Source of the DNA: an uncultured Bacteroidia bacterium
GTDB taxonomy: Bacteria > Bacteroidota > Bacteroidia > Bacteroidales > UBA932
Direction: 5' to 3'
DNA: 63,300 bases
Assembly: GCA_902792815.1 (NCBI GenBank)
Contig: CADBAY010000016.1
Span: forward strand, 1 to 63,300
The position numbers and the translations under genes were made by a program. This document shows positions 1-63,300 of this stretch, in pieces (position 1 is the first letter of the stretch; every line of letters begins with the position of its first letter). The notes below the pieces were generated by a model. It made no database searches. It saw only the letters and a program-made list of their open reading frames with translations, and was not told where the DNA came from.

Positions 1-39
1 CGCCACAAAAACGAATATGTAAAGTCGTGTCTTCATCAT
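1..39 (-). CDS. 5' end of a secreted protein gene, cut by the window edge
   Basis: Only the first 13 codons are visible (ATG ATG AAG ..., residues MMKTRLYIFVFVA). They form the basic N-region and hydrophobic core of a signal peptide, so the product is probably exported. The start is ATG at 39 or 36. Two TTTGGCACGG boxes and a cluster of TGTAAAG repeats lie just upstream. This suggests it is the target of the sigma-54-type response regulator encoded next door. The function cannot be told from so short a piece. Confidence 0.55.
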   Translation of the reverse strand, partial: MMKTRLYIFVFVA

Positions 40-52
40 ACAATGATTTATC

Positions 53-85
53 ACCGTGCCAAATACTAACACCCGCCGTGCCAAA
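53..85 (-). promoter_or_regulatory. Tandem TTTGGCACGG boxes, candidate sigma-54 promoter
   Basis: On the minus strand TTTGGCACGG occurs twice, 22 bases apart, between the TGTAAAG cluster and the partial gene at 1-39. TGGCACG is the -24 half of the sigma-54 consensus (TGGCACG-N4-TTGC). The upstream copy is followed at the right distance by GTGT rather than TTGC. The downstream copy has no good -12 element. The neighbouring regulator is of the sigma-54-activating type, which favours the reading, but the -12 match is imperfect. Confidence 0.4.
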
Positions 86-140
86 TGCGATAAAGCATTG
101 ATAATGAAGCAGAAATGATTCTGACAGGAAATGAAAAAAG

Positions 141-187
141 TGTAAAGCTTTACATTACACTTTACACTTTCGGGCTTTACCTTTACA
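141..187. promoter_or_regulatory. Cluster of TGTAAAG/CTTTACA boxes, candidate enhancer sites
   Basis: The cluster contains a perfect 14-base palindrome, TGTAAAGCTTTACA, at 141-154. Further CTTTACA copies lie at 160-166 and 181-187, and CTTTAC at 175-180. It sits about 100 bases upstream of the partial gene at 1-39 and downstream of the kinase gene. A second cluster of the same motif lies upstream of the response-regulator gene (2564-2609). This is the expected placement of upstream activating sites for a Fis-type HTH activator. Confidence 0.5.
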
Positions 188-204
188 GATTTCTCCAACG
201 GAGA

Positions 205-1086
205 CTATCTAAAACGTAGTTCAAATACGGTCTGCTGGGCATCACTCCTCACCAGCTCAATGCTGCCGTTGTGATTCCGCATAATCTGCCGGGAAATCGA
301 GAGGCCGATGCCGGAGCCCTCCTTTTTGGTGGTGTAGAACGGAATAAATATCTGCTCCTGGGCCGATACTGGAATAGGCTCGCCATCGTTGGTCACCTGA
401 ATAATCACATCGTCATCCCGGCCCATCTTTGCGGTAATGTCGATGTGCTTAGCACCAGCCTGCAGGGCGTTTTTGATGAGGTTAATGAGGATCTGGGAGA
501 TTTGCCCTTCATCGGCGTAAATCATCAAATCATCCTCCTCTGGCCGATACTTGCAGGTAGCACCACAGCTGGCGGCTAATTCGCTGTTCAAGCCGATGAC
601 ACTATCCATCAGCTCCCGCAAATCCAGCGCCTTGCGGATGGGCTTCGCCACACCGGAGAGCTGGCGGTAAGTCTGCACGAAACCAATCAAATTCTTCGAT
701 GAGTCCGAAATTGTCTCCAGTCCGGCCTTGATGTCCAGCTCGCTGTGCCCGTTCTCATCCATCGATTTTGACAGTGCATCGGACAGCGATGCAATCGGCG
801 ACACCGTATTCATAATCTCGTGCGTGAGCACGCGGATGAGTTTTGTCCAGGAATCCTGCTCGTGGGCCTGCCGCTGTTTTTCAAAGATGGTCCGGATGCG
901 GTTGAGCGTACGGTTGAACTTGTTTTTGTCCTGGAAGCGGAAATTCAGCTCCCCATCCTCCAGGGCGTCCATCATGTATGCTACCTTCTTGATGTCCTTC
1001 TGGCGTGTTCGGATAGTAGCAATCACCGCCACCACAATGGCAACGATAACAGCAACTCCGATGATATGCCAGAGGGTAAAAGTCAT
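205..1086 (-). CDS. Sensor histidine kinase
   Basis: This is a 293-residue membrane-anchored histidine kinase. It has one N-terminal membrane helix (about 7-25), then a dimerisation/phosphoacceptor helix with His89 in the H-box VLTHEIMNTVSPI. The ATPase domain follows, with an N-box (INLIKNALQAG, Asn206) and a G-box (GSGIGLS, 257-263). There is no periplasmic sensor domain, so it probably reads a cytoplasmic or membrane signal; it is short for the family. Its ATG overlaps the TGA stop of the response-regulator gene upstream (ATGA, 1083-1086), so the two are translationally coupled. It should phosphorylate that regulator. The signal is unknown. Confidence 0.93.
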   Translation of the reverse strand: MTFTLWHIIGVAVIVAIVVAVIATIRTRQKDIKKVAYMMDALEDGELNFRFQDKNKFNRTLNRIRTIFEKQRQAHEQDSWTKLIRVLTHEIMNTVSPIASLSDALSKSMDENGHSELDIKAGLETISDSSKNLIGFVQTYRQLSGVAKPIRKALDLRELMDSVIGLNSELAASCGATCKYRPEEDDLMIYADEGQISQILINLIKNALQAGAKHIDITAKMGRDDDVIIQVTNDGEPIPVSAQEQIFIPFYTTKKEGSGIGLSISRQIMRNHNGSIELVRSDAQQTVFELRFR

Positions 1087-2468
1087 AGTCCGTACTTCTT
1101 CAGTTTTGCGTACAGCGTGGGCCGGCTCACACCCAGCATCTTGGCCGCAGCTGAAATATTGCCGTCCGTCCGGTCCATCGCCTGGCGGACTATCCTCTCC
1201 TCCTCGGCCTCACTCACGGCCTTGATGGTAGTTCCGACCGGTTTGGCCGCCTGCTCCAACTGGATGTCTTTCGCCGTCAGTTCATTGCCATCAGAAAGGA
1301 TCACCGCTTTCTCGATGCAGTTCTGCAACTCGCGGATATTGCCGCTCCAGCGGCCCTCCGTCAGCATCGCAGCTGCATCCGGAGCAATCCCCGTCAAAGG
1401 CCGATGATATTTCTCGGCAAACCTTTCCAGGAACATCTGCGCCAGCGGTACGATATCTTCCTTCCGCTCCCTGAGCGGAGGCAGATTGATATGAACAGTG
1501 TTGATCCGGTAGTACAAATCCTCCCGGAACCGTCCCTCACGGACCAACTTCTCCAAATCCATATTTGTGGCGCAGATCAAACGGATATTGATGGGCTTGG
1601 CCTCATTGCCGCCCACCCGTACAATGCTCCGGTTCTGAATGGCTCGCAGCAGCTTTGCCTGCAGGTGCAGAGGAATATTGCCAATTTCATCCAGGAACAA
1701 CGTCCCGCCATCGGCTTGCTCGAATTTGCCGATGTGGTCGGTGTGCGCATCCGTAAAAGCACCTTTCACATGGCCGAAGAGTTCGCTTTCGAAGAGTGTC
1801 TCCGTGATGGCTCCGGCATCCACCGCCACCATCGGCTTCTCACTCCGTAGACTGCGTGCGTGAATCTCCCGTGCCAGCACATCCTTGCCGGTACCGTTCT
1901 CCCCTGTTATCAGAACCGTGGCGTCCGTGGGTGCAATCTTGTCCAGCGTCTTCCGGATGGCCGCCATTGGCTTGGAGGAGCCCCAGAACAAAGATTCTTC
2001 GCTTCGCTCAGAATGACAGGATGGGCCGTATTCTGCCGTTCTGAGGCCTTTGGCCGAAGAATCTCTGCCCATCGCCTTGAGAGCCTTGTCCCTGGCTGCC
2101 TTGAGCACCTCAATCAGTTTATCATTGTCCCAAGGCTTCACGATAAAGTCGAAGGCTCCCCTCTTCATCCCTTCCACTGCCAAGGCGATGTCGGCGTATG
2201 CTGTAAACAATACCACTTCAACCTCCGGCACCATCTTCTTGAGTTCTCCCGCCCAGTAAAGGCCTTCGTTTCCGGTATTGATGCTTGTATAGAAGTTCAT
2301 GTCCAAAAGCACCACGTCTGGCCGGAACTGCTCCAGCGTTGAAACGAGCGTGGACGGCGAAGGTATCGTCTTCACCTCTGCAAAGTGAAGTGGTAATAAA
2401 ATCTCCAGTGCCCGGCGAATGCCCAGGTTGTCATCTACGACCAGTATTTTTCCAATCTTGGAAGCCAT
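1083..2468 (-). CDS. Sigma-54-dependent response regulator (NtrC family)
   Basis: The 461-residue product has three domains. The receiver has its phosphoacceptor near Asp56 in VVLLDMNF. The AAA+ sigma-54 activator domain has Walker A GENGTGKD (about 189-196), GAFTDA (about 236-241) and Walker [11 protein letters not shown] Fis-type HTH is at the C-terminus ([19 protein letters not shown]). The ATG at 2468 is preferred; an in-frame TTG lies two codons upstream. The linker between receiver and AAA+ (about residues 135-159) contains CHSERSEES, the translation of a palindromic DNA repeat at 1992-2064 read in frame. It is the first gene of an operon with the kinase. TGTAAAG boxes upstream suggest autoregulation. 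Confidence 0.95.
1992..2064. repeat. Palindromic interspersed repeat inserted in frame in the response regulator
   Basis: The outer arms AGATTCTTCG (1992-2001) and CGAAGAATCT (2055-2064) are perfect complements. The inner arms CTCAGAA (2007-2013) and TTCTGAG (2039-2045) are also perfect. Unequal bulges lie between the arm pairs (5 and 9 bases), with a 25-base central loop. The left half reads like the widespread bacterial repeat whose translation gives CHSERSEES. It lies exactly in the flexible linker between the receiver and AAA+ domains and keeps the frame open, so the protein should be intact. Confidence 0.8.
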
Positions 2469-2500
2469 TCTCAAATCAGTCTTTTACGCACGCACATCAG

Positions 2501-2518
2501 TCAAAATCCGTTCCAAAT
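2501..2518 (-). promoter_or_regulatory. Candidate sigma-54 promoter of the response-regulator operon
   Basis: The minus strand reads TTTGGAACGGATTTTGA. This matches the sigma-54 pattern TGGCACG-N4-TTGC with GG and TTG at the correct spacing and two mismatches. It lies about 35 bases upstream of the regulator start codon and downstream of the TGTAAAG cluster. That is the layout expected for an autoregulated sigma-54 operon. Assignment by eye only. Confidence 0.4.
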
Positions 2519-2563
2519 AGCTCAACACTCATATAATCAGACACTTGCATTTAAACTAACTGG

Positions 2564-2609
2564 TGTAAAGTCGTAAAGCCTCCTTACAAAACTGTAAAGA
2601 GCCTTTACA
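2564..2609. promoter_or_regulatory. Second TGTAAAG box cluster upstream of the response regulator
   Basis: TGTAAAG occurs at 2564-2570 and 2593-2599, CGTAAAG at 2572-2578, CTTTACA at 2603-2609 and CTTACA at 2583-2588. It is the same motif as the cluster at 141-187. The cluster is 95-140 bases upstream of the regulator ATG, typical of enhancer sites for sigma-54 activators. The stretch 2475-2757 otherwise holds no gene that I can support. Confidence 0.5.
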
Positions 2610-2757
2610 AAGATACAACATTATTCGGAATCCCTGTTTCCACGCCGTCTGTCGCCCTAAAGAAGATGCAAGGATAATCCTAATTCTTCCCCTCACCGGC
2701 CTAAAATATTCCATCTGTTCTGCCGAACTTTGTCCTGTGAAAAACGTAGTATAAGAA

Positions 2758-3108
2758 ATGAGTATTAATATAAACGGAATCATCATAGGCGCAGCCGTGT
2801 TCCTGAGCATCGGCATCTGCCATCCTCTTGTTATCAAGGCAGAATATTATTGGGGCAGGCAGAGCTGGTGGATATGGCTTGTAGCGGGTCTGGTGCTATG
2901 CGCAATATCTCTTTTCGTATCCAACGACATACTCTCAATTCTCCTCGGGGGCTTTGCCTTTTGCTGCCTCTGGGGCATCAACGAAATGTTCCTGCAAGAA
3001 AAACGCGTGCTGCGCGGCTGGTTCCCGGAGAATCCCAAACGGCACGACTACTATGCCGCCAAGCGAGCGGGTCCTTTAAAGGCCAGCCGAAGTCGCAGAT
3101 ATACGTGA
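2758..3108 (+). CDS. DUF4491 family small membrane protein
   Basis: A 116-residue protein with three or four membrane helices. Its pattern of HP(L/I)VIKAEYYWG early, then WWIWLVAGLVL, then GWFPENPKR near the C-terminus is typical of DUF4491 in Bacteroidales. The function of the family is unknown. Members usually end soon after the NPKR motif (from memory). Here about 20 further residues follow (AAKRAGPLKASRSRRYT at the end), which may be the result of a deletion joining it to unrelated DNA downstream. Confidence 0.8.
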   Translation: MSININGIIIGAAVFLSIGICHPLVIKAEYYWGRQSWWIWLVAGLVLCAISLFVSNDILSILLGGFAFCCLWGINEMFLQEKRVLRGWFPENPKRHDYYAAKRAGPLKASRSRRYT

Positions 3109-3205
3109 CCGTGCTGGGCGTGTAGCCGCTAGTGCGCATGAACCAGAAAGAATTGCCGCGATAGCATTTGACCGGTGAGCCTTGCTGCACGAAATAGCGG
3201 CGGCA
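3080..3205 (-). pseudogene. Possible C-terminal remnant of a secreted protein
   Basis: A minus-strand reading frame here gives SPVKCYRGNSFWFMRTSG followed by an aromatic stretch ending in DFGWP. This resembles the C-terminal end of secreted Bacteroidetes proteins with a W(W/F)-LR-S-G motif (DUF6273/DUF1566-like). No intact start or upstream domain is present, and the frame runs on into the 3' end of the DUF4491 gene. It may be a leftover of a deleted gene, or chance. Confidence 0.2.
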
Positions 3206-3223
3206 GTCAGGAAGACTGCCGCC
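3199..3223 (-). terminator. Strong hairpin, possible terminator
   Basis: GGCGGCAGTC and GACTGCCGCC form a perfect 10-base stem with a 5-base loop, 37 bases beyond the stop codon of the minus-strand stress-membrane-protein gene. There is no clear run of T after it on either strand, so it may be a weak terminator or only a structured 3' end. Confidence 0.45.
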
Positions 3224-3259
3224 AAGCATGCACGGAAGAACCTGCGTGACAAAATTGTG

Positions 3260-3529
3260 CTATTTCTTGAACAACTTCTTGATCAGGTTCCAGACCCAGA
3301 GAAGGACCACGGCGCCAATGACGGCGCTGATGATCTGGCCATACCACTGGGACCAGAAGGAGCCATCAGCACCGATCAGACCAAGCAGCCAACCGCCGAC
3401 GAAGCCGCCCAGAAGGCCGATGATGATGTTCCAGATGAGGCCGCCCTTGTCTTTTACCACAAAGAAACCGGCGAGCCAGCCGGCGACTGCGCCGAACAGC
3501 AGTGTGAGGAGGATATTAACAATGTTCAT
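3260..3529 (-). CDS. GlsB/YeaQ/YmgE family stress-response membrane protein
   Basis: An 89-residue protein with three membrane helices rich in glycine (GAVAGWLAGFFV, IIGLLGGFVGGWLLGLIG, ISAVIGAVVLLWVWNLIKKLFKK). This is the standard length and pattern of transglycosylase-associated / GlsB family proteins, small inner-membrane proteins induced by stress. The molecular role is not known. It is monocistronic, with a TATATTTG -7 element at 3555-3562 on the minus strand. Confidence 0.9.
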   Translation of the reverse strand: MNIVNILLTLLFGAVAGWLAGFFVVKDKGGLIWNIIIGLLGGFVGGWLLGLIGADGSFWSQWYGQIISAVIGAVVLLWVWNLIKKLFKK

Positions 3530-3554
3530 AGGTGGTTTGTTTAATTGTTCAGAA

Positions 3555-3562
3555 CAAATATA
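3555..3562 (-). promoter_or_regulatory. Bacteroidota -7 element of the GlsB-family gene
   Basis: The minus strand reads TATATTTG, an exact TAnnTTTG, 26 bases upstream of the start codon. No clear TTTG -33 box is seen. The rest of 3563-3719 is AT-rich with no other feature I can support. Confidence 0.6.
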
Positions 3563-3719
3563 TAAATAATTCTTTAAGAATCAAAGCTTTGCCTGCCAGG
3601 TCAGCGGCCCGCGCAATGGCGGATTAATTACTAAATATCCGTAAATATGATAGATTCTTCAGTAAATTAGTTATATTAAAAAGAAAGAAAGTTACGACCT
3701 TTGCTTAAAGATTATTTCC

Positions 3720-3976
3720 ATGAAACGATTATTGACAGGATTGATTCTGATGGCACTTTTTTCACAAGCAGTCAGGGCGCAGATTGACCTGCACTGCCAC
3801 ATGATACCGGCCTCCTATCTTGAGGCCGTGAAAGCGCATGGAATGGAGATGGACGAGCTCTTTCCTATCCCCGAGTGGAAGGCCACGGCGCATCTGGAGT
3901 TTGCCTCGCCGCTCACGGCTTGAATCCGGAAGATGTCCTGTCAAACAATGCAAAGTCACTTTTCAACATCCAATAA
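3720..3976 (+). pseudogene. Amidohydrolase with large internal deletion
   Basis: Translation starts as a signal peptide followed by IDLHCHMIPASYLEA. This is the N-terminus of an amidohydrolase-2 (ACMSD-like) family protein with its metal-binding H-x-H. After about 60 residues the frame meets junction DNA and stops at 3923. In another frame the C-terminal end GLNPEDVLSNNAKSLFNIQ and a TAA follow (about 3917-3976), which fits the end of such enzymes. The central part of an enzyme of about 330 residues is therefore gone and the ends are joined out of frame. It cannot be active. The next gene starts two bases later. Confidence 0.75.
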
Positions 3977-3977
3977 G

Positions 3978-5393
3978 ATGAAGCACTTTAAGTTATTTAC
4001 CGTTATCGCTTTACTCATCATGGCAATTCCCTGTAACGCACAACTCACCATCAACATCCGCTACACCGCTCCCAAGGGCGCCGCTAAAAAATATGTACAA
4101 GAAATGGAAAAGAGCGGCATTGCTGCCCGCATCCGCGCTGTGGAAGGCTGCATCCGCTACGACTATTTCTTCCCGGCCGATGATCCGGACGGCCTCCTGC
4201 TTATAGATGAATGGGCCGACCAGGCCGCCCTGGACCGCTACCACGCATCTCCTATGATGAATGAAGCCGCCGCACTGCGTGAGAAATACAAACTTGGCGG
4301 CCGTCAGATACGGATGTTCAATCCGCTGGCCCCAACAACTGTTCAACCCGAAAAGAAAACACAAACAATGAATACTACACTCACTCCCCGCCGGCAGGGG
4401 CTTGCCGTCATTGCTTCACTGGAAGCCAAAGGAGACCAGGCCGGACTGGAGTCCGCCCTCTCCGAGGCCTTGAAAAACGGACTCACCATAAGCGAAGCCA
4501 AGGAAGCGCTTTCGCAATTGTATGCCTATACCGGATTCCCGCGCTCGCTAAATGCACTTGGCACCTTGCAAAAGGTTTTGGCAAGGCGTGAGGCCGCAGG
4601 CATCAAGGACAATCCCGGCCAGGATGCCGATACGCTCCCCGCCGATTATGATGCCTTGAAACAAGGCACTGAAGTACAGACGCAGCTCACAGGCAAGCCG
4701 TTCAACTACGACTTCGTTCCCGCCACGGACTATTATCTTAAAGCCCATCTTTTTGGCGATATCTTTGCCCGTAACAACCTGAGTTTCTCCGACAGGGAGA
4801 TTGTCACCGTAAGTGCCATTTCTGCCCTTCCCGGCTGTGAGCCCCAGCTTGTAGCTCACGTCTCCGGAGCCCGTAATATGGGCGTAACTGACGAAGAGCT
4901 CCGTGCCCTTCCCTCTTTATTGGAAGAAAAAGTGGGACTTGCCGAGGCCGAGCGCTTGCGCGGCGCCTTGGCAACCGTACTTGGTGATGCACACACCACT
5001 GTACAGACCGTTGATTTCTCCGTCTGGCCCAAGGGCGTCCTCAATCCGTACGGGCAATACTTCACCGGCAACAGTTACCTTACCCAGCTGGACGGCGGCC
5101 TTGCCAATGTGACATTTGAACCTGGCTGCCGCAATAACTGGCATATCCATCATGGAGCCGTGCAGGTACTCATCTGCGTAGCCGGACGAGGCTGGTACCA
5201 AGAATGGGGAAAGCCGGCCGTTCCCATGACTCCGGGCACCGTAATCGCGATACCCGCGGAAATCAAGCATTGGCATGGAGCTGCCGCAGACAGTTGGTTC
5301 CAGCACCTCACTTACCACACCGCCGTCCAGGAAGGCTCTTCCAACGAATGGCTCGAGCCCGTGACAGACGAACTATATCAAGCGGCAAAATAA
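3978..5393 (+). CDS. Secreted ABM - carboxymuconolactone decarboxylase - cupin fusion protein
   Basis: This 471-residue protein starts at the ATG at 3978, which begins a clear signal peptide (MKHFKLFTVIALLIMAIPCNAQ). An antibiotic-biosynthesis-monooxygenase-like domain follows (about 23-115). Then come two carboxymuconolactone decarboxylase/AhpD-like regions (about 135-200 and 235-330), and a cupin (about 350-440) with metal motif HIHHGAVQ and a second motif near IKHWHG. The AhpD-type CxxC is absent; a single Cys lies in LPGCEPQLVAH, so peroxidase activity is doubtful. CMD-cupin proteins are common in Bacteroidales near flavodoxins and AraC regulators, as here. An added ABM domain is less usual. 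The substrate is unknown. Confidence 0.85.
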   Translation: MKHFKLFTVIALLIMAIPCNAQLTINIRYTAPKGAAKKYVQEMEKSGIAARIRAVEGCIRYDYFFPADDPDGLLLIDEWADQAALDRYHASPMMNEAAALREKYKLGGRQIRMFNPLAPTTVQPEKKTQTMNTTLTPRRQGLAVIASLEAKGDQAGLESALSEALKNGLTISEAKEALSQLYAYTGFPRSLNALGTLQKVLARREAAGIKDNPGQDADTLPADYDALKQGTEVQTQLTGKPFNYDFVPATDYYLKAHLFGDIFARNNLSFSDREIVTVSAISALPGCEPQLVAHVSGARNMGVTDEELRALPSLLEEKVGLAEAERLRGALATVLGDAHTTVQTVDFSVWPKGVLNPYGQYFTGNSYLTQLDGGLANVTFEPGCRNNWHIHHGAVQVLICVAGRGWYQEWGKPAVPMTPGTVIAIPAEIKHWHGAAADSWFQHLTYHTAVQEGSSNEWLEPVTDELYQAAK

Positions 5394-5404
5394 CTGCATA
5401 AATA

Positions 5405-6058
5405 TCACCTCAAGTACCCGTGCCTCACTAGATCCTCCCTGCTCCTGACCGGATTTGTGTAGCCGTCCGCAATCACAAAAAGATTGTCGGCCACGGAGGA
5501 AATAGCTTCGTAGTTATGGTCGGTGACAATGATGCCGTGATCTTTGCTGCGCTCCCGGATGAGGGCTGTTACCGCTTCAATGCTTACGGGATCTATCTGC
5601 GCAAACGGTTCATCAAGAATGTAGAACGGAGCGTCGCTCATAAGCACCAGATACAATTCTGCCAACCGCGCTTCTCCGCCGGAGAGTTCACTGATGGTAG
5701 AATCGTAATGACGGGAATACTTGGGAACGCGATTCACGAAAGTCCAGTAATTCAGGCCGTAAAGCTCGAAAGCCCGGTGGAGTTGCATTCCATCCGGAAT
5801 CAAGCGCCCCTGAGGCAGGTATTTGATATACTTGCCTATGATTCTGCGGTCCACGGCCTTTCCGTCGATGCTGACCATCACGTTTTCGACGCTCAAACCG
5901 CCCATGAGGGCGCGGAACATACAGGATTTACCTGCGCCGTTACGCCCAAGCAATCCTGTCACCATCCCGGTTTCCGAAGTGATGTAACCACCACTCAAAA
6001 CCGTTTTACGTCCGAAACGGACCACCACGCTGTCTACTATGAGTTTGTGCTTATCCAT
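5405..6058 (-). CDS. ABC transporter ATP-binding protein
   Basis: A 217-residue ATPase with Walker A GRNGAGKS (about 37-44), signature LSGGE (about 122-126), Walker B FYILDEP and the H-loop in IVTDHNYEA. It is a single nucleotide-binding domain without membrane segments, so it must pair with a membrane partner. The gene starts within the end of the 105-residue membrane-protein gene (8-base overlap), the obvious partner. The substrate is unknown. The three genes 5405-6948 form an operon with a flavodoxin lipoprotein first. Confidence 0.9.
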   Translation of the reverse strand: MDKHKLIVDSVVVRFGRKTVLSGGYITSETGMVTGLLGRNGAGKSCMFRALMGGLSVENVMVSIDGKAVDRRIIGKYIKYLPQGRLIPDGMQLHRAFELYGLNYWTFVNRVPKYSRHYDSTISELSGGEARLAELYLVLMSDAPFYILDEPFAQIDPVSIEAVTALIRERSKDHGIIVTDHNYEAISSVADNLFVIADGYTNPVRSREDLVRHGYLR

Positions 6059-6368
6059 TGAGCAGAAACATAATCCCCATAAGGATAGCGAGCGCCAGAA
6101 AGTCTATCAGAATAACGCTTACCAGCAACTTCCTGCGCGACAGGCCCAGATTGATGTAAAAGAAGATAGCATCCCTGTCACGGAATTGCATCACAAGGTA
6201 AACTGTTAAGGCTGTAATAACCGCCTTAATTATGAAGGAATCCACCAAAAAGGCGTATGAAAACCCGTCGGACTGGAATTTTGCGCACACCAAGTTAAAC
6301 ACGGCGCCGATAAGAAAAATACCTTTTCCATAACGCCATGTCAGAGATATGCGGTCCCGGAGGGTCAT
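6051..6368 (-). CDS. Small membrane protein, likely partner of the ABC ATPase
   Basis: A 105-residue protein with about three membrane helices (16-30, 45-62, 82-103). A short cytoplasmic stretch reads FYINLGLSRRKLL. That pattern resembles the coupling region of ABC-2-type permeases, but the protein is far too small to be a full permease. It starts 7 bases after the flavodoxin stop codon and overlaps the ATPase gene by 8 bases. I infer that it tethers or pairs with the ATPase. No named family is recognised. Confidence 0.75.
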   Translation of the reverse strand: MTLRDRISLTWRYGKGIFLIGAVFNLVCAKFQSDGFSYAFLVDSFIIKAVITALTVYLVMQFRDRDAIFFYINLGLSRRKLLVSVILIDFLALAILMGIMFLLNG

Positions 6369-6375
6369 GCTGCAC

Positions 6376-6948
6376 CTATTTCAGTCCGTCAACCCAGGTC
6401 TTGATATCATCTTTCGTTGCACCATTCAGAGTCTTGCCGGCCTTCCAGACAATCTTTGGATACTGCGCCTTGAAGTCCTGATTGGCCTTGTCGATGCTGC
6501 TGCCGCCGGAGGTTGCAAAGAAAACGACGGTCTTGCCCTCGAAGCCATAGGTCTCGATGAAAGTGTTGATAATCGTGGGAGCAGTATACCACCACACGGG
6601 GAAACCGATATAGACGACATCGAAACTGTCAGCATCCTTAAGGTCTTTAACTATGGCAGGGCGGGAATTCTTGTCCGCCATTTCTACGCTGCTGCGGGAT
6701 TCTTTATTGCGCCAGTCGAGATCGGCGGCGGTGTATTTTACCTCAGGCTTGATTTCGTAGAGGGTGGCTCCCGTCACTTCAGCGAGGTCCTTTGCCACGG
6801 CCTCAGTCGTTCCCGTGGCAGAAAAATAGGCTACGAGTGCTTTCATTTCATTGCTCTTTTTGGTTTGCCCGCAGGCTGTCAGCATCAGGGCTGCCATAAA
6901 GGCTGACAAAAAAACTGTTCTCATGATATTTTTGAATACTTGTTTCAT
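6376..6948 (-). CDS. Flavodoxin-like lipoprotein
   Basis: A 190-residue protein with a lipoprotein signal (lipobox LTAC, Cys26). A flavodoxin fold follows, with the FMN phosphate loop YFSATGTTEAVA (about 41-52) and GFPVWWYTAPTI in the isoalloxazine-contacting region. Family members bind FMN and take part in electron transfer or quinone reduction. Export as a lipoprotein places it in the envelope, though binding of FMN there would need exported cofactor. A second start codon at residue 9 is possible. It is the first gene of a three-gene operon. Confidence 0.9.
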   Translation of the reverse strand: MKQVFKNIMRTVFLSAFMAALMLTACGQTKKSNEMKALVAYFSATGTTEAVAKDLAEVTGATLYEIKPEVKYTAADLDWRNKESRSSVEMADKNSRPAIVKDLKDADSFDVVYIGFPVWWYTAPTIINTFIETYGFEGKTVVFFATSGGSSIDKANQDFKAQYPKIVWKAGKTLNGATKDDIKTWVDGLK

Positions 6949-6987
6949 AATCGCATATATTTATCTTCCGAAATGATTGCCAACTTA

Positions 6988-8064
6988 TTACAGGGATAAA
7001 GATACGGAAATATTTCCATTTCCGGCCTGAAGGAAGGATTTAAGTTCTTCAAGAGTCCCATATTGTATCTTTCCTATACGGGTATAGCTCCATGAGTTGC
7101 TGCCATAGAACAGCACTATCTGGTCGCTGTTGTATAGGATAACATCGCCGGGGCTGGTCGTAATTTGCGAATCGTTGGAAGGAAGCGTCCTTCCGATTCC
7201 GCCGACTTTCTCGAAACCGCCGTAATCGTGCGCCTCATATGTAATGGGAGCTTCCCGCAGGGCGGCCACAAGCGCTTTGGTAGCCACATTATCTTCTATC
7301 TTCACCGGAAGAGACTTCCCGGAAACGGTAATCTTGATTTCGCTTGTCATAGTTTCTTCTTTTTTATTTAATCCATTCCACCACTCTTTTACGAGTTCGA
7401 CGCTCCTGCTGCGGTTGCTGTTGTTGATCCAAAGTGCTTCACCCATCCATTGGACGTCAGGCACCAGGCGCTTGGCATCGGCGACAACTGAAGATATCCC
7501 GCTGGAAGCGCTGGAGACAATGAGCCCGACCTTCTTGCCTTTCATCTTCGAGCCCTCATTGAACAGATAACTCTGCATGATGGCAGCCATATTGCTCCAC
7601 CAGAGCGGCGTCACGATAACTATAGTCTCATAATCGGCAGCATTGCGGCTGACCGGCTTGATGGCCGGATAGCTGCTAGCGTCGTTCGGTTTTTCACGTA
7701 TCGCAGCAATCAGGCGGCTGCCGATCGCATAGTTGTTTGCGTCATATTTCAGCCCCTCTTCGGCAGGCTCAATCTCCTGCACGTCGGCTTCGGCATATCC
7801 AGCCAGCGCCGCCGCCAGGGTTTTGCAATTGCCAGTGTAACTGTAAAACAAGACGAGAGTTTTGCCGGAGGGCGTTTCGCCGCCAGGTTCTTCGCCGCCG
7901 GGTTCTTCGCTGCCGGGTTCTTCGCTGCCGCCGTTATTATCGCCGGGTTTCTCACTTGGCTCCTCCTGAGGAGACTCCGGAAGCTCCGGGGCCGGCAATT
8001 CAGTGCAAGAGAGAAGCGCAGTAAGCGTTAGTGCGGAAAGGATTGTACGGAAATTGACTAACAT
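6988..8064 (-). CDS. Flavodoxin - cyclophilin-like fusion lipoprotein
   Basis: This 358-residue protein starts at the ATG at 8064 (lipobox LLSC, Cys20); a longer frame is excluded because the -7 element lies at 8093. A Glu/Pro/Gly-rich linker (about 21-65) is encoded partly by 15-base tandem repeats. A flavodoxin domain follows (about 66-225, FMN loop FYSYTGNCKTLA). The C-terminal cyclophilin-like domain (about 235-358) is of the type often found with Bacteroidetes and Firmicutes flavodoxins. The gene is divergent from an AraC regulator, its probable controller. It probably acts in the envelope with the neighbouring flavodoxin and CMD-cupin proteins. Confidence 0.88.
   Translation of the reverse strand: MLVNFRTILSALTLTALLSCTELPAPELPESPQEEPSEKPGDNNGGSEEPGSEEPGGEEPGGETPSGKTLVLFYSYTGNCKTLAAALAGYAEADVQEIEPAEEGLKYDANNYAIGSRLIAAIREKPNDASSYPAIKPVSRNAADYETIVIVTPLWWSNMAAIMQSYLFNEGSKMKGKKVGLIVSSASSGISSVVADAKRLVPDVQWMGEALWINNSNRSRSVELVKEWWNGLNKKEETMTSEIKITVSGKSLPVKIEDNVATKALVAALREAPITYEAHDYGGFEKVGGIGRTLPSNDSQITTSPGDVILYNSDQIVLFYGSNSWSYTRIGKIQYGTLEELKSFLQAGNGNISVSLSL
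7882..7926. repeat. Three 15-base tandem repeats in the lipoprotein linker
   Basis: GCCAGGTTCTTCGCC is followed by two exact copies of GCCGGGTTCTTCGCT. Each unit encodes five residues of the EEPGG/EEPGS linker of the flavodoxin-cyclophilin lipoprotein. Such repeats can gain or lose units by slippage without breaking the frame, changing the length of the tether. Confidence 0.75.
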
Positions 8065-8092
8065 ATTGTGTTTGATTGCATTATTATCATTG

Positions 8093-8100
8093 CAAAGATA
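8093..8100 (-). promoter_or_regulatory. -7 element of the flavodoxin-cyclophilin gene
   Basis: The minus strand reads TATCTTTG, an exact TAnnTTTG, 28 bases before the start codon at 8064. It lies in the 129-base divergent region shared with the AraC gene, where that regulator probably binds. It fixes the start because longer reading frames begin upstream of it. Confidence 0.65.
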
Positions 8101-8193
8101 GGTGCTTTTTGCTGCCCGACAGATAGATATATCGACTGAATATATACCAATTTTGCGGAAAATCATTATATTTACCAAAAATAAAGACCAGAA

Positions 8194-9084
8194 ATGAGAA
8201 AGATTCTCAAGGTTGACAATCCAAACGTCTATGTCCGCTATGTGGGAGCAGAGCAGTTGCATCCTCTCCTCGGCATGGTCCATTACGACGAACTGCCCAC
8301 GTTCAGGAGCAGCCTGAACAACTACGGTGTATGGGGACTTTTCATCCAGAGGGAATTTCCGAGGTCGCTCTCTTATGGAATGAAGACCTTGGACGTGAGC
8401 GATTCATCCATCATCGCAGTCGCTCCCGGTCAGTTGGGTGGGAAGGAGGACGACGGGACAGTTCTGTCTTTATCAGGCTGGGCCATTTTGTGGTCACCGG
8501 AGCTTCTGCACGGAACGGATCTGGAGAAACGGATGCCCGAGTATCCTTTCTTTTCCTATTATGCCACGGAAGCAATGCAGATGAATCCGGCAGAATGGCT
8601 GAGGATCACGCAACTCCTAACCCAGCTCCGGCTGGAAATCATTGAAAACAAAGACAGTGTCGACCTCCGCCGTATCATGGTCTCATACATCCGCGTCATC
8701 CTGGACTACTGCAAGCGTATCTACAACCGGCAGCAAGAGAACGAGAACCAGGACACATCGGACCTGCTAAAACGGTTCCAGGGTCTGCTGACTGAATATT
8801 ACGACAAAGGCCTGCAACACGAAATGGGCCTCCCCACCGTCACCTGGTTTGCTTCCCGTATGGCCTATTCGCCGCACTATTTCGGAGATCTTGTCCATAA
8901 GGCCACCGGAGGAACGGCCATAGGTTATATTCACACGTTTATTATCGACAGGGCAAAAAGCCTGCTGATGCACGGCTACAATATCAACGAGACGGCACGT
9001 CTGATGGGTTTCGAGTACCCAAATCATTTTACACGTCTCTTCAAGAAAGAAACCGGCATCACCCCTTCGGAGTTCCTGGGATGA
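8194..9084 (+). CDS. AraC family transcriptional regulator
   Basis: A 296-residue protein. The C-terminal hundred residues carry two helix-turn-helix motifs: one in PTVTWFASRMAYSPHYFGDLV, the second in INETARLMGFEYPNHFTRLFKK followed by ETGITPSEFLG. That is the full AraC DNA-binding domain. The N-terminal 180 residues are a ligand-sensing domain of unknown specificity. It is divergent from the flavodoxin-cyclophilin gene, whose expression it probably controls. No strong -7 element is seen upstream. Confidence 0.92.
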   Translation: MRKILKVDNPNVYVRYVGAEQLHPLLGMVHYDELPTFRSSLNNYGVWGLFIQREFPRSLSYGMKTLDVSDSSIIAVAPGQLGGKEDDGTVLSLSGWAILWSPELLHGTDLEKRMPEYPFFSYYATEAMQMNPAEWLRITQLLTQLRLEIIENKDSVDLRRIMVSYIRVILDYCKRIYNRQQENENQDTSDLLKRFQGLLTEYYDKGLQHEMGLPTVTWFASRMAYSPHYFGDLVHKATGGTAIGYIHTFIIDRAKSLLMHGYNINETARLMGFEYPNHFTRLFKKETGITPSEFLG

Positions 9085-9103
9085 CACAAGGATTTGCCAG
9101 ACA

Positions 9104-9733
9104 ATGAAAACTATTATAAAACTACGTATTCTCCTCCCTTTATTACTCTTGCTGGGCTGCCAACCATCTTCCAGGAAGGATGCCATTTCTCGCCAGCTGC
9201 AAGACTATCCCGAATCACGCGTGCAGGACATTTACAAAAGTTTCTGCCAAGATAACCTTGGTCCCGGGCACCTTATCCCCGACGCGGATGCGGCACGGAA
9301 CTATCTGAACGCAGAACTTGCATCTTTCCGTAACGAACTGGACAGCCTCGGGTACACATCACCGGCTAAGGCTTACTGTCCCGTGGGAGACCTGGGGAAC
9401 TACGTTCGGGTCGACCTGTCTGTCGTCTTGGACAGCCTGGTCAGCGAGGAGCTGCTGCTGCATGCGTTCATAAGGAGCGCGAACGAGGGAAAAAAGATCA
9501 CGCCGGAGGAATGGGCGGCCAAGTGGAGGGGCATCGCCGAGATAATCCGCAAAGATTTCGGGACTATACCCGGAGCAGAAGAAGACCTGGAGCGGCTCGA
9601 TTCTCTAATCGAGGAAGGCCACTACATTGTACACCACAGCCGGGAGTATAATGCGGCGTATCACCCACATTACCGGATTGTATCAAAAGACATCTTCGAC
9701 ACTGAGCTAAAGCCCCTGATCGACCGTAATTAA
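9104..9733 (+). CDS. Uncharacterised lipoprotein
   Basis: A 209-residue protein with a lipoprotein signal (LLLLLGC, Cys19). The mature part has the motifs DIYKSFCQDNLGPGHL near the start and HSREYNAAYHPHYRIV near the end. I recognise these as recurring in unnamed Bacteroidales lipoproteins, but I know of no function. It starts 19 bases after the AraC gene and may be co-transcribed. Its 3' end overlaps the convergent ZIP gene by 4 bases. Confidence 0.75.
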   Translation: MKTIIKLRILLPLLLLLGCQPSSRKDAISRQLQDYPESRVQDIYKSFCQDNLGPGHLIPDADAARNYLNAELASFRNELDSLGYTSPAKAYCPVGDLGNYVRVDLSVVLDSLVSEELLLHAFIRSANEGKKITPEEWAAKWRGIAEIIRKDFGTIPGAEEDLERLDSLIEEGHYIVHHSREYNAAYHPHYRIVSKDIFDTELKPLIDRN

Positions 9734-10494
9734 CCCAGCACCAAGTCAAGCACCATCATAAGGGCAAAACCAAGCGCAAAGCCTATGGTGCCCAAGTTAG
9801 AATGCTTGCCCTGGGAATAGTCGGGGACCAATTCTTCAACCACGACATATAACATTGCTCCTGCTGCAAACGCCAGCATGAACGGCATGATACCGAGTAT
9901 TGAAGTGGCAAGAATCAGGACAAGCGCACCGCCTATGGGTTCCACAATGCCGCTTAGCGCACCGATGCCGAAAGACTTCCAGCGCGAGTTACCTTCTGCT
10001 CTAATGGGCATCGAAATAATAGCTCCTTCAGGCACGTTCTGAATTGCGATACCAAGCGACAGGGCAAATGCTCCGGCCATGTTGAAGTCGGCCGTGAGAG
10101 CGCCGGCTATGGCCACACCCACCGCCATTCCTTCCGGGAAATTGTGGATGGTGACCGCCAGTGCGAGCTTAGCGGTACGGGAAAGACGGCTCTGCGGGCC
10201 TTCATTGCTGCCGGACGGATGTATGTGAGGCGTTATGTAGTCAATGAGCAGCAGGAAGGCAAAACCCGCCAGCAGCCCCACGGTAGGCAGAACAATTGAC
10301 GAAGTCCCCTGCCCCATATTTATGGCTGGAATAATCAGCGACCACACCGATGCCGCAACCATCACTCCCGAAGCGAATCCCAACAGGATTTTCTGCAGCA
10401 ACTGCGGCATATCCCGCTTCATAAAAAACACGAAAGCCGAACCGAGGGCTGTCCCCAGGAACGGAATAAGCAAAGCTATGATTACAGGGTTCAT
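9730..10494 (-). CDS. ZIP family metal transporter
   Basis: A 254-residue protein with about eight membrane helices. It has the two ZIP signature motifs, HNFPEGMAVGV in helix IV and QNVPEGAIISMPI in helix V, which form the metal site. A short variable loop with HIHPSG lies before them. It should import divalent metal such as zinc or iron into the cytoplasm (ZupT-like). The second motif begins with Gln instead of His, as in some family members. It is convergent with the lipoprotein gene. Confidence 0.92.
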   Translation of the reverse strand: MNPVIIALLIPFLGTALGSAFVFFMKRDMPQLLQKILLGFASGVMVAASVWSLIIPAINMGQGTSSIVLPTVGLLAGFAFLLLIDYITPHIHPSGSNEGPQSRLSRTAKLALAVTIHNFPEGMAVGVAIAGALTADFNMAGAFALSLGIAIQNVPEGAIISMPIRAEGNSRWKSFGIGALSGIVEPIGGALVLILATSILGIMPFMLAFAAGAMLYVVVEELVPDYSQGKHSNLGTIGFALGFALMMVLDLVLG

Positions 10495-10498
10495 TTGA

Positions 10499-10993
10499 TT
10501 ATCCTTGCATCTTTTTACGGAAGGCGGACGGAGTCATGCCGGTCTCCTTCTTGAAAAGCCTCGAAAAATAAGATTGATCTTCAATACCCACATTGGCGGC
10601 GACATCTATGACAGGGAGCTTTGTCTCCGAGAGCATGCGCTTGGCTCTCTGGATGCGTGTCAGAAGCAGGTCTAGTCCTTTTTCCACAAACACCCTGTCG
10701 CCTTTTTCGAAGGACAGGGCAAGCATATTGAACAGCTCGCTCACGAAGGCCCCCTCATCGAACCAGAAGCCTTGATGGAGCGGCCCGGCCAGAAATCGCA
10801 GAGCATTGGCGTCGGGAAGTATCGAAAGAGAAAAACCTCCGGAATACCCCACGACATTCTTGTAGTAGCGTATCGCGAACGGGATCAATTGAGGAATAAG
10901 CAAAATCTGCCCGCTCTGGCAAAGGAACGGAGCCCCGTCAGCCTCAACAAGCACTTCGCCGGATGCAACATAGTGGGTGTATTGCCGGCACAT
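10499..10993 (-). pseudogene. AraC family regulator, decayed
   Basis: The 164-residue frame keeps part of the N-terminal cupin-like sensing domain (from YTHYVASGEVLVEADG). It also keeps the linker helix and second HTH (IQRAKRMLSETKLPVIDVA, SYFSRLFKKETGMTPSAFR). The first HTH, about 45-55 residues, is missing, and the N-terminus of the sensing domain is cut. The frame begins inside the remnant of another gene (10885-11049). Two deletions have therefore hit it, and it probably no longer binds DNA as an AraC protein. Confidence 0.65.
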
Positions 10994-11049
10994 CCGGCTA
11001 AAAGGACAGATCCGAGAATGGAAGTCATAAGCTTACTGATTGTCTTCAT
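10885..11049 (-). pseudogene. Truncated lipoprotein gene fused out of frame to the AraC remnant
   Basis: An ATG at 11049, inside the 3' end of the marR-type gene, opens MKTISKLMTSILGSVLLAGC, a textbook lipoprotein signal. A few codons later the frame enters the AraC coding sequence in the wrong frame and stops at 10885, giving 54 residues. The start overlaps the regulator stop, so this was the third gene of the gpx-ohrR operon. Its body has been lost in the deletion that also removed the 5' end of the AraC gene. Confidence 0.6.
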
Positions 11050-11491
11050 TTTTATTGCACTTTAATTGATTGATAATGCCGTCCAGCATCCCGAAAAGGC
11101 CGGGGACGCTTGAAGGGGTAACGCTGTCACACAGGACGGATTTCCCCACGGTTTCCGGCACATCGGAAAGCTTTTCCTGAAGGCCCCTCCCCTTGCTTGT
11201 GAGGTTAACGATAATCTGGCGCGCGTCCTTTGTGCCTTGCGTGCGCGTGATTATACCTTCAGCCTCCATGCGTTTAAGGAGAGGTGTAACAGTATTGGTT
11301 TCCAGCAACAGACGCTTGGCTATATCATTAACCGGCTGGGCATCCTTCTCCCACAGTACCAGGAGAACCAGGTACTGCGGGTATGTAAGGCCGTAAACAC
11401 TAAGCAGCGGATGATAGGTCTGAGTGATCAGACGGGACGCCGTGTAGAGACGGAAACAGAGTTGATTGTCCAGATTGAACCTTCCGTCCAT
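11033..11491 (-). CDS. MarR family regulator, OhrR-like
   Basis: A 152-residue winged-helix repressor with the start FNLDNQLCFRLYTASRLI and then YGLTYPQYLVLLVLWE. This matches OhrR proteins, in which the N-terminal Cys (here Cys12) is oxidised by organic peroxides to release DNA. The wing region LLKRMEAEGIITRTQGTKDAR is intact. Its ATG overlaps the TAA of the glutathione peroxidase gene (TAATG), so it is co-transcribed and probably controls its own operon. A palindrome ATCGT-TC-ACGAT lies in the operon promoter. Confidence 0.9.
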   Translation of the reverse strand: MDGRFNLDNQLCFRLYTASRLITQTYHPLLSVYGLTYPQYLVLLVLWEKDAQPVNDIAKRLLLETNTVTPLLKRMEAEGIITRTQGTKDARQIIVNLTSKGRGLQEKLSDVPETVGKSVLCDSVTPSSVPGLFGMLDGIINQLKCNKNEDNQ

Positions 11492-11967
11492 TAGAGCATC
11501 TCCTGAATGTCCTTTTCCATCTTGGCGGGCGTGACTGTAGGGGCGAAACGCTTGATGACAGTGCCGTCGCGGTTGATGAGGAATTTGGTGAAGTTCCACT
11601 TGATGGCATTACCGAAAGTGCCCTTGGCCACCGACTTCAAATACTTATAAATAGGATGTGCATTGTCGCCGTTTACCTCGATCTTGGCCATAAGCGGGAA
11701 GGTTACGCCGTGGTTGATGCGGCAGAATTCGGCAATCTCCTCGTTGCTGCCCGGCTCCTGGTGAGCAAACTGGTCGCAAGGGAAACCGACAATAACCAGA
11801 CCACGGTCCTTATAACTCTGATAAAGAGCCTCCAGACCATCATACTGAGGAGTAAAGCCACACTTGGATGCGGTGTTGACAATCATCAGAACTTTGCCTT
11901 CGAACTGCGCGAAGTCCACTTCTGCGCCCTTATTGCTCAGGGCCTTGAAATCGTAAATCTTTGCCAT
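11491..11967 (-). CDS. Glutathione peroxidase family protein
   Basis: A 158-residue thioredoxin-fold peroxidase. It has the active-site Cys in NTASKCGFTPQY (about residue 36), the second motif GFPCDQFAHQEPGS, and Trp/Asn in WNFTKFLI. Cys replaces selenocysteine, and family members of this type usually take electrons from thioredoxin. It reduces hydroperoxides in the cytoplasm. The start at 11967 is set by a perfect promoter just upstream; longer frames run through that promoter. It is the first gene of an operon with an OhrR-like repressor. Confidence 0.94.
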   Translation of the reverse strand: MAKIYDFKALSNKGAEVDFAQFEGKVLMIVNTASKCGFTPQYDGLEALYQSYKDRGLVIVGFPCDQFAHQEPGSNEEIAEFCRINHGVTFPLMAKIEVNGDNAHPIYKYLKSVAKGTFGNAIKWNFTKFLINRDGTVIKRFAPTVTPAKMEKDIQEML

Positions 11968-11982
11968 ATCTTTATAATTTAT

Positions 11983-11994
11983 ATCGTTCACGAT
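11983..11994. promoter_or_regulatory. Palindrome ATCGT-TC-ACGAT, candidate OhrR-type operator
   Basis: A perfect 5+5 inverted repeat lies between the -7 element and the start codon of gpx, at about the transcription start. A related sequence, ATATCGCAAACGAC (12018-12030), covers the -33 box. Both sit in the context TTTATATCG...ACGA. This is where a repressor of the operon would bind. The assignment to the MarR protein is inference. Confidence 0.45.
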
Positions 11995-11995
11995 G

Positions 11996-12026
11996 CAAAT
12001 ATAGGAATAAATATTTATATCGCAAA
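11996..12026 (-). promoter_or_regulatory. Consensus Bacteroidota promoter of gpx-marR
   Basis: The minus strand has TTTG (12023-12026), 19 bases, then TATATTTG (11996-12003). This is an exact match to the TTTG / TAnnTTTG consensus with the usual spacing. The start codon follows 28 bases later. Confidence 0.8.
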
Positions 12027-12064
12027 CGACATTTACAAAAATCTGCAAAAAAACTGGTGCGCAA

Positions 12065-12676
12065 TCACAGCCCCAGCTGGGAAAGAAAGTGACGGAAAAT
12101 ATCCGGACGGCATACCAGCGGGAACACCAATCCATACACCGCACCCCAGAAATGCGCGGTGTGGCCAATATTATCTGCATTCCTTTTGGCCATGTACCAG
12201 CAATAGAGTAAGTATAGGGGCGCAAAAATATAGCCCGGAACCGGGATAGGGATCAGATAGATATAGATCCCCATCTTGGGCTCGAAGAGTATGGACGCAA
12301 ACAGAATGGCCGATACTGCCCCGGACGCGCCTACTGCACTGTAGTTATAGTCATTCCTGTACTTTACAAGGTCCCAGACAGTGGACACAGCTATGGCGCT
12401 TACATAGAGAACCACATACAGGATAACGCCGTTGACATCCCCGAATCCGGAACAGAAATAACGCTCCACAACAGTCCCGAAAAAATAGAGCGTAAGCATG
12501 TTGAAGATCAAGTGGCCCCAGCCACCGTGGACAAAGCCGTAGCTGAGCATGCGATACCACTGCCCCCGGTGCACTATATCGTATGCATTGAACTTCAGGG
12601 CATTTATATTAAGGGTGCGGGTAAAGCACAGGATGCTCACCGCGGCTGTCAACAGTATTATTATCAGAGTTACCAT
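12065..12676 (-). CDS. Rhomboid family intramembrane serine protease
   Basis: A 203-residue polytopic membrane protein. It has the rhomboid features YGFVHGGWGHLIFNM in helix 2, the catalytic Ser in GASGAVSA, and a final His in HTAHFWGAVYG. It cleaves membrane proteins within the bilayer; the substrate is unknown. The start at 12676 is preferred to an upstream in-frame ATG at 12715 because a TATCTTTG -7 element lies between them at 12685-12692. The gene is divergent from the AlkZ-like gene. Confidence 0.9.
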   Translation of the reverse strand: MVTLIIILLTAAVSILCFTRTLNINALKFNAYDIVHRGQWYRMLSYGFVHGGWGHLIFNMLTLYFFGTVVERYFCSGFGDVNGVILYVVLYVSAIAVSTVWDLVKYRNDYNYSAVGASGAVSAILFASILFEPKMGIYIYLIPIPVPGYIFAPLYLLYCWYMAKRNADNIGHTAHFWGAVYGLVFPLVCRPDIFRHFLSQLGL

Positions 12677-12684
12677 ACTGTATG

Positions 12685-12692
12685 CAAAGATA
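12685..12692 (-). promoter_or_regulatory. -7 element of the rhomboid gene
   Basis: The minus strand reads TATCTTTG eight bases upstream of the chosen ATG, so the leader is very short. It rules out the longer reading frame. Confidence 0.6.
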
Positions 12693-12746
12693 CTCTGCAC
12701 GCAGCACTTATACAAGGGTGCTAAGATTTCCGGTGTTACTTTTTAT

Positions 12747-12754
12747 TATATTTG
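12747..12754 (+). promoter_or_regulatory. -7 element of the AlkZ-like gene
   Basis: TATATTTG, an exact TAnnTTTG, 26 bases upstream of the ATG at 12781. The upstream box is only TTTC (12727-12730). Confidence 0.6.
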
Positions 12755-12780
12755 CACCGGCAATATAGACTTCCCGCGCA

Positions 12781-13815
12781 ATGAATCCGATAGCTATCCG
12801 TCTCTTGAATCAGCAGCTCATCTGCCAGCAGTTCGCTACTCCAGCACAAGTAGTGGACCACATGGGTGCCATCCAGGCTCAAGAGTACCGCATGATGCGC
12901 TGGGCCGTGGAAATGCGCACCGTCAACCCGTCACGAGAGGCATTCAAGAAAGCGTTCGACAGCGGGCAGATAGTCCGCCTTCACCTTATGAGAGGCACCT
13001 GGCAGCTGGTTTCTGCAGCTGACTACTATCCCCTGCTGAAGCTCTGCGGCTCCAAAGCTCTTTCGGTCATCAAGGGGTGGATGAGCAGCAATAGAATCTC
13101 AATCCCTGACCATGAAGTAGCAAAGATACGCCCCATCCTGGTCCGTGCAGCCGAAAAGTCGGGAAGCGCCACTAAAGAAGACTTCGTGCAGGCTCTGTCC
13201 GAAAAAGACATCAGTATAGACGAGCACCGGCTCTCGTACCACATCCGCCTTGCGGAGCTCGACGGTGTCCTCTGCAGCGGAGAACTGCTCCCGATGAAAG
13301 CCAGTTATACTTTAAGCGAGAGCAAGATACCGTTCGATCCCGGGCTAAGCCGCGAGGAGGCGCTGCTACTGATTACCAGGAAGTATTTTCGCAGCAGGCA
13401 ACCCGCTACGCTCGAAGATTTTGTGTGGTGGTCCGGGCTTAATCTGAACGACTGCCGAAAAGGCATACAAATGGCCGGAGACTACCTTCACGCCGAGCAA
13501 TGGGCCGGCCGCACCTTTTACCTTACCGACGACGTGCGGACCAGAGGCTTCCGCAAAGGAAACTATTTGCTGATACCCCCTTACGACGAATACCTGATTG
13601 CATATAAAAGCCGGGATGTGGTACTGCCGGATGACTTTAGCCACAAGGCTCACAACAACATGGGCACATTCAAACCCATAATAGCCTTGGACGGACAGAT
13701 TTGCGGCAATTGGAGCCCTTTCAGCAACAACCACCAGGCCAGCTTCTTCAAAGGCGAGCACGATGCCGGTGTTCAGACGGAGTGGGCAAGATATCAGAGA
13801 TTCTTAGCCAGGTAG
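12781..13815 (+). CDS. AlkZ/YcaQ-like winged-helix DNA glycosylase family protein
   Basis: A 344-residue protein of the HTH_42 family. The N-terminal winged-helix region is followed by MGAIQAQEYRMMRWAV. Its Q-A-Q (residues 32-34) corresponds to the Q-x-Q active-site motif of AlkZ-like glycosylases. RGTWQLVSAADY and LLIPPYDEYLIAYKSR are further family blocks. Characterised relatives excise bulky alkylated bases or unhook interstrand crosslinks. AlkZ-type members often protect producers of genotoxins, whereas YcaQ-type members are housekeeping. The gene stands alone, so the second role is more likely. Confidence 0.8.
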   Translation: MNPIAIRLLNQQLICQQFATPAQVVDHMGAIQAQEYRMMRWAVEMRTVNPSREAFKKAFDSGQIVRLHLMRGTWQLVSAADYYPLLKLCGSKALSVIKGWMSSNRISIPDHEVAKIRPILVRAAEKSGSATKEDFVQALSEKDISIDEHRLSYHIRLAELDGVLCSGELLPMKASYTLSESKIPFDPGLSREEALLLITRKYFRSRQPATLEDFVWWSGLNLNDCRKGIQMAGDYLHAEQWAGRTFYLTDDVRTRGFRKGNYLLIPPYDEYLIAYKSRDVVLPDDFSHKAHNNMGTFKPIIALDGQICGNWSPFSNNHQASFFKGEHDAGVQTEWARYQRFLAR

Positions 13816-13820
13816 TTCTG

Positions 13821-14984
13821 TCAGCCTGCTATCCAGCGTCCGGCCTTAGGTATTTTCTGAATAAGCACGCAGGCAATACCGGTAATGGCAAAGCTCAATA
13901 TAGCGGTAGAGAAGATCTGCACCGGAGTGGTCCAGATGCCAAGTACGCCTTCCATACCTGTGCCAAGTGAGCTGCGAAGCCACCCGGAGATAAGGCCAAG
14001 CACAATCATATGGCCAAGATACATTCCGTATCCCGCCTTGGAGAGAGGCTTTATGACAGCCTTATAGAATCCATCCTCGCCGGTTATCTTTCTGAATATC
14101 AATATCCAGCTCAAGGTCATCAGAGCCACTCCGGCAGTGTCGTTCAGCCAGGGGCCCTCCCAAAGAGCGGCAAGTCCCACAGGACCTTCAATGGGGAAAA
14201 CCCCGTCGCAGTCAGCCCACACCCTGCTCAGGAAGCCACCGCAGCAGATACCGAATCCTGCAAGGAAAACCGGTACGGCTATACCAAGGGTACGCCCCCA
14301 GCCAAGCTCCCCGACGAAGCGCCTGAAATAAAGCCCGAGAAGCATATAGCCGACGAAACCGCTCAGATAATAGAACACTCCGTAAGTGTTCCAGCTGGCC
14401 TCGCCCCACAGAGGGTACTTTGCCGCGTTGGGGATACCTGACGGGCCGTAAATCACGGGAGCAGCGCCGCCGACCCATTGCCGGATAAGGGGAATAACGG
14501 TAGTAAAAAAGCAAATCCCTATGTACACCAGCAGCTCTTTCTTCCCCACTTTCTCAGCCCAGGGTGACAGAAGCGGCATTATAAGGTACAGCCCCACAAG
14601 CATATACACAAACCACATATGCCCGGCGGCGTAATTGAAATTAAGCAGCAAATCTTTGAAATTCTGGACCGGGTTGCCCCAGGCCAAAGCATATACCACC
14701 GACCAGAAAGCGAAAGGAATCAGTATGCGTACCGCCCGGCGGCGGAAAAACTCTCCTGTCGGATAATGGAGCGGGAACTGAAGATAAGAAGATGCGAACA
14801 CGAACAGCGCGACGCACGCCCGTGGCAGCACATTCAGCACACTTACCCACAAAGCATCGGAACGGGTGAGAATAAGGGATCCCTCTCCGCCCAGGTAAAA
14901 AGGCTCGCAGCTATGGGTCATCATCACCAAAAAGCAGGCAGTGACCCTGAGCCAGTCTATCCAAATCTCTCTTTTATCGGTCAT
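13821..14984 (-). CDS. Acyltransferase 3 family membrane protein
   Basis: A 387-residue protein with about ten membrane helices. It begins REIWIDWLRVTACFLVMMTHS, the usual opening of acyltransferase-3 proteins with the catalytic His near residue 24. Members transfer acetyl or other acyl groups to surface glycans or exported molecules; the substrate here is unknown. The ATG overlaps the TGA of dsbD (ATGA), so the two are translated together, which hints at a shared role in the envelope. Confidence 0.88.
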   Translation of the reverse strand: MTDKREIWIDWLRVTACFLVMMTHSCEPFYLGGEGSLILTRSDALWVSVLNVLPRACVALFVFASSYLQFPLHYPTGEFFRRRAVRILIPFAFWSVVYALAWGNPVQNFKDLLLNFNYAAGHMWFVYMLVGLYLIMPLLSPWAEKVGKKELLVYIGICFFTTVIPLIRQWVGGAAPVIYGPSGIPNAAKYPLWGEASWNTYGVFYYLSGFVGYMLLGLYFRRFVGELGWGRTLGIAVPVFLAGFGICCGGFLSRVWADCDGVFPIEGPVGLAALWEGPWLNDTAGVALMTLSWILIFRKITGEDGFYKAVIKPLSKAGYGMYLGHMIVLGLISGWLRSSLGTGMEGVLGIWTTPVQIFSTAILSFAITGIACVLIQKIPKAGRWIAG

Positions 14985-16921
14985 TTTGCGTTATATGCGT
15001 CAATACCCGACTGGAGGAAAGACAGGAAGGCATCGATATCAAGATTATAGCCCCTGATAGGGACCAGCAGGTTGCCCTCGCTGTCGAGCAAGGCATAATT
15101 AGGCTGGGCGTTGACTCCGAAGCGTTCCCTTACCAAATATGAGTTTACCCGCCCCAAGTCTTTGAGCACACGGCCGTTGTCCATGGTAACCCAGTCCTGC
15201 TTGTCAAGTTTGGTTTTGTCGTCGGTATAAAGAGCCACAATCACAAACTCGTCACGAAGCTTCTGAAGCACCTGCGGATCGCTCCACACGCGGCTTTCCA
15301 TCTCACGGCAGTTTACACATCCGTGACCGGTTATATCCACAAACAAGGGCTTGCCCTGTTCCCTTGAGGCTTCGAGTCCCTCTTCAAGCGTAAAATAGCC
15401 ATCAAGTCCAAGGGGCATCTTGAGGTCATATTTTGCTCCGGTGCGCCGGGCGGGCTGAGAGGCCGGAGCAGCACCGTCAGCATGATTCCAAACCACAAAA
15501 TCCTGGGTTTCAATTGGCGGAAGATAACCCGACAAGGCTTTAAGCGGAGCGCCCCACATGCCGGGAATCATATAAACCACGAACGAGAAAACTGCTATTA
15601 CAAGCGTCAGGCGGAATACGCCAAGCGGCTTCTGCTCAGGATCATCGTGAGGGAACTTGATCTTGCCCAGCAGATAAAGGCCGAGCAGAGAGAAAACCAC
15701 TATCCAGATAGCCAGGTACACTTCCCTGTCAAGCAAACCCCAGTGATAAGTCTGGTCGGCTACGCTCAGGAACTTGAAGCCCAGCGCCACCTCTATAAAG
15801 CCGAGCACCACCTTGACGCTGTTCAGCCAGGAGCCGCTCTTGCCCTTGAGTTTCTTCAGCAACGATGGGAAAAGGGCAAGTACAGTAAAAGGCAGGGCAA
15901 ACGCCACCGAGAAAGCAAGCATGGTGACCATCGGAGCCCAGAACTCACCCGAGGTCGAACGGATCAGCACCGAACCCACTATCGGGCCGGTACACGAGAA
16001 CGACACCAGCACCAGGGTGAGAGCCATGAAGAATATGCCGGCAAGGCCGCCCTTCTCGGAGTTCTTGTCGCTCTTGTTGACAAGCGACGAAGGGAGCACG
16101 ATTTCGAACGCACCGAAGAAAGAGGCGGCAAAAACCATGAACACCACGAAGAAGATCAAATTAGGAAGCCAGTGGGTAGAGAGCCAGTTGAAGATATCGG
16201 CCGTTACCGCATCGCCGCCTACAATCCTGGTAATCAGTATTATCACACTGATTGGCACAGTGTAGAGCAGCACGATGAAAAGCCCGTACATGAATGCCTT
16301 GAAGCGCCCGGCTGCAGCACTTCCCGAGCCCTTCATAAAGAACGATACCGTCATGGGGACCATAGGGAAAACGCAGGGAGTAAGCAACATGGCAAAGCCC
16401 CAAAGTATGGCCTCAAGTATAAGTGCCCAGATAGAGCCTTTGGATGATGATTCCGATGCAGGATCGCCGATGCTGCTGCTATGTGACGGGGCGTCGCTGA
16501 GCGGCAGGTCGAACTCCCAGTCCTGAGGAGGAGTGCAGGCTCCATCGGTGCAGGCTATGTAGCTCAGGTATCCTCCCACGGACGGGGCCGGACCGGTGGC
16601 AATCACTTTCTGACCCAACTTGAAACTGCCCCCGAATACCGGATCGCCATCTTTAACCTCAGGCGTGGAAATATCGTAAAGAGAGCCCTCAAGGGTACAG
16701 TCGCCGAGCTTTTCAACCGTCAGGTAAGGGGCGGAATACTCGCTGCCTGTTCCGTATGTGTGCCAGCCTTCAGCAGCCTTTCCTGTAAACACCAGTTCGT
16801 ACATATCAGCCTCAAGCTGCCGTGCCTCCACAGTCCAACTCACAGAAGAACCGGGAGCTTGCGCCAGGGCCGGAAAACCGAGGCAGATAACAAAAAGCAA
16901 TATCGGGAGTATCTTCTTCAT
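14981..16921 (-). CDS. dsbD: Thiol:disulfide interchange protein DsbD
   Basis: A 646-residue protein with a signal peptide. The N-terminal immunoglobulin-like DsbD-alpha domain carries a Cys pair in ACTDGACTPP. A membrane core of about eight helices has the redox Cys residues in LLTPCVFPMVP and FSCTGPIVG. The C-terminal thioredoxin-like domain has CVNC (GHGCVNCREME). This is the complete electron path that carries reducing power from cytoplasmic thioredoxin to the periplasm for disulfide isomerisation and cytochrome maturation. The order and Cys residues are all intact. Confidence 0.95.
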   Translation of the reverse strand: MKKILPILLFVICLGFPALAQAPGSSVSWTVEARQLEADMYELVFTGKAAEGWHTYGTGSEYSAPYLTVEKLGDCTLEGSLYDISTPEVKDGDPVFGGSFKLGQKVIATGPAPSVGGYLSYIACTDGACTPPQDWEFDLPLSDAPSHSSSIGDPASESSSKGSIWALILEAILWGFAMLLTPCVFPMVPMTVSFFMKGSGSAAAGRFKAFMYGLFIVLLYTVPISVIILITRIVGGDAVTADIFNWLSTHWLPNLIFFVVFMVFAASFFGAFEIVLPSSLVNKSDKNSEKGGLAGIFFMALTLVLVSFSCTGPIVGSVLIRSTSGEFWAPMVTMLAFSVAFALPFTVLALFPSLLKKLKGKSGSWLNSVKVVLGFIEVALGFKFLSVADQTYHWGLLDREVYLAIWIVVFSLLGLYLLGKIKFPHDDPEQKPLGVFRLTLVIAVFSFVVYMIPGMWGAPLKALSGYLPPIETQDFVVWNHADGAAPASQPARRTGAKYDLKMPLGLDGYFTLEEGLEASREQGKPLFVDITGHGCVNCREMESRVWSDPQVLQKLRDEFVIVALYTDDKTKLDKQDWVTMDNGRVLKDLGRVNSYLVRERFGVNAQPNYALLDSEGNLLVPIRGYNLDIDAFLSFLQSGIDAYNAK

Positions 16922-16939
16922 ATCCTTTTTTTAAGTCTG

Positions 16940-16947
16940 CAAATTTA
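16940..16947 (-). promoter_or_regulatory. -7 element of dsbD
   Basis: The minus strand reads TAAATTTG, an exact TAnnTTTG, 18 bases upstream of the dsbD start codon. It lies in the 52-base region divergent with the symporter gene. Confidence 0.6.
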
Positions 16948-16960
16948 AGTAAATTCTCAT

Positions 16961-16968
16961 TATATTTG
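16961..16968 (+). promoter_or_regulatory. -7 element of the symporter gene, five bases from ATG
   Basis: TATATTTG ends at 16968 and the ATG is at 16974. Transcription should therefore begin at or next to the start codon, giving a leaderless message. Confidence 0.6.
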
Positions 16969-16973
16969 CAATA

Positions 16974-18433
16974 ATGAATCTAAAATACGGTCTGAGTCCC
17001 TTGGCTGTGATACTCACGATGCTCGGATGGTTTGTCCTCATCTTTGGAGTATCCCTGCTTGCTTCGCGAGGCGTGCGCAATTCCGGCGACTTTTTCAACG
17101 GCGGGCGCAAGGCTCCATGGTGGGTCGTAGCCATAGCCATGATCGGGGCGCCCATGTCCGGGGTCACATACGTATCGGTGCCCGGAATGGTAGGAACCGA
17201 CGGCGCTGCAATGAGTTACATGCAGATGGTGGCCGGATTTCTGGTGGGATACATAATAATAGCTTTCGTACTCATACCTGTCTTCTACCGCAAGAACATG
17301 GTGTCCATATACCAGTATCTGGAAGACCGGTTCGGAAGCGCCCCTCACAAAACCGGAGCATGGTTTTTCTTTATTTCCAAGCTCCTGGGAGCATCGGTCA
17401 GGTTGTTCGTGGTGTGCATTACCCTCCAGCTCATGGTATTCGGCCCTCTCGGGCTGCCGTTCATCGTCAACGCGCTGGTATGTATGGTGATAGTGCTTGC
17501 TTACACTTTCAGGGGCGGCATGAAGTCGGTACTCTGGACCGACACCCTCAAGACTGTTTGCATGACAGTAACCATTGTACTCACCATAGTCCTGATTGCC
17601 AAAGACCTCGGTCTCGACGCCTCCGGCACGGTGGAGACCATCAAGGGAAGCGGCATGTCGAGGATCTTTTTCTTCGACGACCCCAATCATCCGCGCTTCT
17701 TCTGGAAACAGTTTCTCTCCGGAGTGTTTACCGTAATTGCAATGACAGGCCTCGACCAGGACCTCATGCAGCGCACGCTCAGCAGCCGCAACGCCTCGGA
17801 ATCGCGTAAGAACATGATAATCGGAGGAGTCATGCAGGTACCAGTGGTATTCATGTTCTGGGAGTGTTGCTCTACACCTACGCTGCGCAGCGTGGCATAT
17901 CGGAGAGCGGCGATCTGATATTCCCGGCTGTCGCCACCGGAGGTTCACTCCCCTCCTTCGTCGGCGTGCTGTTCGTGCTGGGACTTGTGTCCTGCGCTTT
18001 TTCAGCCGGAGGATCAGCGCTCACCGCACTCACTACCTCATTCACCGCCGACATAATAGGCACCGACGGAAAGAGCGAAGAAACAATAACAAGCATACGC
18101 AAGAAGGTGCATCTGGTTATAGCCGCACTCATGGTCCTTTGCATCTGGGCGTTTTACCTTCTGAACACCAAGAGCGCAATCGATGCGGTTTACAAATTGG
18201 CCAGCTACACTTACGGCCCCATTCTGGGTATGTTCGCATTCGGCCTTTGCTGCAAGCGCAAGGTCCGCGAAAAGTGGGTCCCCCTTGTTGCCGTACTCGC
18301 CCCTATATTGAGCTTTGTACTTCAGGCCCACTCCGAGCAATGGTTCGGAGGCTACCGCTTCAGTTACGAGTTGATTCTGGTCAACGCCCTGCTGACCGTT
18401 GCAGGCATGTGCCTGCTGATACGAAAGAAATAA
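16974..18433 (+). pseudogene. Sodium:solute symporter (SSS family), frameshifted
   Basis: Two adjacent frames together give a complete SSS transporter of about 486 residues and 13 helices. The first frame runs to VVFMF (about residue 295). The second resumes at 17858 with LGVLLYTYAAQRGISESGD. Loss of one C in ATGTTC(C)TGGGAG would explain the shift; there is no slippery heptamer for programmed frameshifting. Conserved blocks such as GRKAPWWVVAIAMIGAPMSG, YLEDRFG and MTGLDQDLMQR are intact, so the lesion is recent or a sequence error. It lies 13 bases before the AmgK-RapZ fusion gene, suggesting import of an amino sugar such as MurNAc. Confidence 0.8.
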
Positions 18434-18446
18434 CAACCACCATATT

Positions 18447-19868
18447 ATGGCAGACGATACACTTAAAACACTATTCGAGTCTTATACCGGCCAGCAGCTG
18501 ACGGAGCGTACGGAGCTCCCTACATCGGGCAGCCACAGACGCTACTTCAGGCTTAAAGGAGGAAATATATCGATAGTCGGAGTGATAGGCACCAGCCTGG
18601 AGGAGAACCGCGCCTTCGTGGCCATCTCCAAGCACTTCAAAGAAAAGGGGCTCAACGTTCCCACCGTACTTGCCGTTTCGGAAGACGGGATGTCGTACAT
18701 CCAGGAAGACCTGGGCGAAAAGATGCTCTTCGACCTCATTGCCCAGGGGCGCGACAGCGGCTTTTACAATTCGTATGAGAGCAACCTGCTCTGCCGCACC
18801 ATAGAGCAACTGCCCAAAATACAGTTCAAGGGCGCTGAAGGGCTGGACTGGAACGTTTGCTATCCCCAGAAGGAATTCGATGCCAGGATGGTGGATTTCG
18901 ACCTAAACTACTTCAAATACTGCTTCCTTAAAGCCACCGGGCTCGAATTCAACGAAGGCCGCCTGCAGGACGACTTCGAGCGCCTCAAGGCCGAACTGCT
19001 GAAAGACAGCGACAATACCTTCCTGTACCGCGATTTCCAGGCGCGAAACGTAATAATACGCGACGGAGAACCCTATTTCATCGACTATCAGGGCGGACGC
19101 AGGGGGCCTATATACTACGACGTTGCTTCATTCATCTGGCAGGCACGTGCACGCTACCCCGATGAGCTCAAAGAAGAGCTGATCCGTACTTATCTGCGTT
19201 CGCTCCGCAGTTTCTTGCCCGTGGATGAAGATCATTTCCGCGAGCGCCTCCGCCTGTTCGTGCTGTTCCGCACCCTGCAGGTCCTCGGCGCATACGGATT
19301 CAGGGGGTACTTCGAAAAGAAGCCGCACTTCCTTGCCAGCGTGCCTTTTGCGCTCGATAACTTGCGCAGTCTCCTCAGGATCCCGTTCAGCGACTATCCT
19401 TACCTGAACTCCATCCTCACCGAACTCACCAACATGCCGCAGTTCTATGAGATAGCGGTTGACAAGAGGCTGGAAGTACATATCTACAGTTTTGCATACA
19501 AAAAAGGCATCCCTGCCGACAATACCGGCAACGGCGGCGGCTATGTATTCGACTGCCGTTCCGTCAACAACCCAGGCAAATACGAGCACTACCGCCAGTT
19601 CAACGGCAACGACCCGGAAGTGATAAAGTTCCTTGAAGATGACGGCGAGGTACTGGTCTTCCTGGAGAGCGTTTACAAGCTTGTGGACGCTCACGTCCAG
19701 CGCTTTATCGAGCGCAAGTTCACCCACCTTCAAGTTTGCTTCGGTTGCACCGGAGGACAGCACCGCTCAGTTTTCTGTGCCGAAAGGCTGGCCGCCCACC
19801 TTGCCGGCCGCTACAACGTAAAGGTCAAGCTCACGCACAGGGAGCTTAATATCGAAAAAGTATTATGA
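18447..19868 (+). CDS. AmgK-like sugar kinase fused to RapZ C-terminal domain
   Basis: A 473-residue two-domain protein. Residues about 1-330 form an aminoglycoside-phosphotransferase-type kinase with catalytic loop RDFQARN (195-201) and metal motif IDYQGG (212-217), as in AmgK, the anomeric kinase for MurNAc and GlcNAc. Residues about 340-470 match the C-terminal domain of RapZ, including GCTGGQHRS (433-441). In E. coli that domain binds glucosamine-6-phosphate and RNA. The N-terminal P-loop ATPase domain of RapZ is absent. The stop overlaps the start of the MurU-like gene (ATGA). Together they should turn recycled MurNAc or GlcNAc into a nucleotide sugar. Confidence 0.88.
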   Translation: MADDTLKTLFESYTGQQLTERTELPTSGSHRRYFRLKGGNISIVGVIGTSLEENRAFVAISKHFKEKGLNVPTVLAVSEDGMSYIQEDLGEKMLFDLIAQGRDSGFYNSYESNLLCRTIEQLPKIQFKGAEGLDWNVCYPQKEFDARMVDFDLNYFKYCFLKATGLEFNEGRLQDDFERLKAELLKDSDNTFLYRDFQARNVIIRDGEPYFIDYQGGRRGPIYYDVASFIWQARARYPDELKEELIRTYLRSLRSFLPVDEDHFRERLRLFVLFRTLQVLGAYGFRGYFEKKPHFLASVPFALDNLRSLLRIPFSDYPYLNSILTELTNMPQFYEIAVDKRLEVHIYSFAYKKGIPADNTGNGGGYVFDCRSVNNPGKYEHYRQFNGNDPEVIKFLEDDGEVLVFLESVYKLVDAHVQRFIERKFTHLQVCFGCTGGQHRSVFCAERLAAHLAGRYNVKVKLTHRELNIEKVL

Positions 19869-20614
19869 AAGCGATGATCTTCGCCGCCGGGCTCGGCACA
19901 CGCCTCAGGCCCCTCACCGACACCATGCCCAAAGCGCTGGTGTCGGTCTGCGGCAAACCCCTGCTCGCCCATGTGCTCGAAAAACTGGCGGCTTCGGGGT
20001 ACGACGACATTGTAGTTAACGTGCATCACTTTTCGGGGCAGATAAAGGATTACCTGGCCTCACATGACTTCGGAGTAAAGATTTCCATTTCCGACGAGTC
20101 TTCCCTGCTGCTCGAAACCGGAGGCGCAATCGCCCACGCCCGTCCCTTGCTGGAAGCAAGTAGTCAGCCTTTTCTGGTTCATAACGTGGATATCATCTCC
20201 GACCTCGACCTGGAGTGGTTCAGGAGAGAGTGGCGCCCCGGCGCCATTGCTACATTGCTGGTCAGCGAGCGGCAGACCAAACGCTACTTTCTGTTTGACG
20301 ATGATATGCGCCTGGTGGGATGGACCAACCTGGAAACCGGTGAGGTAAAGACGCCATACGAAGGGTTGGACGCACAAAAATGCCGGCGTCTTGCGTTCGC
20401 CGGCATTCATAACATTTCGACAAAAGTTTTTTCAGTGTTTGACTCGTACGGCTTCTCCGGGCGCTTCCCCATCGTAGATTTTTACCTCAGAGTTTGCAAG
20501 GACCACCCCATCTACGGCGTCGTACCCTCCCAACTCAAGATGATAGATGTGGGCAAGCTTGACAGCCTCCACGATGCCGAGGTGCTGTGCAGCACGTTGC
20601 TGGCTACACGATAG
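19865..20614 (+). CDS. MurU-like sugar-1-phosphate nucleotidyltransferase
   Basis: A 249-residue nucleotidyltransferase with signature AAGLGTRLRPLTDTMPKAL at the N-terminus, then VNVHHFSGQI and a metal-binding D in HNVDIISDLD. Length and pattern fit MurU, which makes UDP-MurNAc from MurNAc-1-phosphate and UTP in the AmgK-MurU recycling route that bypasses de novo synthesis. It is translationally coupled to the AmgK-RapZ gene by a 4-base overlap. A GlcNAc-1-phosphate or other sugar specificity cannot be excluded. The 3' end overlaps the convergent PspC gene by 11 bases. Confidence 0.88.
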   Translation: MKAMIFAAGLGTRLRPLTDTMPKALVSVCGKPLLAHVLEKLAASGYDDIVVNVHHFSGQIKDYLASHDFGVKISISDESSLLLETGGAIAHARPLLEASSQPFLVHNVDIISDLDLEWFRREWRPGAIATLLVSERQTKRYFLFDDDMRLVGWTNLETGEVKTPYEGLDAQKCRRLAFAGIHNISTKVFSVFDSYGFSGRFPIVDFYLRVCKDHPIYGVVPSQLKMIDVGKLDSLHDAEVLCSTLLATR

Positions 20615-21632
20615 CTGTTCCCGCTGAGAATAGACAGGCCAGAACCAGTATGACAAGGGCTATCAAAGCCACCAGCCAGATTACAAAAATCCAAAGACCG
20701 GGGTGCCAGGAAGGCGATTTGAAGCGGAAAAGGAGCAGGACCGAAGCATACAGCATGCCTATGAAAGGCAGGGCGTAAACGGCAATGGCCAGAATCTGCA
20801 CCCAGCGCATACTGATTATGCCCGGGAACTGAGGATATTCTTCAGTTATCGATGTAATAGCCTCGGATATTTGCCCGCTCAGGCCCAGCCATTCCCAACC
20901 GAATGCCGCCAGAGCGCCGGCAAACAGACCCGAAACCGCGGTGATGAACAGAATCAGACCTACACATACTTCCAGAATCCTGCCTATAGTGCCCCAGGCC
21001 GGTGAATTGCCCACATCGCGAATAGCATCGCCTACCCGTCCGCGTCCTTCGACATTGCGCCGTATGCTTTCCGCTGAACCATCTTCACCGCGCAGTTCCC
21101 ATCTCTGGCGAGCAGTGCGGGCTGCAGGCATAGCTATCCAAAGCAGCAGATAGATAAAAGGACCTGTCAACGTAAGCGATAATCCATTGCCGCTAATACT
21201 CAGTCCGCCAAACAATCCTACAATAGTCAATACAAGGAAGCAGAGACGGAATATAGCCACATCGACATTAAAGTAGCTGGACAGTCCGCTGCAAACACCA
21301 GCCACCTTGGCCCTTTCCATATCACGGTACAGCTTTTTACGAGGCTTGTCTTTGGAAGGAGGGACATCTTCTTTCTTGGGCTCTTCGGCCTCGATCCTCT
21401 CCGGACGGCCCAGGATCTCGATTATGCCGTTGACGGTTGCAAGATCCACGACACCTTCAGAAGGTGTTTTCTCAAGCAACAGCTCCGCCATTCTCTCTTC
21501 TATTCCTTCCATCACTTCGGAGCTCTTGTAATAATCACCGAGTTGCTCCAGATAGATTCGGGCAGCTTGCGCGGCCTCCGATTCCATCGTGAAGGCATAA
21601 CCTCCGATGCTGACTTTATCTACTTGTTTCAT
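20604..21632 (-). CDS. PspC domain membrane protein
   Basis: A 342-residue protein. An N-terminal cytoplasmic region (about 1-95, with IEERMAELLLEKTPSEGVVDLATV) resembles the matching region of the other PspC gene of this operon. A PspC domain follows (about 98-170, RKKLYRDMERAKVAGVCSGL, SSYFNVDVAIFRL), then three or four further membrane helices. PspC proteins sense or respond to envelope stress. The ATG overlaps the TAA-end of the PadR gene, and the three genes form a PspC-PadR-PspC operon. Confidence 0.88.
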   Translation of the reverse strand: MKQVDKVSIGGYAFTMESEAAQAARIYLEQLGDYYKSSEVMEGIEERMAELLLEKTPSEGVVDLATVNGIIEILGRPERIEAEEPKKEDVPPSKDKPRKKLYRDMERAKVAGVCSGLSSYFNVDVAIFRLCFLVLTIVGLFGGLSISGNGLSLTLTGPFIYLLLWIAMPAARTARQRWELRGEDGSAESIRRNVEGRGRVGDAIRDVGNSPAWGTIGRILEVCVGLILFITAVSGLFAGALAAFGWEWLGLSGQISEAITSITEEYPQFPGIISMRWVQILAIAVYALPFIGMLYASVLLLFRFKSPSWHPGLWIFVIWLVALIALVILVLACLFSAGTAIV

Positions 21633-21958
21633 TGCTTGAGGGTATCTATAGCTCTAACCATTTCCTGCCATGCATTATCCATTTCGGAAAGCTGGCTGCG
21701 GCCTTTGTCGGTGATGCAGTAGTATTTACGGGGAGGGCCCTGCGTGGATTCCTCCCACCGGTAAGTCAGAAGGCCTTGGTTTTTCTGCCTGATGAGCAGC
21801 GGGTAAAGGGTACCTTCTACAACAATAAGATTTGCGCTTTTGAGTTCCTCGATAATGGCCGAGGCATAAGCTTCCCGCTTGGCCAGGATGCAGAGGATGC
21901 AATATTCCAGCACCCCTTTCCGCATCTGGGAGCGGACATTGTCGGCATTAGTCTCCAT
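21629..21958 (-). CDS. PadR family transcriptional regulator
   Basis: A 109-residue winged-helix protein with the typical PadR blocks: RKGVLEYCILCILAKREAYA, VVEGTLYPLLIRQKNQGLL, and GPPRKYYCITDKGRSQL. The ATG at 21958 is used; the longer frame has no promoter support. It sits between two PspC genes (7 bases after the upstream one, overlapping the downstream one by 4 bases). It probably represses the operon through the GTAC-containing palindrome upstream. Confidence 0.93.
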   Translation of the reverse strand: METNADNVRSQMRKGVLEYCILCILAKREAYASAIIEELKSANLIVVEGTLYPLLIRQKNQGLLTYRWEESTQGPPRKYYCITDKGRSQLSEMDNAWQEMVRAIDTLKQ

Positions 21959-21965
21959 AGCTTTA

Positions 21966-22517
21966 CTATTTAGAGTTTGAGTACTTGGCCAGGTTTTCGG
22001 CGGTAGGGGCAAGGCCGCGCAGCTCACACTGCTCAGCCGCGGTTGTTGCCTTGGGCACCGCTATCCAAAGGATAACATAGAGCCAGAATCCGATACTGCC
22101 TGCCACCAGGGCTACCAGCATAATGATACGTACCAGAACGACGTCCACCTCAAAATATGCCGCGAGTCCGGCACAGACACCGGCAATCCTGCGGTCGGAT
22201 ACGTCACGGTAGAGCTTACGCGCCCTCTTTTCGGTATTGTCAGCAGGTTCCGACCCGGGCACCGGACTTCCGTCGGGCATACCCAGCTGGGAAATTACCC
22301 TCTCTACAATGTCGAGGTTAACCACCCTCTGCCCTGCTCCAACCTCCGCAGCAAAAAGTTCGGCGATTCTCGACTCAAGGTCGGACATCACCTCATCAGA
22401 GCTCTCAGAGCTTAAACGGCTCTTGAACAAAACCAGATAGCTGTCAAGACGGGCGTATGCATCTTCGTCGACAGTAAAACTTCTTCCGCCGATTCCGGCA
22501 TTAATTACTTTTTTCAT
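21966..22517 (-). CDS. PspC domain protein with N-terminal cytoplasmic region
   Basis: A 183-residue protein. The N-terminal 95 residues (GIGGRSFTVDEDAYARLDSYL, then ESRIAELFAAE) correspond to the N-terminal region of the longer PspC protein downstream. The PspC domain (about 100-165, RKLYRDVSDRRIAGVCAGL, AAYFEVDVVLVRI) follows, with two membrane helices. The start at 22517 is preferred because the -7 element TATCTTTG (22539-22546) overlaps the only longer start. It is the first gene of the PspC-PadR-PspC operon. Confidence 0.88.
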   Translation of the reverse strand: MKKVINAGIGGRSFTVDEDAYARLDSYLVLFKSRLSSESSDEVMSDLESRIAELFAAEVGAGQRVVNLDIVERVISQLGMPDGSPVPGSEPADNTEKRARKLYRDVSDRRIAGVCAGLAAYFEVDVVLVRIIMLVALVAGSIGFWLYVILWIAVPKATTAAEQCELRGLAPTAENLAKYSNSK

Positions 22518-22538
22518 ATCCAAAAATATTTGACACCG

Positions 22539-22598
22539 CAAAGATATAAAAACTTTTTGGTACTTTGCAATACATAGTACAAAAAATTTATCAGTACT
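22539..22598 (-). promoter_or_regulatory. Promoter and GTAC palindrome of the PspC-PadR operon
   Basis: The -7 element TATCTTTG is at 22539-22546 (minus strand). Just upstream lie GTACT (22560-22564) and AGTAC (22576-22580), a perfect 5-base inverted repeat with an 11-base spacer. A further AGTACT is at 22593-22598. Palindromes with GTAC halves are plausible PadR operators, and this one would cover the -33 region. Confidence 0.5.
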
Positions 22599-22629
22599 GT
22601 CAAAAATTTAGTATTTGGCAGAAAAAAGA

Positions 22630-23865
22630 TTAATTATTCGCCTTCAGACGGCCCACTGCGTGCTCCAGCCCGACCGTAGGCTCGATGATATTATAATCCT
22701 TCCAGAAATCGGGATCATTATACTCCGCCGAAACATCGGCAAGTGAAGTCCGGTCGTTCAGGGCTTCCTTGCGTGGAATCTTCAACGCCTGCTCACCGGT
22801 ATAACGCTTTGTCATAACCGTTTCGGCTACAACCGTATAATCGGTCGCGAACAAACGCTTACGCCAGTCGCATCCAAAACGGAATACTGTCTTGAGATAA
22901 CTCAGGCGGCTCTTCCCTCCCTCGGTCTTGTAGTTCAGCTGAAGCGACATTTCTTTGGGACGGAAACGCAGCCCGGCGGGGCTCCTTACAAGCATTGCCT
23001 TGGTGGCTTTGATCTGGTCGGTGACGTCCAGCGAGAGCTCGATGCGGGTAAAGGCCATGGTCTCACGGTCGATATAAACCACACCGTTATGAAGGGCATA
23101 ATCATATTCTACTGCCGGAGTAAGACTGATGACGAACTGCATCCGGCCGTCGATAGCCGCAGGAGGGAGCAATTTGAGCTTGTAATATTGTAACTGTGAC
23201 TCGTCTATGATAATCCCCCGCGTCTTTACCAAATCGAGATTGACTGCCATAGAGGGGCCGCCAATGACCTTAACTCCCAGAGTATCTGAAACTCTCGGGC
23301 TGGTAAGCAGGCGGCTCTTTACCAGAGCGGCCCTGTCGGGAGTGAAATAATCACGGAAAGAAGCTTTATATATCTTGGTCACCGCTTCAGATACATATAT
23401 GAAACGCTGGCGTTTGCGCACCGTCTCGCGGTAGAAGCAGTCAAAAAGCTCCGACTCTGCAGGATAATTATCATGAATCTTGACAAGGGCAAGACGCATG
23501 ATTTCGGCCGGGTCACCTGACACCACAAGCGAAGGGTCAAGCGTAAAGTCGCGAGGCTTGAGACGCACCCTCATCACTTCTTCCCCGCCCTCCGGCGCCT
23601 GCTGGGTGAGATTCTCGTAACCAATAAGAGAGAAAGACAAGCTGCCGATAGGGCTGTGGGATTTTATTATGAATGTTCCGTCAGCATTGGTTACCGTTGC
23701 GTAACTGGTTCCGGGGACATACACGCCAACCTCGGGGAGAATACGGCCGGACGAGGAGTCCCTGACGACTCCCCTCACGCTGAAACGCAAGCTATCCGTC
23801 TGCCCCCAAAGCATATTCGGGAGCAGTAAGAGAATCATTATGAACAATTTGCGTAAAAGACTCAT
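22630..23865 (-). CDS. Secreted protein with carboxypeptidase-like regulatory domain
   Basis: A 411-residue protein with a signal peptide (MSLLRKLFIMILLLLPNMLWGQ). A carboxypeptidase-D-regulatory-like beta-sandwich follows (about 28-110: VRGVVRDSSSGRILPEVGVYV, TVTNADGTFIIKS). The larger C-terminal part is rich in beta strands and resembles the periplasmic part of DUF5686-type proteins, without the barrel. Such proteins are periplasmic or outer-membrane associated in Bacteroidetes. The function is not known. A -7 element TATATTTG (23874-23881) is 8 bases before the ATG, divergent from the next gene. Confidence 0.8.
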   Translation of the reverse strand: MSLLRKLFIMILLLLPNMLWGQTDSLRFSVRGVVRDSSSGRILPEVGVYVPGTSYATVTNADGTFIIKSHSPIGSLSFSLIGYENLTQQAPEGGEEVMRVRLKPRDFTLDPSLVVSGDPAEIMRLALVKIHDNYPAESELFDCFYRETVRKRQRFIYVSEAVTKIYKASFRDYFTPDRAALVKSRLLTSPRVSDTLGVKVIGGPSMAVNLDLVKTRGIIIDESQLQYYKLKLLPPAAIDGRMQFVISLTPAVEYDYALHNGVVYIDRETMAFTRIELSLDVTDQIKATKAMLVRSPAGLRFRPKEMSLQLNYKTEGGKSRLSYLKTVFRFGCDWRKRLFATDYTVVAETVMTKRYTGEQALKIPRKEALNDRTSLADVSAEYNDPDFWKDYNIIEPTVGLEHAVGRLKANN

Positions 23866-23893
23866 AGCAAACGCAAATATAATAAATAGTTAT

Positions 23894-23901
23894 TATCTTT
23901 G
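23894..23901 (+). promoter_or_regulatory. -7 element four bases from the OMP start codon
   Basis: TATCTTTG ends at 23901 and the ATG is at 23906. The message should start at or near the A of ATG. It also excludes the longer frame that begins at 23840. Confidence 0.6.
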
Positions 23902-23905
23902 CTCC

Positions 23906-24604
23906 ATGAAAAAGATAATAGTTGTATTGGCTGCCCTTACTTTAGCCATAGCTCCGGCAGCTGCCCAAAAGATTGATTATGACGGACTCGCACTCAGGTC
24001 CGGGAAAGGTGTTGATTCCAATCTTCGCGTTGCGTTCCCTATGTTCTTCGGCTTCTCCATGCCCCTTGGAGCCGATTCTGCAACGTTCCCGCAGAACAAG
24101 TTTTTCCAGAGTTTCTACTATGGACTCGAAATGGCGTCGATCCGCTTTGCTTCGCCTAATTCTCCCATAGAATTCAGCCTCGGATTGAGGTGGACTTTTA
24201 TGGACATTGCTTTTGAAGACACTTCCGTCACTTACCGCCCTTCGTCTGAGGGTGGCTACAAGACAGTGCCTATCATCGAAGAGAGCGCCACTTATGACGG
24301 CACAAAGTCAAAAGTGCATACAAACTACCTCGGTATCCCTGCCAGGCTCTATTTTACTGCAGGAAAAGCCAAGTTGTATGCCGGGGCCAGTGCCGACTAT
24401 ATGATCAAAGGCTGGACAAAGTACAGGAATCCCGGTTACCGCGAGTATTGCAACGATCTGTTCAACCGCTTCCGCGCTAGCGCAGAGGCCGGTGCCTCTT
24501 ACGGCATAATAGGCATTTTCGCCAACTACTCTTTCACTCCGTTCTTTACCGAGAGCATCAGTAAGTCGGGAGTGATATCATTCGGACTGACACTCGGAAT
24601 GTAA
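23906..24604 (+). CDS. Outer-membrane beta-barrel protein (PorT-like)
   Basis: A 232-residue protein with a signal peptide (MKKIIVVLAALTLAIAPAAAQ). Alternating hydrophobic/polar strands follow, with aromatic residues at strand ends and the terminal strand VISFGLTLGM. This is the usual appearance of small Bacteroidetes outer-membrane barrels (PorT or opacity-like). No enzymatic motif is seen. It is followed by a good intrinsic terminator. Confidence 0.75.
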   Translation: MKKIIVVLAALTLAIAPAAAQKIDYDGLALRSGKGVDSNLRVAFPMFFGFSMPLGADSATFPQNKFFQSFYYGLEMASIRFASPNSPIEFSLGLRWTFMDIAFEDTSVTYRPSSEGGYKTVPIIEESATYDGTKSKVHTNYLGIPARLYFTAGKAKLYAGASADYMIKGWTKYRNPGYREYCNDLFNRFRASAEAGASYGIIGIFANYSFTPFFTESISKSGVISFGLTLGM

Positions 24605-24612
24605 AACACCAC

Positions 24613-24640
24613 AACCTCGGATCTCCGGGGTTTTATTTTT
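24613..24640 (+). terminator. Intrinsic terminator after the OMP gene
   Basis: AACCTCGG and CCGGGGTT form an 8-base stem (one G-T pair) with loop ATCT, followed by TTTTATTTTT. It ends 8 bases before the next ATG. Confidence 0.8.
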
Positions 24641-24647
24641 ATAAACA

Positions 24648-25964
24648 ATGAGAAAACTTTTCATCCTGCTGCTTCTTGCCTGCTCGTGTACCCAGCCGGC
24701 AGTCCGTTCCGAAGTAATCGACTATGTCCCCCCTTATGCGGTGATGGCCCACCGCGGTTCAACTTACTGGGCGCCGGAAGAAACCGAGAGCGCCTGGCGC
24801 TGGGCGAGGGAAACCGGTGCGGACTACCTCGAATCGGACCTACAATGCACCAAGGACGGGGTCATCCTGGCCAATCATGACATAAACCTGACCCGGACCA
24901 CCAACATCGCCGAGGTCTTCGGGGAGGGCGTTCCTTCCGGCCGCGAGGGGTTTTACATCTCGCTGGGTTTCAGCCCCGAGGATGCCAAGGCCCAGTGCGC
25001 GCGCGACAGTGAGTCCTTCAAGCCATACCATGCATCGTCGTATTATTACGCCGAGCTACTTACGCTGGATGCCGGCAGCTGGTTCAATAAAGCAAGGCCC
25101 GCACAGGCGCGCCCCGCATTTGAAGGGAGCCAGTACGTATCCGCCCTCCAGGACCAGATAGCATACGCGGAGGGCAAGCGCCTTAGGAGAGATGCCGCAG
25201 GAGACCGCATTCTCCCCTTCAAGCTCAAAGAAGACTGCGCAGGCCTTACCCTTGAAGAGCTGGCAGCGCAGGGCAAGGAAGGGGGTAAATACATGGAAAT
25301 CATAGACTACGATTTCTCTCAAGCCTACGAGGACGACCCAGCCGACACCGGCAACAGGCCGGGAATATACATCGAATTCAAGGAGCCTGAAGTGAATCCC
25401 GAAGACATGGAGCAAAGGGTTTACGACATACTCGACGCCGCAGGGTGGAACATACTCACAAAGCCCGCCGCCGAAAGCGATTTCTACAGAGACGGCAAAG
25501 TCAGGGTGGGACTGACCAGCGGCAAGGTGATTCTCCAGACCTTCTCGCGGCAGTCGCTTTGCAGGGCAAATGCCGTTTTCAAGGGTAAAGTACCGATGTG
25601 CTTCCTTTTATGGCGCAGCGACTGGAACGGCGAACTTGATACGCCGTCAAGCTACACGGATATTATCAAGTGGGCCAAAGACAACGGAGCACAGATTATC
25701 GGTCCGTCCATTTCCGGCGCGCCGAACGACTACGACGAACTGGACGCCGCCTGGCAGGCCGAACTGGTGCACAAGGCGGAGATGCTCAACCACCCATATT
25801 CTTTCGACACCCTCGAACAGATGGAAGAGCACGCCCTCCGCTCCGACGGATTCTTTACCAACCGCTCCGAACTTACCTTGCAATACTTGATAGACAAGGG
25901 CTTGCGCAAAGCCGACGCCCCTGTCCCCGACCCTGTTGAGTCATTGGTCCGACTGGGATACTGA
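24648..25964 (+). CDS. Glycerophosphodiester phosphodiesterase family lipoprotein
   Basis: A 438-residue protein with a lipoprotein signal (LLLACSC). The GDPD catalytic blocks are VMAHRGSTYWAPEET (His-Arg), then YLESDLQCTKDGVILANHD with the metal ligands Glu and Asp and the catalytic His. The C-terminal barrel part contains YIEFKEP and LWRSDWNG. It should hydrolyse glycerophosphodiesters, giving glycerol-3-phosphate and an alcohol, in the envelope. At 438 residues it is longer than the minimal family fold (about 250) because of an insertion around 95-215. It ends at a bidirectional terminator shared with tRNA-Val. Confidence 0.9.
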   Translation: MRKLFILLLLACSCTQPAVRSEVIDYVPPYAVMAHRGSTYWAPEETESAWRWARETGADYLESDLQCTKDGVILANHDINLTRTTNIAEVFGEGVPSGREGFYISLGFSPEDAKAQCARDSESFKPYHASSYYYAELLTLDAGSWFNKARPAQARPAFEGSQYVSALQDQIAYAEGKRLRRDAAGDRILPFKLKEDCAGLTLEELAAQGKEGGKYMEIIDYDFSQAYEDDPADTGNRPGIYIEFKEPEVNPEDMEQRVYDILDAAGWNILTKPAAESDFYRDGKVRVGLTSGKVILQTFSRQSLCRANAVFKGKVPMCFLLWRSDWNGELDTPSSYTDIIKWAKDNGAQIIGPSISGAPNDYDELDAAWQAELVHKAEMLNHPYSFDTLEQMEEHALRSDGFFTNRSELTLQYLIDKGLRKADAPVPDPVESLVRLGY

Positions 25965-25971
25965 CAAACAA

Positions 25972-26002
25972 AAAACTGCCGGCCTTGACGGTCGGCAGTT
26001 TT
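25972..26002. terminator. Bidirectional terminator between GDPD gene and tRNA-Val
   Basis: AAAACTGCCG (25972-25981) pairs with CGGCAGTTTT (25993-26002). An inner CC/GG pair lies beyond one mismatch, with A and T runs on both sides. It can stop transcription of the GDPD gene (plus) and the tRNA (minus). Confidence 0.8.
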
Positions 26003-26079
26003 GGTAGGGACGGTCGGATTCGAACCGACGACCTCTTCAATGTGACTGAAGCGCTCTAAACCAGCTGAGCTACGCCCCT
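26002..26079 (-). tRNA. tRNA-Val (anticodon CAC)
   Basis: All arms fold. The acceptor is AGGGGCG/CGTCCCT, with a D arm GCTC/GAGC. The anticodon stem is CTTCA/TGAAG with loop GTCACAT, so the anticodon is CAC (26042-26044 on the plus strand), reading GUG. There is a 5-base variable loop, and a T arm GTCGG/CCGAC with loop TTCGAAT. The CCA end is encoded (ACCA). The gene is 78 bases including CCA. Confidence 0.95.
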
Positions 26080-26110
26080 GTTTCCCGAAACGGGAATGCA
26101 AAGATGAGAC

Positions 26111-26146
26111 TTTTTCCGCAATTATGCAAAATAATCGGCGGAAAAA
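26111..26146 (-). terminator. Hairpin after the fimbrillin-like gene
   Basis: TTTTTCCGC (26111-26119) and GCGGAAAAA (26138-26146) form a perfect 9-base stem with an 18-base AT-rich loop. It lies just beyond the stop codon of the minus-strand gene at 26160. A smaller TTCCCG-AAA-CGGGAA hairpin (26082-26096) follows just before the tRNA. Confidence 0.6.
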
Positions 26147-26159
26147 TTCTCTAACCTCT

Positions 26160-28139
26160 CTAAGGCTCTATATATGCCGTATTTGCTTTTATACTCGTTC
26201 CGTTATACAGGGCGAACACAGGGGTGCTGGAGGTCGATGCAGAAGACAGTACATAGCACTTTCCGCTCTGGCAAGTCTTTGCTGAGAGCGTACCCTTGAG
26301 GATATTGCCGCTGATGGATACGGGAGTGCCTGTGCCTGGCTCGAAGGTTACCGAAGAGGACGAAGACTTGACAATCACGGCAGAGCCGGCAGGGATTACG
26401 CTTCCTGCGGGGATCTGCTTGAGCGAGGCATATCCGTTAACAAATTCGGTTACATAGTAAACCTGGGCTCCGGCAGGCACCTTAACCTTGAAATCGACAT
26501 ACATAGTCGCCCAGCCTTGTGAAGGAATGGATAGACGGCAATAGCGATTGTATATCATCTCTATGTCGTCTATGAACATCTCGTCATTCTTCTTGCCGCC
26601 GCCGGGATAGGAATTGGTGGCGATATTAATGAGGATAAAGCTGGGATTTGTACTGTAGTCGTACTTGAAAGGAAGGGCAAATCTCTTCCACGCTCCGTTG
26701 GTTTTGGTGATATTGTTGATGGAAGCTTCGCCTATATGATGCGTACCGCCTGTGCAGTCGGATGCGTTATAGCCACTTTTATAATCGACATTATCGTGCA
26801 GAATAGCCTCTACTTTTGAGTAAGGATGATTTGAATCCGTTCCTTCGGGCTGATTGAACTTGACCCACACAACCAGCGAGTCAGGCCGGCCGGTGAAATT
26901 CATATGGAAAGGATTGGCCTTATTATTAATGGTTATCGAACCATCCTGATCCGTATAGTTGTAGTTACCGGTGCCGGCAGCGCTTGTATTGCTGGCATAA
27001 ACTCTTCCGGTGGTGAGGTTGCCCTGTGCTGTAGCTATACTGGCAATAGACCGTGACCAAATCCGGCAGGAATACGATCCTGACGTACCCGGGCGCTTGT
27101 CCGTTGACTTTGCCACCTGGCGGTTTTTGCTGTCATACCCTAATTTTAAAGTAAGTTGTTCAAACCAGCTTCCGCCAATTTCGAAAGTCTGGAAAGAATT
27201 CCAATTGTTGGGAAGATTGGTGCCATCAATCGTCCAGGTCTCGAAATCGCCGTTGGTTATCTGGGGTGTGCTTTCAGGCAATACGGTAAGCGTCTGGCTC
27301 ATCTGGCTGGTGACGGGATTCCCCACTTGAGCGGCATCGAAGAACTCCAGGGAGGCGGGAACTGTCCCGATGTTCTTGATAACGCCGGCGGCAAATGGCT
27401 TACCGGTACCGAAGTCTTTGTTCACAAGTGCGATTTTGCCATCGCCGCGGGTAAATGCCATCTGGAGCCTCTTGCCGGTGCCCGGGACAACTGCCAACAC
27501 ATATTCGCCGGACAATGCAGAAGAAGAGCTCAGCACAACGCTCTTGTCGCTGCTGCTCGAAGGAGAACCTGCGCTCACGGCAAAGCTGTTGGTATTTACC
27601 GAGAAAGAACCGCTCAGAAGGCCGTCGCTCAGTATTTCCACCTTCCGTACATTCAAAGAAGAAGGTACCGAGAACTTGACCAGGCAGCAGACATTGTGGA
27701 ATACAAAACCGCCTTCCTGGCTGCCGGCAGCAACCATTATGGCATCCGCCGCGCTGCCCGACTGCTCATGAGGAAGAGTCAGTGTAATCGATCCGCCGCT
27801 GACAGAGGCGCCGGAATCATATGGATAGAATGCAGTCGTGAGCACTGAGCCAGAGGGCTTCTGCCCCGAGAAAGTGGTGCTGGACGCGCCTCCCTCTCCG
27901 GCAGTAAAAGCAGGGCAAAGCTGCCCGTCAGAAGTAAAGATGCCTATCCGGTCTCCTGCGTTCCACACCGGAGTCTTGCCGTCAAGAGACACTTTGGACT
28001 CAAGCAAAGTTGCCTCTACCGTAGCATCAACGTAAAGAATATCATTATCAGCGGGAGTCTCCTTCCCCGCTTCTTTCCGGCAGCCGATCATTGATGTCAG
28101 AGCGGCCAAAACAAATACTAAAGCTACTCTTTTCATCAT
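26160..28139 (-). CDS. Fimbrillin-like lipoprotein with PCMD-type domain
   Basis: The 659-residue protein starts at MMKRVALVFVLAALTSMIGC, a lipoprotein signal. The N-terminal 270 residues look like a fimbrillin/Mfa-type beta domain (WNAGDRIGIFTSDG, TAFYPYD, YVLAVVPGTG). The middle (about 295-540) resembles the putative carbohydrate-metabolism domain (NGDFETWTIDGTNLPNNWNSF ends its first strand; later FIDDIEMIYN). The last 120 residues are Ser-rich and beta-type. It is probably surface-exposed and binds glycans or assembles as an adhesin. The ATG overlaps the TGA of a 45-residue ORF (ATGATGA), so the two are translated together. Confidence 0.8.
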   Translation of the reverse strand: MMKRVALVFVLAALTSMIGCRKEAGKETPADNDILYVDATVEATLLESKVSLDGKTPVWNAGDRIGIFTSDGQLCPAFTAGEGGASSTTFSGQKPSGSVLTTAFYPYDSGASVSGGSITLTLPHEQSGSAADAIMVAAGSQEGGFVFHNVCCLVKFSVPSSLNVRKVEILSDGLLSGSFSVNTNSFAVSAGSPSSSSDKSVVLSSSSALSGEYVLAVVPGTGKRLQMAFTRGDGKIALVNKDFGTGKPFAAGVIKNIGTVPASLEFFDAAQVGNPVTSQMSQTLTVLPESTPQITNGDFETWTIDGTNLPNNWNSFQTFEIGGSWFEQLTLKLGYDSKNRQVAKSTDKRPGTSGSYSCRIWSRSIASIATAQGNLTTGRVYASNTSAAGTGNYNYTDQDGSITINNKANPFHMNFTGRPDSLVVWVKFNQPEGTDSNHPYSKVEAILHDNVDYKSGYNASDCTGGTHHIGEASINNITKTNGAWKRFALPFKYDYSTNPSFILINIATNSYPGGGKKNDEMFIDDIEMIYNRYCRLSIPSQGWATMYVDFKVKVPAGAQVYYVTEFVNGYASLKQIPAGSVIPAGSAVIVKSSSSSVTFEPGTGTPVSISGNILKGTLSAKTCQSGKCYVLSSASTSSTPVFALYNGTSIKANTAYIEP

Positions 28140-28273
28140 CCAAAAATGTTTTCGAAGTCCTCCCCGTAGTCGGATGTGGAGCCGCCGGCTCCATCGACAG
28201 GGCTCTGGCAAATAAGGGCGCCGGGAACGATGTCCAAAAGCTCAGAATCGGGCTTAATATATTGATTCTTCAT
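28136..28273 (-). CDS. Small ORF coupled to the fimbrillin-like gene
   Basis: A 45-residue peptide beginning MKNQYIKPDSELLDI, then ALICQSPVDG and a Gly-Ser stretch, ending in the acidic-aromatic tail EDFENIFG. It has no signal peptide. A TACCTTTG -7 element lies at 28306-28313, 32 bases before its ATG, and no other ORF intervenes. Its stop overlaps the start of the large lipoprotein gene. A second ORF of the same kind precedes the large adhesin gene at 49686-52481 (shared pattern Y-x-x-P-D/E-S-E, later L/I-C-x-S, acidic-aromatic end). The function is unknown. Confidence 0.7.
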   Translation of the reverse strand: MKNQYIKPDSELLDIVPGALICQSPVDGAGGSTSDYGEDFENIFG

Positions 28274-28305
28274 GATTTAATAATTCCTGTTCAAAAACAA
28301 AGCCC

Positions 28306-28313
28306 CAAAGGTA
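28306..28313 (-). promoter_or_regulatory. -7 element of the small ORF - fimbrillin operon
   Basis: The minus strand reads TACCTTTG (exact TAnnTTTG), 32 bases before the small ORF. It shows that the small ORF is inside the transcript. Confidence 0.6.
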
Positions 28314-28325
28314 CAAAAAAATACT

Positions 28326-28333
28326 TAGATTTG
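28326..28333 (+). promoter_or_regulatory. -7 element four bases from the dipeptidase ATG
   Basis: TAGATTTG ends at 28333 and ATG is at 28338, another candidate leaderless gene. It is back-to-back with the minus-strand -7 element at 28306-28313. Confidence 0.55.
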
Positions 28334-28337
28334 TAGT

Positions 28338-29888
28338 ATGAAACACATTGCAATCGTTCTTCTTGCCTTTTGGGCTTTTTGTACGCTTAGCGCTCAGGAA
28401 CATGAGTTTAGTGCGCAAAGTTGTACCAGCATAATGGTCGGGCGCCTGGCCAGCACCGACGGTTCGGTTATCACCTCCCATACCTGTGACGGGCGCTACC
28501 GTACCTGGGCATGGATCGAGCCTGCAGCAGACCACCCTAAAGGTGCAATGCACGAAGTATTGCGCGGGACCATGAAAACCGCCTTCAGAGGAGATACTAC
28601 CGGAGTCAAGCTAATGGGCACGATTCCCGAGGCCAGGCACACATACGCCTACCTCAACACCGCATATCCCGCTTTGAACGAAAAGCAGCTTGCCATAGGT
28701 GAGACGACATTCGGAGGGCCCGATACCCTTGTCAATCCAAAGGGGCTCTTCACGATAGAAGAACTTGAAAGAGTGGCCCTGCAACGCTGCACCACTGCCC
28801 GCGAAGCCATTAAACTCATGGGAGCTCTGGCGCAGAAGTACGGTTACGGCGACTCAGGAGAGTGCCTGACTCTCGCCGACCCCAAGGAAGTCTGGCAGTT
28901 TGAAATACTCGGCTGTGGCAAGGACGAAATAGGAGCCGTGTGGGCAGCCCGCCGCATTCCCGACGACCACGTGGGAGTGTCGGCCAATATCCCGCGTATC
29001 GGGAGCATCAACCGAAAGGACAAAAACTATTGCATGGCCTCCGACAACGTCGAAGCGGTAGCGCGCAAGTTCGGCCTCTGGGACGGCAAGGGCGAGTTTG
29101 TGTTCTGGCGTGCATATAACTGCGATTACGCCAAAGGACGCAACTTCCACGACCGCGAGTTCTTCATTCTTAATGCCCTGGCGCCCTCGCTGGGACTCAC
29201 TTACGACATGGACGAACTCCCCTTCTCCGTCAAGCCCGACGATAAAGTAGATGTCAGGGAGGTGATGGAACTCTTCCGCGCCACATATGAGGGCTGCGAT
29301 TTCGATATGTGCAAGAACGTAATCATCGAACGTCCCGCCAAAGGTGAAGAGCCGGCCCGCAAAGAGATCAGCCCGGTGGCCAATCCCTGGCTCACCACCA
29401 CCATGCGCAACACCCTCAACACCATCGCCCCCGGCACTGTGGAGTTCCGCCGCACGGTTGCGGTGGCCTGGTGCGCATATTCACACGTCACGCAGCTGCG
29501 CTCGTGGCTTCCCGACGCCGTGGGCGGAATATGCTGGCTGAGCGTGGACAATCCTGCACAGAGCCCCCGCATACCGGTTTTCTGCGGCACAAGCAAGCTT
29601 CCCGATGCATTCCTCAAATGCGGACAGAATAAATGGGATGAAGATGCCGTTGTATGGAAATTCCGTCCCGCCAATAAACTCGCCACACTCGCCTGGCAAA
29701 GCACCAAGAAGGGTTTTATGGAAAACGTACTTGCCATAGAAGACACGGCCTTCGAGGGACTGCCGGACCTTGAATCGGCCCCCGCCACCGCCCTCGACGG
29801 CTATACAGCCGCCATTTTCAACCAGGCCGCCGCCCTCTGGAAAGATATGGAACACGCTTATTGGGTCAAATTCGGAACCGGTTTTTAG
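28338..29888 (+). CDS. C69 family dipeptidase
   Basis: A 516-residue secreted Ntn-hydrolase. After the signal peptide (ending near LSAQ) comes SCTSIMVGRLASTDGSVI, in which the Cys becomes the N-terminal nucleophile after processing. Downstream blocks include GEIT/GETTFGGPD, SGECLTLADPKEVWQFE, DDHVGVSANIPRIG and NPWLTTTMRN, all usual in C69 (PepD-like) peptidases. It should hydrolyse dipeptides in the periplasm or at the surface. Length is normal for the Bacteroidales members. Confidence 0.93.
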   Translation: MKHIAIVLLAFWAFCTLSAQEHEFSAQSCTSIMVGRLASTDGSVITSHTCDGRYRTWAWIEPAADHPKGAMHEVLRGTMKTAFRGDTTGVKLMGTIPEARHTYAYLNTAYPALNEKQLAIGETTFGGPDTLVNPKGLFTIEELERVALQRCTTAREAIKLMGALAQKYGYGDSGECLTLADPKEVWQFEILGCGKDEIGAVWAARRIPDDHVGVSANIPRIGSINRKDKNYCMASDNVEAVARKFGLWDGKGEFVFWRAYNCDYAKGRNFHDREFFILNALAPSLGLTYDMDELPFSVKPDDKVDVREVMELFRATYEGCDFDMCKNVIIERPAKGEEPARKEISPVANPWLTTTMRNTLNTIAPGTVEFRRTVAVAWCAYSHVTQLRSWLPDAVGGICWLSVDNPAQSPRIPVFCGTSKLPDAFLKCGQNKWDEDAVVWKFRPANKLATLAWQSTKKGFMENVLAIEDTAFEGLPDLESAPATALDGYTAAIFNQAAALWKDMEHAYWVKFGTGF

Positions 29889-29908
29889 TACGGCCCGATA
29901 TTTTTTAT

Positions 29909-29916
29909 TACATTTG
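29909..29916 (+). promoter_or_regulatory. -7 element of the beta-helix protein gene
   Basis: TACATTTG, an exact TAnnTTTG, 27 bases upstream of the ATG at 29944. Confidence 0.55.
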
Positions 29917-29943
29917 CAATATTGTTGTTAACCAATACATAGC

Positions 29944-31485
29944 ATGAAAAAATTAACTCTGTTCATTGCTGCTGCTCTGTGCATCGCAGCATTCCAGCCT
30001 GCTCAGGCGCAAGGCGTTCTGGGCTCACTGAAAAACAAGGTTACCGGTGCTGCCCAGAACGAAGTTCGCAAAGCCGCCCAGAAAGGCGTTGAAAACGCCA
30101 AGCAAAATGCCAGGGACAAGGCCGAGACCGAAAAGTGGGCTTCAAAGGCCGGCCCTGGGAAAACACTCTATGTAAGTGTTTCCACCGGTTCCGCCCGTGC
30201 AGACGGACTTACTCCCCAGACTCCCATGAAAGACCTTCAGAAGGCCGTCAACACCGCAGAAGACAACGATGTGATCTATGTTGCCGAGGGTAACTATCTT
30301 GGCAATCTTGACCGTGGATACATCGAAATAGGCAAGTTCGGTGATTCATCTCACGAACTTGGAAAGTTTATCAGTCTCTATGGAGGCTGGTCAACGGACT
30401 TCAGCGAGAGGGACGTTATTAAACACGTGACCAAGTTCCAGCCCAGCGACCATACTTTCATCGCTCCCCTCTTCAATTTTAATGCAAGAAGGCCCTATGG
30501 GTACAAAGGTCCCCTCGGCGATGTGGTCGTGGACGGCTTCGTCTTCGACTTCGGCGAGAATAACCGCTACTGCGTAGCAAACGTCGATGACGAAAGGACA
30601 GGCACTCCCAACAAGGGTGTACTCACTGGACGCATCCTTTGCGATGATGAATCTCCCGCTGTTCCCAAGGAGGGATATATGAGCGGCGACGAATATGCCC
30701 TTCATATGGATGTTGAAGGCAATGTCCGCGTTTCAAACTGCATCTTTGTGAACTGCCGCGACTATGGTCTCAATGCCCTTATGGGCAAGGGCCACATGGA
30801 AGTATGCAACAATATCTTCATTTCCTGTAAGTATGCAGCCTGCCAGATCAAGGGTAATGTGAGGGATGACGACATCGACAAGGTCTCACTTGACTTCCAC
30901 CACAACACAGTTCTCTTTACCTGGACCCGTAACAAGACCTACGAGGATATGGGACAGGGCTTCCGCTTTATGAACGGTATCCGCACCATCGACGTTCACA
31001 ACAATATCTTCGGGTGCAATTCCAACTGCGCTGTAGAAAGGGTGTACTATGAATCCAACAAGCAGATGGAGGCACTTAAAGAGAGCAACCTGTATGACAA
31101 CTATTTCTTTGCCAACAGGCGTGACCTTGAACTCGCTTCCATGGGCAAGGCTACTATTTCCGTTTTCGCTTCCCAGATCGAAGAAGTGGACGAGAGCCTC
31201 ATCGGTCCCAAGTTCGAGGGCAATATGGAACTGCCCAGCGGCAACGATGCTTTCATAAACGCAATCGACAAGTCTTATCTTCAGGGATATATGAGCCTGG
31301 AGGTTTCAAAGACCCAGAGTTACAATGCCAATTCGGCCGCAAATCAAATTAACCGTCTCTTCGGCATGAACCAGCAAGGTTCAGAGATTGTGCGTCCGAA
31401 CATGTTCGGCAACAAGTACCCTTGGCAAAAGGCCAAGGATCTCTTCGGCAAGGTTCCCGGATACGGAGCACAGATGCCCGAATAA
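29944..31485 (+). CDS. Secreted right-handed beta-helix protein
   Basis: A 513-residue protein. A signal peptide (ending QPAQAQ) and an Ala/Lys/Glu-rich helix with possible coiled coil (about 25-65) come first. A parallel beta-helix region follows (about 75-430) with typical turns: GKTLYVSVSTGSARADGLTP, VIYVAEGNYLG, VRVSNCIFVNCRDYGLNAL, MEVCNNIFISCKYAACQIKG, IDVHNNIFGCNSNCAVE. This fold is shared by pectate lyase-like polysaccharide enzymes and surface proteins. No catalytic set is recognised, so binding or lyase activity cannot be decided. A strong terminator follows. Confidence 0.8.
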   Translation: MKKLTLFIAAALCIAAFQPAQAQGVLGSLKNKVTGAAQNEVRKAAQKGVENAKQNARDKAETEKWASKAGPGKTLYVSVSTGSARADGLTPQTPMKDLQKAVNTAEDNDVIYVAEGNYLGNLDRGYIEIGKFGDSSHELGKFISLYGGWSTDFSERDVIKHVTKFQPSDHTFIAPLFNFNARRPYGYKGPLGDVVVDGFVFDFGENNRYCVANVDDERTGTPNKGVLTGRILCDDESPAVPKEGYMSGDEYALHMDVEGNVRVSNCIFVNCRDYGLNALMGKGHMEVCNNIFISCKYAACQIKGNVRDDDIDKVSLDFHHNTVLFTWTRNKTYEDMGQGFRFMNGIRTIDVHNNIFGCNSNCAVERVYYESNKQMEALKESNLYDNYFFANRRDLELASMGKATISVFASQIEEVDESLIGPKFEGNMELPSGNDAFINAIDKSYLQGYMSLEVSKTQSYNANSAANQINRLFGMNQQGSEIVRPNMFGNKYPWQKAKDLFGKVPGYGAQMPE

Positions 31486-31501
31486 TCCTTCTTTGATGAC
31501 A

Positions 31502-31535
31502 AAAGCCGCCGGCCTCATTCCAGGCCGGCGGCTTT
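31502..31535. terminator. Strong bidirectional terminator
   Basis: A perfect 14-base stem (31502-31515 with 31522-31535; AAAGCCGCCGGCCT and its complement) with loop CATTCC lies between the convergent beta-helix and rhamnosidase genes. It is flanked by A and T residues on both sides. Confidence 0.85.
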
Positions 31536-31554
31536 GCTTTATCATAAAACCCCG

Positions 31555-34146
31555 CTACTCCAGTTCCACTCCGAAGCCGTAATTGCCGGAGCCCATAGTG
31601 CGCACCTGCCCGTCGGGGCAACGCACCGTGGCGGTCGTACCCACAGGGATTGTGAATTCGATGGCGCGGATCTTGTCGGCATCCGCTTCCCATTTGACAC
31701 GTATCTTCCCATATGGGGTACGGGTATACGCCTCCATGAACTTGAATCCTCCGCCAGGGTGGGGATCTATGACGAATGTCTTGTATCCGGGGCTGGTTTC
31801 CCTTATTCCGGCAGCATAGCGGTAGAGCCAGTCGCCTATGGAGCCATATGAATAATGGTTGAACGAATTCATTCCGCCCACTATGGTTCCGTCGGGCTTG
31901 ATGCTGTTCCAACGCTCCCAAATAGTGGTAGCGCCAAGTTTTACAGGATAAATCCAGCTGGGGCAGGTTTCCTGCAGCAAGAGCTTGTAGGCCACGTCGG
32001 AATAGCCCCATTCAGAGAGCACCTCGCAGATATGAGGCGTCCCGAGGAAACCGGTGGTAATGTGATAACCGTAGTCCTTCACGTTGGCGGCAAGCCTGTC
32101 TGCCGCCTGCTGGCGCAAGCGTTCGGGAAGCATGTCAAAGTACAGGGCAAGCACGTAGGCCGTCTGGGTATCAGAACTCACAAGGCCCCCGGGAGTAACA
32201 TACTCATTGAGGAATGCGTCCTTGACTTTCTGAAGCTCGGCGCGGTAGTAAGAAGCGTCAGCATCTTTGCCGAGCAGCTGTGCAGTTTTGGCCACGATAT
32301 CGATCGAACCTGCCATAAAGCACTGTGCGGCAAGGGCGGGAGAAGTAACCGCCGAACGGCCGGAGCGGTCGTTATCCTGGCTCCAGAACAGCCAGTCGCC
32401 GTATGGCTGTTTGAGAGTATTGAGCAGATAGTCGTTGCAGGAGCGGAGCTGGAAATCCACCCAGGCTTTCATAGAGGGATATTGCTCTTTGAGAACAGTA
32501 ATATCTCCGTAGGCACGGTAATGCTGCCAAGGAATGATGGTGGCGCAGTCGGCCCATCCGCATGCATAGTCGCCCAGGCGGCCGAAGAAAATATCCGGAA
32601 TTACTGCAGGTATACCGCCGCGCTCCGTCTGGTCGTCACGCAAGGAGCGCAACCATTTACGGAAGAAATTATCAACCTTTCCGTTAAACGTTGCAGTGCG
32701 GAAGAAGAACTCGGCGTCTCCTGTCCAGCCAAGCCGCTCGTCTCTTTGCGGACAATCGGTGGGGATATCGACAAAATTGCCCTTGAAACCCCAGTAAATA
32801 TTGGACTGAAGTTGGTTGACAAGAGGATTTGAGCTGCTGAACCCGCCCACGGTATCAAAGCCGGAGTCGGCTACCACTGCGCAATAATCGGCAGGATCAA
32901 GGTCTCCTTCGACGCCCTCGACGCGGATGTACCGGAATCCGTAAAAAGTGTGACAGGGCTCGAGCACATCCACTCCGCCGCTAAGCACGAATGTGCTCAG
33001 CACTTTTGCGGCGCGCATATTGGCAGTGTAGAAGTTACCTTCTTTGTCAAGCACCTCTGCGTGGCTGACTTTGACAACCTGCCCTTTGCGTCCTTTGATG
33101 CGGATGCGCTCCCAGCCCACAAGGTTCTGGCCGAAATCGATAACCTTCTCCCCTTTGGGCGTAACCAGATAACGCGCGCCGCTCCGCACTTCCCTTACTC
33201 GCACAGGTTCGGAAATGCATGCAACAAGCTCCGAAGAGGGTGAGGGCAGCACGTTTGCGCTCTCCCAGGCATATGAGGCCGTAAGGTCTACAGTTTCACC
33301 GTCGTAAAACGTAGCATCTTTGACCGGGCCTTTGCGGGACATTTCCCAATCGGGACCGGAGACTATGGTCTGGCGCCGGCCGCCTGAGTACTCGATTTCA
33401 AGCTGGAGAAGCAAGCCAAGGTCGCTTCCGTAGCGAAGGCGGCTCTTCGGCTCTCCCCAACCCATTCCTGAAGCGTACCAGCCGGGGCAAACCAGCGCGG
33501 TTATCTCAGCAGGCCCCTTCTTGATGGCCTCCGTCACATCGTAGGCCTGATACTGAAGGGTTTTCTGGTAAGAAGTCCACCCGGGAGTAAGATAATCCTC
33601 CCCTACCTTGGCTCCGTTAATTTTAAGTTCGTAGATGCCGTGGCTCGTAACATAAGCGACTGCCCTTTTAACCCCGCCCCCGGCGCGCACCCTCTTACGG
33701 AAATAGACAGGCGACGGGCAGATGCTCTTATCGCCCGTGTCGATACCTATCCAGCTTGCTTTCCACTCGCCGGGAGCAAGACCGGTCGAAAAGGATGCTG
33801 TTGCCGGTTTGGATACCTCGCCGTGATTGTCCCACACCTTTACGCTCCAACTGTACGCCGTGCCGCTCTGAAGGGTGCATCCCAGAGGCACGCGTACCGA
33901 ATTGTCCGACTCCACCCTGCCGGAGCGCCAAACCGTGCGGCTGCCCGATTTGAGCGTGATTTCATATGCCGTCTGGAAGGTTGCAAGCTTGGAACTTTCG
34001 AGTATCCAGCTCACGTTGACCACGCCCTCTGGGCTGATCCCTGAAGGATTCTCAAGACCCGCTGTACGAAGAGTTGAAACTTTAAGTTGGGCGCTTGCCG
34101 GAAGGGTGCAAGCAAGAAGACACAAAAGCAGAATAAAACGTTTCAT
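31555..34146 (-). CDS. Alpha-L-rhamnosidase (GH78)
   Basis: An 863-residue secreted enzyme. A signal peptide (MKRFILLLCLLACTLPASAQ) is followed by N-terminal beta-sandwich domains with VPLGCTLQSGTAYSWSVKVWD, GEWKASWIG and HGIYELKINGAKVG...LTPGWTSY. The (alpha/alpha)6 catalytic barrel carries DIPTDCPQRDERLGWTGDA, the GH78 signature with the catalytic acid. Later blocks include DYGYHITTGFLGTP and GMNSFNHYSYGSIGDWLY. It releases L-rhamnose from plant glycans or glycosides. The ATG at 34146 is preceded by TACATTTG (34155-34162). There is no SusC/D pair nearby, so it is not in an evident polysaccharide utilisation locus. Confidence 0.95.
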   Translation of the reverse strand: MKRFILLLCLLACTLPASAQLKVSTLRTAGLENPSGISPEGVVNVSWILESSKLATFQTAYEITLKSGSRTVWRSGRVESDNSVRVPLGCTLQSGTAYSWSVKVWDNHGEVSKPATASFSTGLAPGEWKASWIGIDTGDKSICPSPVYFRKRVRAGGGVKRAVAYVTSHGIYELKINGAKVGEDYLTPGWTSYQKTLQYQAYDVTEAIKKGPAEITALVCPGWYASGMGWGEPKSRLRYGSDLGLLLQLEIEYSGGRRQTIVSGPDWEMSRKGPVKDATFYDGETVDLTASYAWESANVLPSPSSELVACISEPVRVREVRSGARYLVTPKGEKVIDFGQNLVGWERIRIKGRKGQVVKVSHAEVLDKEGNFYTANMRAAKVLSTFVLSGGVDVLEPCHTFYGFRYIRVEGVEGDLDPADYCAVVADSGFDTVGGFSSSNPLVNQLQSNIYWGFKGNFVDIPTDCPQRDERLGWTGDAEFFFRTATFNGKVDNFFRKWLRSLRDDQTERGGIPAVIPDIFFGRLGDYACGWADCATIIPWQHYRAYGDITVLKEQYPSMKAWVDFQLRSCNDYLLNTLKQPYGDWLFWSQDNDRSGRSAVTSPALAAQCFMAGSIDIVAKTAQLLGKDADASYYRAELQKVKDAFLNEYVTPGGLVSSDTQTAYVLALYFDMLPERLRQQAADRLAANVKDYGYHITTGFLGTPHICEVLSEWGYSDVAYKLLLQETCPSWIYPVKLGATTIWERWNSIKPDGTIVGGMNSFNHYSYGSIGDWLYRYAAGIRETSPGYKTFVIDPHPGGGFKFMEAYTRTPYGKIRVKWEADADKIRAIEFTIPVGTTATVRCPDGQVRTMGSGNYGFGVELE

Positions 34147-34154
34147 ATTATTCC

Positions 34155-34162
34155 CAAATGTA
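34155..34162 (-). promoter_or_regulatory. -7 element of the rhamnosidase gene
   Basis: The minus strand reads TACATTTG 8 bases before the ATG at 34146. It excludes the much longer frame that extends upstream. Confidence 0.55.
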
Positions 34163-34174
34163 AACAAAAAGGCG

Positions 34175-34182
34175 TATATTTG
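34175..34182 (+). promoter_or_regulatory. -7 element of the superoxide dismutase gene
   Basis: TATATTTG, 12 bases before the ATG at 34195 and 24 before the alternative ATG at 34207. Confidence 0.6.
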
Positions 34183-34194
34183 CAATAACACCTT

Positions 34195-34803
34195 ATGATA
34201 ACGCAAATGGAAACCAATCTTTTCTCCCCCGTCGCTCTGCCCTACGCCCAGGATGCACTTGCTCCCGTAATCAGCGCGCAAACTGTCGCTTTCCACTACG
34301 GAAAGCATCTTCAGGCTTACATCAACAATCTTAACGCGGCCCTTCCCGGAAGCGGTTTCGAGGGCAAAAGCATAGAAGAAATAGTTGTTTCTGCCGAGGG
34401 CGGCATATTCAACAACGCCGGCCAGGTTCTGAATCACACTATGTACTTTACCCAGTTCAAGCCCGCCGGTGCCGAATCAGCCCCCAAGGGAGCGCTGGCC
34501 GATGCCATAGTACGTGATTTCGGCAGCTTTGAGGCTTTCAAAGCAGAGTTCCAGAAAAAGGGCGCCGGACTCTTCGGCTCCGGCTGGGTATGGCTTGCCG
34601 CCGACAAAGAAGGACACCTGCAGATTACCCAGGAGACAAACGCCGGCAATCCGCTCCGCCGCTCTCTAAAGCCTCTTCTGACTTTCGACGTGTGGGAACA
34701 CGCCTACTACCTCGACTACCAGAACCGCCGCCCCGACCATCTGGCCGCACTGTGGCAGATAGTCGATTGGGACGTTATTGCAGCCCGCTACGAGGCGGAA
34801 TAG
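34195..34803 (+). CDS. sodB: Fe/Mn superoxide dismutase
   Basis: A 202-residue enzyme with the metal ligands in TVAFHYGKH (first His), VLNHTMYF (second His), and DVWEHAYYLDY (Asp and third His). GAGLFGSGWVWLAAD precedes the last two. The active-site context is of the iron or cambialistic type seen in Bacteroides and Porphyromonas. It removes superoxide in the cytoplasm. The start may be at 34195 or at the second ATG, 34207 (METNLFSPVALPYAQ), which better matches the usual N-terminus. Confidence 0.95.
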   Translation: MITQMETNLFSPVALPYAQDALAPVISAQTVAFHYGKHLQAYINNLNAALPGSGFEGKSIEEIVVSAEGGIFNNAGQVLNHTMYFTQFKPAGAESAPKGALADAIVRDFGSFEAFKAEFQKKGAGLFGSGWVWLAADKEGHLQITQETNAGNPLRRSLKPLLTFDVWEHAYYLDYQNRRPDHLAALWQIVDWDVIAARYEAE

Positions 34804-34819
34804 CCGAAGCAGCCTCCAA

Positions 34820-35743
34820 TCAAGACTTGATGTGAATGTCCATCTGAGGGAACGGGAAATGGAACCCAGCCTCAGGTAACTGCTTGTAAATAGCGTCGTT
34901 GACGGCAAAGAACACCGGCCAGTAGTCGGCGCTCTTTACCCATGCACGCAGCACGAACTCCACCGAACTGTCGCCCAAAGACGACACAGCAGCAAAAGGA
35001 TCCTGCGCACCCTTCTCCGAGGAGTCCACCACCCTGGGATCAGCCACGGCGATCTCCAAAAGCTTGGCCTTGCAGGCCTCGGCATCGACTCCGTACTCCA
35101 GACTAACCTTCCACTCCAAGCGCCTGACAGGGTTCTTGGAGTAGTTGTTTATATTGCCGTTGGCCAGCGTCCCGTGAGGGATAATGACACTGCGGTTGTC
35201 GGGAAGAGTGAGACGGGTACTTATAATGGACATCTCGGTTACAGTACCGGCATATCCTTGAGCCTCTATGAAATCGCCCACTTTAAAAGGCTTGAAAGCC
35301 AGGATGAGCAATCCGCCCGAGAAATTCTGGAGAGTGCCGCTCAATGCCATACCGAGCGCCACGCCGCCGCCGGCCAGTAGCGCGGCAAGAGAAGTGGTGT
35401 TAACTCCTAATGTGCTTATGGTCAGAACTATAAGTGCAATGGTAAGGATAACCGAGGTAAAACTCGACACAAACGACGACACGGTCTTGTCGGTCTTGCG
35501 CTTCTCAAACATGCGGGTCATGGCACGCTTGACAAGCCGGATAATCCAGGCGCCGACTATGTATATAACTATAGCGAGCAGCAACTTGAGGCCGAAATGT
35601 ATTGCCTCGACCCCGAGCTGATGCAAGGCCTCGGACGGATTGGAAACAAGAGCCTCGGCAAAATCGCGAGCCGCTATCTTGGCCGTATCCACTTTTGAAG
35701 TTATATCCTCACTGGGGACAAAAGGATTCGTTTGAAGTATCAT
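34820..35743 (-). CDS. MscS family mechanosensitive channel
   Basis: A 307-residue protein. An N-terminal segment is followed by three membrane helices; the pore helix is LAALLAGGGVALGMALSGTLQNFSGGLLIL. The cytoplasmic beta domain has FKVGDFIEAQGYAGTVTEMSIISTRL and PDNRSVIIPHGTL. This is a standard small-conductance channel that releases solutes on osmotic downshock. The start at 35743 is used because the TATATTTG element at 35749-35756 overlaps the longer start; the leader would be at most a few bases. Confidence 0.93.
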   Translation of the reverse strand: MILQTNPFVPSEDITSKVDTAKIAARDFAEALVSNPSEALHQLGVEAIHFGLKLLLAIVIYIVGAWIIRLVKRAMTRMFEKRKTDKTVSSFVSSFTSVILTIALIVLTISTLGVNTTSLAALLAGGGVALGMALSGTLQNFSGGLLILAFKPFKVGDFIEAQGYAGTVTEMSIISTRLTLPDNRSVIIPHGTLANGNINNYSKNPVRRLEWKVSLEYGVDAEACKAKLLEIAVADPRVVDSSEKGAQDPFAAVSSLGDSSVEFVLRAWVKSADYWPVFFAVNDAIYKQLPEAGFHFPFPQMDIHIKS

Positions 35744-35748
35744 AGTTG

Positions 35749-35756
35749 CAAATATA
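35749..35756 (-). promoter_or_regulatory. -7 element five bases from the mscS start codon
   Basis: The minus strand reads TATATTTG, ending five bases before the ATG at 35743. This is another probable leaderless message. Confidence 0.6.
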
Positions 35757-35772
35757 CCCATTTATCGCTAAT

Positions 35773-36690
35773 TCAGCAACATTCCTGCTCACCGCAGGTA
35801 TGTCCCTCCCTCTCGGTTTCCAGTGTAGCGTGCGATATCCCGCAGTGTCTCAAATGCTTTTTCACTTCCGGGACCACCGCTTCCGGCTCTGCGCCTTCCG
35901 AGAGAACGACATGGGCGGTCAGAGCCGTCTCGGTGGTGCTGATGGGCCAAATATGAAGGTGATGCACATCACTGACACCCTGAACTTCGCGCATCTCGGC
36001 AATCACCTCGGAAGGCTTTACACTTTCGGGCACGGCATCGATGCTCATACGCATGCTCTCGGAAAGCAACTGCCAAGTACTCACAAGTATAACCACGGCA
36101 ATGATAATACTGACGATAGGGTCTATAACGGTCCACCCCGTCAGCGAGATAACAATACCCGATATAACCACGCCCACAGAAACGAGAGTATCGGCAGCCA
36201 TGTGCAGGAAAGCGCCACGGGTGTTTATGTCGTTCTTCTGGTGACGCATAAGCAAGTAAGCCGTAAAGCCGTTGACCACGATACCTGCCGCAGCCGTCCA
36301 GGCGATTGCAGAGCCGTCAACCGGCGAGGGATTAGCAAACTTGTGAATACTTTCCAGCAGAATAGCGCCCACCGCCACAAGCAGGATAATAGCGTTCAGA
36401 AGAGATATCAGCACAGAGCCCTTGCGGTAACCGTATGTAAATCTTTCATTGGGTTTGGTGGCCGACAGTTTGAAAGCAATCAGGGCGAGAAGCAGCGAAA
36501 ACACGTCACCCAGATTATGTCCTGCATCGGACAAGAGCCCAAGAGATCCTTTCCAAAGGCCGATTCCCGCCTCTACAAATACAAAAGAAAGGTTAAGTAC
36601 AATAGAAATAATGTATACACCCTTTAACGCTCCGGCCTCTTTAAGGTCAGGAGCATGGTGATGATGGTGGTGGTGATGTTCGTTTGCCAT
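35773..36690 (-). CDS. Cation diffusion facilitator (Zn/Co/Cd efflux, CzcD/ZitB-like)
   Basis: A 305-residue protein with six membrane helices. The CDF metal motifs are SDAGHNLGD (helix II) and HMAADTLVS (helix V). A cytoplasmic C-terminal domain carries VHHLHIWPIS and ends in HTCGEQECC. It begins with MANE and eight consecutive His residues, a natural metal-binding tail. It exports zinc or similar ions in exchange for protons. It is monocistronic and convergent with nothing; the 230-base AT-rich region upstream separates it from the divergent phosphate operon. Confidence 0.93.
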   Translation of the reverse strand: MANEHHHHHHHHAPDLKEAGALKGVYIISIVLNLSFVFVEAGIGLWKGSLGLLSDAGHNLGDVFSLLLALIAFKLSATKPNERFTYGYRKGSVLISLLNAIILLVAVGAILLESIHKFANPSPVDGSAIAWTAAAGIVVNGFTAYLLMRHQKNDINTRGAFLHMAADTLVSVGVVISGIVISLTGWTVIDPIVSIIIAVVILVSTWQLLSESMRMSIDAVPESVKPSEVIAEMREVQGVSDVHHLHIWPISTTETALTAHVVLSEGAEPEAVVPEVKKHLRHCGISHATLETEREGHTCGEQECC

Positions 36691-36759
36691 AATTCAATTT
36701 TTCTGCAAAGTAAAGCCATGGCCGACATATCCGCAATACCAAATTATTATGAAATAAAC

Positions 36760-36857
36760 TCTACAATAACTCTATATACGACATCTACACTAATGGCATC
36801 TACAATTGATTATCAAATACTTATAATTCTACATCAATACTTTTTAATAACTCTACA
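36760..36857. promoter_or_regulatory. Five TCTACA repeats upstream of the phosphate-type operon
   Basis: Exact TCTACA occurs at 36760, 36784, 36799, 36828 and 36852, and TCTATA at 36771 (first base of each). The first two elements are 11 bases apart. The last copy ends just before the TTTG -33 box (36862). The placement suits activator binding next to the promoter. The candidate binder is the LuxR-type output domain encoded by the second gene of the operon. Confidence 0.5.
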
Positions 36858-36861
36858 TTCA

Positions 36862-36893
36862 TTTGCTTTTCTCGTAATAATACCCTATATTTA
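36862..36893 (+). promoter_or_regulatory. Promoter of the DUF47-PiT/LuxR-porin operon
   Basis: TTTG (36862-36865), 20 bases, then TATATTTA (36886-36893), close to the TTTG / TAnnTTTG consensus with the last base changed. The start codon is 27 bases downstream. Confidence 0.6.
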
Positions 36894-36920
36894 CACCAAC
36901 CACATAAAAACGCAGCTAAT

Positions 36921-37583
36921 ATGGGCTTGTTAGATATTTTTTCAAACAAGAACGTCGACAGACTTATAGAGAGCATTAACAAACTCCTGGGCATCGTTGA
37001 CAATTCCGTCCTGATCTTCAGGGAAGGGGTCAAGAATTACATCTACAGCGACGAGAGTGGCTTTTCGGACAATCTTTCCAGCATGGCATCGCTCGAGGCC
37101 GAGGCCGGAGCACTTTTCCACGAGATAGAAAGCACGCTTTACACCCGCGGCTACCTTATCCGCTCCAGAGGTGACATAATGCGCCTGCTCGAACGTTTCG
37201 AGCATATTGTATCCATAATAAGCGCCGACTTGATACAATTTGAAATCGAGTCTCCCACCATCCCCGCCGAGCTAAAAAAAGAGTTTATAAAACTGGCGGA
37301 ACTCGCCACTCTGTCGGTAGAAGCTTCAGTCCCAGGGGCAAAAGCTTACTTTTCGGCGCCCGGAGACGTAGCCGAAACCACCAACCGCGTCTATTTCTAC
37401 GAAAAAGAAGCCGTCAAGCTGTCACAGTCCATCAAGAGAACGGTGTTCCACGACATGGACGGCCTGAAACTCAGCGAGAAATTCCACTTGCGATATTTTG
37501 CGCTTCACATAGAAGATATTGCCAAAGCCGCCGTAAAAGTAGCCGAACAGCTATCAGTTATGACAATCAAGCGTGCGCTCTAA
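36921..37583 (+). CDS. DUF47 family PhoU-like protein
   Basis: A 220-residue, almost wholly alpha-helical soluble protein. It matches the TIGR00153/DUF47 pattern of PhoU-like proteins (N-terminal FSNKNVDRLIESINKLLG; later ELKKEFIKLAELATLSVEA; helices rich in acidic residues for metal binding). DUF47 proteins are usually encoded next to PiT phosphate transporters and regulate them. Here the next gene, 3 bases away, encodes a PiT-like membrane protein fused to a DNA-binding domain. I infer that this protein modulates that sensor. It is the first gene of the operon. Confidence 0.85.
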   Translation: MGLLDIFSNKNVDRLIESINKLLGIVDNSVLIFREGVKNYIYSDESGFSDNLSSMASLEAEAGALFHEIESTLYTRGYLIRSRGDIMRLLERFEHIVSIISADLIQFEIESPTIPAELKKEFIKLAELATLSVEASVPGAKAYFSAPGDVAETTNRVYFYEKEAVKLSQSIKRTVFHDMDGLKLSEKFHLRYFALHIEDIAKAAVKVAEQLSVMTIKRAL

Positions 37584-37586
37584 CGA

Positions 37587-39197
37587 ATGCTCCCGATCCT
37601 TTACATAGTCATCACCGCTTTACTTTCTGTCCTGTTCCTCAGCATGAGGGACTATCCGGTGGTGAGGGGCAGCATTCTCGCGTCCGGAGCAGGAGAGAAG
37701 CTCTACATGAAGATTCTCGCGCCGCTTCTGACAGCAGGCATCATCGTTTACTGCAGCCTGCGCCCGACGCCAAGCGTAGCATCGGTGTCGGAGGCGCTCT
37801 CCCTTCCGTCTGTTAAGCTCCTGCTGCCCATTGGCATCGCCACCTTGGCAAGCGCCGTCCTGACTATCCGCATAAGCCGTTTCCCGGCAGTCCAGTTTGC
37901 TTTCATCGGTGCCATAGCAGGCTTACAACGCGCATACGGAAGCGGCTGGGGATGGAATGTTGCGTCGGCATACCTCATTTCGTGGATCATTGCTCCCCTG
38001 CTTTGCGGAGTCCTGGCCGCCCTGATTTATAAATATGTAAGCATCGCCTCCCGCAAAAAAACTCATCTAATCAAACGGGAGTCACGGCTCCTTACCTTCT
38101 CCGGCATGGCGTCCCTGCTTCTGGTATGCGCCTACGCCTTCAACAATGCGGTCCTGTTCTGCTGCATGCCCATTTCTGAATACGGCACGGGGCTGCGCGG
38201 AGCAGCTTTTTCGGTGCTTATAGCTATAATTGCCACCGTTATCACCTTAAAGTCTGCCGGGGTTGAAAGAGACACCATCGCCGACTCCGACCTGGATATT
38301 ACTTCCGAATCGACCTTCTCCGTCATTCTGTCAATGGCAGTCGTGCTGGGACTCTTTTCGGCAGGCTTCCTTAGGGCGGCCGGTCTTACCGCCACTCCCC
38401 TCCCCGCAGGGTTGCTGTTCGTCGCGGCACTCACCGGAATCAGCCTCGCCAGGGGCGGAGCCTTCATCGACGGAGACAGCATAGTTAAATGCATCTTTGC
38501 TGCCGTTCTCTCGCCGATGCTGGGTGCTTTGACCTGCTATAGCCTCTGCCGCATAATAGACGGAGACATTGTAAATACGCTCATAATCCTCGGGCTTGCA
38601 GGACTGGTGGCCGGAGTGGTTCTTTACCTCCAATGGCAAGCCCGCAACAATCTCCGAAAGCAGATAGTCAGGAACCGCGAGCAGCAGGTCTACAATACGC
38701 GCAAATCGCTCTCGGCGCTGGAAGTCAAAGCAGAAATGACCGAAAAAGACCTGCTCGGAAAATTGGAAATCAAGCGCAAGGAGCTGGTAGATTTTGCGGT
38801 GGGAGTAAGCGACCAGAAGCGTTTCATGGAAAAATTCTATGATGACCTGAGGGCCATACGCGCCCTTCCCGAAGGGCCTGAGCGCAATGCCGGCCTTGAC
38901 CGCCTCCTGTCCACCCTGCGCGAGCGCATGTACTTCTCCAGGGAGATGAACGACTTCTACGCCAGGACCGAAGTCCTGCACAAAGATTTCAACATGAGGC
39001 TTGCAGAGGCCTACCCCAAGCTCACCGAAAACGAACGCCGTCTGGCGAACCTGCTCCGGCAGGGATTCTCCAGCAAATATATTGCTTCCCTTATGAACAT
39101 CACGCCCAAGAGTGCCGAGATCAACCGCTACCGCCTCAGGGCAAAGCTTGGGCTCAAACGCGAAGACAATTTAGTACAATTCATAAAATCCATTTAA
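37587..39197 (+). CDS. PiT-like membrane domain fused to LuxR-type DNA-binding domain
   Basis: A 536-residue protein. Residues 1-345 hold about ten membrane helices in two halves that each resemble the PHO4/PiT phosphate-transporter repeat. The first has FPAVQFAFIGAIAGLQRAYG and WIIAPLLCGVLAALIYKY (99-150). The second has LTATPLPAGLLFVAALTGIS and VLSPMLGALTCYSLCRII (267-324). The transport motif GANDVANA in the second half is changed to AFNNAVLF (184-191), losing the Asp. A coiled coil follows (350-400), then a helical segment and a LuxR/GerE HTH (LTENERRLANLLRQGFSSKY, 479-536). This is the output module of Bacteroidetes membrane regulators. It is most likely a non-transporting membrane phosphate sensor that binds DNA. 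Confidence 0.8.
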   Translation: MLPILYIVITALLSVLFLSMRDYPVVRGSILASGAGEKLYMKILAPLLTAGIIVYCSLRPTPSVASVSEALSLPSVKLLLPIGIATLASAVLTIRISRFPAVQFAFIGAIAGLQRAYGSGWGWNVASAYLISWIIAPLLCGVLAALIYKYVSIASRKKTHLIKRESRLLTFSGMASLLLVCAYAFNNAVLFCCMPISEYGTGLRGAAFSVLIAIIATVITLKSAGVERDTIADSDLDITSESTFSVILSMAVVLGLFSAGFLRAAGLTATPLPAGLLFVAALTGISLARGGAFIDGDSIVKCIFAAVLSPMLGALTCYSLCRIIDGDIVNTLIILGLAGLVAGVVLYLQWQARNNLRKQIVRNREQQVYNTRKSLSALEVKAEMTEKDLLGKLEIKRKELVDFAVGVSDQKRFMEKFYDDLRAIRALPEGPERNAGLDRLLSTLRERMYFSREMNDFYARTEVLHKDFNMRLAEAYPKLTENERRLANLLRQGFSSKYIASLMNITPKSAEINRYRLRAKLGLKREDNLVQFIKSI

Positions 39198-39210
39198 TAA
39201 CCAATTTATT

Positions 39211-40605
39211 ATGCGTAAAATTCTATTCTCTCTTGCAGTCCTGCTGATGGCGGCATCGGCAGCCAACGCACAAGCTGTCAAGTATAATCAGTACGGCGTA
39301 GCCGTAGAGTCAGACGTACTTGACGCAGAGTCCCAGGATGGATTCCTGGTAATCGAATCGCCCAAGTCGGATTACAAGATCTGGTTCGACAACCGTATCC
39401 AGTTCGACGCCGGCGCTTTCTTCGGCGCCCCCGAGTGGGCCGATCCTATCGGCAACGGAATCAGCATCCGCAGGGCCCGTTTCGCCATCAAGGCCCAGGT
39501 CGACAAAAACTGGTACGGCGAATTTGACATGGACCTTGCCAACGGCCTCGTCGAGCTGAAGGACGCCATCGTACGCTATACCGGCATCCCGAACCTCGAA
39601 CTGCAGGCAGGTAACTTCAAGGAGAATTTCTCCATCCAGCGCAACTCTTCTTCACGTTACCTCATGTTTATGGAGCGTCCTATGGTATGCTCCGCTCTGG
39701 CTCCTTCGCGTCACCTCGGTATCAACGCCAAGTATGACAATCCTTGGGTCTGGCTTTCCGCCGGCTTCTTCGGACAGGAAGGCGCAGGTTCGGAGGAATG
39801 GACCAATGTAGCCGACAACAACAAAGACTTCGGCCGCGGCATCAGCTTCAAGAACAACACCGGTTACGCAGCGACCGTCAAGGCTGTATTCCGTCCTCTC
39901 TGCAAACTGGATAACGCCAGCCTGCATATCGGTGCAGCATATTCCTACCGTACCACTTTGGCCAGCATGGCCACCGGCGAATGGGGCACCTATCGCGCCA
40001 GCGCCCGCAACTCCACCAGCATCAACCGCAAGAAGTATCTTGACACCAACAACCTCAAAGGCTACGACCACAACAATCTCTGGACTGCCGAGCTCGCCGG
40101 CCACTGGGGAGGCTTCCGTTTCGAGGGTGCCTACATCGGCGACAATGTCCTGCTGAAGGACAGCAGCGATCCTGCCAGCATCACCGCCATCAACCTCGGT
40201 GGATGGTATGTTCAGGCCGGCTATCTGCTCTTCGGCGGCAAGCAGCGTTACGACTCCAAGGGAGCCAAGTACACCCGCGCCGAACGCGGCCAGAAGTGGG
40301 GCGACCTTGAACTCTGCGCCCGCTACGAATTCTGCGACCTCAACGCTCCCGCCCAGAATGTATTCGGAGGCAGCGCCGAGGCCTACACCGTCGGCCTTAA
40401 CTGGTGGGTCACCAACAACGTGCGCATGCAGCTCAACTATCAGTACAACAACAACGACCGCTACGCCAACGGCAAGAACAAACTCTTTGTCGGTCTTGAC
40501 GATGCAGGCAAGCCTACCAAGGATTATGCAAAGGTCGTCGCCCCTGCAGGAAAAGCAGGCGTAGACTACAGCATGGTTTCCCTCCGTTTCGAAGTTGACT
40601 TCTAA
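39211..40605 (+). CDS. Phosphate-selective porin O/P family protein
   Basis: A 464-residue outer-membrane barrel with signal peptide (ending AANAQ). The porin O/P pattern is YKIWFDNRIQFDAGAFFG near the start, ISIRRARFAIKAQVDKNWYG, then LELQAGNFKENFSIQRNSS and MERPM. It closes with a terminal strand ending in Phe (MVSLRFEVDF). OprP/OprO porins take up phosphate or polyphosphate across the outer membrane. It starts 13 bases after the PiT-LuxR gene and is the strongest sign that the operon concerns phosphate. Confidence 0.92.
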   Translation: MRKILFSLAVLLMAASAANAQAVKYNQYGVAVESDVLDAESQDGFLVIESPKSDYKIWFDNRIQFDAGAFFGAPEWADPIGNGISIRRARFAIKAQVDKNWYGEFDMDLANGLVELKDAIVRYTGIPNLELQAGNFKENFSIQRNSSSRYLMFMERPMVCSALAPSRHLGINAKYDNPWVWLSAGFFGQEGAGSEEWTNVADNNKDFGRGISFKNNTGYAATVKAVFRPLCKLDNASLHIGAAYSYRTTLASMATGEWGTYRASARNSTSINRKKYLDTNNLKGYDHNNLWTAELAGHWGGFRFEGAYIGDNVLLKDSSDPASITAINLGGWYVQAGYLLFGGKQRYDSKGAKYTRAERGQKWGDLELCARYEFCDLNAPAQNVFGGSAEAYTVGLNWWVTNNVRMQLNYQYNNNDRYANGKNKLFVGLDDAGKPTKDYAKVVAPAGKAGVDYSMVSLRFEVDF

Positions 40606-40618
40606 AAATCAGACAGTT

Positions 40619-41590
40619 ATGAAAAAGATATTACTTTTAGCTCCAGTGATTCTTCTGGCTCTGGCAGGCTGTGTTAAGGATGAGCCTTTCACTCCTTCCA
40701 CACCCGACACCCCTTCTACGCCCGACACCCCGACAGTAACCAAAACCCTTTTCGTTAACGAAGTGAACTGCGGCACCAAGGAGTTCGAAATCTACAATGC
40801 CTCCGACAAAGAAGCCGACATCTCCGGTTACTGCTTCACCAAAGACGATAAAGATCCTTGGGTGGTACCCGCCGGGAAGGGCAAGATTCCCGCAAAGGGT
40901 TTCCTGGTGTTCACAGCCAAGAACAGCGACCCGAACGAGGGTCCCGCTTTCGGCCTCAGCGGGACCAAAGGCTTCAAGCTTTGCATGTACAAAAGCGATG
41001 ATACTTCCGCCGGGAACCTTGTAGATATGATGGACAACAGCGCCACCGTGGAAGGCTTCCTGACCGTAGAGGACGGCTGGACCATAGGCCGTGAAACCGA
41101 CGGCGCCGATAAACTCGTACTCTTTGAAGGCGGTACCATCGGCAAGTCCAACGGGGCAAGCCCCGAGCCTGCCGGCAGGGTCTGCATCAACGAGGTCAAC
41201 TGCGGCACGAAGGAGTTCGAGATTTACAACGGAACAAGCAAAGCTGTCGACATCGCCGGCTACACCTTTACCAAAGACGGTAAAGATGCTTGGACAGTTC
41301 CTGCAGGCAAGGGCAACATCCCGGCCAAGGGATATCTGGTATTCGTAGCCAAGAACAGCGACCCGAACGTGGGACCCGCATTCGGCCTGAGCGGCACCAA
41401 GGGCTTCATTCTCTGTATGTACAAGAGCGATGACACTTCGGACGCCAACCTGGTGGACAAAATCGACAACAGCGCTACCGCCGAGACCTTCAAGACCGTC
41501 GAAGACGGAAAATCCCTCGGACGCAAGACAGACGGAGCTGACGAATGGGTTATTTTCGACACCCCCACCCTCGGATCTGCTAACAAATAG
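40619..41590 (+). CDS. Lipoprotein with two lamin-tail domains
   Basis: A 323-residue protein. A lipoprotein signal (LLALAGC) is followed by a PSTPDTP-type linker. Two tandem lamin-tail (LTD) immunoglobulin-like domains follow (about 42-165 and 185-310). Both contain NEVNCGTKEFEIYN, ISGY/IAGY-x-FTKD and LVF-x-AKNSDPN-x-GPAFGLSG, and are about 75-80% identical, so they arose by a recent duplication. LTDs occur in secreted nucleases, phosphatases and adhesins as binding domains. On its own it may bind a ligand or a partner enzyme at the surface. It starts 13 bases after the porin gene. Confidence 0.85.
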   Translation: MKKILLLAPVILLALAGCVKDEPFTPSTPDTPSTPDTPTVTKTLFVNEVNCGTKEFEIYNASDKEADISGYCFTKDDKDPWVVPAGKGKIPAKGFLVFTAKNSDPNEGPAFGLSGTKGFKLCMYKSDDTSAGNLVDMMDNSATVEGFLTVEDGWTIGRETDGADKLVLFEGGTIGKSNGASPEPAGRVCINEVNCGTKEFEIYNGTSKAVDIAGYTFTKDGKDAWTVPAGKGNIPAKGYLVFVAKNSDPNVGPAFGLSGTKGFILCMYKSDDTSDANLVDKIDNSATAETFKTVEDGKSLGRKTDGADEWVIFDTPTLGSANK

Positions 41591-41620
41591 AATAACAAAC
41601 ACTTAAATACATTTAGCAAA

Positions 41621-42259
41621 ATGGCAGAACTTAAAATCGGCGAGCAAAGTAAGCCCCGCTTCGAATTCCGCAGCTTCGGTCAGTGCTTCTGCGAAGCTCA
41701 CAAACGTATGGCACGTCTTTCCGTCCCCGTCCCCGAGAAGGTGTGGGAGCGCAAGAGCGATGAGATCTACATCATCAGCGCCAAGAACGATATCAACAAT
41801 ACCAAAATCCGTGACGGCAAGATGGATATCAAGACCTATGTACAGACCGTCGACGGTTTCGAGCAGTGGAACCCTCTTATGAAAGGCGAGTTCCCCATCA
41901 GCCGCGAGGTGCTCGAAAAGGAAGTATTCCCCGCTTTCATGGTTGAGATGCCCAAGCTGGACAAAGACACCTATACCTTCGAGGAATTCATCGCCATGGT
42001 CAAAGCCAATCCCGACCTGGCCGCCGTGCGCGTCCACAAACAGCGCTTCGGATACATGGTCAACAATACCATCTGCGAGGTGGGCAATGTGCTCATCAAC
42101 GGAGCCAAGGTCGTGACTATCAACTCCGAATCAACTGAAATCGAAGACATTAAGAAGACCGTCGCCGACTGCGGGCTCGAGGGAGTAGAGAACATCAACT
42201 ACCTCCAGGCCATCAAGCGAGTCATCGGTATGATTGACAAACCTCTTGCAAACGAATAG
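41621..42259 (+). CDS. CYTH-like domain protein, family not named
   Basis: A 212-residue cytoplasmic protein without signal or membrane segments. Strand pattern and charged positions suggest a divergent CYTH/triphosphate-tunnel fold: FEFRSFG at the start, NNTKIRDGKMDIKTYVQTV, and AAVRVHKQRFGYMVNNTICEV followed by a final TEIEDI. It precedes an unmistakable CYTH gene by 4 bases. If correct, it could bind polyphosphate or nucleotides and a metal. I do not recognise a named family, and structure prediction would decide. Confidence 0.65.
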   Translation: MAELKIGEQSKPRFEFRSFGQCFCEAHKRMARLSVPVPEKVWERKSDEIYIISAKNDINNTKIRDGKMDIKTYVQTVDGFEQWNPLMKGEFPISREVLEKEVFPAFMVEMPKLDKDTYTFEEFIAMVKANPDLAAVRVHKQRFGYMVNNTICEVGNVLINGAKVVTINSESTEIEDIKKTVADCGLEGVENINYLQAIKRVIGMIDKPLANE

Positions 42260-42263
42260 CACT

Positions 42264-42740
42264 ATGGCACAGGAAATAGAGAAAAAATTCTTGGTCAAGG
42301 GCGACTTCAAGCCCGAGGCCTTCAAAGCTACCCGCATCACCCAGGGATATCTGAGCAGCGTTCCCGAGCGCACCGTCCGCATACGCGTCAAAGGTGACAA
42401 GGGATTCATCACCGTAAAGGGCATTGGCAACGCATCCGGTGCAGCACGTTTCGAATGGGAGAAAGAAATCCCCGTCGAGGATGTCCGCGCCCTGCTGGAC
42501 CTTGCCGAACCCGGCGTAATCGACAAGACCCGTTATCTTGTCAAGAACACCGACGGTGTACACACATGGGAAGTTGACGAGTTCTACGGCGACAACGACG
42601 GCCTTACGGTGGCCGAAGTGGAACTCGCCGACGAGAACGAGCCCTTCGACAAGCCCGCTTGGCTTGGCGAAGAGGTCACCGGCGACCCCAAGTATTTCAA
42701 TTCTATGTTAATGAAGAATCCTTACAAGAATTGGAAATAG
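42264..42740 (+). CDS. CYTH domain protein (triphosphate tunnel metalloenzyme)
   Basis: A 158-residue protein beginning MAQEIEKKFLV, the EXEXK signature of CYTH/TTM proteins. It then has TVRIRVKGDKGFITVKG, FEWEKEIP, KTRYLVK, WEVDEFYGDNDGLTVAEVELA. These residues line a tunnel that binds triphosphate and Mg2+. Bacterial relatives of this length are tripolyphosphatases or of unknown activity. Within a phosphate-uptake operon it may hydrolyse short polyphosphates taken up through the porin. Confidence 0.92.
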   Translation: MAQEIEKKFLVKGDFKPEAFKATRITQGYLSSVPERTVRIRVKGDKGFITVKGIGNASGAARFEWEKEIPVEDVRALLDLAEPGVIDKTRYLVKNTDGVHTWEVDEFYGDNDGLTVAEVELADENEPFDKPAWLGEEVTGDPKYFNSMLMKNPYKNWK

Positions 42741-43516
42741 TTTCTTTCAAATTTATCCTTTGCATTCTCGCGGCAGCATCTATGAACTCATGTGTCAAAG
42801 ATGCTGCCTACGGGGTGCCGGAGAACCCTTCAACGCCTCAGCCCGAGCTCTATAAGCTCGGCACGCCGAAGGCCTATGAAACAGGGGTCACCGGACTCTC
42901 CGCCATTTGCCTCAACGAGAATGAAGACGGCTTTTATGCGGCATACGACAAAGGTCTTTTATACGAAATCGGTCTCGACGGGAAGGTTAAAGGCACCGTC
43001 CCGTTCGAGACTTCCCACGACTGGGAAGGCGTCACCGTAGACCGCAGCTACGGTACTGTCTATCTCTGCGAAGAGAGGGAATGGGCAGTTTACAAGCTCA
43101 ACAAGGACAAGAAAGGCGTCACCCTGGTAGCGCAGGTACCTGTCGAAGGCGGCACAAACAACCGCGGATACGAAGGTATAGCCTCGGGGCCCGGAGTATT
43201 GTACCTTGCAAACCAAGACGCTCCCAAGCGCATTTACGTTTATTCGCTGAGCCAGGGCAAGGTGACATCCACCCTCGACATCAGTTTCGCGAAGTACCTG
43301 TCGGACGTTTTTTACGATCCCACGAGTGCAACTCTATGGATAACCGACAGTAAATCGCAAGCACTCACCAACATCAAGATGGACGGTACCGTCATAGGCA
43401 CATATGACATATCCTTCGTCACAAAGCCCGAGGGATTCTGCATCGATGCCAAACGCAAAATGTTTTGGTTCACTTGTGACCAGACCGGAAGACTACACAG
43501 CATCAGTTACGAATAA
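42731..43516 (+). CDS. SdiA-regulated (YjiK-like) beta-propeller lipoprotein
   Basis: About 261 residues. There is no in-frame ATG at the 5' end. The TTG at 42731 gives a plausible lipoprotein signal (core FKFILCILAAASMNSC) and overlaps the CYTH gene by 10 bases. The mature part has repeating propeller blades (GVTGLSAICLNENEDGFYA, DWEGVTVDRSYGTVYLCEE, NRGYEGIASG, KPEGFCIDAKRKMFWFTCD). This is the SdiA-regulated/YjiK pattern, related to phytase-like propellers. The activity is unknown. An esterase or phytase-like role would suit the phosphate context but is inference. Confidence 0.75.
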   Translation: MEIVSFKFILCILAAASMNSCVKDAAYGVPENPSTPQPELYKLGTPKAYETGVTGLSAICLNENEDGFYAAYDKGLLYEIGLDGKVKGTVPFETSHDWEGVTVDRSYGTVYLCEEREWAVYKLNKDKKGVTLVAQVPVEGGTNNRGYEGIASGPGVLYLANQDAPKRIYVYSLSQGKVTSTLDISFAKYLSDVFYDPTSATLWITDSKSQALTNIKMDGTVIGTYDISFVTKPEGFCIDAKRKMFWFTCDQTGRLHSISYE

Positions 43517-45126
43517 TGGCAACAGACACTAACACCAAGGCGGAGCAAACTTTCGATCCGCTGGACATGAACAATTACAAGATTGAGAAACTGCCCAAGA
43601 TGCAGAAATCCAAGTTCGAGGTTTGGATGGCGCGCCTTGGAGGTCCGCTGGCTATCATAGCCTTCGTGTGGATCTGTTGGTTCTGCCATATAGGCTTCAT
43701 TGACAACCTGGACACGGGCACCCTGGCCGCCACAGCCCAGAAACGCCTTGGCGTACTCGGCCCTGAAGGCTTCATCCGGGCCAACTACGCTATGCTTGCC
43801 ATATTCGTAGCCAGCCTCATCCTGTGGATGACGGAAGCCATACCGAACTATCTGACTTCCCTGCTGCTCATCCTGGGCACGGTGCTGCTCGGCGTAACCA
43901 CACAGAAAGAAGCACTGGCGCAGCTCGGACACCCCGTCATGTGGCTGAACATCCTGAGCTTCGTGCTGGCATCCATGCTGGTCAAAACCCAGTTCGCCAA
44001 ACGCCTTGCCCTGGCATTCGTCATCAAATTCGGCAAGAGCGCCAAAGGGGTACTGTGGAGTTTCCTGGTCATAAACCTGGTGTTGTCGGCATTCATATCC
44101 GCCACCACCGTCAAAGCCACCATCATGCTCCCCATCTTCATGGTTATCTGCGCCATCTACGGAGCATCCAACGGCCACCGCAACAACTTCGGCCGCAACC
44201 TGGTAATCCAGAATCTCTTCCAGGTCAACATCGGCGCAAATGCCTTCTATACCGGCAGCGGCGCCCACCTGCTGGCCATTTCGCTCATCGCCGGATTCAT
44301 AGGATCGTGCGATTTCGGATACGCCGACTGGCTGGTCGCCGTCGGCCCTATGAGCGTAATCATCCTTGTAGTTGGCCTGCTGCTTGGAATGTATGTTTTC
44401 TTCCCTATGAAGAAAGAGGAGCAGAAGCCCCAGATCGAAGGAGGCATCGAGCGCCTCAAGACCGAACTTGACGCTATGGGCAAAATGAGCGCCCAGGAAT
44501 GGAGGGCAGTGGGCATCTTCCTGGTGGTGCTCTTCCTGTGGGTCACCAAAGGCACGTTCCACAATATCGACGAGACTATCGTAGCGCTGATAGGCGCCTG
44601 CCTCGCCCTCATTCCGGGAATAGGAGTGGTCAAGTGGAACGACGTAGATATTCCCTGGCACCTCATGCTCTTCAGCGCCGGTGCATACGTCCTGGGCAGC
44701 GGCCTCAACGCCACCGACCTGCCCAACACCATGGTCAATGCCGCTTTCGACTCCCTGGGAATTGGCTCCGGCACGCCGTTCTGGGTGCTGTACGTCATCC
44801 TGACATTCCTGATGATGTATTCGGGCCTTGTATTCCAAAGCAAGACTATCCGCACCATGGTCTTCGTGCCCATCGCGCTGGGTGTAGAGGCACGCTTCGG
44901 CTTTATGCCGATGAGTCTCGCGCTGCCCGTGTCGATGCTTATCGAGCACTGTTACGTTCTGCCGTTCAACAGCAAGCCAGCAGCGCTCCTTTACAATACC
45001 AACCAATACAGCCAGACCGATGCCTTCAAATTCGGCATCACCATGATGACTTTCTCGTGGTTCCTGATTCTGCTATTCGGACAGACTTTGCTCAAGTGGT
45101 TGCACATAACACCGGGATTGTTTTAA
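43516..45126 (+). CDS. SLC13/DASS family permease
   Basis: A 536-residue membrane protein with about 11-12 helices. The DASS family pattern of two re-entrant repeats is visible (FISATTVKATIMLPI, the first substrate/Na+ motif; NSKPAALLYNTNQYS in the second half). DASS transporters move dicarboxylates, sulfate or phosphate with Na+. Its ATG overlaps the TAA of the preceding gene, and the upstream genes point to phosphate, so this may be the operon's actual inner-membrane transporter. Without the operon context, a C4-dicarboxylate substrate would be the default guess. Confidence 0.88.
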   Translation: MATDTNTKAEQTFDPLDMNNYKIEKLPKMQKSKFEVWMARLGGPLAIIAFVWICWFCHIGFIDNLDTGTLAATAQKRLGVLGPEGFIRANYAMLAIFVASLILWMTEAIPNYLTSLLLILGTVLLGVTTQKEALAQLGHPVMWLNILSFVLASMLVKTQFAKRLALAFVIKFGKSAKGVLWSFLVINLVLSAFISATTVKATIMLPIFMVICAIYGASNGHRNNFGRNLVIQNLFQVNIGANAFYTGSGAHLLAISLIAGFIGSCDFGYADWLVAVGPMSVIILVVGLLLGMYVFFPMKKEEQKPQIEGGIERLKTELDAMGKMSAQEWRAVGIFLVVLFLWVTKGTFHNIDETIVALIGACLALIPGIGVVKWNDVDIPWHLMLFSAGAYVLGSGLNATDLPNTMVNAAFDSLGIGSGTPFWVLYVILTFLMMYSGLVFQSKTIRTMVFVPIALGVEARFGFMPMSLALPVSMLIEHCYVLPFNSKPAALLYNTNQYSQTDAFKFGITMMTFSWFLILLFGQTLLKWLHITPGLF

Positions 45127-45129
45127 TTG

Positions 45130-45137
45130 TATCTTTG
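45130..45137 (+). promoter_or_regulatory. -7 element four bases from the mgtC-like ATG
   Basis: TATCTTTG ends at 45137; the ATG is at 45142. It separates this gene from the operon upstream, marks the start, and predicts a leaderless message. Confidence 0.6.
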
Positions 45138-45141
45138 CCAT

Positions 45142-45762
45142 ATGGAAATAGAGTGGAATTTTATACTGCGGCTGTTCATAGCCGGCATACTCGGAGGCCT
45201 GATAGGCTTCGAGCGCGAATTCAGGGCCAAGGAAGCAGGTCTGAGAACGCATTTCATTGTGGCCCTTGGCAGCGCCCTTTTCATGCTCATCTCACAGTAT
45301 GCCTTCACCGGCCGCTTTGATGCTGCCCGTGTAGCAGCGCAAGTGGTTTCAGGCATCGGTTTCATAGGCGCCGGCGTAATCATATTCCAAAAGAACGTAG
45401 TCAGAGGTGTCACCACCGCTGCCGGTCTTTGGGTCGCCGCAGCTATTGGTCTGGCCTGCGGGGCGGGTATGTATGTAGTGGCGATCGCGGCTACTCTGTT
45501 TACCATTATGTGCCTGGAAACCATGCATATAATCACCCGGCGCTACGGCGAGAAGAGCGTGATGGTCACCATCTCCCCTGTCACCGGGGAGCAACTGACC
45601 GGCATACTGGACCAGATCCGCAAGTCGAGTTTCGAGATTGATTCCTTCAGCCTCACCGATGACTCGGCGTCAATTACGCTGCACATGCGCCAGCCCAATT
45701 ACCAGAAGACCATCGGGAAGCTTCTGGAAATCACCAAAGGCTACAAAGTAGAGATATCATAG
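45142..45762 (+). CDS. MgtC/SapB family membrane protein
   Basis: A 206-residue protein with four or five membrane helices. It has the MgtC signature GGLIGFEREFRAKEAGLRTH, VALGSALFMLIS, and VSGIGFIGAGVIIF then GVTTAAGLWVAAAIGLACG. A C-terminal ACT-like cytoplasmic domain follows (about 140-206). MgtC proteins modulate ATP synthase, Mg2+ and phosphate homeostasis; in Salmonella, MgtC affects phosphate uptake. Its position beside a phosphate-type operon is therefore notable. Confidence 0.93.
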   Translation: MEIEWNFILRLFIAGILGGLIGFEREFRAKEAGLRTHFIVALGSALFMLISQYAFTGRFDAARVAAQVVSGIGFIGAGVIIFQKNVVRGVTTAAGLWVAAAIGLACGAGMYVVAIAATLFTIMCLETMHIITRRYGEKSVMVTISPVTGEQLTGILDQIRKSSFEIDSFSLTDDSASITLHMRQPNYQKTIGKLLEITKGYKVEIS

Positions 45763-45763
45763 A

Positions 45764-46168
45764 ATGACTGAAGCCGGAAGAGTTTTCCGATTCGTGCTGC
45801 TATCGGCCAGCGCAGGGCTCATAGAAATGGGGAGCTTCTCGCTGCTCAACGAGTTCAGCGGCCTGCGTTACTGGCCTTGCTACCTCATAGCGCTCACCTT
45901 ATCGGTCCTTTGGAACTTTACCCTAAACCGCAAGTTCACCTTCAGGAGCACTGCCAACGTACCCAAGGCAATGCTGCTGGTGGCGCTTTACTACTGTGTC
46001 TTCACCCCCTTGTCCACATGGGGAGGTGATTACCTGGCCGAGACCGCCGGCTGGAACGAGTACCTGGTAACGGCGCTCAACATGATCCTTAACCTTATCA
46101 CCGAATTCCTTTATCAACGATACGTAGTTTACGGAAAAACGGTCGACTCGGCCGTCAAACAGCCGTAG
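45764..46168 (+). CDS. GtrA family membrane protein
   Basis: A 134-residue protein with four membrane helices and the GtrA pattern: RFVLLSASAGLIEMGSFSLL, LALTLSVLWNFTLNRKFTF as a core block, and LNLITEFLYQRYVVYG at the end. GtrA proteins help flip lipid-linked sugars for surface glycans. The gene starts one base after the mgtC-like stop. Its own stop codon lies in the left arm of a 72-base inverted repeat, so the repeat probably set the present C-terminus (DSAVKQP). Confidence 0.88.
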   Translation: MTEAGRVFRFVLLSASAGLIEMGSFSLLNEFSGLRYWPCYLIALTLSVLWNFTLNRKFTFRSTANVPKAMLLVALYYCVFTPLSTWGGDYLAETAGWNEYLVTALNMILNLITEFLYQRYVVYGKTVDSAVKQP

Positions 46169-46233
46169 CGGATGCAGGCCCGAGCCCCATAAAACCTGGA
46201 TAAAAGGGGCTCGGGGCCTGCATCCGCTACGGC
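46162..46233. repeat. 72-base near-perfect inverted repeat ending the gtrA-like gene
   Basis: The left arm 46162-46188 begins GCCGTAGCGGATGCAGGCC. The right arm 46206-46233 is its complement with one extra base. The loop is 17 AT-rich bases. There is no T run, so it is not a classical intrinsic terminator, although the RNA hairpin would be very stable. It looks like a REP/MITE-type mobile palindrome. It supplies the TAG stop of the gtrA-like gene and lies 15 bases before the next ATG. Confidence 0.85.
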
Positions 46234-46248
46234 ATAGAACACGACAGA

Positions 46249-46884
46249 ATGAAACGATTGATTATTTGCTTGTTTGCCACCTGCTGCTTCGTTAACGCAA
46301 TCGCGCAGCAAAAAGACTCCTTCCTCTCCCACATGTACCTCCCGGTCGATGCCGGAGCTTCCTTCAGCACCATGGAGGGAGTAGGCGGCGCTTTTTATAT
46401 GAGAGCCAGCCTTGAGTACCGCTTCAACATCCACAAGGGGCTGTTCATCGTCGGCGAACTTGACACCCGCACCCATCCTTATACCAATAAAGCCATCACC
46501 ACCGGCAATGTAGTCGCTGGCGACGCTGCCTTCACAGACATTCTGATCGGTCCCGGATACAGGGCGATGCTCTCCGACAGTTTTAAACTGGCCTTCGCTC
46601 TCCAGGGCGGGGTGACAAATATGGCATACAAAGAAGTCAAGCCTGCTGTGGGAGCCACGGTTAGTGCGCTGGACGCCCGGTACGAACTTCTGCCCCGCGA
46701 GCAATGGACGGCTTGCGCCAAAGCAAGCTTGATGGCGGAGTATTACCTCAACCCCTCCTTCGACATCTTCCTCAACGTCGGACTCCCCGCCACCATCGTC
46801 CCGCACGAAATAGCCAGCGCAGCTTACAGTGCGTTTGTGCTCTTCCCCACCGTCAGCATCGGCTTCAGCATGGCGCTGGAATAA
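46249..46884 (+). CDS. Outer-membrane beta-barrel protein
   Basis: A 211-residue protein with a signal peptide (MKRLIICLFATCCFVNAIAQ). Alternating beta strands follow (YLPVDAGASFSTMEG, FYMRASLEYRFNIHKGLFIV, ILIGPGYRAML), ending in a barrel-type final strand (VSIGFSMALE). No family name is recognised. The function is unknown. It is convergent with the nucleoside hydrolase gene, with no space between the two stop codons. Confidence 0.7.
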   Translation: MKRLIICLFATCCFVNAIAQQKDSFLSHMYLPVDAGASFSTMEGVGGAFYMRASLEYRFNIHKGLFIVGELDTRTHPYTNKAITTGNVVAGDAAFTDILIGPGYRAMLSDSFKLAFALQGGVTNMAYKEVKPAVGATVSALDARYELLPREQWTACAKASLMAEYYLNPSFDIFLNVGLPATIVPHEIASAAYSAFVLFPTVSIGFSMALE

Positions 46885-48576
46885 TCAATACAAGAACTTT
46901 AAAACCTCCGGTGCTTTGGTGTAATCGGTAATCCAGATGTAATCCATGCCCTTGATGCGCACATGGGAGTCCCCGCCGCCGTCGGCAAAGTCATCGCCGA
47001 TAAACAGAACCTGGTCAAGGGTGTAGCCATGCTCCTGTGCGTAGCGCAGTGCTGCGTCGTACTTGTTGTACTGTTTTGCTGAAAAGTCAAACGAAGATGA
47101 ACCGCCGATATAAACGCTGTAGTCTTTGAAAATCTCGCACACTTCAGGATACATCACCCTGCGCTTGGCGCGGTCGGGGTCAAATTTGTGCTTAAGTTCC
47201 ACCGGTGCCTCGGTGCCGAGGAGCGCCATGGTGACCATTCCGGTAGCATGGAACTCAAGCGGTTCTCCGTAAATGACCTTATCATATCCATATTTGGCAC
47301 GTAAGTAGTCGTTCTGCTCGCGGAAGAATGCAGTGTCAGCCGGGAATACATCTTCACGGACGATCTTGAATTCGCCGTTCTCGACAGTGCTTTCCTGCAT
47401 GCCGTAATTGCCAAGTATGTCGATGGGATACTCACCCATTTGCTTGTACACCCGGGGACAGTTGCCTGCGCAAACCATCACCAGAGAGTATTTCTGCTTC
47501 AAAGTGTCAAGCAGTGCCCTGTTGGCAGGCTCCAGCGGACAGCGGTGGTCGGTAAGCGTGGCGTCAAGATCGAAGCAGATAAGCTTCTTCTGCTCAGCCC
47601 ACTCTCCGTAGCGGAGCGTCATAGCCTGCTCGACCTTCATGATGGCCTGAGGCTGGTCAAGCGTGGCGCTCAGCACTATGTGCTTTCCATTCTCGTCGGG
47701 AGTAAACCAGGTATAGCCCTCGTCATCGACGGTGACAGTGCCGGCGACGCTGTGGGTGAAAAGATCGGGATGGATGGCGTAGAGTACGCTGAGTATATCC
47801 CAGCTGGGGCGGTCGTAAGGCATCTGCTGGTAGAGCTTGTAGGCCTCGACCACAGGATTAGGCTCATAGAACCCAAGGTTCTGCTCGATGAGCGCACCGG
47901 GATACATGGTCTGTTTACCTATCTCGAACGGGTTCTGCCAGATGGCCGTAGGCCACTGTGCGAACACCTTCTGCATTGCCGGTATATCGTTGCGGACATT
48001 ATACTCCGAACGCTTTTTCTCGCCGTAGCTGCCCGCCATGACGGAAAGCCCCTTGGTCTTCTGCGCCACAAGGTCAACTCCGTTCAACGGAGAATAATCG
48101 TCAGGGGCGCTCTCGAGCAACTGGGCGAGCGTAGTTCCGAAGCCCAAGCTCACAAAAGTCACCGAATTGTCGGGCTGGGAGGCAAGAATCTTGCGGTACA
48201 GCGCCACTGGCTCCGGATACTCAGCAGCGGTTTTTGCGAAATCTTTCTCGCAAGCGGTATAATCCACATAATCGGTAAATTCTTGCACCGGAGTAAGGCT
48301 CATCGCCACAGGCACTTCCGGATGCCCGTAAAAAGTGCATACCGCATCGGTATATGCAGCTGCCGTAGTGCAATTCTTGTGGCAGCCTACGGCAAGTAAT
48401 TCAACCTGCCCGTTATCGACGGCACGAAGCGCGAGAGCGAGCGCCAGGGCATCGTCGATATCGTTACCCATGTCGGTTTCGATAATCATTTTGACAGGTA
48501 TTTGCGCCTCCTGCTGCACTTTAGCGCAACCGGCAACAGCAAAAACAGCAAGAATCAATAGAGCTTTTTTATTCAT
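46885..48576 (-). CDS. Nucleoside hydrolase - HAD phosphatase fusion lipoprotein
   Basis: A 563-residue protein with a lipoprotein signal (AVFAVAGC, Cys17). Residues about 28-320 are an inosine/uridine-type nucleoside hydrolase with the calcium motif ETDMGNDIDDALAL (Asp35, 39, 41, 42). Residues about 328-563 are a HAD phosphatase of the Cof/phosphomannomutase type, with FDLDATLTD (Asp336, Asp338) and the last motif IGDDFADGGGDS. The first half would cleave nucleosides to base and ribose, and the second would remove phosphate, for example from nucleotides. It follows the ribokinase gene by 25 bases, completing a salvage route. Confidence 0.88.
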   Translation of the reverse strand: MNKKALLILAVFAVAGCAKVQQEAQIPVKMIIETDMGNDIDDALALALALRAVDNGQVELLAVGCHKNCTTAAAYTDAVCTFYGHPEVPVAMSLTPVQEFTDYVDYTACEKDFAKTAAEYPEPVALYRKILASQPDNSVTFVSLGFGTTLAQLLESAPDDYSPLNGVDLVAQKTKGLSVMAGSYGEKKRSEYNVRNDIPAMQKVFAQWPTAIWQNPFEIGKQTMYPGALIEQNLGFYEPNPVVEAYKLYQQMPYDRPSWDILSVLYAIHPDLFTHSVAGTVTVDDEGYTWFTPDENGKHIVLSATLDQPQAIMKVEQAMTLRYGEWAEQKKLICFDLDATLTDHRCPLEPANRALLDTLKQKYSLVMVCAGNCPRVYKQMGEYPIDILGNYGMQESTVENGEFKIVREDVFPADTAFFREQNDYLRAKYGYDKVIYGEPLEFHATGMVTMALLGTEAPVELKHKFDPDRAKRRVMYPEVCEIFKDYSVYIGGSSSFDFSAKQYNKYDAALRYAQEHGYTLDQVLFIGDDFADGGGDSHVRIKGMDYIWITDYTKAPEVLKFLY

Positions 48577-48601
48577 TTATTCGTTTATTAATTGCCTACT
48601 A

Positions 48602-49504
48602 TTATAAACTCTCAATTTCGTTTGCGTAAGGAGCGGATGTCTGGGCTCCCATGCGGGTAACGGCAATGGATGAAGCCAGGGTTGCAATGCGGGCCGCCTC
48701 GATAAGGCTCTTGCCCTGCGAGAGAGCGGCTACCAAAGCGCCGTTGTACACATCTCCCGCACCTGTGGTATCAATCGCTTTAACTTTGCGGGAAGGCACG
48801 AACTCACGGCCTTCCTGCGTACAGACTAACGAGCCTTTGCTTCCCATGGTAACGATGACATTTTTAACGCCTTTGGCAAACAGCACCTCAGCTGCCCTGG
48901 CGGCATCGTCTTCAGATTCTACATGAACCCCGGTGAGCTGCTCCGCTTCGGTCTGGTTGGGCGTAATGAGCCAGATGCGGCTGAAAAGCTCTTCAGGCAC
49001 AGGGTTCATGGGCGCAGGATTCATGATGGTCTTAATCCCCAGAGAATGGGCAAGCTCTACTGCGCGGACCACCGTGGGCATTGGAATCACCAGCTGAACC
49101 AGCAGATAGGAAGCTCCCTCCATGGTGGAGCGGGCGGCGTCGATATCGGCAGGCAGAAGATCGTTGTTGGAACCGGGGGCCACAGCTATGCAGTTCTCGG
49201 CATTGTCGTCAACGAAAATCAGTGCCGTCCCGGTAGGCGTGGCTGAAAGTTTGATACATGAGGTATCAATGCCGTCAGCGGCAAACTGGGCGGAGAGCAT
49301 CCCCCCGCTGGCGTCGTTGCCAAGACATGTGATGAACACTACATCAGCCCCCAAACGTGCTGCGGCGACAGCCTGATTTGCGCCCTTGCCACCATTAGTC
49401 CTAAGTAATGTTGCCCCTCTAATGGTTTCGCCGGGCAGTGGCAGCCTCCTGACGCGGACCGTAAGGTCAACGTTAGAGCTCCCCACAACAATAATCTTTT
49501 TCAT
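48602..49504 (-). CDS. rbsK: Ribokinase
   Basis: A 300-residue PfkB-family kinase. It has the ribokinase N-terminus VVGSSNVDLTVRVRRLPLPGETI, the first signature NGGKGANQAVAAARLGADV, and the second signature DTTGAGDVYNGALVAALSQG with the catalytic Asp. It phosphorylates ribose to ribose-5-phosphate in the cytoplasm. It is the first gene of an operon with the nucleoside hydrolase-HAD fusion, which would supply ribose. Confidence 0.94.
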   Translation of the reverse strand: MKKIIVVGSSNVDLTVRVRRLPLPGETIRGATLLRTNGGKGANQAVAAARLGADVVFITCLGNDASGGMLSAQFAADGIDTSCIKLSATPTGTALIFVDDNAENCIAVAPGSNNDLLPADIDAARSTMEGASYLLVQLVIPMPTVVRAVELAHSLGIKTIMNPAPMNPVPEELFSRIWLITPNQTEAEQLTGVHVESEDDAARAAEVLFAKGVKNVIVTMGSKGSLVCTQEGREFVPSRKVKAIDTTGAGDVYNGALVAALSQGKSLIEAARIATLASSIAVTRMGAQTSAPYANEIESL

Positions 49505-49638
49505 ATGTAGATATGATGGTTATTAGTTATTGCAAAAGCATTTGAACATTTCTTCAAATTTATGCAAAATATTATGCAATAAAAACTTTTTGTTCCCTTG
49601 CATCGTCATAATCGGACAGTCCGCCGGCAGCTATATAA

Positions 49639-49667
49639 AAAAGCTCCCGGGGGTTCCGGGAGCTTTT
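49639..49667 (-). terminator. Intrinsic terminator of the adhesin operon
   Basis: AAAAGCTCCCGG and CCGGGAGCTTTT form a perfect 12-base stem around a 5-base loop. On the minus strand it is followed by a T-rich run. It lies 19 bases beyond the adhesin stop codon. The remainder of 49505-49638 is AT-rich leader of rbsK with no other feature seen. Confidence 0.85.
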
Positions 49668-49685
49668 AGACAATCAAGCGACAAG

Positions 49686-52481
49686 CTACAAATCCAACAC
49701 TGCATTGCCGTCTGCATCGGCTTTCCACTTACTGAGAGTGTAGTCGCTGTAAGAGAAAGCATTGAGCTTGGCGGGCACGGTGCTGCCATCCTTATAAACG
49801 GCCGCGGCAAATGCCTCGTTGTCGGAAACGACCACGCTCTCGCCTGCCTCGCCGATGGGCAAAGAGTCAATGTAGTAGTTGTTGGAAACGGTTATTGCCC
49901 TGTCGGGAAGTATTCCATATAGGGCGCCGAACTGAGTCGAAGAGCTACCAACGGCAGAGCCTCCCACAAGCAGCCTGTCTGCAGTAAGATTTGCTGTGCA
50001 GTTGGAGACCAGGCCGGTTCCGGCAGCGCTCAAAGAAACATATCCGAGCAAACCGCCTGCGGAAGGATGAGCCATGGCAAGATCACAGACTATCTTTGCA
50101 TGGGAATAGCAGTTTACAATCTTGAAGGTACTGCCGCTGTCGCTGCAGCGGGCCCAACCCACAATACCGCCGATCATGCTGTCACCCTTTTCCGGATCGC
50201 CGCCAGTGTCGCACGCTGTGGCGCGGACAGTAACAGAAGACGCTACACCGCTGTTGTAAATATCAACGGGGCCATTGGCATCAGGATACTCATAGCCCAC
50301 GATTCCACCTACGCTGTATTTTCCGGAAATTTCCGATCCGCCGTCAATCAAGCACCCGTCAATAAGGTTGGAAGTGCCGCCTTTGGCGATAGCACGTCCT
50401 ACTACACCACCGACACCATCACCGGAGGCCGTGACTGTGGATTCTTTAGTCACCTTACAATACTTGATCGAACCGGTGTCAAGCCAACCTACTATACCAC
50501 CCACATTCAGTGTGCCGCTTATTTCAGAATCGCTCACCTCACAGGATGATATATCAAGATTTGTTTTGCCCATAGCATAGCCAACGATTCCACCTGTCCT
50601 CTGCGCACCAATCACCTTGGAGCCATCAACCACTTTACAGTCAATGATATGAGGAGCATTTTCAGTCAGGCCGGCAATGCCGCCAACGTTGTATGCTTTG
50701 GTTGCAGTAACGACAGCACCCTCGGCTACACAACTCTTGAGAGTAGCATTCTCAAGGTAACCGGCTATACCGCCGGTAGTAACCCTCCAGGTATCACACT
50801 CCGCTGAATTAGAAACTACGCAGCCATAGGCATAGCAGCCGCTCATAGTACCCTTGATGATATAGCCGACGACTCCACCTACACCTCCGAAAGCATTAAC
50901 CCTGAATTTTGACGCATAAACATTGCCAAAATTGATGCAATCCTTGATGGTATTGTCCACCCCGGCAGTGCAGCCGACGATTCCGCCCATAAAACTGGTC
51001 TGGTCGTTTTCGTTTACAAGCGAACCATAATTATTGCAGGAGTCAATCTCTCCGGTACCGTCGGCCTGGCCGGCTATACCGCCTATAACGTTCTTAGCTC
51101 CAGCCGAAGCTGCCTCGTTGCGCACGTTTCCGCGGTTGAAACAGCTATACATACTTCCGGTAGAAGCCCAGTTACCTACTATACCGCCAATCATGGTCTT
51201 TGACCCGGCGTCAGCGGCAACTTTAACCAGACAGTGATTAAACACATATTTAATGCTGGTTGCTCCGTTGGCTTTACCTACTACACCTGCATACATCCAG
51301 TTGCTGTCGTCGGTGCTTCCGGAATGTACAATAGCGCTCTCTCCATCCCAGTGCTCGCCATCATCGGTACCAAGATATATATTCTTTATGAGAGGCGTGC
51401 CGGTATCGGCAGTGGATGCAAACAGGGCCGCATCATTATCGGAAGTGATGCTCAGATTGTAGATATAGTGATTCTGGCCGTCGAATGTTCCGGCAAAACC
51501 CTTTACGGGGCTCATAGGATACCCGGCAAGGTCGATATCGGCACCCACGAACACCACATCGTCCGATGCCACCTCAGCCTTGTTCCATACATCCATATCA
51601 TACGCATCCTGAATATAGTAGCAGCGATTTGCAATACCTGCCACCGCCACCGAGCCGAACGACTTACCCGCGTTGCGGTTAAAGTTGACGGAAGAAGATG
51701 CGGAGCGGTAGTAGGCTTTAGTCTCGCCCTGCCGCTTGCAGATCATCTTCATACCTTTCAGGAAAACACTAGGCACGACTGCCATCGTGTAGGTTCCGGG
51801 GGCCATGGTCGGAGTCTCGGAGCAGATGGTGACTGCAGTAGTACGGTTACCGTCTGCAGGTATTGCAGTAACGCCTGAGGCGTTTATAGTGACCGCGCCA
51901 CCAATGACCGGCGAGATAGATTCATAACTGAGGATATTACCGTCAAGGACCACATATTCAATGTCGGGATCGGTGATGGTAAACTGCAGCACGCTGAAAG
52001 AGTTGCGCAACTGTACTCCACCCTCGAGGGCGGCCTTGTCGGCTGCTGTACCGACGGCCACAAATGCGGCCGGATCGGAGAAAGAACCTGCAGGACAAGT
52101 CTGAAGCGCAGGGATTTCAGTTGCAATCGAACTGCCGGAAATGCTTAAACTGCTGCTGTAAGGAGATACCACATAGAAAGGGCCGGTAGCGGCAGCATCG
52201 ATGACACCGTTGAAGGTGTTGGTAGAGGGATCGTAGGTAAAAGGAGTAACAGTACTGCCATAGCAGAGGGCAATCTGGTCTCCCTCGTCCCATACGAAGG
52301 ACAAGCCATCCAGATGCGACTTGGTAAGCTCCCTGGATGCAGGGAAAGAGAAAGGAACAAGCTCCCCGGAAACAGCCGAAGGATCATTGATATCGACCGG
52401 GTTGTCGATGAGAGCTTCCTTATTGCAGGAACTCAGAACCGCAACACTGGCGGCAAGGACAATAAACAATAACTTTTTCAT
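49686..52481 (-). CDS. Fimbrillin-like lipoprotein with GLUG-type repeats (adhesin)
   Basis: A 931-residue protein. A lipoprotein signal (MKKLLFIVLAASVAVLSSC) precedes a fimbrillin-type beta domain (about 35-290: LDGLSFVWDEGDQIALCYG, PFYVVSPYSS, MAPGTYTMAVVPS). A long array of GLUG-like repeats follows (about 310-860), each with GGIVG plus a Cys-containing strand such as GSMYSCFNRGNV or ATLKSCVAEGAVV. The repeats form a beta-solenoid. It is probably a surface adhesin. The start at 52481 has an unusually strong Shine-Dalgarno (AAGGAGGAA, 8 bases upstream), rare in this phylum. A 49-residue ORF ends 16 bases before it. Confidence 0.85.
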   Translation of the reverse strand: MKKLLFIVLAASVAVLSSCNKEALIDNPVDINDPSAVSGELVPFSFPASRELTKSHLDGLSFVWDEGDQIALCYGSTVTPFTYDPSTNTFNGVIDAAATGPFYVVSPYSSSLSISGSSIATEIPALQTCPAGSFSDPAAFVAVGTAADKAALEGGVQLRNSFSVLQFTITDPDIEYVVLDGNILSYESISPVIGGAVTINASGVTAIPADGNRTTAVTICSETPTMAPGTYTMAVVPSVFLKGMKMICKRQGETKAYYRSASSSVNFNRNAGKSFGSVAVAGIANRCYYIQDAYDMDVWNKAEVASDDVVFVGADIDLAGYPMSPVKGFAGTFDGQNHYIYNLSITSDNDAALFASTADTGTPLIKNIYLGTDDGEHWDGESAIVHSGSTDDSNWMYAGVVGKANGATSIKYVFNHCLVKVAADAGSKTMIGGIVGNWASTGSMYSCFNRGNVRNEAASAGAKNVIGGIAGQADGTGEIDSCNNYGSLVNENDQTSFMGGIVGCTAGVDNTIKDCINFGNVYASKFRVNAFGGVGGVVGYIIKGTMSGCYAYGCVVSNSAECDTWRVTTGGIAGYLENATLKSCVAEGAVVTATKAYNVGGIAGLTENAPHIIDCKVVDGSKVIGAQRTGGIVGYAMGKTNLDISSCEVSDSEISGTLNVGGIVGWLDTGSIKYCKVTKESTVTASGDGVGGVVGRAIAKGGTSNLIDGCLIDGGSEISGKYSVGGIVGYEYPDANGPVDIYNSGVASSVTVRATACDTGGDPEKGDSMIGGIVGWARCSDSGSTFKIVNCYSHAKIVCDLAMAHPSAGGLLGYVSLSAAGTGLVSNCTANLTADRLLVGGSAVGSSSTQFGALYGILPDRAITVSNNYYIDSLPIGEAGESVVVSDNEAFAAAVYKDGSTVPAKLNAFSYSDYTLSKWKADADGNAVLDL

Positions 52482-52497
52482 AACTCTTCCTCCTTGT

Positions 52498-52647
52498 TTA
52501 ATTGTCCCACCCGTCGAAGGGGTCGATTTGATCAATGTCCTCGTTGGTCACGGAGACACATAACAAGTCCTCACTTTCCATGAGGACACTCTCACTCTCC
52601 GGAGCACAATACTCCGGGAATCTTTGCATAATTTTTGTTTTAATCAT
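52498..52647 (-). CDS. Small acidic ORF before the GLUG adhesin gene
   Basis: A 49-residue peptide with no signal: basic start MIKTKIMQRF, then PEYCAPESESVLMESEDLLC, then VSVTNED and the tail IDPFDGWDN. It shares Y-x-x-P-D/E-S-E, a later L/I-C-x-S/V and an acidic-aromatic end with the 45-residue ORF before the other fimbrillin-like gene (28136-28273). It starts 20 bases after the esterase stop and ends 16 bases before the adhesin ATG, so it is in the same transcript. The function is unknown. Confidence 0.7.
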   Translation of the reverse strand: MIKTKIMQRFPEYCAPESESVLMESEDLLCVSVTNEDIDQIDPFDGWDN

Positions 52648-52667
52648 AAGTATGTGGTTTTTGATCA

Positions 52668-53606
52668 CTAGATATCTGCTCTGCGGTCTTCCAGCCAGCG
52701 CTCAAGTATCTTGAAAAAGTCAGCCCTCTGACCGGGTGAAAGCTTATCAACACCGTATTCAGGAGTAGTGAAACCCCAGCCATGGCCGCCGCTGGTAAAG
52801 ATATGCAGCTCGCCGGGGACCTTGCATTTGATCATTTTGAAATAATACCTCAGGCTGTTCTCGGGAGGGACGGTTTTATCGTCCTGGCAGAGCAGCAGAA
52901 GCGTCTGGGGAGTAGAAGCATTAACCTGATTCTCAAGGGAATAGTACTCCACAAGGTCAATCTTGTTGTCGGTCAGGTTGGAGCGCGTCCCCTTGTGGGT
53001 AACATCCTGCTCGAGAGTGATCACCGGATAAACAAGCACACTGAAGTCGGGCCTGGTCACGGCGTCGACCCAAAGCGTAGAAGCGCTGGCGGCCAGATGC
53101 CCGCCTGCCGAGAAGCCTATGATTCCCAACTGCTTTATCCCCCACTCTTTCTGGTGGGCGCGGCAGTAACGGAACGCATTCTGCACATCCGTCAGAGGCA
53201 CCTTGCAATGATGGTTGGGCATACGGTAAAGTACCACGCAGCAGGCTATTCCGTGCTTGAGGCACCAAGCGGCCACGCGCGTGCCCTCGTTATAAGAGGA
53301 GCAGTACTTATACCCACCGCCGGGGCAGCAGACAAGCATCTGCCCGTTACCCTTCTTGGGAAGATAAATGTCGATGTAAGGATCGTTGATATTGCCAAGG
53401 TTACCGTCACCGGTCAACTCATGGGCTCCGCGGAGCTCATTGTCGTCGCAGGGGCCGAGAGTCACGCTCACTCCGTTCTCAACTATACCTTTATCGACGG
53501 TCTGTCCTTCGGGATAAAGCTTGAGGGAAATGGAAGGTTTTATATTCTGGGCAGAGCCTACAAAAGCAAAAAGGGCCGCAAGGGCCCCTAAAACAAGTTT
53601 ACGCAT
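52668..53606 (-). CDS. Secreted alpha/beta hydrolase (acetyl-esterase-like)
   Basis: A 312-residue enzyme with signal peptide (ending AFVGSAQ). The alpha/beta-hydrolase pattern is VCCPGGGYKYCSSYNEG (oxyanion HGG-like), nucleophile elbow GFSAGGHLAAS, Asp in CQDDKTVPPENS and His in SGGHGWGF. It resembles BD-FAE/xylan acetyl-esterase-like enzymes of gut Bacteroidales that deacetylate plant glycans. The ATG at 53606 is two bases after the ferredoxin stop, so it is the second gene of that operon. Confidence 0.9.
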   Translation of the reverse strand: MRKLVLGALAALFAFVGSAQNIKPSISLKLYPEGQTVDKGIVENGVSVTLGPCDDNELRGAHELTGDGNLGNINDPYIDIYLPKKGNGQMLVCCPGGGYKYCSSYNEGTRVAAWCLKHGIACCVVLYRMPNHHCKVPLTDVQNAFRYCRAHQKEWGIKQLGIIGFSAGGHLAASASTLWVDAVTRPDFSVLVYPVITLEQDVTHKGTRSNLTDNKIDLVEYYSLENQVNASTPQTLLLLCQDDKTVPPENSLRYYFKMIKCKVPGELHIFTSGGHGWGFTTPEYGVDKLSPGQRADFFKILERWLEDRRADI

Positions 53607-53607
53607 A

Positions 53608-53781
53608 TTATTCTCCCGGAGCAATTGCGCCCATCGGGCAAGCGTCGGCACAAGTGCCGCAATCTATACAAACATCGGGATCGATGGTGTAAACATCTCC
53701 TTCTTTGATAGCGCCGGTAGGGCATTCGCCCTGGCAGGTGCCGCAAGCTACGCAGGTGTCTGCAGAAATTTTGTAAGCCAT
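53608..53781 (-). CDS. 2[4Fe-4S] ferredoxin
   Basis: A 57-residue protein with two classical cluster motifs, CVACGTCQGECP (10-21) and CIDCGTCADACP (38-49). It is a clostridial-type low-potential electron carrier in the cytoplasm, used for example by pyruvate:ferredoxin oxidoreductase or Rnf. It has a good -7 element (TAAATTTG, 53805-53812). Being operon-mates with a secreted esterase is unexpected and probably reflects shared transcription rather than function. Confidence 0.95.
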   Translation of the reverse strand: MAYKISADTCVACGTCQGECPTGAIKEGDVYTIDPDVCIDCGTCADACPMGAIAPGE

Positions 53782-53804
53782 AATCTTAATTTTTATTAGT
53801 TACG

Positions 53805-53812
53805 CAAATTTA
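53805..53812 (-). promoter_or_regulatory. -7 element of the ferredoxin operon
   Basis: The minus strand reads TAAATTTG, 23 bases before the ferredoxin ATG. It drives the ferredoxin-esterase run, possibly also the small ORF and adhesin. Confidence 0.6.
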
Positions 53813-53854
53813 GGTATTGTATTTGAATTATCAAGTACCAAAGAATATATTTTT

Positions 53855-53862
53855 TAACTTTG
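53855..53862 (+). promoter_or_regulatory. -7 element five bases from the DUF1573 ATG
   Basis: TAACTTTG ends at 53862 and the ATG is at 53868, again predicting little or no leader. It excludes the longer frame starting at 53817. Confidence 0.55.
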
Positions 53863-53867
53863 CAGCT

Positions 53868-54263
53868 ATGAGAAAGAACATCATTATCCTGACTCTCTCG
53901 CTTCTGTGCGCTCTTCCTGCAGCGGCGCAGAAAGATTTCGGCGGGATTGCCCGCTTCGGGAGCACCGTGCACGACTTTGGCAAAATTGATACCAGAGACG
54001 GTGCGGTCAGCTGCACATTTGAAGTAACCAACATCAGTTCGGCTCCTATGAACATCTTTGCCGTAATCACAACTTGCGGCTGCACCTCTGTCAAATGGAC
54101 CCGGACCGATATCGCCCCCGGCGAAAAAGGCACCATAGAGGTGACATATAAAAACGACGAAGGGCCTTATCCTTTCGACAAGACCCTTACTGTCTATTTG
54201 TCCGGCATTGACAAGCCGGTCATCCTTCATGTTAAAGGCGTAGCCTATAAAGGTAAAAAATAG
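53868..54263 (+). CDS. DUF1573 domain secreted protein
   Basis: A 131-residue protein with a signal peptide (ending LPAAAQ) and one DUF1573 immunoglobulin-like domain: STVHDFGKIDTRDGAVSCTFEVTN, ITTCGCTSVKWTRTDIAPGEKG and an end strand ILHVKGVAY. The CGC motif is typical. The role of these abundant Bacteroidetes periplasmic proteins is not known. Convergent with the M16 peptidase gene, with only 6 bases between them. Confidence 0.88.
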   Translation: MRKNIIILTLSLLCALPAAAQKDFGGIARFGSTVHDFGKIDTRDGAVSCTFEVTNISSAPMNIFAVITTCGCTSVKWTRTDIAPGEKGTIEVTYKNDEGPYPFDKTLTVYLSGIDKPVILHVKGVAYKGKK

Positions 54264-54269
54264 CCTTTT

Positions 54270-57089
54270 TTATTCTCTCTCGGCAGTTTTGTCAGGCCCC
54301 ATAACAACCTCGATCTCGTTGCCGGAAGCGAGCACGGAAGCCACTGCATTGCGTATGCCTTCTGCAGAAAGGGCTTTCACGGCAGCCTCGTACTCGGCGT
54401 CGTAGTCCATACCGTTGTAGTTATAGTAGCAGCTGATTTCGTCCATCCAGTGGCTGTTCTGGATACGGCTCTCAGGTATGTTCTTCTTGAAGTTCTCGGT
54501 GACACGGGTCATCTGCTCTTCGGTAGGTCCTTCCTGGGCAAGCTTCTTAAGGCCGTCAAGGGCAAGCTTGCGCAGTTTGTCGGAAGAAGAAGGATTGGTA
54601 TCGAAGTACACCTGAATGAGTGCCTGGTCGACAGGATACTTCTGGATGCTGGTGCTGACGGATGCTCCGTAGGTGCCGCCTTCAGACTCACGGAGAGTCT
54701 CGGTATAGATCATATCGAGGATGAATTTGGCAGCATCGAGATTGACCTCCTCGGCCACGCTGTACTTAACCCCGTAGTTGTTGTAAACCTGGAGAACGGT
54801 ACTCTTGGGAGTCTGCATATCCACCTTGAAGTCGTTGACCACTACGCCCTGGGCGAAGCGCTCGCCGGTGTCTTTCCACTTGAGAGCCTTGCAGCCCTTG
54901 GGAAGTGAACCTATATACTTCTCTACCAGAGGCTTAAGGGTCTCGGGATCGACATTGCCCACGATGAACACCTTGGCGCCTGCAGCATTCTTGAAGAGCT
55001 TGCGGTAGTTACGCTCGGCCACCGTCACATCTGCCTTTGCAAGCACGTCTTCATCGATGACGATGTTACGGGGATTGCCGCCGTAGAGAGTCTTCATGAA
55101 CTCCTGCTGGAACTTGAAGTTAGGAGTATTGAGCAAGTTGGGCAGGACTGCCGCGATCTGCTGCTTGCCAACGTTGTACTCATCGGCATCGAAGCGGGGA
55201 TCGACAAAGTTGAGATAGAGCAGCTGCAGAGCAGTTTCGAGGTCCTTGGGCTGGCAGCTTCCGGAGATGCCGTGGCGGATGGAGCTGATGTAAGGAGATA
55301 TATTAACCTGCTTGCCGGAAAGCATCTTGCTGGTGGTGGAAGAATTGAACTTAGAAACACCGGTATTGCTCTGGAACAGGCTCCAGACATTGCTCTCGAA
55401 GGAAGGCAGGTCGGCGGTAGAGATGAGAGACTGGCCACCGTCCATCACGAGACGGATAAGAACCTGGTCTTTCTTGTACTCGGTGGGGAGGAATGCAACC
55501 TTGACGCCGTTCGAGAGGGTCCACTCGGTGATGCCCTTGACGAGCTGGGCAGTCTTCTTGACCTTGCCGCCCTTGAGGCTTGCAGGATTTACGAATTCGG
55601 TCTCGATCTTCTCTTCTGCATTTGCAGCAATCTCAGATGCTTTGACAGCGCTGATAATGCCAAGGAGCTGCTCCTCGGTAGGATCGGCAAGACCTTCTTT
55701 CTTGGGGCCGTTGTAGAGCACCACCATGTTCTCGTCGGTGATGAGCTGGCCGACAACCTGGTTGATAGCGGCTGCGGGAACCATCTGCATAATGGACTTG
55801 GCGAGCTGGTACTCGGTAGCGGGCTCCATATAAGGAGTATTGTTGAAGAAGTTGCTGATGAGAGGCTGTATGAATTCGGAATTCTTACGGCTGTCGGCAG
55901 CGCTTGCCCTGCGCTCATAGCGGCTCAGGATATCATCCTTTGCCCTCTGGACTTCTGCGTCGCTGAAGCCGTAGCGCTTCATCTTCTCGACCTCGGTATA
56001 GAAAGCCTTTAGAGCGGGCTCTACCTGGCCTTCCTTGAAAGCTACGTCGCCGAGGACCACATCGCAAGTCTCGCAGATCCGGCTGCACATCAGGGCGCCG
56101 TTAAGGAAAGGAGCATCGCTCTTGGAAGTAATCTCCTGGAAACGCTCGTTCATCACGCCGCCCACGATGTCCTTAATCATTTCGGTAAGGAATGCTACGT
56201 CGGTATTGTTGAATTCCCTGGGCAGAGGCTCGCTCTTCCAAAGGATAGTTACCTCAGAATTAGGGCTTTCGGGATCGGTGACCACACCCACTATAGGCTC
56301 TGCATTATCGGGAATCTTGATGACGTCCTTGGCCTTGGGGTTAACCGGAGCGGGAATGTCGGCAAAGAGTTTCTGGATCTTGGTCAGGATCTGGTCGGGA
56401 TCGATGTCTCCTACTACTATAAGTGCCTGATTGTCAGGACGATACCAAGTCTCATAGAAGTTCACGAGGCTCTCCCTCTTGAAGGTCTCAAGGTTCTCCT
56501 GGCTGCCGATAAGAGAGCAGTCGGCAAACTTGGAGCCCTTGTACATATACTGCTTGTTCTGCTCGTACATACGCCAGGAAGCATTGCGGCGGGTACGGCG
56601 CTCTTCGATGATAACTCCCCTCTCGTTGTCGATTTCTTCCTGCTCGTTGAGAACGAAGTGGGAATAGTCGTGCATCACCAGAAGGCAGGTATCGATGATA
56701 CCTTCACGGGTGACAGGGATGTTGTTGAGCATGTACTGGGTCGACTCCACGCCCGTAGAAGCGTTGATGTTGCGGCCGAACTCGGCGCCGATGCCCTGGA
56801 GATACTCCAGCATTTGCTTGCCGGGGAGATTCTTAAGGCCGTTGAAGCACATGTGCTCGAGGAAGTGGGCCAGACCGTCCTGGTCGGGAGTTTCCTGGAT
56901 TGCACCCACGTGGGTAGCAAGATAGAACTCTGCCCTCTGGGCCGGCTTGTCGTTGTGACGGATGTAATAAGTCATTCCGTTGTCGAGTTTGCCAACCTTA
57001 ACGGCAGGATCGTTGGGAAGAGCGTTCTGGGCGCTTCCGAGAACAGACGCCATAAACATGGCAGCAATGAAAATCAAAACTTTTCTCAT
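54270..57089 (-). CDS. M16 family zinc metallopeptidase (insulinase/pitrilysin type)
   Basis: A 939-residue secreted protein with signal peptide (ending VLGSAQ). Two M16 halves are fused. The N-terminal half has the inverted zinc motif HFLEH (75-79) and the distal Glu in NERGVIIEE. The C-terminal half (about 500-930) lacks the zinc site, as usual, and contains ETLRESEGGTYGASVS. It degrades peptides in the periplasm. A TATATTTG element (57113-57120, minus strand) is 23 bases upstream. Confidence 0.94.
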   Translation of the reverse strand: MRKVLIFIAAMFMASVLGSAQNALPNDPAVKVGKLDNGMTYYIRHNDKPAQRAEFYLATHVGAIQETPDQDGLAHFLEHMCFNGLKNLPGKQMLEYLQGIGAEFGRNINASTGVESTQYMLNNIPVTREGIIDTCLLVMHDYSHFVLNEQEEIDNERGVIIEERRTRRNASWRMYEQNKQYMYKGSKFADCSLIGSQENLETFKRESLVNFYETWYRPDNQALIVVGDIDPDQILTKIQKLFADIPAPVNPKAKDVIKIPDNAEPIVGVVTDPESPNSEVTILWKSEPLPREFNNTDVAFLTEMIKDIVGGVMNERFQEITSKSDAPFLNGALMCSRICETCDVVLGDVAFKEGQVEPALKAFYTEVEKMKRYGFSDAEVQRAKDDILSRYERRASAADSRKNSEFIQPLISNFFNNTPYMEPATEYQLAKSIMQMVPAAAINQVVGQLITDENMVVLYNGPKKEGLADPTEEQLLGIISAVKASEIAANAEEKIETEFVNPASLKGGKVKKTAQLVKGITEWTLSNGVKVAFLPTEYKKDQVLIRLVMDGGQSLISTADLPSFESNVWSLFQSNTGVSKFNSSTTSKMLSGKQVNISPYISSIRHGISGSCQPKDLETALQLLYLNFVDPRFDADEYNVGKQQIAAVLPNLLNTPNFKFQQEFMKTLYGGNPRNIVIDEDVLAKADVTVAERNYRKLFKNAAGAKVFIVGNVDPETLKPLVEKYIGSLPKGCKALKWKDTGERFAQGVVVNDFKVDMQTPKSTVLQVYNNYGVKYSVAEEVNLDAAKFILDMIYTETLRESEGGTYGASVSTSIQKYPVDQALIQVYFDTNPSSSDKLRKLALDGLKKLAQEGPTEEQMTRVTENFKKNIPESRIQNSHWMDEISCYYNYNGMDYDAEYEAAVKALSAEGIRNAVASVLASGNEIEVVMGPDKTAERE

Positions 57090-57112
57090 ATTGTTTTTCG
57101 TTAAAGTTTTTG

Positions 57113-57120
57113 CAAATATA
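57113..57120 (-). promoter_or_regulatory. -7 element of the M16 peptidase gene
   Basis: The minus strand reads TATATTTG, an exact consensus, 23 bases before the ATG. Confidence 0.6.
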
Positions 57121-57158
57121 GTAAATATTTATTGTTTTACAATATTTTCATATATTTT

Positions 57159-58169
57159 TTAACGCTTGTTCAAAGCATTTTGAAAAGCCTTGGCATTACG
57201 GTTATGGGCCTCGAGGGTTTTGGCAAACACGTGAGTGCCGTCTAGGTTTTTGCTGGCACAGAAATAAAGGTTGCCGCCACCGTAGTCGGGGTTGATCACT
57301 GCCTCCAGGAACTCCTTGTCCGGCACACATATAGGCCCGGGAGGAAGCCCCGGATACTTATATGTATTATACGGAGAATCAAACTCCAGGTGTCTGAACA
57401 GAATTCTCTTCAACTGATAATCATAGCAATAGGCAACAGTAGGATCGGCCTGCAGAAGCATGTTGCGGGCAATGCGGTTAAGGTAAACGCCGGCAATCTT
57501 GGAGAGCTCCGGCTTATATTTCGATTCCGACTTGACTATCGATGCAAGGATGACTGCCTCGCGGCGGGTAAGTCCCGCCTTGGCCGCCTTAACCAGATTG
57601 TCGTCGGTCCAAAAAGCATCGGACGCCTTGCGGCAGCGGTCAAGCACATCTGAAAGCGACGCTGTCCAGTAAAGATCGTAAGTAGCAGGGAAAAAGGCCT
57701 CGAAAAAAGTCTCCGGCGTGGTGTCGTAAGATGCCAGGAAGGCAGAATCTTCCAGCGCGGCATAAACCTCGGCTGAATCGAGCTGAAGCTGCCTGGAAAT
57801 CTTGCGCACGATCTCCGCCTTGGTCCTCAGCGATCCGGCAAGAGTAAAACTAACGGGACTCTGCCAGCCGTTGTTCAGCATCCTGGCCACGTACACGCTC
57901 GAATTCGAGCTGCTCACGCGATAGTGCCCAGGCTTAATGTAGTCGGCAACTTTCTTCTCGGCGAAGACTTTGCGCAGCCTCCTTTCGCTCAGCACCTTGA
58001 GCTGGCTCTTAAGGGATTTTATTACATCGTCGGGAGTGGTCTCGGAAGTCACATAAAGGTCCGCCTTTCCGTAGAAATTGGACATTTTATTATCTCTCAA
58101 CCAGTTGTAGCAGAATAATATGGCGACGGCGCCAATGAGAAGCGCAAGAATCTTTATTATGGTTTTCAT
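57159..58169 (-). CDS. mltG: Endolytic murein transglycosylase MltG
   Basis: A 336-residue protein with one N-terminal membrane helix (about 5-22) and a YceG/MltG domain. Diagnostic blocks are FEAFFPATYDLYW, REAVILASIVKSESKY, IAGVYLNRIARNMLLQADPTVAY, YNTYKYPGLPPGPICVPDKEFLEA and YFCASKNLDGTHVFAKT. It cleaves nascent glycan strands and sets their length. In the ASIV motif the first residue after it is Lys where many homologues have Glu; the second Glu is kept. The ATG at 58169 shares its A with the stop of the GH73 gene (TGATG), so the two wall enzymes are coupled. Confidence 0.93.
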   Translation of the reverse strand: MKTIIKILALLIGAVAILFCYNWLRDNKMSNFYGKADLYVTSETTPDDVIKSLKSQLKVLSERRLRKVFAEKKVADYIKPGHYRVSSSNSSVYVARMLNNGWQSPVSFTLAGSLRTKAEIVRKISRQLQLDSAEVYAALEDSAFLASYDTTPETFFEAFFPATYDLYWTASLSDVLDRCRKASDAFWTDDNLVKAAKAGLTRREAVILASIVKSESKYKPELSKIAGVYLNRIARNMLLQADPTVAYCYDYQLKRILFRHLEFDSPYNTYKYPGLPPGPICVPDKEFLEAVINPDYGGGNLYFCASKNLDGTHVFAKTLEAHNRNAKAFQNALNKR

Positions 58170-59095
58170 CAACGCAAGCGTATTGTATCGCCCTCCAGAG
58201 GCACGTACTCTTCAGTTAAATGGTTCATACGCTTTATCGCCGAAAGCCTTACGCCGAAACGCTGGGCAATATCACGCAGGTTTTCGCCGCCCTCGCCGGC
58301 AATGTACTTGTCCATGCCGCGGGCAGCTCTCTGCCTCTTGGCCTGGAGGTACACGATGTCACCGGCATTAAGGGCATCGCCCGCAGAAGCATCGTTGTAA
58401 CGAAGAATCTCGCCGGCGAACAAGCTGTTGGATGCGGCTATAGACTCATAGGTATCCCCCGCCACCGCATACACGCAGGGCACTCCGTTGACCTGATACA
58501 CCTTGCGCGCAAGCGAGAAACGGTATTCTTCGCGTGCCGTAACGGCGGCTACTTCGACGGGAGCTTCTATCTGGCTGGGCGGTTCGGGTAACTCTCCCGC
58601 CTCGCTGTCAAAGCGGTAAAGCTCGTAATCTTCAATAACTTTGATAAGTTTGTCGGCATAAAGCCTGTCCGTAGCGTAACCGGCCTTCTTGAGGCCCTTT
58701 GCCCAGCCCTTGTAGTCGGTAGGGTCGAGGTCGAAGAGGAACTTGTAACGGTCCTGGTAACGAAGGAAATCAGAATGGTCTTTAAAAGAGGCGGCGGCAT
58801 TGGAATATACCCTGAAGCATTCGTTAGCCTTGTCGTCGTCTCTGTATGTTTTCTTGCCCTTCCAGTCGGAGTGGCATTTGATACCGAAATGATTGTTGGC
58901 CTTGGTGGCAAGCGTCGACTGCCCGGCGGCAGACTCAACAAGCCCCTGGGCCAGGGAAATGGATGCCGGTACACCCGAGCGGTGCATCTCCGAGACGGCC
59001 ACGGAAGAGTACTTTTCGATGTACTTTTCATATGGGCCTGGAGTCGCCGCCACGAAAAGCGCAAGCGCGCTGAATAATACTATTGCTCTTTTCAC
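58169..59095 (-). CDS. Glucosaminidase (GH73) with LysM domain
   Basis: A 308-residue secreted cell-wall hydrolase. It starts at a GTG (59095), giving signal peptide KRAIVLFSALALFVAATPG; the longer frame starts upstream of a TATTTTTG -7 element. The FlgJ-like GH73 domain (about 25-165) has SISLAQGLVESAAGQS with the catalytic Glu, and NNHFGIKCHSDW. One LysM occurs near GDTYESIAASNSLFAGEI and a second near ENLRDIAQRFGVRLSAIKRMN. It cleaves peptidoglycan glycan strands and is coupled to mltG downstream. Confidence 0.9.
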   Translation of the reverse strand: MKRAIVLFSALALFVAATPGPYEKYIEKYSSVAVSEMHRSGVPASISLAQGLVESAAGQSTLATKANNHFGIKCHSDWKGKKTYRDDDKANECFRVYSNAAASFKDHSDFLRYQDRYKFLFDLDPTDYKGWAKGLKKAGYATDRLYADKLIKVIEDYELYRFDSEAGELPEPPSQIEAPVEVAAVTAREEYRFSLARKVYQVNGVPCVYAVAGDTYESIAASNSLFAGEILRYNDASAGDALNAGDIVYLQAKRQRAARGMDKYIAGEGGENLRDIAQRFGVRLSAIKRMNHLTEEYVPLEGDTIRLR

Positions 59096-59144
59096 AAAAT
59101 TCGAATATACGAACAATGCGAGATATATGCAAAAATAATTCCAG

Positions 59145-59948
59145 TTATATATCAAAGGTGTCACAGTCGAATGCGGCCACCGTATCGGGGAAAATCGCCC
59201 GGCATTCTTCTACCAGGGCGTCGATATCGGTGATGCGCGAAGAGTAGTGACCTATTATCAGGCGCCCCACCCCTGCCTCGAGGGCGCAGCGTGCCGCCTG
59301 TTCCGATGTGGAATGGAAACGGTGCTCCGCCTTGTCCGCCATTTCCTTGGGATAAGTGGCCTCGTGATACAGGCAACTGACGCCCTTCACCCACTGGGCA
59401 AGTTCGGGGAAAGGTGCGGTATCGGAGCAATACGCATAAGACTTTGCCCGGTACGCCGGATTGGCCTCGCGATGCCGCTGGGTAACCGTTTCGTCAAAAC
59501 GGAATCCGTAGCATTCAATCTTGTGATTGAGAGGGAAAGCGGTGACCGTCAGCTGTTTGGACGTATGGATAAGTTCCGGCCCCTTGCCATCAAGCTTATG
59601 GAAACGCAGTTCGAATAGATCTTCAGAGCCGAAGAAAGAAGTGTAGAAGTTGAGCACGGAGCCGAGTGCCGGAGGCCCGTAGATGTCAAGCGGAGCCACC
59701 CTCCCGTACATAGCCATCGAATTCAGCAGCCCGAAAAGTCCGAAAAGATGGTCTCCGTGGATATGGGATATAAAAATGGCTTCGATCTTCACGAAGCCGA
59801 AATGGCAGCGCCGCATCTGCTGCTGCGTGCCTTCTCCGCAATCAATAAGAAACAAGCGCCCGCCAGCGGAGAGCATTTGGGCGCTTGGATTCCTATCGGA
59901 AATGGGCATAGCCGAAGCTGTGCCCATTGTCGTTACGGAAAATATCAT
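59145..59948 (-). CDS. rnz: Ribonuclease Z
   Basis: A 267-residue metallo-beta-lactamase-fold enzyme. It has the zinc motif SHIHGDH (about 62-68), the N-terminal GTASAMPISDRNPSAQ block, CSDTAPF, and the final IIGHYSSR. It removes 3' trailers of tRNA precursors. It is about 35 residues shorter than usual (about 300) because the segment after YGFRFDE is missing. The ATG overlaps the stop of the ribosomal protein S1 gene (TAATG). Confidence 0.93.
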   Translation of the reverse strand: MIFSVTTMGTASAMPISDRNPSAQMLSAGGRLFLIDCGEGTQQQMRRCHFGFVKIEAIFISHIHGDHLFGLFGLLNSMAMYGRVAPLDIYGPPALGSVLNFYTSFFGSEDLFELRFHKLDGKGPELIHTSKQLTVTAFPLNHKIECYGFRFDETVTQRHREANPAYRAKSYAYCSDTAPFPELAQWVKGVSCLYHEATYPKEMADKAEHRFHSTSEQAARCALEAGVGRLIIGHYSSRITDIDALVEECRAIFPDTVAAFDCDTFDI

Positions 59949-61726
59949 TACTCGCCTTTCTCGAGTTTTTCCTTGAGGGCTGCAAGAGCGTCGATGTCAC
60001 CGAGAGTGGTCTTCTCAACGTTGGCATTGACCTTCTTGACGGCCTTCTTGGTGGTCTCGGCCTCAGTAGCGGCTGCCTTCTCCTTAACCTCCTGGTAAGT
60101 GCGGACGTGGCTGAGGATGATGCGGCGTGTGCTGCGGCGGAGCTCGACTACTTTGAAGGGCAGAGTCTCACCGGCGACGGCCTGCTTGCCGTCTTCCTTG
60201 ACGATCTCGCGGTTGAAAGCGAAGCCTTCAGCGTCGGAATCGAGGGTGATCATTGCGCCCTTGTCGGTCACGGAAGCGATGGTGCCCTCCACTACAGAAC
60301 CCACGGGGAACTTGGCCTCGACCTCATCCCAAGGGTTGGTGGTAAGCTGCTTGTGACCAAGGCTGAGCTTATGGTTGGTCTCGTCGAAGTCGAGAATCTG
60401 CACTTCGATAGTGTCGCCGGAGTTCACAACCTCTGAAGGATGCTTGATCTTGTTCCAGCTCAGGTCGCTGATGTGGACAAGACCCTCTACGCCGTCCTCA
60501 AGCTCGGCAAATACGCCGAAGTTGGTAACATTGCGTACGGTAGCGGTGTGACGGCTGCCGACGGGATATTTCTCGCGGATGTTCTCCCAAGGGTTGGGAG
60601 TGAGCTGCTTGAGACCGAGGGAAATCTTGCGGGCCTCGCGGTCGATGCTCAGGACCTGAGCCTCAACTTCCTCGCCCTGCTTGAGGAATTCCTGTGCGCT
60701 GTGAAGCCTGGGGCTCCAGGACATCTCGCTCACGTGTACAAGACCTTCCACGCCGGGCTCGATCTCGATGAATGCGCCGTAGTCGGCAAGCAGGATAACC
60801 TTACCCTTGACCTTGTCGCCAACCTTGAGGTTAGGATCGAGGTTGTCCCAAGGATGAGGAGTAAGCTGCTTGAGACCCAGAGCGATACGCTTCTGCTGCT
60901 CATTGAAGTCGAGCACGACCACCTTGATCTTCTCGTCCAGGGAGACGATCTCTTCGGGATGGTTGACCCTGCCCCAGCTGAGGTCAGTAATATGTATAAG
61001 ACCGTCTACACCGCCGAGGTCGACGAACACACCGTAGTTGGTGATGTTCTTGACCACACCTTCGAGGACCTGGCCCTTCTCGAGCTTGCCGATGAGTTCC
61101 GCCCTCTTGGCCTCCTGCTCAGCCTCGAGCAGTGCCTTGTGGGAAACGACCACGTTGCGGTACTCGTTGTTGATCTTGACGATCTTGAAGTCGATGGTCT
61201 GGTTGACGAACTGGTCGTAGTCACGGATGGGCTTGATGTCGATCTGGCTGCCGGGCAGGAAAGCCTCGATGCCAAATACATCCACTATCATACCACCCTT
61301 GGTGCGGGTCTTCACGAAACCCTTGACGACCTCGTCGTTCTCGAATGCCTCGTTGACCCTGTCCCAAGACTTGAGAGCCCTTGCCTTCTTGTGGGAAAGC
61401 ACGATCTGGCCCTTCTTGTCCTCGGGAGACTCAACCAGAACCTCCACCTTGTCACCGACCTTAAGGTCAGGATTGTAGCGGAATTCAGTTGCCTGGATAA
61501 CGCCCTCGCTCTTGCCGCCCACGGAGACGACAACCTCACGCTTGTTGATGGCTGTCACCTCGCCTTCCTTGGTCTCGTTGGCGTCGATCCTTGCAAGGGT
61601 CTTGTCATAAGCGGCATCAATCTCCGCTTTTTCGGCTGTTCCGTAAACCTCGGAACCGCTTTCGAAGGCATCCCAATCGAACTCTTCAGGTGCGATAGAT
61701 GCGTTCAGTCTTTTTTCTTCTTCCAT
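59948..61726 (-). CDS. rpsA: 30S ribosomal protein S1
   Basis: A 592-residue protein with an acidic N-terminal region and six S1 RNA-binding repeats. Repeated signatures are FGVFVDLGGVDGLIHITDLSWG, HVSEMSWSPRL and VHISDLSWNKIKHP. Lysine/alanine-rich residues form the tail. It binds mRNA for translation initiation and is especially important in Bacteroidota, where Shine-Dalgarno sequences are weak. It is the first gene of an operon with rnz. A leader of about 80 bases with short hairpins may allow autoregulation, as known for other S1 genes. Confidence 0.96.
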   Translation of the reverse strand: MEEEKRLNASIAPEEFDWDAFESGSEVYGTAEKAEIDAAYDKTLARIDANETKEGEVTAINKREVVVSVGGKSEGVIQATEFRYNPDLKVGDKVEVLVESPEDKKGQIVLSHKKARALKSWDRVNEAFENDEVVKGFVKTRTKGGMIVDVFGIEAFLPGSQIDIKPIRDYDQFVNQTIDFKIVKINNEYRNVVVSHKALLEAEQEAKRAELIGKLEKGQVLEGVVKNITNYGVFVDLGGVDGLIHITDLSWGRVNHPEEIVSLDEKIKVVVLDFNEQQKRIALGLKQLTPHPWDNLDPNLKVGDKVKGKVILLADYGAFIEIEPGVEGLVHVSEMSWSPRLHSAQEFLKQGEEVEAQVLSIDREARKISLGLKQLTPNPWENIREKYPVGSRHTATVRNVTNFGVFAELEDGVEGLVHISDLSWNKIKHPSEVVNSGDTIEVQILDFDETNHKLSLGHKQLTTNPWDEVEAKFPVGSVVEGTIASVTDKGAMITLDSDAEGFAFNREIVKEDGKQAVAGETLPFKVVELRRSTRRIILSHVRTYQEVKEKAAATEAETTKKAVKKVNANVEKTTLGDIDALAALKEKLEKGE

Positions 61727-61812
61727 TTGTTACAATAATTGTTTTTAACTAGTAATTGGACTTTATGTTCTGTGCCCGCGGGAGTTAGCTCCTTAAAAGG
61801 CGCGCAAATTTA
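61727..61812 (-). promoter_or_regulatory. rpsA promoter and structured leader
   Basis: The -7 element TAAATTTG is at 61805-61812 (minus strand). The leader of about 80 bases contains the hairpin GGAG-CTAA-CTCC (61781-61792), a CCCGCGGG palindrome next to it, and ACAATTATTGT (61732-61742) just before the ATG. This is a possible autoregulatory site for S1. Confidence 0.45.
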
Positions 61813-61845
61813 GACAAATTATTTGATTTATGAAAACTTAATCAT

Positions 61846-61853
61846 TATTTTTG
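61846..61853 (+). promoter_or_regulatory. -7 element four bases from the pnuC ATG
   Basis: TATTTTTG ends at 61853; ATG is at 61858. Another probable leaderless gene, divergent from rpsA. Confidence 0.55.
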
Positions 61854-61857
61854 CGTT

Positions 61858-62493
61858 ATGAATATACTTTTCTTCGAAGAAGCCCTGCAATGGCTTTCGT
61901 CCAACAGTTCCTGGATCCAGATTATCTCCCTTGTATGCGGCGTTACGTATATGATCCTCCAGATATTCCAGCATAAATGGATGTGGTACTTCAGCATAAT
62001 GGTTTCATCCACCGCCCTGCTCATCTCGGTCTCCAACCACGAGGGCGGCGCCTGGGCTCCCCTGTGGGCGCAGGTGGCGCTGAACATCTACCTCATAGCC
62101 ATTGCCGTCATAGGTATTTTCAAGTGGCGCAAGCTGGAGGGCGAAAGCGGCGGAAAGCTGCACATCGTTCCGCTCACCCGCAAGCGTCTGCTCATAGTGG
62201 CAGCCATACTTGCCGTCGGTATTCCCCTGCTGAGCATTGTCCTCGGACGGTTCACAAGCGATCCCGCACCCTGGATTGACGGTCCCTCGCTCGTCCTCAG
62301 CCTTGTGGCCGCCTGGCTGCTGTCGCAGTCGCACATCGAGCAGTATCTGTTCTGGATTGTCGCCAACATCCTGATAATCACCGTATATGCCAGCCAGGCC
62401 AAGTGGCTTATGGCCGTTATGTACACCTTCTATATCGTGTTCTGCATAATCGGCTACATCAACTGGAAAAAGAATGGAGTAGTGGTCGAATAA
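61858..62493 (+). CDS. pnuC: PnuC-like vitamin transporter
   Basis: A 211-residue protein with seven membrane helices and the PnuC pattern: SSWIQIISLVCGVTYMILQI, WMWYFSIMVSSTAL, AQVALNIYLIAIAVIGIFKW, and near the end WIVANILIITVYASQ and YTFYIVFCIIGYINWKK. PnuC carries nicotinamide riboside; close relatives (PnuT) carry thiamine. Which one applies cannot be told here. No TPP or other riboswitch fits in the space upstream. recR follows 2 bases later. Confidence 0.9.
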   Translation: MNILFFEEALQWLSSNSSWIQIISLVCGVTYMILQIFQHKWMWYFSIMVSSTALLISVSNHEGGAWAPLWAQVALNIYLIAIAVIGIFKWRKLEGESGGKLHIVPLTRKRLLIVAAILAVGIPLLSIVLGRFTSDPAPWIDGPSLVLSLVAAWLLSQSHIEQYLFWIVANILIITVYASQAKWLMAVMYTFYIVFCIIGYINWKKNGVVVE

Positions 62494-62495
62494 CA

Positions 62496-63107
62496 ATGCT
62501 TCAACCCGACAATTACCCTTCCCAGGCCCTTCGCGAGGCTGTAGAGGCCATCAACTCCCTGCCGGGAGTGGGCAAGCGCAGCGCCCTGCGCCTCGCCCTG
62601 CACCTGCTCAAGCAGCCCTCCGACAAGATTCACCGCTTCGCTTCAGCCATCGACAAACTAGCCGAAGGCGTCCATTACTGCAATACCTGCATGATGGTAT
62701 CGGACGGCGAGCGATGCTCCATTTGCGCCGACCCTAAGCGCGACCACAATACAATTTGCGTGGTCGAGAGCGTGCGGGACGTCATGAGCATAGAGTCTAC
62801 CGGGCAGTACAAAGGCGTGTACCACGTCCTGGGCGGCATCATCTCCCCCATCGCGGGCATAGGTCCGTCGGACCTCACCATCAAGGAACTGACTGCCAGG
62901 GTAACCCCCGATACCGAAGTCATCCTGGCCCTCTCAGGAGACGTCGAAGGCGAAACGACCTCTTTTTACATCTACCGGCAGATAGCTCCCAGCGGCTGCA
63001 AGGTCACTACCCTTGCGCGCGGGCTCGGCTTCGGAGACGACCTGGAATATGCCGACGCCCTTACCCTGGGCCGCTCCATAGCAAACCGTCAGGAATTCAA
63101 ACCGTAG
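62496..63107 (+). CDS. recR: Recombination mediator RecR
   Basis: A 203-residue protein. The N-terminal helix-hairpin-helix is SLPGVGKRSALRLALHLL. The four-Cys zinc finger is CNTCMMVSDGERCSIC, the Toprim domain begins ICVVESVRDVMSIES with GVYHVLGGIISPI, and the C-terminal part has RGLGFGDDLEYAD. With RecO and RecF it loads RecA at gaps. The ATG at 62496 lies two bases after the pnuC stop. Confidence 0.96.
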   Translation: MLQPDNYPSQALREAVEAINSLPGVGKRSALRLALHLLKQPSDKIHRFASAIDKLAEGVHYCNTCMMVSDGERCSICADPKRDHNTICVVESVRDVMSIESTGQYKGVYHVLGGIISPIAGIGPSDLTIKELTARVTPDTEVILALSGDVEGETTSFYIYRQIAPSGCKVTTLARGLGFGDDLEYADALTLGRSIANRQEFKP

Positions 63108-63110
63108 CGC

Positions 63111-63300
63111 ATGAGCATCCTGGAAGCCATACTGATTGCAGTTTCGTTGTGCGCCGACTGCTTTGCCGTAAGCCTTTGTTCCAGCGTCACGCTAAAGAGC
63201 CTGAAATGGACAAGCGTCTTGAAGGTAGCGCTTAGCTTCGCCTTCATCCAGGCCGGTCTGCTATGGGCCGGCTGGGCATTCGGAAGTCTGCTGGCATCGT
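63111..63300 (+). CDS. MntP-like putative manganese efflux protein, 3' end outside window
   Basis: The first 63 residues are visible: MSILEAILIAVSLCADCFAVSL opens the first membrane helix with the conserved Asp, and a second helix ends near AGWAFGSLLAS. This is the start of an MntP/YtaF family protein, which exports Mn2+. It begins three bases after the recR stop and is co-directional with it. Confidence 0.75.
   Translation, partial: MSILEAILIAVSLCADCFAVSLCSSVTLKSLKWTSVLKVALSFAFIQAGLLWAGWAFGSLLAS

Follow-up and report, generated by a model that had tools for sequence, protein, structure and literature searches.

The window analysed here, the whole 63,300-nt stretch from an uncultured Bacteroidales bacterium, carries on its + strand an operon in which the gene at 37587..39197 encodes a PiT-type membrane domain fused to a LuxR-type DNA-binding domain (PiT-LuxR). 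It is preceded by gene A (36921..37583), encoding a 220-aa DUF47/PhoU_div protein (Pfam PF01865, E 2.4e-4, 21.0 bits, below the cut-off of 24.4), whose orthologue adjoins the fusion on the 5' side in relatives, and is followed by gene C (39211..40605), a conserved neighbour encoding a member of the phosphate-selective porin family Porin_O_P (Pfam E 5.7e-37). Further downstream lie genes for a lipoprotein with lamin-tail (LTD) domains (gene D, 40619..41590; Pfam LTD E 2.6e-21, with the query taken from the codon after the ATG), a 212-aa protein of no known family (gene E, 41621..42259), a CYTH-domain protein (gene F, 42264..42740; Pfam E 1.1e-14), an SdiA-regulated/phytase-like propeller (42659..43516; Pfam E 2.3e-13 for 42737-43513), an SLC13/DASS sodium-coupled anion symporter (gene H, 43516..45126; Pfam Na_sulph_symp E 2.9e-54; TIGR00785 204 bits, above cut-off) and an MgtC family protein that is often terminal in the operon (45142..45762; Pfam E 4.3e-40). 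The propeller gene, whose start codon is uncertain and whose reading frame overlaps the CYTH gene, is missing from some operons. The 212-aa protein, which shares 80-95% identity with eight aligned relatives, matched nothing in Pfam below E 0.06, nothing in NCBIfam and nothing in the PDB below E 0.5, and a comparison with CYTH proteins gave no support for kinship; it serves as a marker of the operon.

A scan with this marker yielded 563 loci, of which the best 80, mostly from Bacteroidales MAGs and many of them ruminant, form a set biased towards the window's close relatives. Genes typically follow in the order DUF47, PiT-LuxR, Porin_O_P, lipoprotein, 212-aa protein, CYTH and SLC13, then often MgtC or a family of 484-487 aa (e.g. 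L036:16664-18127), which lies 3' of SLC13 in several operons and has no Pfam or NCBIfam match. The fusion occurs in 12 of the 149 genomes of the family, the window's included, where the weaker matches (G096, G029, G111, G012) were decided by inspection of their reading frames. Across the order, 27 of 393 genomes gave rows spanning both halves; setting aside the window's genome and G010 leaves 25 outside the family, and 20 of these were examined in detail, and the other five (G396, G368, G516, G518, G414) are excluded from the motif counts. Two of the 25 (G222, G518) have an internal stop in the fusion, which in G222 (locus L159) breaks the relative into two frames. Outside the Bacteroidales, no fusion was found at E<=1e-70 among the matches listed in a search of 395 genomes of the phylum, the window's own aside (33 genomes listed with their three best candidates at most, five of them from the order besides the window's own). 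The operon is conserved: DUF47 lies directly 5' of the fusion in each of the 11 family loci other than the window and each of the 20 order loci (31/31), bearing out its earlier designation as the partner of the PiT part, and the porin lies directly 3' in 11/11 family and 18/20 order loci (29/31; L158 ends there and L174 has none).

Within the window protein, residues 1-325 (37587..38561) form a degenerate PiT/PHO4 membrane domain, assigned by fold comparison of the predicted structure. An additional membrane helix (approximately residues 326-350) and a coiled coil (351-475), together at 38562..39011, were assigned from the structure model, hydropathy and charge, and a LuxR/GerE helix-turn-helix (HTH) occupies residues 476-536 (39012..39194). 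The first-pass annotation had proposed a PiT/PHO4-like membrane part with a LuxR/GerE output domain, and both proposals held: the structural comparison with PiT that it had set as a test was run and similarity was seen, rejecting a chance likeness, and the HTH scores above its Pfam cut-off. The Pfam PHO4 score of the window protein is 26.9 bits, under the curated cut-off of 33.7; the fusion at L041 reaches 184.8 bits, above it. Bias of the first model from intact rows was excluded by folding again from degenerate rows only, and model and hydropathy predict a polytopic PiT fold, one further helix and a C-terminal HTH. PiT proteins have their C-terminal end on the non-cytoplasmic side; the additional helix would thus bring the coil, which opens with a basic stretch and is predicted to be cytoplasmic, and the HTH to the inside. 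A phage or viral origin was rejected, the database viral_contigs showing no relative of the membrane part; three phage records matched the coil-HTH part only.

The fate of the transport motifs was followed in a 73-row alignment of PiT-LuxR fusions, comprising 21 motif-bearing and 52 degenerate rows, from which L098 (identical to L035), L083 (to L034) and L125 (to L032) were dropped, as was the two-frame L159, which is also outside the counts. L060, trimmed to its last 540 residues in this alignment, was excluded from A3, from alignment A4 (which holds 32 of the 52 degenerate rows) and from the identity count. Intact-type motifs read GANDAAN, PVSTSQ, GANNIAN and PVSSTQ-like; the motifs relevant to a transceptor are present in 18 of the 21 aligned relatives outside the window protein's clade, the other three being partial. 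At the same four places the window protein has SMRDYPVV, RFPAVQ, AFNNAVLF and TPLPAG, so that the GAN[DN] pair with PVST-type loops is not found and the transport signature, as the first-pass annotation had stated, is lost. That annotation had rested on the missing Asp at AFNNAVLF; the residue is indeed absent, but Asn stands in this second motif of fused and unfused subfamily members alike, including apparently intact ones, where textbook PiT has Asp, so its absence characterises the subfamily. Outside the order, some unfused members have GANH or GANN as first motif, and this motif is thus variable among presumed transporters. In three loci outside the window's clade (L172:8619-10382, L170 and L173) the first motif is partly lost (GAQGASN, GSKDTVN and GTNDTLN, respectively), and these sequences may represent independent starts of the same loss.

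Three positions stand out in the degenerate class. Asp22 (37650..37652), a remnant of the first GAND motif, is D/E in every degenerate row but L060, which lacks the region (51/52); Asn186-Asn187 (38142..38147) is the counterpart of the subfamily's second motif GANN, with N186 in 73/73 rows; and Asp237 (38295..38297), found in 52/52 degenerate rows against 2/21 others, was gained in this class. The loss falls in a single clade, all 52 degenerate rows lying together on one side of a branch (one change, SH-aLRT 84) in a coil-HTH-only tree, a quick tree that leaves the membrane part unused and has long branches flagged. Median pairwise identity in degenerate rows is 0.30 for the PiT part and 0.84 for the HTH, and in motif-bearing rows 0.62 and 0.57. 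That the membrane part is decaying without function, with the HTH alone of importance, would fit the observation that PiT identity is below HTH identity in 1274 of the 1275 degenerate pairs, but this already disfavoured reading is very improbable in view of the open frames, the positions conserved in 52/52 rows and the dN/dS of 0.09-0.22 (10 listed pairs with dS <1), and purifying selection acts on the degenerate membrane part. The pattern suggests that constraint on this part has changed rather than been lost. A complete fold under selection, with D22 and N186 remaining, could also mean that the domain still transports by altered chemistry and that the LuxR part does no more than give feedback on uptake; against this quite unlikely alternative stand the ordinary PiT elsewhere in the genome and the fact that motif 1 and the first PVST loop are kept by none of the degenerate rows in the motif table (L060 being without the first region).

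The search of 395 phylum genomes also gave 12 unfused relatives of the PiT half outside the order (L186-L197). DUF47 lies 5' of these in 12/12, the porin 3' in 11/12 and SLC13 5' of DUF47 in 8/12; on the simplest reading of this shared setting, the operon predates the LuxR tail. Seven of them (L191-L197) have a GANH or GANN first motif and long C-terminal tails without a LuxR match. The motif table and the coil-HTH tree indicate that the LuxR tail joined an apparently intact transporter first and that decay came later, in one clade, so the ancestor would have been more transceptor-like, and the relatives with motifs in place may still transport, i.e. act as transceptors. The earlier proposal that a dead transporter became a receptor therefore stands as to the lost signature and the LuxR output, a tail that has stayed strongly conserved, but not as to the order of events.

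The window protein lacks the PVST loops, and motif 1 is for the most part gone, which makes a PiT-type phosphate site questionable; the signal may be carried by DUF47. Loss of the anion-site loops speaks against direct phosphate binding by the membrane part, and raises the tentative but tenable alternative that sensing is done by DUF47, with the degenerate PiT serving just as its membrane dock, so that DUF47 binding, dependent on phosphate or a phosphorylated metabolite, toggles the LuxR domain. DUF47 evolves far more slowly than the PiT part (identities between the window and L032, L034 and L035 of 72, 72 and 69% for DUF47, and 37, 35 and 28% for PiT), and other fusion forms are consistent with a direct link. 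In L060, DUF47, a PiT-like part lacking the first PiT helix and LuxR are joined in one 711-aa frame, and in MAG G066 (L043:6219-7202) DUF47 runs in frame straight into the LuxR domain in a 327-aa protein with no PiT part, with the operon's porin 3' of it (PF01865 41.8 bits, above the cut-off of 24.4). A run of N lies inside the DUF47 part of this frame, 5' of the junction, with none at the junction itself. If the G066 form is real, the DUF47-LuxR link is what counts, but it comes from a single draft genome, the only one with this form among the 26 of its genus (G543 there has the separate arrangement), and the near-fixed N186, D22 and D237, together with the low dN/dS, exceed what a simple dock would seem to require. 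A further arrangement is seen in L103, where DUF47 and a 353-aa ORF are accompanied by a separate 162-aa LuxR-type ORF at the usual place of the fusion, possibly a split form.

As to the ligand, the DUF47 and Porin_O_P neighbours point to phosphate, while SLC13 and a weak CysP match allow for sulfate. The PHO4 family includes the sulfate permease CysP, and a reading in which another oxyanion such as sulfate is the ligand, with the operon serving its uptake, would account for an SLC13 (Na_sulph_symp) gene within the operon. This reading is unlikely given the DUF47 and Porin_O_P genes, and the CysP match (NCBIfam NF053884) of L041 amounts to 69.4 bits against a cut-off of 400; the window protein has no match to this model at E<=1. 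The rest of the window's genome contains an ordinary PiT on another contig, after a 216-aa frame taken from its place to be DUF47, no PhoU-domain match (controls 13/14) and no PstB above cut-off (best 167.1 against 343.2; controls above in 13/14). These absences agree with the proposal that the fusion replaces a PhoR/PhoB route, but the agreement is weak and a general replacement of Pst/PhoU is unsupported: a PhoU-domain match is present in 113 of the 149 family genomes, including 10 of the 12 with the fusion; among these 10, the matches listed for nine genomes fall in frames of 563-654 aa, and only G029 has one of 236 aa.

Upstream of the DUF47 gene lies a tandem direct repeat, ACTCTACA-ataa-CTCTATA (36758..36776, + strand), a sequence pattern with an 11-bp step that is a candidate operator for the LuxR domain. 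A promoter-proximal element (36850..36892, + strand) consists of a second ACTCTACA, 4 bp, a -33-like TTTG (36862-36865), 20 bp and a -7-like TATATTT (36886-36892), the last box lying 28 bp 5' of the DUF47 start codon; we take the TTTG/TATATTT arrangement to be a Bacteroidetes -33/-7 promoter. Within the window alone ACTCTACA is not significantly enriched (2 against 0.85 expected). The upstream regions of the 73 rows, reduced to 71 since those of L080 and L171 are too short, have CTCTACA as their commonest 7-mer, with 126 copies against 1.4 in dinucleotide shuffles and nine on the opposite strand, the most frequent spacing being 11 bp, i.e. one helical turn. It is present in 57/71 regions (47/51 degenerate and 10/20 motif-bearing); nine of the 10 motif-bearing regions without an exact copy hold CACTACA, CCCTACA or CTATACA, variants picked post hoc, and L174 has none. 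CTCTACA was found before the porin in none of the 22 loci that have a porin but lack DUF47 and PiT-LuxR (L054, L056, L057, L066 and 18 more). The difference between 57/71 and 0/22 (Fisher p 3e-12) involves related operons that are not independent, compares different places (before DUF47 and before the porin, respectively) and judges absence of the regulator at the locus only; 11 of the 80 scan loci fall on neither side, with no porin frame or <250 bp before the porin. The CTCTACA repeat array accompanies the regulator gene.

A CTCTACA copy just 5' of a TTTG/TTGT box, with TAnnWTW 16-23 bp further on, occurs in 26/51 degenerate and 0/20 motif-bearing regions, against a mean of 0.13 per 71 in dinucleotide shuffles. 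The 26/51 describes a fitted pattern, because a first version with a stricter -7 box gave 4/71 and was rewritten by eye from these same sequences. In its own 2.37-Mb genome the exact tandem pattern occurs once, at this operon, and sites with two mismatches number 3 against 2 in the control; with an array before this operon alone, no regulon is usable as a test. We infer that the LuxR domain binds the CTCTACA repeats 5' of the DUF47 gene, although another regulator could be the one that uses the site.

The reading that we favour, with somewhat more confidence than doubt, is that the locus encodes a LuxR-type regulator embedded in the membrane, its membrane half being a PiT anion transporter stripped of its transport signature, and that this regulator activates its own operon; the window protein is, then, probably a membrane sensor. 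In the proposed mechanism, the cytoplasmic coiled coil would let the regulator pair up and the paired LuxR domains would bind the CTCTACA repeats, where the promoter-proximal copy, lying just before the -33-like box, would give it the role of activator for the operon that encodes it (DUF47, porin, lipoprotein, CYTH and SLC13). The signal would probably be phosphate status, read via the remnant of the PiT site, via DUF47 docked on the membrane part, or via both. More broadly, and with confidence a little short of even, we suggest that the Bacteroidota hold living steps from transporter to regulator, namely unfused PiT, motif-bearing PiT-LuxR acting as a DNA-binding transceptor, degenerate PiT-LuxR with sensing but no transport, and DUF47-LuxR in a single genome, with the degenerate form being a kinase-free, one-protein receptor of phosphate status acting through CTCTACA repeats. 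As a rule, the change from transporter to receptor is deduced from its end points. Within this one phylum the unfused, fused-intact, fused-degenerate and transporter-free forms seem to coexist, and the conserved operon, the candidate DNA site and the genetic partner DUF47 make each step testable. In Bacteroidales of the rumen and gut, the system would also provide for control by an anion (probably phosphate) with no kinase involved, and it gives an opening for studying the function of DUF47.

The earlier statement that no characterised example exists holds for the fusion itself, no published report of PiT-LuxR being found in a literature search with most subscription papers outside its scope, but not for multi-helix LuxR activators in general, 12-TM examples having been characterised in Eggerthella lenta (PMC9734109). 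The regulators DadR, HcdR and CadR of this bacterium are there described as membrane-bound LuxR-type activators of metabolic genes with 10-12 TM helices. Compared by description, they resemble the window protein, for which many N-terminal membrane helices and a C-terminal LuxR HTH are predicted; they differ in being actinobacterial and catechol-responsive, whereas the membrane part of the window protein can be recognised as a PiT and its operon is of phosphate type, and the word 'transporter' is absent from the main text of that paper. Transmembrane transcription regulators (TTRs), enriched in Bacteroidota, are likewise one-component regulators acting from the membrane, and the accessible portion of the source on them gave no transporter-derived sensor (PMC10269533). 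PiT (PHO4) phosphate transporters such as 6L85 are set apart from the window protein by its lost signature motifs, additional helix, coil and HTH. The unfused Bacteroidota DUF47-PiT-Porin_O_P loci (L186-L197) share the PiT subfamily and the DUF47 gene in front of it, and in 11 of 12 cases also the porin behind it, but lack the LuxR tail, mostly keep the second motif and PVST-type loops, and have GAND, GANH or GANN as first motif. The transceptor CbrA, in which an SLC5 transporter is joined to a histidine kinase, similarly combines a transporter domain and a signalling output in one chain (PMC13022988, PMC7096432). CbrA transports histidine, whereas the window protein, judged by its motifs, probably transports nothing; and the output of CbrA is the kinase of a two-component system (PMC13022988), whereas the window protein has a DNA-binding domain on its own chain.
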